Shown here: one piece after another, positions 1 to 32,312 of the stretch | Position numbering within the stretch: the first letter of the stretch is position 1 | How the letters are laid out: each line of letters begins with the position of its first letter | From: Bacteroidota bacterium | GTDB lineage: Bacteria > Bacteroidota > Bacteroidia > AKYH767-A > OLB10 | Length of the DNA stretch: 32,312 nucleotides | Reading direction: 5' to 3' | Assembly: GCA_025352785.1 (NCBI GenBank) | Contig: JANXSD010000023.1 | Span: 1-32,312, forward strand | Position numbers and translations under genes: made by a program | The notes under the pieces: generated by a model | The model's input: only the letters and a program-made list of their open reading frames with translations | Databases searched by the model: none | What the model was told of the DNA's origin: nothing

Positions 1-25
1 TGCTTGCAAATTTCAAAAAAACAAA

Positions 26-53
26 AGGTCGCATAACTTGCGACCTCTCTTTT
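26..53. terminator. intrinsic terminator, probably bidirectional
   Basis: An exact 8-bp inverted repeat, AGGTCGCA and TGCGACCT, encloses a 5-nt loop. It is followed by CTCTTTTA on the plus strand and by a long T-rich run on the minus strand. It probably ends a gene lying left of the window and insulates the surE operon. Confidence 0.7.
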
Positions 54-137
54 ATGTACAATACATAATGTAAAATGGGTAATTTCGGTTGCGAGTTATA
101 ACTAACATATTATTCAATTTTAGCTTCTTTAATCCTT

Positions 138-145
138 TACTTTTG
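138..145 (+). promoter_or_regulatory. candidate -7 element of the surE operon promoter
   Basis: TACTTTTG matches the Bacteroidota -7 consensus TAnnTTTG. Its last base lies 20 nt before the surE ATG, the same spacing as at two other genes in this window. The -33 element is poor: only a TTT is found 17 nt upstream. Confidence 0.45.
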
Positions 146-165
146 CAATCCATTTAATTCATGAA

Positions 166-987
166 ATGAAATCAACAAGTAAAAAGACAGTGAAAAAAAA
201 TCCTGCGAAAAAAGCTTCTCGTAAGCCAATAATTTTAGTAACGAACGACGATGGAATTACCGCTCCAGGATTAAGAAATTTAGCAGAGGTAATGAAGAAA
301 TTTGCTGAAGTAATTGTTGTTGCACCAGATAGTCCGCAATCGGCAATGGGACATGCAATAACTATAAATAAACCTTTGCGCCTTGATAAAGTTAATGTTT
401 TTGATGGCATCGAATCTTGGCAATGTTCGGGAACTCCAGTGGATTGTGTGAAGTTAGCTGTAAATAAAATTTTGAAACGCAAACCTGATTTATGTGTTTC
501 AGGAGTCAATCATGGTTCTAATTCATCTATAAATGTAATCTATTCTGGTACAATGTCGGCGGCGATGGAAGGAGCAATTGAAGGGATTCCATCTATCGGA
601 TTTAGTTTATTAGATTTTAGCTTAGATGCGGACTTCACTGCAGCAAGATTTTTTATCGAAAAGATTGTAAAAAATATTTTAAAGATAGGTTTACCGGAAT
701 ACAGTTTATTAAATGTGAATATTCCTAAATTGAAATTATCAAAAATTAAAGGGATAAAAATTTGTCGTCAAGCACATGCAAAATGGAAAGAAGAATTTGA
801 TGAAAGATGCGATCCAAACAATAGAAAATATTATTGGCTAACAGGTAAATTTGTGAATCTTGATTCTGGTCAAGATACGGATGAATGGGCTTTGGCAAAT
901 GGATATGTTTCTGTAGTTCCTGTTCAGTTTGATTTTACTGCACATCAAGCCATCCCACATCTAAATACTATTGATTGGAATGGTTAA
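166..987 (+). CDS. surE: 5'/3'-nucleotidase SurE
   Basis: Survival protein E, a metal-dependent phosphatase that removes phosphate from nucleoside 5'- and 3'-monophosphates in the cytoplasm. The NDDG motif (residues 27-30) carries the metal-binding Asp28-Asp29. Ser59 in the PQSA turn and Asn115 in SGVNHGSN match the other metal-site residues of the family. GTPVDCV (89-95) and YSGTMSAAMEG (126-136) are the usual SurE signatures. The 273-residue length is close to the family norm, but there is an N-terminal extension of about 20 residues rich in Lys and Ala before the first strand; no later ATG could serve as start before residue 43. It is the first gene of an operon with two small membrane proteins and lpxB: its last 8 nt overlap the ATG at 980. 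Confidence 0.95.
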   Translation: MKSTSKKTVKKNPAKKASRKPIILVTNDDGITAPGLRNLAEVMKKFAEVIVVAPDSPQSAMGHAITINKPLRLDKVNVFDGIESWQCSGTPVDCVKLAVNKILKRKPDLCVSGVNHGSNSSINVIYSGTMSAAMEGAIEGIPSIGFSLLDFSLDADFTAARFFIEKIVKNILKIGLPEYSLLNVNIPKLKLSKIKGIKICRQAHAKWKEEFDERCDPNNRKYYWLTGKFVNLDSGQDTDEWALANGYVSVVPVQFDFTAHQAIPHLNTIDWNG

Positions 988-1285
988 TTTATTTAAAAAA
1001 GATACACTCATTAATGGTGTTAAACTTGGATTATTTTCCTCACTAATTTGTTTGGGAATTTTATACGTTTTTAGCCTACTATCTGTGAATTATTGGGAAT
1101 ATATTGTTTACCTAAAACATCCTCGAATTGAATGCTTCTTATTAATAATTAACGTTATCCTATTTCGGTTTATGATTGTGAAATGGGATCGTATAGAAAT
1201 TGCTAAAGGCTTTTTTCTAGTTCTTTTTCTCTCCTTTCTCGTGTTTATTTATGCTTCTAAATATCATTTTATCAATTTAATTTAA
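980..1285 (+). CDS. small membrane protein, paralogue of the next gene
   Basis: This 101-residue hydrophobic protein has about three predicted membrane segments (roughly residues 13-32, 48-65 and 77-98 from the ATG). I chose the ATG at 980, which overlaps the surE stop by 8 nt; a TTG at 971 is in frame but less likely. The protein aligns along its full length with the next gene: both begin with a KKD(T/S)L..G segment, and both have a D-R...AKG motif just before the last membrane segment. Small unnamed membrane proteins are common between surE and lpxB in Bacteroidota. The context suggests an envelope role, but no function can be read from the sequence. Confidence 0.75.
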   Translation: MVNLFKKDTLINGVKLGLFSSLICLGILYVFSLLSVNYWEYIVYLKHPRIECFLLIINVILFRFMIVKWDRIEIAKGFFLVLFLSFLVFIYASKYHFINLI

Positions 1286-1569
1286 TGAAAAAAGATTCTC
1301 TTTTAACTGGCCTTCTTTCTGGAATTATTGCACCATTAATTGGCTTCTATCTTTATTTTTTATTATTTTTTGGTTACATGGGATTTAATGGATTTGTTAG
1401 GCATGTTATCAAAAACAACTTAGCAATATCTGTTTTAAGTTTAGGAGTAATTTTAAATCTTGTCATTTTCTTTGTCTTTTATCAGTTGGAAGCAGATCGT
1501 TCAGCTAAAGGTGTAATCTTTGCAACTTTCCTTTATGCATTTGTAGTTGTTTACTTTAAAGTTTTATAA
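1285..1569 (+). CDS. small membrane protein, paralogue of the preceding gene
   Basis: This 94-residue protein has about three membrane segments (roughly residues 8-30, 45-66 and 75-93). Its ATG shares one base with the preceding stop codon (TAATG), and its own stop overlaps the lpxB ATG in the same way, so it is translationally coupled on both sides. The shared KKDSL..G start and the LEADRSAKG motif mark it as a divergent tandem duplicate of the gene at 980. It has no signal peptide with a cleavage site and no catalytic motif. Its function is unknown; co-expression with lipid A synthesis is the only hint. Confidence 0.78.
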   Translation: MKKDSLLTGLLSGIIAPLIGFYLYFLLFFGYMGFNGFVRHVIKNNLAISVLSLGVILNLVIFFVFYQLEADRSAKGVIFATFLYAFVVVYFKVL

Positions 1570-2678
1570 TGAAATATTACATTATTGCTGGTGAAGCATC
1601 AGGCGATTTACATGGTTCAAATCTCATTAAAGCGTTAAAAGCTAAAGATTCAACTGCTGAATTTAGATGCTGGGGAGGTGATCTTATGCAAGCACAAGGA
1701 GCAGAAATTGTTAAGCATTATCAAGAATTGGCTTTCATGGGTTTCTTAGAGGTTTTACTCAACCTAAATACCATTATTAAAAATTTAAAATTTTGTAAAA
1801 AAGATATTCTTTGTTGGAAACCTGATGCTGTAATTTTAGTTGATTATCCAGGTTTCAATCTTCGTATCGCGGAATTCGCTCATGAAAATCATCTTAAAGT
1901 AATTTACTATATATCACCCCAAATTTGGGCTTGGAAACAATCTAGGGTTCATAAAATTAAAAAGGTGGTCGATAAAATGTTGGTGATTCTTCCTTTTGAA
2001 AAAGCGTTTTATGCCAAGTTTGATTACTCAGTTGATTTCGTTGGTCATCCTTTACTTGATGCACTCGAACATGATTTGGTTACCCCTAATAATTGGCGAC
2101 AAAAGAATGGATTGTCAGAAGTACCAATCATTGCTTTATTGCCGGGAAGTAGAAAGCAAGAGATTTCAACTATGTTACCACTCATGTTAAAAACGACTGA
2201 TGAATTTAAAGATTATCAGTTTGTAATTGCTGCAGCTCCTTCAATGCCGTTATCGTATTATGAAAGTTTTATAAAGGGAAGTAAAATTAAAATTATAGTG
2301 GGAGGAACTTACGCATTGTTATCCGAATCGTATGCTGCATTAGTTACATCAGGAACAGCAACATTAGAGACTGCCTTATTCGAAGTTCCTGAAGTAGTTT
2401 GCTATAAAGGCAATTCAATCTCTTATCAGATTGCAAAGAAAATGGTAAAAATTAAGTTTATTTCATTGGTAAATCTCGTGATGGATCGTGAAGTTGTTAA
2501 AGAACTTATTCAGGAAAAACTTACTCCCTTGAATTTAATGGCGGAGTTAAACAAATTGCTGCATCCGAAAACTCGTGCTGAAATTATTTCTGATTATAAA
2601 AACTTAAAACAACAACTAGGAGGGAAGGGAGCCTCACAAAAAGCAGCAGAAATTATTATTGATGTAATGAATAAATAA
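1569..2678 (+). CDS. lpxB: lipid-A-disaccharide synthase LpxB
   Basis: A peripheral inner-membrane glycosyltransferase (GT19) that joins UDP-2,3-diacylglucosamine and lipid X to form the lipid A disaccharide. The start YYIIAGEASGDLHGSNLI (residues 3-20) is the LpxB signature. The segments around VDYPGFNLRIA, YYISPQIWAWK, VGHPLLD, LLPGSRKQEI and TSGTATLE are the expected GT-B-fold motifs in order. At 369 residues it is full length. It is the last gene of the surE operon, overlapping the preceding stop by one base. The terminator candidate about 100 nt downstream fits the end of this transcript. The genome therefore makes a disaccharide lipid A, consistent with a diderm. Confidence 0.95.
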   Translation: MKYYIIAGEASGDLHGSNLIKALKAKDSTAEFRCWGGDLMQAQGAEIVKHYQELAFMGFLEVLLNLNTIIKNLKFCKKDILCWKPDAVILVDYPGFNLRIAEFAHENHLKVIYYISPQIWAWKQSRVHKIKKVVDKMLVILPFEKAFYAKFDYSVDFVGHPLLDALEHDLVTPNNWRQKNGLSEVPIIALLPGSRKQEISTMLPLMLKTTDEFKDYQFVIAAAPSMPLSYYESFIKGSKIKIIVGGTYALLSESYAALVTSGTATLETALFEVPEVVCYKGNSISYQIAKKMVKIKFISLVNLVMDREVVKELIQEKLTPLNLMAELNKLLHPKTRAEIISDYKNLKQQLGGKGASQKAAEIIIDVMNK

Positions 2679-3005
2679 ACTTTAATTTCATTGAAAAGAA
2701 TTTTAAAATCATTTTCAAGACCATTTTTTTACACCATAAAACTGTAGGTTAAAATATAAATAGATACCAAACCTGAGTCCCGAGGAATTGTTTCCCCGGA
2801 ACTTTTTTCGATGCTAAATTGTAATTTTTTCCTCTACATATTTTCTTTCAACACTCGAAAATCATATTTAAATGATGCATCGCAGATTTGATATTTTCGA
2901 AATTTATCCTCTAACAGATTTCATTTATATATCTAAGTAAAAATGAATTAATTTTTTTGCTACTAGTTGAAATAGTCTCTTCATTTTTTACTTCACTATT
3001 TGGAA
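2679..3005. other. intergenic region between lpxB and ssb
   Basis: No credible coding sequence is visible. It contains the terminator candidate at 2777-2808. A second 7-bp inverted repeat (AAATAGT at 2970-2976, ACTATTT at 2995-3001) lies just past the ssb stop and lacks a T run on the minus strand, so it is a weak terminator at best. The rest is AT-rich and featureless. Confidence 0.6.
2777..2808 (+). terminator. intrinsic terminator of the surE-lpxB operon
   Basis: An 11-bp imperfect stem (9 of 11 pairs; arms 2777-2787 and 2792-2802) with a TTGT loop is followed directly by six T residues. It lies about 100 nt after the lpxB stop. Confidence 0.6.
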
Positions 3006-3359
3006 TTATTCTGTAACGTCTTTTCCAATGCCGCTTAACACCATCACTTCACTTAATTGAACTTCGGTGGTTTGTCGTTTCTGTCCTGCCTTATCTGTAT
3101 ATTGACGATTTACTAATTTGCCTTCTACAGCTACTTTGGATCCTACTTTCGTATATTTCTCCAATACCTCAGCAACTTTGCCCCAGGCAATTAAATTATG
3201 CCATTGCGTTTCAGTTACTTTTTCGCCTTTGTTGTTTTTGTAAGTCTCATTTGTAGCAATCGAAACTTTTGCTAATTTCTGACCACCATCAAGACTTTTA
3301 ACTTCTGGAGTCATTCCTAAGTTGCCGATCAGGTTCACTTTGTTACGTAGTGTTTTCAT
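3006..3359 (-). CDS. ssb: single-stranded DNA-binding protein, short form
   Basis: An OB-fold protein that coats single-stranded DNA. The start LRNKVNLIGNLGMTPEVK, the FSIAT-like VSIATNETY strand, the WHNLIAWGKVAEV segment and the GSKVAVEGKLVNRQY strand are the standard SSB motifs. At 117 residues it has the DNA-binding domain only: the flexible tail and the acidic DDDIPF-type tip that recruits partner proteins are missing, and the protein ends GKDVTE. It may therefore be an accessory SSB used beside a full-length copy elsewhere. It faces away from the zinc-finger gene at 3711, with a palindrome-rich region between them. A CATCTTTG at 3424-3431 (minus) is a one-mismatch -7 element. Confidence 0.93.
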   Translation of the reverse strand: MKTLRNKVNLIGNLGMTPEVKSLDGGQKLAKVSIATNETYKNNKGEKVTETQWHNLIAWGKVAEVLEKYTKVGSKVAVEGKLVNRQYTDKAGQKRQTTEVQLSEVMVLSGIGKDVTE

Positions 3360-3459
3360 TTTTTTGAATGTTTTTAACAGGTTTGATTTGTTTGGTTAAA
3401 TCTGTTGAGTATAAATTTCTTTGGCAAAGATGAAGTGCAACAACCGCTCTAGTCGGTAA

Positions 3460-3482
3460 ATAAGTACTTATATTCGAATATA
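3460..3482. promoter_or_regulatory. two adjoining palindromes, candidate operator
   Basis: A perfect 12-bp palindrome, ATAAGTACTTAT (3460-3471), overlaps by three bases a perfect 14-bp palindrome, TATATTCGAATATA (3469-3482). They lie in the divergent region between ssb and the zinc-finger gene. This is what one expects of dimer-binding sites for a regulator, but no regulator is identified. Confidence 0.4.
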
Positions 3483-3599
3483 GTCGTTTGTAATCGGATA
3501 ATTATAAAATAGTTACACCTAAATTGGTTCAAAAACCTGTTAATAAAATCAAAACAACAAGAGATAGAGATTACAATTAGATTGTATTTTTGACTTCTT

Positions 3600-3664
3600 A
3601 AGGATTAGTAAAAATCCTGAAAATTGCTGCACTTTTTGTGAGTCCATCACGGCGGGTTTTCAGG
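3600..3664 (+). promoter_or_regulatory. leader with two mutually exclusive hairpins
   Basis: AGGAT (3601-3605) can pair with ATCCT (3614-3618). CCTGAAAA (3616-3623) can pair with TTTTCAGG (3657-3664). The two stems share CCT, so they exclude each other. Lying in the leader of the zinc-finger gene, they could form a switch, but no ligand or partner is known. Confidence 0.3.
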
Positions 3665-3710
3665 GGCGAATGTAAATGAGCTACAACCTTTTAAAAAAAC
3701 AAATTAACAA

Positions 3711-4103
3711 ATGGAAAAATTATGCTACGAGTGTGGTGACCCAATCCAAGGAAGGTCCGACAAAAAATTCTGTTGCGATATGTGCAGAAATTCTCACAAC
3801 AATCGCTTAAATAGTGATTGCAACAATCTTGTTCGAAATGTGAATAATGTTTTACGTAAGAACAGGCGATTATTAGAAGAATACCTTACCGATAAAGCGG
3901 GCAAAGTTTCAAAAGTAAAAATTGCGGAAAAAGGATTTAATTTTTTATTCTATACAAGTTCATTAACAACCAAAAAGGAAGTTACCTATTTTTTCTGCTA
4001 CGACATTGGATATTTCAGTATTGATCGCGAGCATATCTTTATTGTTAAAAAGAAAGATTATGTTTTGGTAGCACAAGAAAAATTAGTCGAAATAGCTACT
4101 TAA
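3711..4103 (+). CDS. small zinc-finger protein of unknown function
   Basis: A 130-residue protein. The N-terminus has a Cys-rich metal site: CYEC (residues 5-8), then CCDMC (21-25), a treble-clef or zinc-ribbon arrangement ending in a basic helix (RNSHNNR). The middle is a charged helical segment (residues 37-62), and the C-terminal half is strand-rich (FLFYTSSLT, VTYFFCYDIGYFSI, YVLVAQEKLVEIAT). There is no signal peptide or membrane segment, so it is cytoplasmic. Similar short proteins with this Cys pattern occur as hypotheticals in Bacteroidota; nucleic-acid binding is a reasonable inference but not shown. It is monocistronic, followed by a long hairpin at 4136-4180. Confidence 0.8.
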   Translation: MEKLCYECGDPIQGRSDKKFCCDMCRNSHNNRLNSDCNNLVRNVNNVLRKNRRLLEEYLTDKAGKVSKVKIAEKGFNFLFYTSSLTTKKEVTYFFCYDIGYFSIDREHIFIVKKKDYVLVAQEKLVEIAT

Positions 4104-4135
4104 TTATAAATACAATTTATAAGCTTATTTGAACT

Positions 4136-4190
4136 TCATGCCTTTCCGTAAAAACCAATATATTTTTGGGGGAGGCATGAGGTTTATTTA
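4136..4190 (+). terminator. long hairpin after the zinc-finger gene, terminator candidate
   Basis: TCATGCCTTTCC (4136-4147) pairs with GGGGAGGCATGA (4169-4180) over 12 bp with two G-U pairs. The loop itself contains AAAAA and TTTTT that can pair. A T-rich but interrupted tail (GGTTTATTTATTTTA) follows, so termination is plausible but not certain. Confidence 0.45.
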
Positions 4191-4342
4191 TTTTATTCGG
4201 TATGCTATTATATGATAAATCAATCATTTCAATTGAGGTTGCATAATTTCAATTAATAGGTTCCTATCAAGATACAAATGCTTTATAATGGATTGCGTTA
4301 TGTTAACGCAACTTAGGTTGTACGTGTTCGATTTTATTTAAA

Positions 4343-4477
4343 GTGATTGCCTCACCCGAAAAGTAAGAAGGATTGAGTAAAACATAGTTTTAAGACTTCG
4401 CTTTTCTGGTGAGGCAATCACCGTCCGCAAGAGTTGAGTAGAGATGCGAAGCAGATCGGAAACAACTCGCAAGCGGT
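4343..4477 (+). ncRNA. candidate structured RNA or palindromic repeat
   Basis: Two consecutive hairpins. The first has an exact 14-bp stem, GTGATTGCCTCACC (4343-4356) with its complement at 4408-4421, then one mismatch, then GAAAAG/CTTTTC (4358-4363 and 4401-4406), GAAG/CTTC (4367-4370 and 4396-4399) and an apical TAAAAC-ATA-GTTTTA (4378-4392). The second pairs CCGC and GAGTTG (4425-4436) with CAACTC and GCGG (4463-4476) around an AA/GCAA internal loop. No T run follows, so it is not a simple terminator. It precedes a putative toxin-antitoxin operon. It could be a structured RNA, a leader element or the end of a mobile element; I do not recognise a named family. Confidence 0.4.
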
Positions 4478-4556
4478 TAAAGAAAATTGTAGGGAGGGTT
4501 ACTTATTAAGTGAGCTATTGGATATTTCATAAAGGAAATAAACGATATTGCTTAGA

Positions 4557-4581
4557 TTTACGTATAATTGTCGTACGTAAA
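4557..4581 (+). promoter_or_regulatory. operator-like inverted repeat over a candidate promoter
   Basis: TTTACGTA (4557-4564) and TACGTAAA (4574-4581) form an exact 8-bp inverted repeat with a 9-nt spacer. It overlaps TATAATTG (4563-4570), one mismatch from the -7 consensus, and ends 12 nt before the ATG at 4594. The layout suits autoregulation of the following operon and supports that ATG as the true start. Confidence 0.45.
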
Positions 4582-4593
4582 CGGTTTTATGAA

Positions 4594-5478
4594 ATGAGTT
4601 CGCCAGAAAAGTTTGAGATAGAAGTAGGTGGGGAGATTGGCAAAAATAATACATTGCCTGTAGATTATCTAGTAGAACTAGCTAAGAAATTACAAGCTTT
4701 AATCCTTGAAATTGCCTCTTACGATTTACCAACAGACCAGTCTATTGTTTTAGAAAATTTTAAGTTAGAATTAAAAACCTTTAAAAAAGGTAGTGCAATC
4801 CCTGGATTTATTTTTACTCCTCGTGTACAAGAAGTTGTTGTTTCGGACGTTAAAACTCAAAGAGCTAAAGTTGCAAGTGTTTTTGATTCACTTATGAATA
4901 TTTCAAGCACAGGGAATTATCAAAGTCTTAAGGAAGCCTATCCTGAACCATTAAAGAGAACAAAAATTACGACTGCGCTTTACAATTTTATTGAGTCAAC
5001 AGGTACTTCTCCTGTAAATATTTTTCAAAATGGAAAACCGAAATATAAGCTTAAGGCTTTTAAAAAAGAAGTAAAGGATTCTATCATTACTGATATAATT
5101 ACCGAAAAAGCTAAAAAACCCGATAAGTTAATTCAGTTGGCACGGGTAGAAATTCAGGGCAATAAGCATAAACTTTTAGACTTATTTGATAAAAAATATA
5201 ATGCGGTTGAATTTGCTCCAGAGATTATAATACATCAAGATACGCTATATCAACTTAGGTTCCCTTTGAGAAGTGCAATGGATATCATTGATGGCAACGT
5301 TATTATAGAAAATGAAATGCTTGGCATATACGCATGTGGCGAAACGCCTGATTTAGCAGAAGCAATGTTTAACGAAGAATTTGATTACATCTACAGGAGA
5401 TATTATGATTTGCCCAATAAAAAGCTAACAAAGGACGTAATTGCGATTAAAAACTTTCTCAATCATATAGTTATTTAA
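4594..5478 (+). CDS. unknown protein, candidate antitoxin partner of the HicA-like gene
   Basis: A 294-residue cytoplasmic protein without signal peptide or membrane segment. The reading frame is open back to a GTG at 4510, but the upstream 28 codons cover the operator-like repeat, so the ATG at 4594 is preferred. The N-terminal part (FEIEVGGEI...LPVDYLVELAKKLQALILEIA) and middle are not recognised. The last 90 residues resemble the C-terminal regulatory domain seen in HicB-like partners: a strand pair, then the YACGETPDLAEAMFNEEFDYI helix and LTKDVIAIKNFL. The stop is 2 nt before the next ATG. I infer a two-gene toxin-antitoxin unit; the function of the long N-terminal part stays unknown. 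Confidence 0.72.
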   Translation: MSSPEKFEIEVGGEIGKNNTLPVDYLVELAKKLQALILEIASYDLPTDQSIVLENFKLELKTFKKGSAIPGFIFTPRVQEVVVSDVKTQRAKVASVFDSLMNISSTGNYQSLKEAYPEPLKRTKITTALYNFIESTGTSPVNIFQNGKPKYKLKAFKKEVKDSIITDIITEKAKKPDKLIQLARVEIQGNKHKLLDLFDKKYNAVEFAPEIIIHQDTLYQLRFPLRSAMDIIDGNVIIENEMLGIYACGETPDLAEAMFNEEFDYIYRRYYDLPNKKLTKDVIAIKNFLNHIVI

Positions 5479-5480
5479 TA

Positions 5481-5767
5481 ATGGCTCAATTAGACTCCAA
5501 GAGCACAATCAAAAACTTGAAAAAAAAGGTTTTAAGGATGCCAAAGATAAAAGTCCTGACCATATTCGTTTAGAATTTTGGTACAAAGGGAAATTAACTA
5601 GAGCAAAAACAAAGTTTAGCCACAATGGACAAGATATAAATGATTTTTTGATTGTTACAATTTCAAAACAAGTTTGCTTAACTAAAAGTGAATTTATCGA
5701 TTTAGCTAAGTGTCCGCTGTCTTTAGAAAAATACACTCAAATTCTTGGAGAGAAAAATATCTTGTAA
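5481..5767 (+). pseudogene. HicA-like small protein, frame broken at a run of eight A
   Basis: The ATG at 5481 opens a frame reading MAQLDSKSTIKNLKKK and soon stops. The other frame, open from the same A run (5520-5527), continues GFKDAKD...DHIRLEFW...SHNG...QVCLTKSEFIDL...CPLSLEKY and ends at 5767. With nine A instead of eight, one 95-residue protein results. It has features of HicA/YcfA-type mRNA interferases of the dsRBD fold: I..LKKKGF helix, a DHIRL strand with a His, a GK-turn and a conserved SH. Either the gene is broken, the base is a sequencing error, or the A run is used for slippage. It directly follows the 294-residue gene, in operon layout, and is followed by a strong terminator. 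Confidence 0.6.
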
Positions 5768-5794
5768 CTATTGATGAGTACAACAAACCTTCTC

Positions 5795-5829
5795 AAGGCG
5801 ACCCTTAAAAGTCGCCTTTAATTTTTTTA
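5795..5829 (+). terminator. intrinsic terminator of the HicA-like operon
   Basis: AAGGCGAC (5795-5802) and GTCGCCTT (5811-5818) form an exact 8-bp stem with an 8-nt loop, followed by TAATTTTTTTA. It lies about 30 nt after the broken gene. Confidence 0.85.
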
Positions 5830-6015
5830 TAGCATTTCTATTTTCAATGAGATAATGTACTTGTTAAGCAATGAATTGAGGTGAAAGTTGAAAGCTATCT
5901 GGTTCGATCATCCCGAACGTTTGTACAGTTGTTTATCATAGCGTCTATTTATAACTACCATGAGTTTGTATGCTAAACCGAAATGCTTTATAATTAACAT
6001 TATGTTAAGTAGCAT

Positions 6016-6054
6016 TTAACTAAAAATGAGGGCATTACCCTCGTTCTTAGTTAA
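6016..6054 (-). terminator. intrinsic terminator of the gyrA-TPR operon
   Basis: The outer arms TTAACTAA (6016-6023) and TTAGTTAA (6047-6054) pair exactly, and the inner ATGAGGG and CCCTCGT pair with one G-U. It starts 3 nt after the stop codon of the minus-strand gene. Confidence 0.65.
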
Positions 6055-6057
6055 TAG

Positions 6058-7203
6058 TTATTTCTTGGTTTCCATTTCTGCTTTCATCGCACCTGCCTTT
6101 ACGAGGTCGCCAATGCGTGCATAAAGTTGTCTTAACGACGACATCGTTGGGATATCAGTAGGGTTTAATTGATGTGCTTTTTCCAAATATGGTTGCGCTT
6201 CTTTGAACTTATTTTCATACGCTTTCTTCGCTAAATCAAATTCAGCGATTTTGCTATTGGGAATATTATTCGCCTTATTGGCCAACTCAGCTGCTTCGTT
6301 AAAATACATCGCGCCAATATTATAATATGCATCAAAATAATCTGATTTGTTTTCAATGGCACTCTTGTATAAAACCATTGCTTCTGCCGTTTTTCCAAGC
6401 TTATCTTTCAAAGTTCCTTTGGCAAAATACAAATTCGCATTTTTGGGATCTTTCGCTATTGCGGCGTCCAATTGCTCTAGTGCTTCCTTATCTCTACCAG
6501 ATGATAAATAAATATTTAAACCCTTAATTATCAAATTATTGTCATCAGGATACTTTTGTCGACCAGCATTAATGGTTATTAAAGCATTCGTTGTATCCTT
6601 TTCATTCAAGTAAATATTTGTTAAAAAATCAAACGTTTTAGCTCCTCCATAATTCATTTTGATAAGTTCACTATAGTATTTCTTTGCTTTAATATTATTC
6701 CCCATCTTATCTGATGCTAACGCTGCATTGTACATAGCGGAAGTATCAACTCGAGCGAAATACTTATTTTGAATCTCAAGAGTGGTTTCGAAATCACCTA
6801 ACGCCAACTCATAGCTTTTTGCTACATACTCATCTACACCTTTGTTCAAAAGCGTAGCGCTGATGAAATCGAATCGCTTTAAAATATCTTCTTGATATTC
6901 TTTCTTAGTATCTAGTTCATAAGCCTTTGAAAACGATTTATATGCTTCTTTTAATGAACCTGGCTTAATTGCATCGAATTTAGCATTTTTACTTTCGAAT
7001 AATCCCTGGTAAATCAATCCACGATAATACCAAGTCTTTGGGGATGACATTGTTCCTTCATTTACACTTGCTCCATCTATGGCTTCTTTCGCTTTATCAT
7101 AGTCTTCATATCGAAGATAATTATAAGCAGTTTGAACAGCCATCTTTTGGGCATGCGCAGTTAATGAAAGTGTTACTGTCAATAAAATCAATAATTTTCT
7201 CAT
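6058..7203 (-). CDS. secreted tetratricopeptide-repeat protein
   Basis: A 381-residue protein. I start it at the ATG ending at 7203 because this gives a clean signal peptide, MRKLLILLTVTLSLTAHAQ; the open frame extends 33 codons upstream into gyrA and carries no signal. After cleavage the protein is a helical solenoid of TPR units: for example residues around ALEQLDAAIAKDPKNANLYFAKGTLKDKLGKTAEAM and the following YFDAYYNIGAMYFNEA unit show the W/L-G-Y-A-F-A-P pattern. It is likely periplasmic and a scaffold for protein contacts. Its ATG lies 10 nt after the gyrA stop, so the two are co-transcribed; TPR genes directly after gyrA are a frequent Bacteroidota arrangement. The role is not known. 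Confidence 0.88.
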   Translation of the reverse strand: MRKLLILLTVTLSLTAHAQKMAVQTAYNYLRYEDYDKAKEAIDGASVNEGTMSSPKTWYYRGLIYQGLFESKNAKFDAIKPGSLKEAYKSFSKAYELDTKKEYQEDILKRFDFISATLLNKGVDEYVAKSYELALGDFETTLEIQNKYFARVDTSAMYNAALASDKMGNNIKAKKYYSELIKMNYGGAKTFDFLTNIYLNEKDTTNALITINAGRQKYPDDNNLIIKGLNIYLSSGRDKEALEQLDAAIAKDPKNANLYFAKGTLKDKLGKTAEAMVLYKSAIENKSDYFDAYYNIGAMYFNEAAELANKANNIPNSKIAEFDLAKKAYENKFKEAQPYLEKAHQLNPTDIPTMSSLRQLYARIGDLVKAGAMKAEMETKK

Positions 7204-7213
7204 ATTCAAAATT

Positions 7214-9841
7214 TTATGAAATCGGTTGATCGTCATTTTCTGTGGATTTCTCTTCAGTATTATTAGGTTTTTCATCCGTTGTGTTAGGGGTTTCTTCAGC
7301 ATTGTTTCTAACTTCTTCAGTGGCTACAACTGTCTCATCAGTTACAATCTCATCTGTATTTTCCAATTCAGGATTATTAAGAATTAACGATTGGATAACA
7401 CTTTCCTCCACTTTAGCTACTGATCCAATTTCATCATCATCTTTCAGCCGAATTACTTTCACACCTTGTGTTGCTCTACCCATAACGCGAAGTTCATCAA
7501 CTTGCATACGTATAGTGATTCCATTTTTAGTTATGATCATCAAATCATCACCATCAACTACAGATTTAATTGCGACTAATTGTCCGGTTTTTTCCGTAAC
7601 TTGAAGAGTCTTCACTCCTTTTCCACCTCTATTGGTTACACGGTAATCTTCTAGATCAGTACGCTTTCCAAATCCCTTCTCAGAAACGACAAGAATTGTT
7701 TCTTTAGCAGGATCTTGAATACATACCATCCCAATTAGTTCATCCGTCTCATTATCAAGGTTCACACCTCTTACACCTGAAGCATTTCTTCCCATCGGTC
7801 GAACAGTACTTTCGTTAAAGCGAATCGCTCTACCCGATTTAACTGCTAAGAGAATTTCATTAGTTCCGTTAGTTAATTTTGCTTCAATTAATTCATCACC
7901 TTCATTAACTGTAATTGCGTTGATGCCATTTTGACGTGGTCTTGAATAGGCTTCAAGTTGTGTCTTTTTGATGGTGCCTTTTTTAGTACAAAGAATGATG
8001 AAGTTGTTATTGAGGTATTCTTCGTCGTTAAGATTTTTAACACAAATAAAGGCTTTCACTTTATCATCGGCCGATATATTAATTAGGTTTTGTAAAGCTC
8101 TTCCCTTGGTTGTCTTTCCTCCTTCTGGAATTTCGAAAACACGAAGCCAGAATACTTTCCCTTTTTCTGTGAAGAGTAAGAGGTAATTATGGTTAGTTCC
8201 TACAAAAAGATGTTCTACAAAATCTTCATCTCTCGTTGCAGTTCCCATTGACCCTTTTCCTCCACGACTTTGTGTTCGGTATTCGTTTAGTGCTGTTCGC
8301 TTGATGTATCCCATGTGAGAAATTGTGATCACAACTGGTTCATCTGCAATAATATCTTCCATTGAGATATCATCAGCCATGTAAACAATTTCAGTCCTAC
8401 GGTTATCACCGTATTTCTGAAGCATTTCATTCATCTCATCTTTCAAAATCTGCATACGCAAAACTTCATCTGAAAGAACCGACATATAAAAGTCGATCAT
8501 CTTCTTCAATTCGGTGTATTCATCACGTATTTTATCTCTCTCAAGTCCAGTTAAACGTTGTAAACGCATCTCCAAGATTGCCTTAGATTGTAGATCAGAT
8601 AATTGAAAAGCCTCCATCAATCCTGCCTTTGCTATATCAGGAGTATTAGAACTTCTGATCAATCGAATTACTTCATCCAAGTGATCAAGAGCAATCAATA
8701 AGCCTTCTAAAATATGGGCGCGTTTTTCTGCTTCTCTTAGATCGTACTTCGTTTTTCTTATTAAAACTTCATGACGATGTTCAACAAAATAATGGATGAG
8801 ATCCTTTAGATTCAACATCATCGGACGACCGCCAACTAAAGCAATATTGTTGATACTAAATGAATTTTGAAGATCGGTATATTTGTATAGATTATTCAAA
8901 ACCACACTAGCCATAGCATCACGTTTAATTTCGTAAACGATACGCATACCATCTCTATCGGATTCATCGCGAATATCGCTGATACCTTCTATCTTTTTAT
9001 CATTAATAAGATCAGCGGTTTTCTTAATCATATCCGCTTTATTTACCTGATATGGAATTTCGGTTACGATGATTCGTTCGCGATTATTGTCCATTGCTTC
9101 AATTTGAGCTTTGGCTCTTAAAACTACGCGCCCACGTCCTGTTTCGTAGGCTTCTTTTACTCCACTATATCCATAAATTATCCCTCCTGTTGGAAAATCA
9201 GGAGCTTTCACATGTTTACTTAATTCTTCAATGGTGATATCTCTATTATCAATATAGGCTATTACAGCATTCAGGGCTTCTGTTAAGTTATGCGGAGCCA
9301 TATTAGTTGCCATACCTACAGCAATTCCTGATGCACCATTTACTAATAGGTTAGGGATTTTTGCTGGTAAAACCGTTGGTTCTTCTAAAGTATCATCAAA
9401 ATTGAGACGAAAATCAACAGTTTCTTTTTCAATATCCGCTAACATTTCTTCAGCGATTTTACGTAAACGAGCCTCTGTATATCGCATTGCTGCTGGGCTA
9501 TCACCATCTACCGAACCAAAGTTTCCTTGTCCGTCTACCATTGTGTAACGTAACGACCAATGTTGAGCCATTCGAACCATTGCATCATATACAGAACTAT
9601 CACCATGCGGATGATATTTACCCAATACTTCCCCAACAATTCTAGCGGACTTTTTGTGCGCTTTATTACTCATTACTCCTAGATCCAGCATACCATAAAG
9701 CACTCTACGATGAACGGGTTTAAATCCATCTCTTACATCTGGTAATGCACGTGAAACGATAACAGACATCGAATAATCGATGTAAGCAGTTTTCATTTCG
9801 TCCTCAATGTTAATACGTAAAATCTTTTCGCCTTCTGCCAT
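7214..9841 (-). CDS. gyrA: DNA gyrase subunit A
   Basis: The breakage-reunion subunit of the A2B2 type IIA topoisomerase that puts negative supercoils into DNA. The catalytic Tyr121 sits in [10 protein letters not shown]. The quinolone-determining region [18 protein letters not shown] keeps Ser82 and Asp86 (E. coli Ser83 and Asp87) and has Ser83 where E. coli has Ala84. The C-terminal half holds the beta-pinwheel repeats with two RGGKG sequences (SRGGKG and NRGGKG), the first corresponding to the GyrA box that wraps DNA. The last 50 residues are a low-complexity acidic tail (Glu, Asp, Asn, Thr). At 875 residues it is full length. It is divergent from clpC, and a 13-bp inverted repeat lies 45 nt upstream. 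Confidence 0.98.
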
Positions 9842-10357
9842 GAATATTGAATTTCGCTTTTGTTATTTTGTCAGTTAATTAAAATTAGAGTTAATTGACT
9901 AAAAATCAATTAACTCTATTAATAATGGAGATATTGATAACTCCTGTTGACTACTTTACGAAGTTAATAAATTACTGGCATATTTTTAGTGTTGTATACT
10001 TCAAATTTATTAACAATGGTAACGTATATGTAAACTCTAAAAAAAAAGCCTTGTACTTCTGAAAAGAGACCTTACATTCGTTCTATGAAAAATAAAATAA
10101 TATTAGACAGATATAGTTCAAAAGTAAATTCGAGTTTTAAAAATCGGTAAAAATGAATTCATAATTTTGATCTATATCTTGAATTAAATAATTAAAATTT
10201 AAGTAAGGAATAAATTATAGAGATGATATACCAGTAGAATAAATAAAAGTTCACTACAAACAAATCAGTCTTCGGAAATCTTAAAAAGTAAAAACACACA
10301 TTACATCGCAAACCTTTTTTATTCTTCAACGTTCAACTAACAAAACAATTACAGCTT
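9842..10357. other. divergent intergenic region between gyrA and clpC
   Basis: No gene is seen in these 516 bp. It contains the 13-bp inverted repeat at 9886-9918, TAAATTTG on the minus strand (10002-10009; -7 match for gyrA without a clear -33) and TAATTTTG on the plus strand (10162-10169; -7 match about 190 nt before clpC). No CtsR- or HrcA-type operator was recognised near clpC. Confidence 0.5.
9886..9918. promoter_or_regulatory. perfect 13-bp inverted repeat upstream of gyrA
   Basis: TAGAGTTAATTGA (9886-9898) and TCAATTAACTCTA (9906-9918) pair exactly around CTAAAAA. It lies 45-77 nt before the gyrA ATG, inside the probable 5' leader or promoter. It may be an operator or a leader hairpin. 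It has no long T run on the minus strand beyond the loop-side T residues, so a terminator is unlikely. Confidence 0.4.
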
Positions 10358-12895
10358 ATGGAAGCTAAATTCTCACCAAGAGTAAAAGACGTAATCACGT
10401 ATAGTCGTGAAGAAGCTTTACGATTGGGACATGATTATATCGGTACCGAACATTTATTACTAGGATTAATTCGTGAGGGAGAAGGGATGGCAATAAAGTT
10501 CCTTAAATCTTTGAACATTAATCTAGTAGAATTACGGAAATCGGTAGAAAATGCAGTGAAAGGAAGTTCGGGCAGTGTCGGAAATCTGAATAACGTTCCC
10601 TTAACAAAGCAAGCAGAGAAAGCACTTAAAATCACTTATCTCGAAGCAAAAATCTTCAAAAGTGAAATTATCGGTACTGAACATCTTTTATTGGCAATTT
10701 TAAAAGATGAAGACAATATTGCAACACAAATCTTAAATCAATTCGGAGTAACTTATGATATTATGAGAGAAGAATTAGAAATGTTTAAGTCCAACTTTAA
10801 GTCAGAAGCTCCTCATTCACCTAATGATGATGATCCTTATTCAAAAGATGATGAAGGTCCGTCATTTGGAGCACCAAAGAAAACTGGTGATAGTAAATCC
10901 AAGACTCCAGTTTTAGATAATTTCGGAAGAGATTTAACCAAGGCTGCCGAAGAAGGAAAACTAGATCCTATCGTTGGACGTGAAAAAGAAATTGAGCGCG
11001 TTTCTCAAATCTTATCGCGTCGTAAGAAAAACAATCCTATTCTTATTGGTGAGCCAGGAGTTGGTAAATCAGCAATTGCAGAAGGTTTGGCTTTAAGAAT
11101 TATCCAACGTAAAGTTTCTCGCGTTCTTTTCAATAAACGAATTGTAACTCTAGATCTTGCTTCTTTAGTTGCTGGCACTAAATATCGTGGTCAGTTTGAA
11201 GAACGTATGAAAGCAGTGATGAATGAGTTAGAAAAATCACCTGACGTAATACTTTTCATAGATGAGATTCATACAATTATTGGTGCAGGTGGAGCTTCAG
11301 GATCATTAGATGCCTCCAACATGTTTAAGCCTGCATTGGCTCGTGGAGAAATCCAATGTATTGGAGCCACAACTCTTGATGAATATCGTCAGTACATTGA
11401 AAAAGATGGAGCATTAGATCGTCGTTTTCAAAAGGTAATTGTTGATCCCACTTCAATTGATGAAACGATTCAGATTTTACAAAACATAAAAGAGAAATAC
11501 GAAGAACATCATCACGTAACGTATACGGATGCAGCAATTAATGCTTGTGTTAAACTTACTGCTAGATATATTACCGACAGATTTCTTCCAGATAAAGCGA
11601 TAGATGCATTGGATGAAGCTGGATCAAGAGTTCATATTTCAAATATTCATGTTCCACAAAACATACTTGAGCTTGAAAATAAAGTTCAAGATATTAAATC
11701 AGAAAAAAATCGTGTAGTTCGTAGTCAGAAATATGAAGAAGCAGCACGTTTACGTGATTCAGAAAAGCAATTAATTGAGCAGTTAGAAACTGCTAAAAAA
11801 ACTTGGGAAGATGAGACAAAAACACAACGTTACACTGTAGATCTTGAAGATGTATCGCAAGTTGTTGCGATGATGAGTGGAATTCCCGTAACAAGAATCG
11901 CTCAAGCAGAATCAACTCGTTTAATAAAAATGCCTGAAGAATTACGAGGTAAAGTTATTGGTCAAGATGAGGCTGTTAAAAAAGTTGTGAAAGCAATTCA
12001 ACGAAATCGTGCAGGATTAAAAGATCCGAATAAACCAATTGGAACATTTATTTTCCTTGGACCAACGGGCGTTGGAAAAACAGAATTAGCAAAAGTTTTA
12101 AGCCAATATTTATTTGATAATGAAGATGCATTGATTCGTATCGACATGAGTGAGTACATGGAAAAATTTGCTGTATCACGATTGATTGGTGCGCCTCCAG
12201 GATATGTTGGATACGAAGAAGGTGGTCAGTTGACAGAAAAAGTTCGTCGTAAACCCTACTCTATCATTTTACTTGATGAGATAGAGAAAGCACATCCAGA
12301 TGTATTTAATCTTCTGCTTCAAGTATTGGATGATGGTCAGTTAACGGATAGTCTTGGTCGTAAAGTAGATTTCAAGAATACGATTATCATCATGACATCA
12401 AATATCGGTTCTCGTCAGTTGAAAGATTTTGGACAAGGAGTTGGTTTTGCTACCAATACTAGAGTTGGTCAAGCTGATGATCATGCCCGAGGAGTAATTG
12501 AAAATTCATTAAAGAAAGCTTTTGCTCCAGAATTTTTAAATCGTATTGATGATGTTGTTGTATTCAACAGTTTATCGAAGGAAGATATCTTTAAGATTAT
12601 TGATATTGAATTGGAGAGTCTTTACAAACGTGTTGCGGAATTAGGATTTAAAGTGAAGCTTACGGATGAAGCTAAAGATTTCTTAACAGAAAAAGGTTAC
12701 GATGCAAATTTTGGTGCTCGTCCGTTGAAGAGAGCAATTCAAAAATACATTGAAGATCCGATGGCTGAAGAAATCATCAAAGGTGAATTGTCGGAAGGTG
12801 ATATTATCGAGTTAATAAAAGATCCTGAACAAGATGGATTAAAGATTAATGTATCGAAACCACCTAAGGCTAAGAAAAAGAAAGAAGAGAGTTAA
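10358..12895 (+). CDS. clpC: ATP-dependent Clp protease ATPase subunit ClpC
   Basis: An AAA+ unfoldase that feeds proteins into ClpP. The Clp N-domain repeats cover residues 1-150 (two GTEHLLL motifs at 29-35 and 106-112). D1 has Walker A GEPGVGKS (231-238) and Walker B VILFIDE (297-303). The middle domain has a UVR-like coiled segment (about 445-480), which separates ClpC from ClpA and ClpB. D2 has Walker A GPTGVGKT (568-575) and Walker B SIILLDE (635-641). A VGF tripeptide (695-697) is the ClpP-docking loop. At 845 residues it is complete and ends in a Lys-rich tail. The residues 150-185 linker is acidic and low-complexity. It is monocistronic with a strong terminator behind it. Confidence 0.97.
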
Positions 12896-12911
12896 TAAGA
12901 ACTCCTAGAAT

Positions 12912-12932
12912 AACCCCGAAGTAGAGTGCAAA
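12912..12932. repeat. copy 1 of a terminator-associated motif
   Basis: Twenty of 21 bases match the sequence at 17508-17528, beginning AACCCCGAAGTAGAG. At 17508 this forms the first arm of a terminator; here the complementary arm is missing, and a related TGAAGTAGAG (12939-12948) follows inside the next hairpin. Confidence 0.5.
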
Positions 12933-12973
12933 ATCCCCTGAAGTAGAGACATCGTCAGCCTTCTGGGGATTTT
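12930..12973. terminator. bidirectional terminator between clpC and the converging gene
   Basis: AAAATCCCC (12930-12938) and GGGGATTTT (12965-12973) pair exactly; after a T-T mismatch GAAG and CTTC extend the stem. The A and T ends serve both strands. It lies 35 nt after clpC and 2 nt after the stop of the minus-strand gene. Confidence 0.8.
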
Positions 12974-12975
12974 AG

Positions 12976-14478
12976 TTATTCCGCCTTTATTCCTTTAATT
13001 ACTTGATGAATATTTTGAGTAGTTATATCAAAATAATACATGCCTCCTTTCCAAGATGTAGAATTTATTTTTAAAACTTCAGTGGTATTCCATTTCATCT
13101 CCGACAAAAATTCTCCTAGGCAATTTATAATTTTTACATGTGCAGTTTTAGAAACTTCAGAATAATCTATTAACTCTAATGAATTCGTAAACGGATTATT
13201 ACAAATTACAAATAGTTTTTCTGGTGGTGGATGAATTTGTGGTAGGCTTGTTAAGGTATCACAAATACTATTTACCAATTTGCCTAATGTATAATCAGGA
13301 TTATTAGGTAAACCAATGTATGTTCTTGCACCTCCCAAATAAACACTTAATGGATTATAATTACATGTTAATCCTAAACTATCAGGGTAATTAATTACTC
13401 CTAAATGCGTATTAACTGCATTGTACAATGTATCAGGATAAGGGTATGGGGGGTGTAAATTATCATAATACCAAGTTGAAGTATAAATTCTATTATCAGG
13501 GGCTAAACGTATTGCAGTACCCGCATAATTAATTGTATCTATTGAATCAATTAAAATTCTCGTATTAAATACGTTAGTTACTGTTTGGTTTAGATCGAAT
13601 TGATACATATAAAATGTAGTATCGCCTGCTGTAGAATAAAACTTACTTCCATCTGGACTAAATGCGCCATCCCAAAACTCAAATTCTGGAATTACAATTT
13701 GACCTGAATGGTATTCTCGCTCGTTTGAAAATATTCCTGTACATCGATCAAAATCAAGTTGTGTTAGTAACCCAGAATTAGTAATACACATAATTGAATT
13801 ACCATCTGGTGATGGAATGATTCGATTAAATCCTGCATAAATAGGATTTCCAATTGCTTGAATAATAGGAGGTGAAATTCCTGATGGTGTTATTAAAGTA
13901 GCATAGTATAAATTATTACCTGTGGTCCATTTTCGATACAGCAACCACCAATCACGTCCATTGCCATGTTTTATAGCCGCTAGTCCATCTGTAATATAAC
14001 CTGTATCAAGTAAAACATTTTTTTGCGTACAATACCCTAAACCATTATTTTGGTTCATGTCTACTTTCGTATAATTCAAATCAAACATAGTAACACCAGT
14101 TTGAAAGACATAAAACTGTTTATAATGATCTGGCCTTGGAATAATAATTAATTCTCGATACCAACTTCGTGATTTTAATGAGTCTCCATTTGACACTACT
14201 TGGTGTGAAGAATTAAATAAAACACCTTTTGCAAGTTGAGATGCATTGATTGTTAATTGATAATGCGGAGCACTCGCATAAAAAATTAAATTGCCGAGAG
14301 AATCACTAACAGTAGCACAGCTGCCTCTCGCCTTTACTGATGTGCGATACATGGAATCAATTCCTGTTGTTGAAAATTTAATTCCACAACTATCCCCAAA
14401 AGCCCAGTTTAGATTGGTATACTGGGCTTTTAGGTTAAGTGTAATGAAAATGAAAACAAACAAAATTTTTGCTTTCAT
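12976..14478 (-). CDS. secreted beta-propeller-like protein with T9SS sorting domain
   Basis: A 500-residue protein with a signal peptide (MKAKILFVFIFITLNLKAQ). The body is strand-rich and has WD40/Kelch-like blade elements, such as FWDGAFSPDGSKFYSTAGDT and NRIIPSPDGNSIMCITNSG, as in the cell-surface WD40-like proteins of Bacteroidota. The last 75 residues form a type A T9SS sorting domain: NPFTNSLEL, then VKIINCLGEFL, then WKGGMYYFDI, ending with KGIKAE. It should therefore be exported by Sec, passed through the T9SS and released or anchored at the surface. The ATG lies 2 nt after the stop of the preceding 911-residue gene, so both are one transcription unit. The ligand is unknown. Confidence 0.85.
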   Translation of the reverse strand: MKAKILFVFIFITLNLKAQYTNLNWAFGDSCGIKFSTTGIDSMYRTSVKARGSCATVSDSLGNLIFYASAPHYQLTINASQLAKGVLFNSSHQVVSNGDSLKSRSWYRELIIIPRPDHYKQFYVFQTGVTMFDLNYTKVDMNQNNGLGYCTQKNVLLDTGYITDGLAAIKHGNGRDWWLLYRKWTTGNNLYYATLITPSGISPPIIQAIGNPIYAGFNRIIPSPDGNSIMCITNSGLLTQLDFDRCTGIFSNEREYHSGQIVIPEFEFWDGAFSPDGSKFYSTAGDTTFYMYQFDLNQTVTNVFNTRILIDSIDTINYAGTAIRLAPDNRIYTSTWYYDNLHPPYPYPDTLYNAVNTHLGVINYPDSLGLTCNYNPLSVYLGGARTYIGLPNNPDYTLGKLVNSICDTLTSLPQIHPPPEKLFVICNNPFTNSLELIDYSEVSKTAHVKIINCLGEFLSEMKWNTTEVLKINSTSWKGGMYYFDITTQNIHQVIKGIKAE

Positions 14479-14480
14479 GA

Positions 14481-17216
14481 TTAGTTACGTGAAATCTTAA
14501 ATACTTTACTACAAGAAGCAGAATTTATTTTCACAATATACATTCCTGAATTACATTTTTGTGAAACAAAGCAGTTATATTGTTCTGTATTATTAGACTC
14601 GAATAATTGGCGCCCGCTGATGTCTGAAATGGTAATTTGTGAAATTAAAAACTGCGAATAGGTAATCTCTCCTAAATTATTAATTAATATAGTTCCACAA
14701 TCTGTTGTTTGCTGATTACTACCAGCAGTTCTTAAATTATTTTCTTGATCATCTACTTCAACACCTAAAATTGCTCGTGCTAAAAAAACAGCTTCGGTTC
14801 CATCCCAACTATTGGTCCAAGCTAATTCACTTAAATTTATCCCATCATACGATAAAGAATCATACCCAGCTATCTCATTCACTAATGCTCGATAAAAAAG
14901 ATCCTTTTTCTCATTTAGTTTAGCATAAGGAGAGGTAGGAATTGAATTTAGATCATCAAGGATCGACTCTCTATTAATCGTATCATTAAATAATCTATTG
15001 TATGCTGCCAAAGTAAATTGATGGTTAAGCATCCATTCCGTTTGTTCTTCACTTCGTACGTCTGGGAATTTATAAAGTTTGAAATAGATATCTCTAAAAA
15101 CCTTATCAAGACTTAATACATTTAATATTGAATCGTTATAACTATTTAATAATTCTTGGTCGTTTAATGAATCATTTACAAATTGTTGGTCACAAAAACT
15201 TGTTCCGGATAGTAAGCCTGCGTTATCAAAAAGTATAAATGGATTATATGGATTGGGAGATATATCATTATTTGGAGCATCTGGTCCTGAATGGTAATAA
15301 TCGAAAGGTTGTAAAACTCCTTGTCCATCCACTTTATAACAACTTGTTGGAGTATTACTCCATAGATTAAGAAACTGTCTTAAACTTGTTCCTTGTGGCG
15401 ATAAAACTGGTACACTTGAAGTAAATGAAGTTTGCAAATACCAACCTGTTCCATTATTATCCATATTGTTGCATTGCATGTAGGTAAGAAGGCAATTGTC
15501 CACAAAACGCATTGCTGTGCCGCAATGATTTATTTCATTATAGCTTACTGTTGAATTGCCAAATGCCTTAAGATTTAAACCTCTAACTAAGGTTTTATAA
15601 GTTGAAGGGTCAACTGCACTTTGAGTACAATTAATATGATTCCATATAATAGTACTATTCGGGCAATGATCCATCCAAATTCCATAATGAGGTTCATTGA
15701 GCATATTTGCAATATCTCTATTAAAAGTAATTGGATTATCATCAATACTTAAATTGCTAATATTTGATGTATAAATCCCAATTCTTTCATCCGTTATACT
15801 ATTATTATGAATACTTCCACGAATGGGGGATGACCCATTATTAACCACATATATTGCATTGTCAGAATAATTGGTTGCAGGAAATGCAAGTGTGTTTTTT
15901 AGAAATTGATTATTATCAATGGAAAAAGAAGTTGGAGTAATTGTATTAATAGCTTGTATTCCTCTAAAACAATCAACGAATTTATTTAAAGAATATTTAA
16001 CAATACCATTGGTTTGCCCAATATGATAAATACCTGTATTAGTACAATTTGTAAAACTGTTATTTGTCACATTAATTATTTTACAAAGTCTTGATGTTAA
16101 TATTCCAAATTTACAATTATCAAAGGAACAAGACTTAGTTGCGCTTACTGTATTTATTCCTCCAACTGCAAGTGTTGCTACTGAATGACTTAATGTATAA
16201 ATTCCTGTACCAGCGCTTTGTGAGGAACTACCAATATTAGGGTGTAAATCTTTAAAATCTGATTGAAAAACTTTTAATTTCGAATTGTTATTCCATATAC
16301 CATATTCCAAGTATTGATAAAAGCTATGCTTTTGCGGTTGATAAGTACCTAATATAAATTCAGAATTATTTGGTAAAGGCTGCATATTATTAATTACTAT
16401 TCCTGTATGACCAATTTCCCCTATTCCATTGTTTAATTGCCCCTGTGAATAAGGCCCAGCTGCAATAATATAGTTTACCCTTGAGGCTGTAGTTGTATTT
16501 GTAAATGCAAATGGGAAATGCCAAGTAGTAAAATGATTTTCACTAATAAAGGACACTTGATCGAGGGTTCCAATATTTATTATATTGGGCATAATTGTAG
16601 GTCCTTGTAAATTTATTCCCACAGTATTTCGGTTAAAAATATTTCCAGATAATAAAAGAGCCGAATAATCTTCTGCATCAACCGCAATTTGAGCGTCTTC
16701 GATAAGACAGGCATTCATTTTTAGTGATCCGCCTCTAATTGATGGTGCAACTCCACCATTAATTGTAATACCCTTCCACATATTAAATTCTGATGCTCCA
16801 TGGCAACAAAGAAGATGACAATCTTGTATATCTAAGCGACTACCTCTGTTAATAATAATATGAGCATTAGGCCCTAAATAAATTGTGCAATAAAAAAATT
16901 CGAAATTATCATCAACGGTGAAAGTGCCATCAATGTATATATCAAATCGGGTATTACCTGCAGGTAATGACCCACTACCAAATGTTTGATTTTGCATTAT
17001 ATTATAAGGTGATGAACTTAAATAAGTATTGTAAGAGTAGCTCCAAGAAAAATATGATGTGGAAGTTGCATAACCAATCAAATCATGGGTTGATTTGTTA
17101 TGCAATGTTAAAATAGTTGTGTTAGAACATGCCTCTGCTTCGATTGGAACTTGCGCAAATAAAGATTTACTCATAAAGAATAAACAAATGAGAAGAATTG
17201 TTTTAGTTAAACTCAA
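14481..17216 (-). CDS. secreted parallel beta-helix protein with T9SS sorting domain
   Basis: A 911-residue protein. The start appears to be a TTG ending at 17216, since no ATG gives a usable signal peptide; MSLTKTILLICLFFMSKSLFAQ then forms a good one. Residues about 100-620 show repeated short strands with Asn ladders (for example CSFDNCKFGILTS, VTNNSFTNCTNTGIYHIG, LSIDDNPITFN, IHNNSITDERIGIYTSN), the pattern of pectate-lyase-like right-handed beta-helices of the NosD/PbH1 kind. The last 75 residues are a type A T9SS domain (ITISDISGRQLF ... NSGMYIVKI ... KVFKISRN). It may act in adhesion or glycan binding; no catalytic residues could be assigned. It is the first gene of a two-gene operon, preceded by an 8-bp tandem repeat array. 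Confidence 0.85.
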   Translation of the reverse strand: MSLTKTILLICLFFMSKSLFAQVPIEAEACSNTTILTLHNKSTHDLIGYATSTSYFSWSYSYNTYLSSSPYNIMQNQTFGSGSLPAGNTRFDIYIDGTFTVDDNFEFFYCTIYLGPNAHIIINRGSRLDIQDCHLLCCHGASEFNMWKGITINGGVAPSIRGGSLKMNACLIEDAQIAVDAEDYSALLLSGNIFNRNTVGINLQGPTIMPNIINIGTLDQVSFISENHFTTWHFPFAFTNTTTASRVNYIIAAGPYSQGQLNNGIGEIGHTGIVINNMQPLPNNSEFILGTYQPQKHSFYQYLEYGIWNNNSKLKVFQSDFKDLHPNIGSSSQSAGTGIYTLSHSVATLAVGGINTVSATKSCSFDNCKFGILTSRLCKIINVTNNSFTNCTNTGIYHIGQTNGIVKYSLNKFVDCFRGIQAINTITPTSFSIDNNQFLKNTLAFPATNYSDNAIYVVNNGSSPIRGSIHNNSITDERIGIYTSNISNLSIDDNPITFNRDIANMLNEPHYGIWMDHCPNSTIIWNHINCTQSAVDPSTYKTLVRGLNLKAFGNSTVSYNEINHCGTAMRFVDNCLLTYMQCNNMDNNGTGWYLQTSFTSSVPVLSPQGTSLRQFLNLWSNTPTSCYKVDGQGVLQPFDYYHSGPDAPNNDISPNPYNPFILFDNAGLLSGTSFCDQQFVNDSLNDQELLNSYNDSILNVLSLDKVFRDIYFKLYKFPDVRSEEQTEWMLNHQFTLAAYNRLFNDTINRESILDDLNSIPTSPYAKLNEKKDLFYRALVNEIAGYDSLSYDGINLSELAWTNSWDGTEAVFLARAILGVEVDDQENNLRTAGSNQQTTDCGTILINNLGEITYSQFLISQITISDISGRQLFESNNTEQYNCFVSQKCNSGMYIVKINSASCSKVFKISRN

Positions 17217-17277
17217 CCACGAATATGAAACAGCTTTAGTTAGTTGTCTTTTTATCCTAAATTTACTTGCATCAATT

Positions 17278-17344
17278 ACTGGTGTACTGGTGTACTGGTG
17301 TACTGGTGTACTGGTGTACTGGTAAACTGGTGTACTGGTGAAAT
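17278..17344. repeat. 8-bp tandem repeat array (unit GGTGTACT)
   Basis: ACT followed by five GGTGTACT units, one variant GGTAAACT, one further GGTGTACT and a final GGTG. The unit is not a multiple of three and lies in non-coding DNA upstream of the minus-strand T9SS operon. Confidence 0.9.
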
Positions 17345-17505
17345 TGATTTCATATATTTATTGTGTTTAAAGGTGAAATTCAGTTCAAAAAACTAGTTAA
17401 TAGTACGAATATAAATAATCCATTTTAAATAACAAGCGAAAGTTTTAATTATTTAACAATGGGAAATTATGTTTGGTAATTGGTCGTTAATAAAATTAAA
17501 AGCAA

Positions 17506-17548
17506 AAAACCCCGAAGTAGAGCGCAAAGGCGCACACTTCGGGGTTTT
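17506..17548 (-). terminator. intrinsic terminator of the lamin-tail gene
   Basis: AAAACCCCGAAGT (17506-17518) and ACTTCGGGGTTTT (17536-17548) form an exact 13-bp stem, with an inner GCGC/GCGC pair (17522-17525 and 17530-17533). On the minus strand it ends in TTTTTTGCTTTT. It starts 17 nt after the stop codon. Confidence 0.9.
17508..17528. repeat. copy 2 of the terminator-associated motif
   Basis: Matches 12912-12932 at 20 of 21 positions (one T/C difference). Here it is one arm of a complete terminator hairpin. Confidence 0.55.
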
Positions 17549-17565
17549 GATTTAAATGTAACTGA

Positions 17566-19224
17566 CTATTGTTTCATAAAACGTAACTGACTTTGTCCAT
17601 CAGCACTTTCAACAACAATCATATATAATCCATTTGATAAGGTAGCAACATTCATGTCGATATGGTTTTCACCAGCGATTGCATTTCCCGAAACTGTATT
17701 CAGAACACGTCCAGTAACATCAACCATTTTCACAGTATAACGACTACGGATTGCTGAAGTAAAAGTAACATTCACACGATCAGAAGATGGATTTGGGAAT
17801 GCAGATAATGCGAAATCATTTGATTTAATTTCATTTAATCCAACTAGAATACAAGGACCAGCAGGAGAACCGTAAATAGTTACACCGATATATGATCCAG
17901 CTAAATCAATAGATGCTGACCAGTTAATTGGTTGGCTATTATCTGCATTCTCATTACATAAAACTAAGGAGTGACCTCCACCATTTGCCGTTGTATCCCA
18001 AGGAGCAACATTGTTATAGGTTACTGCATTGATTGTAACGTTGGAAGCATTTACAAGTGAGATAGTTTCACCACCGGTATTATTTAATCCTTGGTTGGCA
18101 TCCCAAGCAGTAGATGATTTACCATAATACGTTTGAATGGCTGTTGGAAAACGAGAAAACACTAAATACTGTCCACCCTGAATTTGTGATCCAGATGGGA
18201 AAGTATAGGTTACACCTGAATTAAATTTCCATCCACCGATATTAATTGCATTCGCATCTAAATTTTTAATTTCTATATACTCTAATGAATCTGTTCCAGC
18301 GCCAGGATCATTATAATTAATTTCAGTAATTTTTACGTTACCTGTATTGTCATTAAAAATGATCGTATAATTTTGACTAGTTGCCATCACGTTACCAGCT
18401 AAATCCGCAACATTAGCAATGGTAATGTTATAGAAATTTCCTTCTACTAATGCAGGAGAAAAAGTAAGTGTTGCTTTATCGTTTGTTACATTTAACGTTA
18501 CAGATGTTAATCCAGAAATTCCAGTATAATTTGCAGTATTCAATGCTGTTGAATTTACAGCTTCTGTAAACGTTACGTCTACAGTACTTGTTGAAGTAGC
18601 AACTGCGCTAACAGTAGCAGGTGGAAACACATCAACAGTAGAAGAAGTAAATGTTACATCATCCATTAAAAATCTTGCAGCAGTTCCTGAACCAGCTCCT
18701 CTCGAAACAATTAATCGTAAGCGCACATTCGCTTGATTATTGGTATTCGCTGCAAATGGATAATTGTATAAGTTGTACGATTGCGAAGTTGCATTTGCAA
18801 AAATGACGCTATCACCAATTTGCGTAGTATTTCCGTAAGTTAATCCTCCATCAATAGAGGTGCTTGCACTTAAGATTGCAGAGCGTGTTCCTGTTCCATT
18901 AATTTCACCCTTAGCCCATAAAGTCATTGTTAAATTTGAGCTTGTACTTAAATTTAAGTTGGCAATAATTGTATCAGGAGTCGTTGATGTTGGGATTGCT
19001 GCCAATGCTTGTGCTCCAGTACGAAAGTTTACGGAATCAGCAAAAATTCTTTGAAGTGCTACTCGCGGTCTTACATAGCTACCTACCCAATTTGGTACAA
19101 AGATTACATTGAATCCTGTGTCGAAAGCAGCTTCGAATCCTTGGGTAGCTGGGAAAGAACTGATTTGTGCTTTTGCACCGAATGATAGCAAAGCAAGTGT
19201 GAATAAAGTAAAGATTTTCTTCAT
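17566..19224 (-). CDS. secreted lamin-tail-domain protein with T9SS sorting domain
   Basis: A 552-residue protein with signal peptide MKKIFTLFTLALLSFGAKAQ. Residues about 25-195 form a jelly-roll-like beta domain (FLMDDVTF near its end). Residues about 198-292 match the bacterial Ig-like Big_5 pattern (FTEAVNSTALNTANY ... FYNITIANVADLAGN). Residues about 297-415 are a lamin-tail domain (ITEINYNDPG ... EYIEIKNLD ... INIGGWKF ... YLVFSR). The last 80 residues are a type A T9SS sorting domain (LSAFPNPSSDRVNV, VDVTGRVL, LSNGLYMIVV, RFMKQ). Lamin-tail domains of this kind occur in many surface proteins of Bacteroidota; its substrate or ligand is unknown. A consensus promoter lies 50-80 nt upstream, so it is probably monocistronic. 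Confidence 0.9.
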   Translation of the reverse strand: MKKIFTLFTLALLSFGAKAQISSFPATQGFEAAFDTGFNVIFVPNWVGSYVRPRVALQRIFADSVNFRTGAQALAAIPTSTTPDTIIANLNLSTSSNLTMTLWAKGEINGTGTRSAILSASTSIDGGLTYGNTTQIGDSVIFANATSQSYNLYNYPFAANTNNQANVRLRLIVSRGAGSGTAARFLMDDVTFTSSTVDVFPPATVSAVATSTSTVDVTFTEAVNSTALNTANYTGISGLTSVTLNVTNDKATLTFSPALVEGNFYNITIANVADLAGNVMATSQNYTIIFNDNTGNVKITEINYNDPGAGTDSLEYIEIKNLDANAINIGGWKFNSGVTYTFPSGSQIQGGQYLVFSRFPTAIQTYYGKSSTAWDANQGLNNTGGETISLVNASNVTINAVTYNNVAPWDTTANGGGHSLVLCNENADNSQPINWSASIDLAGSYIGVTIYGSPAGPCILVGLNEIKSNDFALSAFPNPSSDRVNVTFTSAIRSRYTVKMVDVTGRVLNTVSGNAIAGENHIDMNVATLSNGLYMIVVESADGQSQLRFMKQ

Positions 19225-19274
19225 GAGATATTGGTTGTGCCTAACTACAGGCGGTTTTATTTAAATAGGGGAGG

Positions 19275-19304
19275 CAAATTTACGTGTAACTATTTAAATT
19301 TCAA
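19275..19304 (-). promoter_or_regulatory. Bacteroidota-type promoter of the lamin-tail gene
   Basis: On the minus strand TTG (19302-19304) is followed by 19 nt and TAAATTTG (19275-19282), matching the TTG-N19-TAnnTTTG primary sigma-factor pattern. The leader would be about 45 nt. Confidence 0.65.
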
Positions 19305-19341
19305 CAGCTATTTGAGAAAAATCATTTATATAATGCATTTT

Positions 19342-19560
19342 TTACATTCCATTACGCCTTTCCACCTTGTTTCTGATCTTTCTTTCCTCCCAAAAGCAGC
19401 CATAACATAAAAATCTTACTGCATTAAAAATCCCAAAAGTTGCTCTTTTTAATGCCAAATCTTGTTTATTGGATTGCATTTCGTCCATCTCATTACCACA
19501 TTTTGGGCAAAGTATAGCTTTTTTTAATGTTTTTCGAGGAGATAAAATTGCTGTTAGCAT
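19342..19560 (-). CDS. small zinc-ribbon-like protein
   Basis: A 72-residue protein with two Cys pairs, CPKC (residues 18-21) and CYGC (52-55), spaced as in zinc ribbons. The region between them is helical and charged. There is no signal peptide, so it should be cytoplasmic. It stands alone in a long intergenic stretch without a clear promoter, and the ORF is short, so it may be spurious. The Cys pairs, the ATG start and the absence of a competing frame favour a real gene. The function is unknown. Confidence 0.5.
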   Translation of the reverse strand: MLTAILSPRKTLKKAILCPKCGNEMDEMQSNKQDLALKRATFGIFNAVRFLCYGCFWEERKIRNKVERRNGM

Positions 19561-19635
19561 GGTAAGAAATTTATTTTACAAAAGTCGAAAATGTCCTTGT
19601 CAGCAAAATGAACGTTATCTTATAAAATCATTAAT

Positions 19636-19801
19636 TTATACCAACTGCCAATATTTTTAGTCTAATCTACTTGTCTTTTTTCATCAATACTTCTTAAAAA
19701 AATAGTTTCGTAGGCAAAGGCTATGCTACGATTTTTTAAAATCGTCTTGATAAAAAATTACATCGCATCTTTGGACTAAAACATATTTGCAATTGGTATT
19801 A
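19636..19801. mobile_element. MITE-like imperfect palindrome
   Basis: The first 30 bases (beginning TTATACCAACTG) and the reverse complement of the last 31 (beginning TAATACCAATTG) agree at 26 positions with one gap. The inner sequence continues as a rough palindrome, with a central TCGTAGGCA...TGCTACGA hairpin at 19708-19731. The whole element of about 166 bp can fold into one long stem and has no ORF. This fits a miniature inverted-repeat transposable element or a genome-wide palindromic repeat; a target-site duplication is not clear. Confidence 0.5.
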
Positions 19802-19978
19802 GAGGCAATCATCCATTAAATAGATTTCTCTATTAACATTTCATTAAAATGGTACTGGCCACCATTAACGTTGTTTTCTTAGCATCTTTGCTCTTACTTA
19901 TAAATGAATTTCTTATAGAGTTATTGAGAATTCTAGCAAAGCAGCGATTAACACTTATCCCCATAGGCAAATAATTTA

Positions 19979-19986
19979 TAATTTCG
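19979..19986 (+). promoter_or_regulatory. candidate -7 element of the GT117-like gene
   Basis: TAATTTCG is one mismatch from TAnnTTTG and ends 19 nt before the ATG, the same spacing as at surE. No -33 element was seen. Confidence 0.3.
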
Positions 19987-20005
19987 CCTTCCCCTATTCA
20001 TCATT

Positions 20006-23000
20006 ATGAAACAATATCAACGTATTAACAACATCTGTGGCTGGATCATTTTTGCTATAGCTTCTTATGTTTTCATCAGCACCATCGAACCCACAGCAAG
20101 TTTTTGGGATTGTGGGGAGTTTATCGCTGCATCTTTTAAATTACAAGTAGGTCATCCTCCTGGAGCGCCTTTGTTTTTAATGTTGGGTCGCATCTTTAGT
20201 CTCTTTGCCGGTGGTGATTTGAAAAAGGTTTCGATTTTGATCAACATCCTTTCTGCGTTGATGAGTTCGCTTACCATACTATTTATGTTCTGGACAATCA
20301 CAGCACTTGCTAAAAAGGTTGTAGGAAAAGGAAAAGAGATCGCTACTGATCAAATCATGGCCATCATGGGTGCTGGTATGGTTGGGGCGCTTGCTTATAC
20401 CTTCTCTGATTCATTCTGGTTTTCGGCAGTTGAAGGCGAGGTGTATGCTTCTTCTTCATTTTTCACGGCAATCGTTTTTTGGGCGATGTTCAAATGGGAA
20501 TCCGTAGCTGATGAAAAACATGGTAATCGATGGATTATTCTTATCGCTTACCTGATGGGATTATCAATCGGTATTCACTTACTGAATTTACTTACGATAC
20601 CTGCTCTAGCTTTCATTTATTATTTCCGTAAATTTAAAACTACACGATTAGGAGTAATAAAAACAGGAATTGCCGGGGTATTGATTTTAGGCATAGTTCA
20701 ATTCGGAATTATTTCTGAACTCGTAAGCATCGCATCAAAATTTGATTTATTCGCAGTAAATTCTTTGGGCATGCCATTCTGGTCGGGATTTTTATTTTTC
20801 TTATTAATAATAATCGCTGCTACCATTTACGGATTAATATACAGCACAAAGAAAAATAAGCCTTTATTAAATCTTGGAATCTTATGTTTCGCATTTATTC
20901 TTTTAGGATATTCTTCTTATTCGATGATTGTGATTCGTTCTGCTGCAAATCCTCCAATGGATGAAAACGATCCAGAACAAGCATTCAATTTATTGAGTTA
21001 TATCAACCGTGAACAGTATGGTGATCGTCCGTTGTTTTATGGACAGTATTACAACACGCGCCAAACAGATCTTGAAGAAGGTGACATGCAATACGCTGCT
21101 GAAAATGGGAAATATAAATCGACAACTAAAAAAATAAGTCCGGTTTATGATCCTTCAGGATGTACATTTTTCCCTCGTATGTATAGTTCACAAGAAAACC
21201 ATATACAAGGTTACAAAGATTGGGCAGGCATCAAAGGCGATGAGAAACCTACCTTTGCCCAAAACTTAAAATTCTTTTGGAATTATCAAGTGATTCACAT
21301 GTACTGGCGTTATTTTATGTGGAACTTCGCTGGTCGCCAAAATGATATTCAAGGACATGGAAGCATCACTAAAGGAAATTGGATTAGTGGAATTAAGTTC
21401 ATTGATGCAATGCGACTTGGTCCTCAAGACAATTTACCAAAGAGTATGTTGGATAATAAAGCAAGAAATTGTTTTTACTTTTTACCATTAATTCTTGGAT
21501 TGATTGGTGTGGTGTGGCATTACAAACGTGATAGCAAAGATGCATGGACAGTGATGTTACTTTTCTTCTTCACAGGAATGGCAATTGTAATGTATCTTAA
21601 CCAAACACCGTATCAGCCACGGGAGCGTGATTATGCGTATGCTGCATCATTTTATGCATTTGCAATTTGGATTGGATTAGGTGTACTTGCGATTTATGAA
21701 AGCTTAAGAAAAAAAGTTCCTGCAACTGCTGCTGCAGGATTAGCAACGGGAATATGTTTGATTGCTGTTCCAGCTGTGATGGCAAAAGATGGTTGGAATG
21801 ATCACGATCGTTCACATCGTTATACCTCGCGTGATTTTGCATCCAACTATTTAGAAAGTTGTGCACCAAATGCTATCATTTTTACCAATGGTGATAACGA
21901 TACTTTCCCATTATGGTATGCACAAGATGTAGAAGGAGTTAGAACAGATGTTCGTATCATCAATCTTAGTCTTTTAAATACAGATTGGTACATCGATCAA
22001 ATGAAACGTAAAGCATATCAAAGCGACCCTGTTCCATTTAGTTTAACGCATGATAAATATATTCAAGGAACACGTGATTATGTACCCTATTATGATCGTC
22101 AGGTTCCAGGATATACGGATTTGAAGGATGTTGTTGATTTCATCGGTAATGATGGAACTGACTATAGAGTTCGTACCCAATCAGGATCGGAATTAAATTA
22201 TTTCCCAACGAAAAAATTCTTTATTAAAATTGATAAAGATGCAGTAATTAAATCAGGAACTGTTCGTGCAGAAGATGCAAGTAAAATTGTAGATACTCTT
22301 GCATGGGAAGTTGATAAAACCTATTTGATGAAAGCTGATTTAATGATACTTGATTTGATTGCACATAACAATTGGAAACGTCCTATTTATTTTGCTGTTA
22401 CTGTTGGAAATGATAGTTATCTCAACCTTGAGCCTTACTTCCAATTAGAAGGTCTTGCTTACCGATTAGTTCCTATCAAAACAAATTCAGATCCGAATAG
22501 CCAAACAGGACGTGTTGAAAGTAAAAATATGTACAACAACATGATGAACAAATTTGTTTGGGGCAATATGAATCGTGAAGATGTTTATTTAGATCAGAAC
22601 AACCTTAACATGACGATGAACTTCCGCAATAATTTTGCACGACTTGCGGAGTCATTGATTGATGAAGGCAAAAGAGATTCAGCAATAAATACGCTTGATC
22701 ACATGAACGAGATGATGCCTGATAAAACTGTTCCTTATAACGTAATGATGCTTCGTCCAATTGAAATGTATTATTCTGCTGCACGAGGAAAGCAAATGAT
22801 TTCATCTGAAGGAACACTCACTACAAGTACTATTGAATTACCTGAACAGCGTCAACAACATGCTATTGATGCAGCAAATAAAATCACGTTGCGCCTGGCG
22901 GAGATTTGTGAAGATGATCTTCATTATTATTTCTCATTGAAAGGAACGGAATATGCAAAATTTATTGAGCGTGATCAGAATCAATCGATGGCTGTTTTTA

Positions 23001-23107
23001 ATGAGTTGATACGTATGTCGAAGGAAGCGAAACAAGATCAGATTGTAAAACAACTGGAACCACGCTTTAAGAAACTAGAAGAAAAATACGGCGGCGGATT
23101 TCGTTAA
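20006..23107 (+). CDS. DUF2723 (GT117-like) integral membrane glycosyltransferase
   Basis: A 1033-residue protein with a multi-span N-terminal half (first membrane segment residues 11-25, many more to about 330, and a second group at about 490-600) and a soluble C-terminal domain of about 430 residues. SFWDCGEFIAAS (residues 32-43) puts Asp35 and Glu38 in the first outer loop, where GT-C enzymes carry their catalytic acid, and GHPPGAPLFLMLGR follows. TPYQPRERDYAYAAS and FTNGDNDTFPLWY are further conserved segments of the family. DUF2723 proteins are classed with GT117 and are thought to transfer sugars from a lipid carrier to proteins; O-glycosylation is common in this phylum. The donor and acceptor are inferred only. 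It is monocistronic with a strong terminator. Confidence 0.88.
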   Translation: MKQYQRINNICGWIIFAIASYVFISTIEPTASFWDCGEFIAASFKLQVGHPPGAPLFLMLGRIFSLFAGGDLKKVSILINILSALMSSLTILFMFWTITALAKKVVGKGKEIATDQIMAIMGAGMVGALAYTFSDSFWFSAVEGEVYASSSFFTAIVFWAMFKWESVADEKHGNRWIILIAYLMGLSIGIHLLNLLTIPALAFIYYFRKFKTTRLGVIKTGIAGVLILGIVQFGIISELVSIASKFDLFAVNSLGMPFWSGFLFFLLIIIAATIYGLIYSTKKNKPLLNLGILCFAFILLGYSSYSMIVIRSAANPPMDENDPEQAFNLLSYINREQYGDRPLFYGQYYNTRQTDLEEGDMQYAAENGKYKSTTKKISPVYDPSGCTFFPRMYSSQENHIQGYKDWAGIKGDEKPTFAQNLKFFWNYQVIHMYWRYFMWNFAGRQNDIQGHGSITKGNWISGIKFIDAMRLGPQDNLPKSMLDNKARNCFYFLPLILGLIGVVWHYKRDSKDAWTVMLLFFFTGMAIVMYLNQTPYQPRERDYAYAASFYAFAIWIGLGVLAIYESLRKKVPATAAAGLATGICLIAVPAVMAKDGWNDHDRSHRYTSRDFASNYLESCAPNAIIFTNGDNDTFPLWYAQDVEGVRTDVRIINLSLLNTDWYIDQMKRKAYQSDPVPFSLTHDKYIQGTRDYVPYYDRQVPGYTDLKDVVDFIGNDGTDYRVRTQSGSELNYFPTKKFFIKIDKDAVIKSGTVRAEDASKIVDTLAWEVDKTYLMKADLMILDLIAHNNWKRPIYFAVTVGNDSYLNLEPYFQLEGLAYRLVPIKTNSDPNSQTGRVESKNMYNNMMNKFVWGNMNREDVYLDQNNLNMTMNFRNNFARLAESLIDEGKRDSAINTLDHMNEMMPDKTVPYNVMMLRPIEMYYSAARGKQMISSEGTLTTSTIELPEQRQQHAIDAANKITLRLAEICEDDLHYYFSLKGTEYAKFIERDQNQSMAVFNELIRMSKEAKQDQIVKQLEPRFKKLEEKYGGGFR

Positions 23108-23129
23108 TGCCAAATTATAATGGAGCACG

Positions 23130-23166
23130 AAAGGCTGATTCTATTTTTTTGAATCAGCCTTTTTTA
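23130..23166 (+). terminator. intrinsic terminator of the GT117-like gene
   Basis: AAAGGCTGATTC (23130-23141) and GAATCAGCCTTT (23151-23162) form an exact 12-bp stem with a T-rich loop, followed by TTTA. It begins 23 nt after the stop. Confidence 0.9.
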
Positions 23167-23185
23167 TTTAATAGGATTAGTAGAT

Positions 23186-23193
23186 TAACTTTG
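23186..23193 (+). promoter_or_regulatory. -7 element for the polysaccharide deacetylase gene
   Basis: TAACTTTG matches TAnnTTTG. It ends 19 nt before the ATG at 23213 but only 4 nt before the ATG at 23198, so transcription would begin at about 23198-23200. This argues for the later start. Confidence 0.55.
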
Positions 23194-23212
23194 TACTATG
23201 GTACGACCCCCC

Positions 23213-23806
23213 ATGGCCTTTCGTTTTCTTTATCCTGGAGCGGTATGGAATATTCCGACGAAAGAAAAAATAGTATATTTAACATTTGATGATGGTCCTA
23301 TTCCTGAGGTAACACCAAAAGTTCTTGAACTATTAGAACAGTACCATGCGAAAGCAACATTTTTTTGTATTGGAGAAAATGTAAAAAAAAATCCAACAAT
23401 TTATTCTTCACTCATTGCACAAGGACATGCAATAGGGAACCACACCTACCATCATTACAACAGTTGGAAGGTACGATCGGGAATGTATTTGAAAGACGTT
23501 GAAGAAGCCTCGAAATACATTTCATCTAACTTATTTCGTCCTCCTTATGGCAAACTAAAAGCAGGATCATTTTTTTCATTGAAAAGAAAATATACGATCA
23601 TCATGTGGGATGTAATCACTGGTGATTTTGATGAAAAAATTTCTAAAGAAAAAGTTTTAGAAAACGTTATTGCAAATGCTAGAGAAGGATCCATCATTGT
23701 ATTTCACGATAGTGTAAAAGCAAGTGAAAATATGTTGTATGCATTACCTAAAGTGCTGGAATATTATAGTGAAAGAGGGTATCGGTTTGAGGCGGTAAAG
23801 GGTTAA
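23213..23806 (+). CDS. polysaccharide deacetylase (CE4 / NodB family)
   Basis: A 197-residue NodB-fold enzyme that removes N-acetyl groups from a glycan such as peptidoglycan or a surface polysaccharide. Motif 1 is TFDDGP (residues 24-29; Asp26 as base, Asp27 as metal ligand). Motif 2 is HTYHH (77-81), the two metal His. Motif 3 is RPPYG (109-113). VFHDS carries the late His of motif 5. No signal peptide is visible, which is usual in the short Bacteroidota versions. The ATG at 23198 is in frame, but the promoter spacing favours 23213. It has its own promoter and does not overlap the neighbouring genes. Confidence 0.92.
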   Translation: MAFRFLYPGAVWNIPTKEKIVYLTFDDGPIPEVTPKVLELLEQYHAKATFFCIGENVKKNPTIYSSLIAQGHAIGNHTYHHYNSWKVRSGMYLKDVEEASKYISSNLFRPPYGKLKAGSFFSLKRKYTIIMWDVITGDFDEKISKEKVLENVIANAREGSIIVFHDSVKASENMLYALPKVLEYYSERGYRFEAVKG

Positions 23807-23913
23807 GAAGGTTTGATATTTTATATCAAGAAAATGGGTTTATAAATGCGGTACTAATAATTAGGATGAGGTAACAAGTCAATTTAAAACTGACGACAAA
23901 CAACGAATAAAAT

Positions 23914-24663
23914 ATGGAATTACATCACCATCCAGACCTACATCATAAACCAAAGAAGTGGAAAGAATATTTTCTTGAATTTTTGATGATATTTCTTGCT
24001 GTGTCGATGGGTTTTATTGCAGAAAATATCAGAGAAAATATTACTAATAAAGAAAACGAGAAAGTATATATGAAATCTTTAGTGGAGGATGTTAAAGATG
24101 ATATTAGTACTATCAACTACCAGCAAAAAATTTTTGACGAAAGAGTGATTTTATTAGACAGCTTGATAACACTATTAGATGCGCCAATAATTACTCAGAA
24201 CACAAGCAATCTTTATTATTATGCGCGGTTAGCCACGAAGAGCGACAAATTTGCTGGCAATACCCGCACGATTGACCAGATGAAAAATACTGGCAGCTTT
24301 AAGTTGATAAAAAATAATGAAGTAGCGGAATTAATTATTTCTTATTATTCCATAATACAACAGATCAAGCAACTTGAATTATCAGGAGAAGAAGTAGAGT
24401 TAAATGAATACAGAAAAATTGCTGTTCAGATTTTTAATGCTGATGTATTCAATCAGATAAATTCAACGAGCCTGAATTTAGTTACGAGACCTATCGATAA
24501 TCCGCCTTTGCGCACAAACGATAAGAAAATTCTTGGTGACCTTGCAGGGTGGGTTCACTATATTAAAAACACAAGGATTGGCATCTATCAATATAAAAAA
24601 GATCTTCTTAAAAAAGGGGATATGTTAATTCAGAAAATTCAAAAAGAATATCGTGTTGATTAA
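23914..24663 (+). CDS. one-span membrane protein of unknown function, HHHPD...HHKPKKWKEYF type
   Basis: A 249-residue protein. The N-terminus is His-rich (ELHHHPDLHHKPKKWKEYF), followed by one membrane segment (residues about 20-36, FLEFLMIFLAVSMGFIAE) and a long helical domain with acidic and basic segments (about 40-249). Proteins with this His/Lys-rich start and LMIFLAV(S/T)MGF(F/I)AE membrane segment are common Bacteroidota hypotheticals. No catalytic motif is seen. The His-rich head could bind a metal. The ATG has no -7 element close by; it lies about 110 nt after the deacetylase, so read-through is possible. It is followed by hairpins. Confidence 0.82.
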   Translation: MELHHHPDLHHKPKKWKEYFLEFLMIFLAVSMGFIAENIRENITNKENEKVYMKSLVEDVKDDISTINYQQKIFDERVILLDSLITLLDAPIITQNTSNLYYYARLATKSDKFAGNTRTIDQMKNTGSFKLIKNNEVAELIISYYSIIQQIKQLELSGEEVELNEYRKIAVQIFNADVFNQINSTSLNLVTRPIDNPPLRTNDKKILGDLAGWVHYIKNTRIGIYQYKKDLLKKGDMLIQKIQKEYRVD

Positions 24664-24702
24664 GGTGTGGGGGATAGAATATTGAGTTTTTGTTTTAATA
24701 CC

Positions 24703-24870
24703 TCCCCTTCTAAGGTAGGGGAATTTGTATTTTATTTTAGTAAAAATTATCTTGAATCAATTTTTTTTTAATCTTTATTGTAATCATTTTTTATCCCTCT
24801 CTTCGGGAGGTAATGATTTAGTAATTGAGACATAGCAATTTATCCAAGTCCCCTGTTTCTGATGGGGTCT
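24703..24870. other. three hairpins with C4/G4 stems between converging genes
   Basis: Hairpin 1: TCCCCT (24703-24708) with AGGGGA (24717-24722), then TTTGTATTTTATTTT, a terminator candidate for the plus gene. Hairpin 2: CCTCTC-TTCG-GGAGG (24796-24810), a UUCG-capped stem with one bulge. Hairpin 3: CCCC (24850-24853) with GGGG (24864-24867), flanked by AG/CT. The second and third have no T run on either strand close by, so their role is not clear. Confidence 0.45.
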
Positions 24871-24960
24871 ATAAAAAAACAGATTTTAATAAAAAAAAGA
24901 AACATGACGATGATAAAGACAATAATAAATATTCAGCCGCTATTAGAAAAAGAAAAAAGA

Positions 24961-25401
24961 TTATTCTATTTTAGGTAAAGTTAGCTTGTATGATTCTGTT
25001 ATCATTGGACTATCACGTAATCCAATGATAGCTTGCTCATAATGATATTCAGAAATAATTCCTTCATAGGAAATGAGCTCAGCCAAACACATCGTTCTAA
25101 AATCTTCGATACTATATTTTACAGGAAGGGTATTACAATCAATGTAAGTGTCCTTATTAAGTTTATTGCCACTATCTGGTGATATCCAAACTAAAGTTGA
25201 TCCTGGAAGATCTCTACTTTCATTAAATTTTTTTCGTTTCTCATATTGTGAAGTACAGCAAACTAGATGAACAGATGAGTTATCAAAAATATTTACAACA
25301 ATAAAATAATGATTGTCTATTGATTTAATTTGAGAACTCGAAAAGTTGTAAATTTTTTTTAATGCAATGGCATCAATAAAAGCATCGCATTTTGCTGACA
25401 T
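24961..25401 (-). CDS. candidate PemK/MazF-like toxin of a Panacea module
   Basis: A 146-residue cytoplasmic protein. The strand HYFIVVNIF (about residues 31-39), then LVCCTSQ (47-53), then STLVWISPDSGN (68-79), LNKDTYIDCNTL (81-92) and SIEDF (97-101) lie in the order of the strands of PemK/MazF-type mRNA interferases (vVls... plTs ... L.kds.v.cdqi). No exact catalytic pair could be fixed, so this family assignment is a weak inference. The context supports it more strongly: its ATG is 3 nt after the stop of a Panacea-domain protein, which is the antitoxin half of many unrelated toxin pairs. Both genes share one promoter. No regulator or mobile element is next to them. Confidence 0.72.
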   Translation of the reverse strand: MSAKCDAFIDAIALKKIYNFSSSQIKSIDNHYFIVVNIFDNSSVHLVCCTSQYEKRKKFNESRDLPGSTLVWISPDSGNKLNKDTYIDCNTLPVKYSIEDFRTMCLAELISYEGIISEYHYEQAIIGLRDSPMITESYKLTLPKIE

Positions 25402-25404
25402 CGT

Positions 25405-25980
25405 TTAACAAATTCCCTTAAAGTATTCTTGTGAATCACTTAAGAACTCTTCTTCTTGATTAAAAATCGTATCATTATCCTCTGTAGGATTAAGGAAAAA
25501 ATCAGCATAATTCATTTGATACCTTCCTCCATTCTCAACAAGACTTTGAAATTTTTTCCATTCGGGATATTTGTGTGAAATATCGGAAAGCTCAAATTGA
25601 TCGTATTTATGAAAATCAGAATAAACTTTATTCATAACATCAATATCAGTTTTTGAAAAAACATTTTCTTGAACAAATGCTTTAGAAAAAACAACAAGTC
25701 CTTCTAAACTAAGATGAGTATTTCTATAAATTATTTCCCATTCCTCTTCTAATACTCCTTCAACAATGTTTTTTGTAACAGATGGTACAGGACCAAGCTT
25801 CATAGCAAAATAAACATCATTAACTATAGGTCTTCCGTAGATTCTTAAATGTAATCTTTCAGAAAGCCATATTAATTTTAAAACCTTCATTTTATTTATC
25901 TTACCACCTTCTTTTGTGGCAAAAAAATTCAATGCTTGTGTAGCCTTCTTAAAATCAAAACCAAGTATTGAGATTGACAT
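25405..25980 (-). CDS. Panacea-domain protein (DUF4065), candidate antitoxin
   Basis: A 191-residue protein. The Panacea (DUF4065, SocA-like) domain covers about residues 12-150, with the typical run KINKMKVLKLIWLSERLHL then YGRPIVNDVYFAMKLGPVPS. Known family fact: Panacea domains neutralise many unrelated toxins by direct binding, and the adjacent gene is often the toxin. The tail beyond residue 150 (acidic, PTEDNDTIFNQEEEF) is not part of the core and may contact the partner. It is the first gene of the pair and is 3 nt from the next. The promoter -7 element ends 5 nt before the ATG, so the mRNA seems leaderless. Confidence 0.85.
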   Translation of the reverse strand: MSISILGFDFKKATQALNFFATKEGGKINKMKVLKLIWLSERLHLRIYGRPIVNDVYFAMKLGPVPSVTKNIVEGVLEEEWEIIYRNTHLSLEGLVVFSKAFVQENVFSKTDIDVMNKVYSDFHKYDQFELSDISHKYPEWKKFQSLVENGGRYQMNYADFFLNPTEDNDTIFNQEEEFLSDSQEYFKGIC

Positions 25981-25985
25981 ATGAA

Positions 25986-26016
25986 CAAAGTTAAACTATT
26001 ACACAAACGAAAGCAA
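25986..26016 (-). promoter_or_regulatory. promoter of the Panacea module, leaderless-type
   Basis: On the minus strand TTG (26014-26016), 20 nt, then TAACTTTG (25986-25993). Only TTCAT separates it from the ATG, so transcription would start at or inside the start codon. Confidence 0.55.
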
Positions 26017-26259
26017 CATAAAAATGTTTTATTTAAAATAAATTTACATTACAGTGGTTCTAACGTTAAGGTACATGAATAAAATCCTATGCTACATAAT
26101 ATTTTCAATCTAAATTCCAAAAATGGGATTGATTTTAAAATTAAAAGTAAACTGAATTAACACTAAAATCTAAATCATCATATTCAACAGGGATAAGGAT
26201 TGGAGTGAGGTCTTGGGGTTGCAAGAGGTGGTTAAAAGTTGGTAAAGAATCCCCCCCCT

Positions 26260-27057
26260 TTACAACGCTCCTTTAATCTCTTTCATCTCCGACTCAACGC
26301 GTTCGATACGTTTTAAAATTTGATCTTTCTGCCAATATTGTTCTGGGATTTCGCTGCTGATATAATTGCAGAATTTCCAAACTTCACGTACTTCGTTTAC
26401 TGCAACTTCGTACGAATCAAAAGAAGGATTTAATGATTTCAATAAAACATTTTTCTTCTTCTTAATCTGATTGTATGCAAGCTTAAAAACAATTCCTTCA
26501 TCCTGTGTTAAAAAGATATATGCATCACCATCTTTAATATCATAAAAATTTTCGACGTACTCACCAATCACCCAACTCTTATCGGGAATGGGAAGCATGG
26601 AGTCGCCAGTGATTTGAAACATACGGTACTTACGTTCATTGAATAAAATCGGCAATTGAAATGTTGGGAGTTGCTTAATGAAATCAGGATCGGCAAAACC
26701 ATTTTTATAACCCGCTTTCGCTTTGATGGGAACTACTTCGATATTCTCTTTGTTGTTGCTATCAACTGTTGTTGCAAGCACACGTAAGCGCGCTCCAGTA
26801 ACAAAAACATCATGGCCTCTTTCCAACTCCGACAATTGAAATTCCGATAGCTGTGTAAGATCCATCTTCACAAGCGTATCAATTGTTAAGCGAAAATATT
26901 TGGAGAAAGAAAGCAATGCCTCGAGCGTTGGATTTACCACACTCCCATTTTCATAACTGTTAAAGGTAGAGCGACTAATTCCGAGTTCTCCGGCGATCAT
27001 GTCCTGCGTGAGTTTGCGTCGCTGCCTAAGAAGTTTAATGTTGCTGTTAAAAGACAT
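26260..27057 (-). CDS. LexA-like repressor (XRE HTH + S24 peptidase)
   Basis: A 265-residue regulator. Residues 6-62 are a Cro/C1-type HTH (LRQRRKLTQDMIAGELGISRSTFNSYENG). Residues about 105-235 are an S24 domain: the cleavage site Ala115-Gly116 in KAKAGYKNGF, the catalytic Ser153 in TGDSMLP, and the Lys192 in VFKLA. A short coiled tail (240-265) follows. By analogy with LexA and CI, RecA-triggered self-cleavage would lift repression. Divergent from dinB with 247 bp between the starts, it is the likely repressor of the polymerase cassette and of itself. It is not a canonical LexA, whose HTH is winged; XRE-S24 forms are common in Bacteroidota. No terminator is seen. Confidence 0.88.
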   Translation of the reverse strand: MSFNSNIKLLRQRRKLTQDMIAGELGISRSTFNSYENGSVVNPTLEALLSFSKYFRLTIDTLVKMDLTQLSEFQLSELERGHDVFVTGARLRVLATTVDSNNKENIEVVPIKAKAGYKNGFADPDFIKQLPTFQLPILFNERKYRMFQITGDSMLPIPDKSWVIGEYVENFYDIKDGDAYIFLTQDEGIVFKLAYNQIKKKKNVLLKSLNPSFDSYEVAVNEVREVWKFCNYISSEIPEQYWQKDQILKRIERVESEMKEIKGAL

Positions 27058-27304
27058 GGTTATGGATTTTTAAAGAGGCTTTTTTCGAGTTTTGAGAAGG
27101 CAAAGAAGAGACAATTTGTATTAGGCGGAGGTTATCAACAGAAAAAACGGGGCTTAGAAAAGATTTTTTACAGATGATTATCAGGGTGTTAGGAGGTTTT
27201 TAATGAAATGGATTTGTTTATATCATAGTATTAATGCTTATATTACAGTCATTCGTTTTGACTATAATACGATCAAAGATAAAAACTCTAAACGAATTCT
27301 CCAA
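27058..27304. other. divergent control region of the mutagenesis cassette
   Basis: The region holds the presumed operators. A weak inverted repeat, ATAGTATTA (27225-27233) and TAATACGAT (27265-27273; 8 of 9 pair), and a TTTTG near 27256 are the only elements noticed. AGGAGG at 27191-27196 lies 6 nt before an in-frame ATG at 27203, which would give dinB a 34-residue extension. No TAnnTTTG element was found for either gene. Confidence 0.35.
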
Positions 27305-28534
27305 ATGCTAACCAACGCCAACCGTACAATTGTTCACATGGATCTCGACAGCTTCTTCGTTTCGGTTTCCCGATTGGATGAGCCGAAGTTAATCGGAAAG
27401 CCGGTGATTGTTGGTGGGTCTGGCGATCGTGGGGTGGTGGCCGCTTGTAGCTATGAAGCACGTGCGTATGGTGTTCACTCTGCAATGCCTATACGGATGG
27501 CACGAAAACTTTGTCCGGATGCCATCATTGTGCGTGGTGACTTCGAACGTTACAGTTATTATTCAGAGATGGTAACAAGTATTGTACGCGAAAAAGTTCC
27601 TGTGTATGAGAAGTCATCCATCGATGAGTTTTATATCGACATGAGTGGGATGGATCGTTTTTATGGATGTTATGATTATGCTACGGAATTGCGAAAGAGT
27701 ATCACGAAAGAAACGGGCTTACCCATTTCGTTTGGCTTATCACAAAATAAAACAGTTTCGAAAGTTGCTACCAACGAAGCAAAGCCCAACGGACAAATGC
27801 AAATTGATCGTGGCACAGAAAAAACATTTCTTGCTCCGCTCTCCATAAAAAAAATTCCGATGGTGGGTGAAAAAACATACACGCTGTTGCGAAGTATGGG
27901 CGTTGAAAAAATTGTAACACTGCAACTGATGCCTGTAGAATTATTACAACAGGTATTAGGAGAAAATGGTTTAGTGATTTGGAAAAAAGCAAATGGATTA
28001 GATAATTCTCCTGTAGAACCTTATTCGGAACGCAAGTCGATTTCTACAGAAGAAACATTTGAGCAAGACACGATTGATGTAACGTATTTAAAAGCTTTGA
28101 TTGTAAAGATGAGTGAGAAGCTTGCATTTCAGTTACGTTCAGAAAAGAAATTGACAGCTTGTGTGAGTGTAAAATTACGTTATTCCAATTTCGATACACA
28201 TACCGTGCAAGCACGAATTCCTTATTCGTCATCTGATCATACGTTAATAAGTCGTGCAAAAGAATTGTTTGAAAAACTGTATGAACGTCGAATGTTAGTG
28301 CGGTTATTAGGAATTCGTTTTAGTCATTTGGTGGGTGGAGGTCATCAGATTAATTTATTTGATGATTCAGAAGAGATGATTAATCTGTATCAAGCAATGG
28401 ATAAGATGCGAATGCGCTACGGCGATACTGCTGTGCAAAGAGCGATAGGTACTGATTTAGTTTGTAGAACCTTTAATCCATTTAATGGGCAAACATTAAG
28501 TCCTGTCCCACTAACTATTAAAAATGAAAAATAG
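27305..28534 (+). CDS. dinB: DNA polymerase IV (DinB, Y family)
   Basis: An error-prone polymerase for translesion synthesis, 409 residues. The catalytic Asp13 is in HMDLDSFFVS, and Asp107-Glu108 are in SSIDEF. The steric and fingers motif ACSYEARAYGVHSAMP follows the usual order. The HhH region (GEKTYTLLRSMGV) and little finger are complete. QINLF near the end is a beta-clamp-binding pentapeptide. The start at 27305 places the first catalytic Asp as in the family; an ATG at 27203 with a good Shine-Dalgarno sequence is in frame and cannot be ruled out. It is divergent from the S24 repressor and is followed by a 48-residue ORF and dnaE, as in a damage-inducible cassette. The last codons lie in a duplicated 35-bp sequence. 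Confidence 0.94.
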   Translation: MLTNANRTIVHMDLDSFFVSVSRLDEPKLIGKPVIVGGSGDRGVVAACSYEARAYGVHSAMPIRMARKLCPDAIIVRGDFERYSYYSEMVTSIVREKVPVYEKSSIDEFYIDMSGMDRFYGCYDYATELRKSITKETGLPISFGLSQNKTVSKVATNEAKPNGQMQIDRGTEKTFLAPLSIKKIPMVGEKTYTLLRSMGVEKIVTLQLMPVELLQQVLGENGLVIWKKANGLDNSPVEPYSERKSISTEETFEQDTIDVTYLKALIVKMSEKLAFQLRSEKKLTACVSVKLRYSNFDTHTVQARIPYSSSDHTLISRAKELFEKLYERRMLVRLLGIRFSHLVGGGHQINLFDDSEEMINLYQAMDKMRMRYGDTAVQRAIGTDLVCRTFNPFNGQTLSPVPLTIKNEK

Positions 28535-28585
28535 TGTATTACAGCTTCCGCTAACTATTAAAAATAAAAAATAGTGTATTACAGC
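28511..28585. repeat. tandem duplication of 35 bp at the end of dinB
   Basis: CTAACTATTAAAAATGAAAA begins a 35-bp sequence at 28511-28545 that recurs with one change at 28551-28585 after a 5-nt spacer. Each copy holds ACTATT and AATAGT arms. Copy 1 contains the dinB stop (28532-28534). Confidence 0.85.
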
Positions 28586-28637
28586 GATGAACAATGCTTC
28601 ATCACAACAGAAAAAAAACAATTAAAAAATAAATAGT

Positions 28638-28784
28638 ATGGACATCGTTGATTCAATTCTCTTCTTGTTTAGGTACACTCCATTGTTTGTATTGGTTGTT
28701 ATGACCTTCATGCTCTTGTATATGCAAGTACGCGAAGCACGTGACAGAAATACGTCGCATACGTATAGAAAAAATTTAAAATGA
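28638..28784 (+). CDS. 48-residue one-span membrane protein between dinB and dnaE
   Basis: ATG at 28638, TGA ending at 28784. The product begins MDIVDSILFLF, has one hydrophobic segment (residues about 7-29, FLFRYTPLFVLVVMTFMLLYM) and a basic tail (VREARDRNTSHTYRKNLK), so the C-terminus should face the cytoplasm. There is no cleavable signal peptide. It lies 103 nt after dinB and 150 nt before dnaE in the same direction, so it is likely co-transcribed with the polymerases. The clean membrane segment and positive tail favour a real gene, but short AT-rich ORFs of this kind can arise by chance. I know of no named family. Confidence 0.5.
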   Translation: MDIVDSILFLFRYTPLFVLVVMTFMLLYMQVREARDRNTSHTYRKNLK

Positions 28785-28817
28785 TACTGTTTTGCTTTTC
28801 GGGTTATGGGTTGACAC

Positions 28818-28856
28818 TCCCCCTCTTTCTTGGTGATTATCGAGACAAGAGGGGGA
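28818..28856 (+). promoter_or_regulatory. 10-bp hairpin in front of dnaE, attenuator candidate
   Basis: TCCCCCTCTT (28818-28827) and AAGAGGGGGA (28847-28856) pair exactly over 10 bp with a 19-nt loop. No T run follows, so it is not a standard terminator. It lies 78 nt before the dnaE start and could limit read-through or affect translation. Confidence 0.4.
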
Positions 28857-28934
28857 ACCGTCGGATTAAAACGGGAATTATTTTTATCCAAAAGCAATAA
28901 GAAATGATTGTTTGCTTAACCTGTTGTTCTACTC

Positions 28935-31900
28935 ATGTATCTCAATTGCCATACGCGTTTCAGCTTTCATTACGGAGTACTTTCTGTAGAAGAATTATTG
29001 GAGGAAGCGCAACGTTGCGGAATTCATAAACTTGTACTTACGGATATTAATAATACTTCTGCCGTATTAGATTTTATTCGCTTAGCACCGAAATACGAGA
29101 TAGAACCTGTTGTTGGAATTGAATTTCGAAGAGGTGATAAATTGCAGTTTATCGGTATTGCTCGCAACAATGATGGCTTTGAAGAACTCAATCGTTTTCT
29201 TTCGGATTGCTTAGCAGAAGGTGCTGAACATGGCGAAAGTTCTGGCAATCGTGATGCAATAGTTCCTGATCGTGCTCCCGCTTTTCAAAATGCATGGGTG
29301 ATTTATCCGATGGAGAAGGAACACACGAGTTCGGATCAACAAGCACAACCCGCTTTAAGTATGCATAAAGCAAATTTAGGTGTTGCAAATTCAGACCTTC
29401 ATCACCATGAATTTAATGGTAAATATATTCTTGAAGTTACTAAGAAAAAGAAAAATGCTTCTGCACAACGTAGCGTAAATTTACACGACAATGAATTTAT
29501 TGGCATTCGTCAGGAGGAATTACTTCGTTTGCCTTTTTCTCGATATAAAAATCTTCTCCATCGTTGTGTGCTGCTTTGCCCAGTTACCTTTAGGAATAAA
29601 CTCGATTTTAATATTCATCGTTTATTAACAGCCATCGGACATAACACTTTGCTTAGTAAAGTAGCAACAACTTCTATTGCAAATCCCGATGAGATAATGT
29701 ATCCTGAAGCGCATCTGTTAGAGCGATACAATTATTTTCAGCAGCTAATCATCAACACAAAAATGTTACTTCATGAAAGTAGTATTAACTTTACTTTTCA
29801 TGAATCAAAAAATAAAAAAACATATACCGAAACTTCGAAAGATGATATTGAACTTCTAAGAAGTGAAACAGAAAAAGGTTTGCTGTATCGTTACGGAAAA
29901 AAAATTAACAAGACCATCCGTTTACGTGCTGAGAAAGAAATAACGATGATTCAAGATTATGGATTTTCGTCATACTTTTTGATTAACTGGAACATCATTA
30001 ATTATGCACAGCACAAAAATTATTTTTATGTTGGACGAGGAAGCGGAGCGAATAGTATTGTAGCGTATGCACTTCGTATTACAGATGTAGATCCGATTGA
30101 ATTAGATTTATATTTTGAACGATTTATTAATTCGTATCGCAAAAATCCGCCCGACTTCGACTTAGATTTTTCATGGAAGGATCGTGAGGATATTACACAT
30201 CATATTTTTAATAGCTTCGGCAAAGATCGTGTTGCATTGCTCGCCACCTACAGTACGTATCAACGTAAGGCGGTTGTGCGCGAACTGGGAAAAGTTTTCG
30301 GATTACCGAAAGAAGAAATTGATGGATTATTTAATGTGCATAAACAATTCGAGAACAACGATCAAATTTCTGGATTGATTCAACGCTACAGTGTTCGGTT
30401 GCAAGATTTTCCGCATCATTTAAGTATTCACGCAGGAGGAATTCTTATCAGTGAAAAACCAATTACCTGTTATACTGCGCTCAATCATCCACCGAAAGGA
30501 TTTCCTGTTACGCAATTCAGTATGTTGGAATCAGAAGATATTGGGTTGTACAAATTCGATATTTTGAGTCAGCGTGGATTAGGACATATTCGCGATACAG
30601 TTGACATCGTAAAAAAAAATCGTGGGATAAAAATTGATGCGCATGCGATTGGTGAATTCAAGAAAGATGAGAAAATAAAAAAATTAATTCGTGAAGGAAA
30701 ATGCATAGGATGCTTTTATGTAGAAAGTCCTGGTATGCGGATGTTGTTAACGAAATTACGTGTTGATACTTACATACAATTAGTAGCTGCTAGTTCAATT
30801 ATTCGTCCGGGCGTAGCGAGTAGTGGCATGATGCGCGAATACATTGTTCGTACGCGAGATAAATCGAAGATTACGTATATCCATCCGGTAATGGAAGAGT
30901 TGATGGAGGAGACGTATGGCATCATGGTGTACCAGGAAGATGTAATTAAAGTAGCGCATCACTTTGCGGGATTAGATTTAAGTGAAGCAGATGTATTGCG
31001 AAGAGGCATGAGTGGGAAGTTTAGATCACGCGAAGAGTTCCAAAAGATTAAAGACAAATTTTTCGAGAATTGCAATGCAAAAGGATATGAAGAACGAATC
31101 ACAACAGAAGTGTGGAGACAGATTGAAAGCTTTGCAGGATATTCATTTTCCAAAGGCCATTCAGCATCGTATGCGGTGGAAAGCTATCAAAGTCTTTTTT
31201 TGAAAGCACATTTTCCATTAGAGTTTATGGTGGGTGTGATAAATAATTTTGGAGGCTTCTATAACACTGAATTTTATGTTCATGAAGCAAGAATGTCGGG
31301 AGCAATAATTCATCCACCAGATATTAATAAAAGTGATTACGTCACGAGTATTATCGGTAATGAAATTTATTTGGGCTTTATTCACATGTCGACCTTCGAA
31401 CAAAATGTTGCGCATCGCATCCTCCACGAAAGAGAAACGAATGGTGATTATTTAGATCTAAAAGATTTCATGAATCGTATCAGTATTGAAATAGAATTAC
31501 TGCGAATATTAATTCGCATCGGTGCATTTCATTTTACGGGTCGTACGAAGAAAGAATTACTTTGGGATATTCATGCGCACTTAGGACATGCACGAAAAAC
31601 AGAAATTCGTAAAGAGCTTTTTGATGATACGAGAAAAAAATTCGAGCTTCCAGAATTATATCATCACAAATTTGATGATGCACTGGATGAGATTGAGATA
31701 TTAGGTTTCCCCTTACTAAATCCTTTCGAATTAATAAAGGATCAAGAGGAATTACAAAAACCATTTCTTGCTGTAGATATGCAATCTCATATTGGTAAAC
31801 AAATTGTGATCATCGGATATCTCGTAACGATAAAACCAACACGTACTCGTAAGGGAGAAAGTATGTCGTTTGGATGTTTCATCGATTTGCACGGAAATTA

Positions 31901-32048
31901 TTTTGACACTACTCATTTTCCGAATGCGATAAAATTATTTCCTTTTCGTGGAAGAGGATGTTATAAGATTTATGGAAAGGTTGATGAAGAGTTTGACTTT
32001 TGCAGTATCATCGTTTCAAAGATGGAGAAGTTAGTGACGAATTTCTAG
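28935..32048 (+). CDS. error-prone DnaE2-like DNA polymerase III alpha subunit
   Basis: A 1037-residue C-family polymerase. The catalytic palm holds PPDFDLDFSW (405-414; Asp407, Asp409, Asp411 with the following KDRED), VGRGSGANSIVAYALRITDVDP (366-387) and the third Asp at 542 in YKFDILSQRG. The N-terminal PHP domain is degenerate: its first motif reads NCHTRFSFHYG and the LTDHnn motif reads LTDINN, so the usual metal-ion cluster is incomplete. An atypical low-complexity insertion (about residues 94-165) follows. The OB domain near the end (MSFGCFIDLHGNYFDT) is as in DnaE2. By length, degenerate PHP and its place beside dinB and an S24 repressor it is the damage-tolerance form and not the replicative enzyme. 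No ImuA or ImuB is present here. Confidence 0.92.
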   Translation: MYLNCHTRFSFHYGVLSVEELLEEAQRCGIHKLVLTDINNTSAVLDFIRLAPKYEIEPVVGIEFRRGDKLQFIGIARNNDGFEELNRFLSDCLAEGAEHGESSGNRDAIVPDRAPAFQNAWVIYPMEKEHTSSDQQAQPALSMHKANLGVANSDLHHHEFNGKYILEVTKKKKNASAQRSVNLHDNEFIGIRQEELLRLPFSRYKNLLHRCVLLCPVTFRNKLDFNIHRLLTAIGHNTLLSKVATTSIANPDEIMYPEAHLLERYNYFQQLIINTKMLLHESSINFTFHESKNKKTYTETSKDDIELLRSETEKGLLYRYGKKINKTIRLRAEKEITMIQDYGFSSYFLINWNIINYAQHKNYFYVGRGSGANSIVAYALRITDVDPIELDLYFERFINSYRKNPPDFDLDFSWKDREDITHHIFNSFGKDRVALLATYSTYQRKAVVRELGKVFGLPKEEIDGLFNVHKQFENNDQISGLIQRYSVRLQDFPHHLSIHAGGILISEKPITCYTALNHPPKGFPVTQFSMLESEDIGLYKFDILSQRGLGHIRDTVDIVKKNRGIKIDAHAIGEFKKDEKIKKLIREGKCIGCFYVESPGMRMLLTKLRVDTYIQLVAASSIIRPGVASSGMMREYIVRTRDKSKITYIHPVMEELMEETYGIMVYQEDVIKVAHHFAGLDLSEADVLRRGMSGKFRSREEFQKIKDKFFENCNAKGYEERITTEVWRQIESFAGYSFSKGHSASYAVESYQSLFLKAHFPLEFMVGVINNFGGFYNTEFYVHEARMSGAIIHPPDINKSDYVTSIIGNEIYLGFIHMSTFEQNVAHRILHERETNGDYLDLKDFMNRISIEIELLRILIRIGAFHFTGRTKKELLWDIHAHLGHARKTEIRKELFDDTRKKFELPELYHHKFDDALDEIEILGFPLLNPFELIKDQEELQKPFLAVDMQSHIGKQIVIIGYLVTIKPTRTRKGESMSFGCFIDLHGNYFDTTHFPNAIKLFPFRGRGCYKIYGKVDEEFDFCSIIVSKMEKLVTNF

Positions 32049-32263
32049 ATAAAAAAATTATGACCGAATTTCCATTTATTCAAATTATTTAAGGATGCAG
32101 GAAAACACTTAACAAGGTTTGAAGAGTTAGTAGTTTTTAACAAAGTAATTCCGTCTACATAACGAAGGGCGAAACCGTCAAACTGTCTAAATACTACAAT
32201 TAACTTGTTAATTACTTTTTACAAATAACAATCTAAAATGCATTTGCTTTTGTATCTTTAAGA
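32049..32263. other. intergenic region before the edge transposase
   Basis: No gene is seen. AATTAAC-TT-GTTAATT (32198-32213) is a perfect but AT-only inverted repeat followed by ACTTTTTAC, a weak terminator candidate for dnaE. TATCTTTA (32252-32259) is one mismatch from the -7 consensus and ends 4 nt before the next ATG. Confidence 0.4.
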
Positions 32264-32312
32264 ATGCAATTTATACAGGGAAATAACAGAACACAGAGTA
32301 TTCTTTTTCCAG
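32264..32312 (+). CDS. start of a probable IS1182-like transposase, cut by window edge
   Basis: Only the first 16 codons are inside the window: MQFIQGNNRTQSILFP. This fits the start pattern FIQG.NR.Q..LFP that I associate with IS1182-type (DDE) transposases in Bacteroidota. If right, an insertion sequence starts somewhere in the last 200 bp, between dnaE and the edge; its terminal repeat cannot be fixed from one side. The reading frame is open to the edge. The sequence is too short to prove the family, and any other protein with this start would look the same. Confidence 0.5.
   Translation, partial: MQFIQGNNRTQSILFP

Follow-up and report, generated by a model that had tools for sequence, protein, structure and literature searches.

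Several small membrane proteins are known to be produced in bacteria after DNA damage. SidA of Caulobacter crescentus, as described in the accessible part of PMC4211646, is a 29-aa SOS-induced inner-membrane division inhibitor that acts on FtsW, and YneA, SosA and ChiZ of Bacillus, Staphylococcus and Mycobacterium are DNA-damage-induced membrane division inhibitors (accessible part of PMC13396833). As far as the available portions of the two papers describe them (PMC13396833, PMC4211646), such small one-span SOS proteins act on FtsW and its partners and restrain septal synthesis. DinQ and TisB of Escherichia coli are SOS-regulated peptides of type I toxin-antitoxin loci (available parts of PMC3567139 and PMC11997105), and a section heading on DinQ in PMC3567139 states that SOS induction, filamentation and mutagenesis are not affected. 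A Bacteroidetes SOS repressor was reported only in 2021; the available part of that paper gives CTAA-N5-TTAG and GGA-N5-TCC as the main operators, together with some diverged palindromes (PMC8565304). In the available main text of PMC8565304 no membrane microprotein was found, and the words "transmembrane" and "hypothetical" are absent. Among the open-access literature matches listed, in the parts accessible, we found neither a Bacteroidetes SOS division inhibitor or SOS membrane effector nor a description of a membrane microprotein before dnaE2.

Here, we describe a gene for a 48-residue putative membrane microprotein from a Bacteroidota genome, located in a window (the whole stretch of DNA analyzed) of 32,312 nucleotides (Table 1). 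At the sequence level, the microprotein is conserved and linked to dnaE2, and the operator found with it in relatives is common to dinB and, partly, recA. It resembles SidA in being very small, in having one predicted hydrophobic span and in its probable SOS control, which here is read from operators in relatives; unlike SidA, which is under LexA, it would be governed by an XRE-S24 repressor and is encoded before dnaE2, and the likeness is one of traits rather than of compared sequences. YneA, SosA and ChiZ, compared by description, are likewise small SOS-linked membrane proteins; YneA and ChiZ each contain a LysM domain, for which the microprotein is too small. DinQ and TisB share with it SOS regulation (deduced here from operators), tiny size and hydrophobicity, and differ in that our gene precedes a polymerase gene and its product has ten invariant residues in six members. 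The microprotein is thus a small, testable candidate for an SOS membrane effector in Bacteroidetes, whose gene apparently entered once between an operator and dnaE2.

Table 1. Features of the microprotein locus, in positions of the window.
Feature	Position	Strand	Basis or remark
XRE/HTH_3 + Peptidase_S24 repressor, divergent from dinB	26260..27057	-	domains, catalytic residues
Tandem palindromic SOS-type operator before dinB (GCTTATATTACAGTC ... GACTATAATACGATC, 24-nt spacing)	27236..27274	.	matrix and pattern scan
dinB, Y-family polymerase	27305..28534	+	domains; likely start
38-nt direct repeat, two copies, start-to-start 40 nt	28508..28585	+	over dinB 3' end and gap
Membrane microprotein gene, 48 aa, predicted single helix (ATG at 28638, TGA ending 28784)	28638..28784	+	ORF call, conservation, hydropathy, model
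dnaE2-type DNA polymerase III alpha subunit, 1037 aa (PHP, pol3 alpha, finger, HHH)	28935..32048	+	domains

The small ORF, with the product MDIVDSILFLFRYTPLFVLVVMTFMLLYMQVREARDRNTSHTYRKNLK, is almost certainly a real protein gene, and it is conservation, not length, that settles the matter. The gap between dinB and dnaE2 was modeled by its dinucleotides (first-order Markov); of 2000 random sequences generated in this way, 277 contained an ATG frame of 48 aa or more on the plus strand, so that length alone is unremarkable, and only 8 contained one as long and also as hydrophobic, which is rare. Homologues occupy the same place in six relatives, one of them partial, with the full-length ones measuring 37-46 aa, and ten positions are invariant in the six full-length members (M1, D2, D5, R12, Y13, P15, L26, L27, Q30 and E33). 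A leave-one-out HMM built from five relatives, with the window excluded, retrieved the window ORF with an E-value of 2.6e-14, against 0.7 for the runner-up among the 148 window ORFs; in a set of 350 frames, the window protein as the sole query retrieved the five relatives with E-values from 2.3e-9 to 1.1e-5. In all 21 pairs of homologues pS exceeded pN. The dN/dS ratio was 0.09-0.32 in the five computable pairs, three of these values being rough because dS was above 2, and the remaining 16 pairs were saturated at synonymous sites. The best pair, G020 and G012, differed by 8 synonymous changes and 1 non-synonymous change over 46 codons, and differences at codon positions 1, 2 and 3 numbered 254, 127 and 328 of 525 each in 15 pairs. 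The earlier note had read this frame as a one-span protein, which would fall if the frame were unconserved or free of purifying selection, and had proposed looking for homologues at the same position and for a dN/dS signal; the homologues are present, directly upstream of dnaE2 in five relatives and cut by a contig end in the sixth, and selection on the frame is purifying. A structured RNA in place of a protein was rejected, with no match in Rfam and with the third codon position the most variable. None of the six members had a family match in Pfam, NCBIfam or PHROGs at E up to 1 in each, and the PDB sequences gave no match. A phage or plasmid origin was also rejected: tblastn of the 48-aa protein found nothing in either at E up to 1, and PHROGs had no match.

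The anatomy of the product bears out the ATG-to-TGA frame with a hydrophobic segment and a basic tail that the earlier note had described. The window microprotein has a single hydrophobic segment (Kyte-Doolittle mean of 2.03 over the best 19 residues) and a tail with a net charge of +4 from residue 30. Among the six full-length members, the tail carries a net charge of +2 to +4 and residues 2-13 a net charge of -1; these latter residues form an amphipathic stretch (moment 0.48-0.55, 6/6 members) that includes D2, D5 and R12 and is followed by Pro15, and a uniform hydrophobic core spans about residues 15-29. A single-sequence AlphaFold2 model consists of one helix, residues 3-47, with a mean pLDDT of 84.5, and informs little beyond helicity. 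By the positive-inside rule, the basic side of a membrane span faces the cytoplasm, and the charge split therefore suggests an N-out/C-in orientation.

The small ORF lies in a gap of 400 nt on the same strand as its two neighbors, 103 nt from the end of dinB and 150 nt before dnaE2. The start of dinB is likely the ATG at 27305, because an in-frame ATG further upstream, at 27203, precedes the operator. Immediately downstream, a 39-aa frame (28781-28900, plus strand) has an ATG that overlaps the microprotein stop (ATGA), and nothing similar was evident among the frames listed for the relatives. The order of repressor, dinB, small gene and dnaE2 is shared by the window, G020 and G012, and dinB precedes the small gene in G010 too. 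In G015, two other long frames separate dinB from the small gene; dinB is found on a different contig in G001 and about 12 kb away in G005, near the repressor gene each time, yet the small gene immediately precedes dnaE2 in both genomes. Hence the description "between dinB and dnaE" holds in the window and has to be amended: the small gene belongs to dnaE2, not to dinB. Its distance to dnaE2 is variable, from about 37 to 390 nt. In G005 (locus L063), where the distance is about 390 nt, repeated units around CTCGACTCCGCTCAATAACC were seen by eye in the first 260 nt.

The upstream regions of the relatives connect the gene with a DNA-damage regulon. In the relatives, the small gene is preceded by the palindrome GATTGTAATACAATC, and a half-like site lies 24 nt ahead of this palindrome. 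The operator is of the type GATTGTAWTACAATC and occurs as tandem pairs 23-24 nt apart at the S24, dinB and dnaE2 genes and singly at recA; in genera without the small gene, the S24-repressor promoters contain paired imperfect palindrome copies, mostly 23 nt apart. An operator matrix was built from 16 sites in S24-gene promoters, taken from nine genomes that lack the microprotein, and with it the 300 nt upstream of the small gene were scanned against 200 first-order Markov resamplings (not exact shuffles). A tandem operator was found in all six relatives, with scores of 26.4-37.5 that none of the 200 resampled sequences reached in any of them (largest resampled score, 13.2); the test is not fully independent, because it was guided by a palindrome that had initially come to attention in front of the microprotein gene. 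Between the end of the operator and the small-gene ATG there are 6, 7, 24, 121, 121 and 241 nt in the six relatives, the two shortest distances being those of G015 and G010. When the tandem pattern was sought across nine complete genomes, allowing as many as 3 mismatches, each of the 15 matches fell at a dinB or small gene-dnaE2 site, and the reversed pattern had none; since the pattern was written from those sites, this measures rarity elsewhere and is not an independent discovery. In the genome of the window, the dinB operator is the only such match. Applied to the regions upstream of dinB, the matrix gave a positive score for the window (24.9) and for 7 of 10 others and a negative one for 3, including G001, where the pattern scan nevertheless finds a tandem site. 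The same operator also precedes dnaE2 in some sister genera.

recA was found in 37 of the 42 genomes of the order, and 30 of its promoters were examined. A box that no resampled sequence equalled (0/200) was found in 14 of these, and four more were reached by 1 or 2 of 200; it was absent from 12, including those of the window's own genome (27/200 reach) and of G012 (131/200). Among the five carriers of the microprotein examined, three have the recA box, and in G015, where RecA was identified by Pfam, a single operator site is located upstream. Searching genomes for the single palindrome gave 24 loci, nine of which were operator sites already known; of the other 15, 13 were inside an open frame, one was the site upstream of G015 recA, and one lay 20 nt upstream of a frame with no evident link to DNA damage. 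Such single sites are weak evidence, because reversed-pattern controls gave nearly as many in several genomes.

The divergent gene beside dinB encodes the candidate repressor. Its HTH_3 and S24 domains were found in the window protein and also in that of G020, and the residues for self-cleavage (Ala-Gly, Ser in GDSM, and Lys) are kept in 20 of 20 homologues, so it can be read as a non-canonical LexA type that fits the family described for Bacteroidetes (PMC8565304). With the regulons in the available part of that paper, our locus shares a CI-type HTH plus S24 repressor, the dyad-N5-dyad operator layout, predicted control of dinB, a polymerase III alpha homologue and recA, and the presence of at least two palindromes in some promoters; it differs in its operator, which can be written ATTG-N5-CAAT and not CTAA-N5-TTAG or GGA-N5-TCC. 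In this lineage, the operator probably serves as the SOS box of the XRE-S24 repressor, which we infer to bind it, and SOS-type control of the microprotein in the relatives is very likely.

The window copy is the exception. The region upstream of its own small ORF has no operator, with a score of -8.1 that 183 of 200 resampled sequences equalled or exceeded. Read-through from the dinB promoter is likely, because the gene has no operator of its own, is close behind dinB and is separated from it by no terminator-like site; none was found in 28400-29100, which is weak evidence given the 0.7 expected by chance. The microprotein is thus probably transcribed from the operator-bearing dinB promoter, and SOS-type control in the window is likely on the same grounds. 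Of the earlier idea that the gene could be co-induced on DNA damage and act at the membrane, for example on cell division, the part on control by the damage repressor is well supported for the relatives, by their own operators (6/6), and probable for the window through the dinB operator; induction as such and the action at the membrane stay predictions. The 38-nt repeats in front of the gene were considered as a hidden operator and rejected: each copy has ACTATT...AATAGT arms, their TGTATTACA cores score only -1.9, and the 33-nt core is unique to this place, with no other occurrence in the genome at up to 3 mismatches.

The distribution of the gene is narrow. DnaE2 was searched for in 41 genomes, and the frames upstream of dnaE2 were then listed for the resulting loci. 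Five loci besides that of the window have a small frame with the same motif directly upstream of dnaE2 (G005, G001, G020, G012 and G015); in G010, a contig end cuts the small frame, and the start of dnaE2 is located at a different contig's end. A profile search of 24 family genomes gave these six and the window's own genome at E < 1e-8, the values of the six carriers that are rows of the profile not being independent and G010 not being a row, and all other matches were weak (E >= 0.0188). The strong matches lie solely before dnaE2, or at the contig end in G010. Within the 42 genomes of the order, no further one reached an E-value of 0.001 (best other match, 0.0188), nor did any in samples of 395 genomes of the class and 395 of the phylum; the latter two are thin, because the other six carriers were absent from the returns, so that carriers in unsampled genomes are possible, and the six-row alignment used in these wide searches could miss distant relatives. 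Five genomes from two of the three carrier genera (G017, G018, G021, G022 and G023; 79-92% complete) are uninformative on the dnaE2 link, because no dnaE2 start was found in them, and G013 and G014 have a dnaE2 start and no convincing profile match for the microprotein. In a tree of 34 DnaE2 sequences the seven carriers form one clade (FastTree local support 0.996), and the gene is absent from its closest outside neighbors (L009-L014 with L030). Named DnaE2 matches are all from Bacteroidetes, at no more than 54% identity over the full length, with one partial match at 58%, which points to a Bacteroidetes lineage.

Outside the clade, 45 dnaE2 loci were surveyed, 42 of them with the dnaE2 start present. 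A tandem operator scoring above 18 (scored without resampling) occurs within 500 nt upstream in 10 of the 42, at 0-66 nt from dnaE2 in eight and at 191 and 349 nt in two, and no hydrophobic small frame was listed between operator and dnaE2 in these ten. The other 32 loci have no such operator, and part of them have dinB directly upstream. Because operator and dnaE2 stand alone at those ten loci, the microprotein is dispensable for SOS-controlled dnaE2 as such. The simplest reading is that operator-dnaE2 is the older state and that the small gene was inserted or born between them once; its loss in other lineages is possible and requires more events. A bolder version, that the gene was born or captured there in the ancestor of the three genera as a dedicated membrane checkpoint protein on the dnaE2 transcript, appears to us rather unlikely. 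If it is true, the microprotein has no precedent as an SOS-controlled membrane effector in Bacteroidetes, within the literature searched, and the locus offers a placed example of a gene arising within an SOS leader. Other small hydrophobic ORFs upstream of dnaE2 outside the clade do not share the motif by eye. Two Algoriphagus loci (L077 and L090) have a different 47-aa one-span frame (MSLS..WVKNGFPETLANPLHTNMTIVVGTLTIF.VGFGLG) located 370 and 399 nt before dnaE2; the two are alike and, by eye, unrelated to the window protein.

By analogy with SidA, the most likely function of the microprotein is that of an inner-membrane effector with one helix, induced in the SOS response and directed at the divisome, to which we assign a probability of roughly 0.45; division as its target, taken separately, is proposed tentatively. 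The tandem-operator units encode polymerases and the repressor, with the microprotein as the one other product, which gives it the look of a checkpoint effector, and we place the divisome first because of this and because SOS responses elsewhere use small membrane proteins around FtsW. In the clade, an SOS operator would be followed by the microprotein as the first cistron and then by dnaE2, the whole unit being repressed by the XRE-S24 protein. DNA damage would cause self-cleavage of the repressor, so that the microprotein is made together with DnaE2, and DinB would be made from a second operator. The microprotein, inserted N-out/C-in with its 12-residue amphipathic stretch at the outer face, a kink at Pro15 and one span, may then bind and slow a late divisome component (FtsW, FtsI or FtsN), and septation would wait while the error-prone polymerases work, as with SidA, YneA and SosA elsewhere. 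It would thus be a candidate for a membrane-level response to DNA damage, encoded ahead of the gene for a mutagenic polymerase, in a regulon where tandem-operator units are few. DinQ is a caution for a divisome target, because it is an SOS one-span peptide that depolarizes the membrane.

The constant company of dnaE2 can also be explained if the microprotein is a membrane partner of DnaE2, acting as a tether, localizer or activity switch that either recruits the polymerase to a site near the membrane or holds it away from one. The small gene staying with dnaE2 where dinB is not adjacent, and the confinement of strong matches to that position, would fit such a partner, as would DnaE2 residues 127-173, which align in five of the six carrier relatives and break in the non-carriers listed, a pattern that shared ancestry explains too. 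However, related genera have DnaE2 without the microprotein, and the tail past residue 29 amounts to merely 8 residues in G001 and G015. We know of no membrane step of DnaE2, which also counts against this partnership, and we consider it unlikely.

An amphipathic helix under SOS control might instead lower the membrane potential and slow growth in the manner of TisB or DinQ. The size, the single span, the SOS-type operator in relatives and the amphipathic stretch all agree with a depolarizing peptide, and DinQ, an SOS-regulated single-span depolarizer in the accessible part of PMC3567139, provides a precedent. In that same source, however, DinQ is held by the antisense RNA AgrB, whereas no Rfam family was found here in 26000-29200, a check to which an undescribed antisense RNA would be invisible. 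Six of the ten invariant positions are charged, polar or aromatic (D2, D5, R12, Y13, Q30 and E33), which suggests a specific partner more than a pore, and the gene fronts a polymerase gene rather than standing alone. We therefore judge depolarization to be improbable, at slightly lower credence than a DnaE2 partner.

A leader peptide, which would regulate dnaE2 translation in cis and whose product would have no role of its own, would be expected as the first cistron, and the start 6-7 nt past the operator in G015 and G010 is in line with this; the widely varying distance to dnaE2 and the retention of residues over the whole length while synonymous sites drift make it very unlikely. A chance open frame, for which only the frequency of equally long frames in the gap model speaks, is virtually excluded by the conserved sequence and position, the purifying selection and the leave-one-out HMM.

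Two observations concern the surroundings of the polymerase genes. Detached stretches resembling the C-terminal end of DnaE2 are present on the same contigs as dnaE2 in G012 (C27:16351-16716, residues 912-1031) and G020 (C54:29871-30011, residues 989-1035), one of the two being within a 720-aa open frame. On the minus strand of the window (24961-25980), a Panacea protein (SocA-like antitoxin, PF13274) is directly followed by a 146-aa protein for which neither Pfam nor PADLOC gave a match at E up to 0.01, and the two may form a toxin-antitoxin pair with an undescribed toxin beside the SOS cassette.
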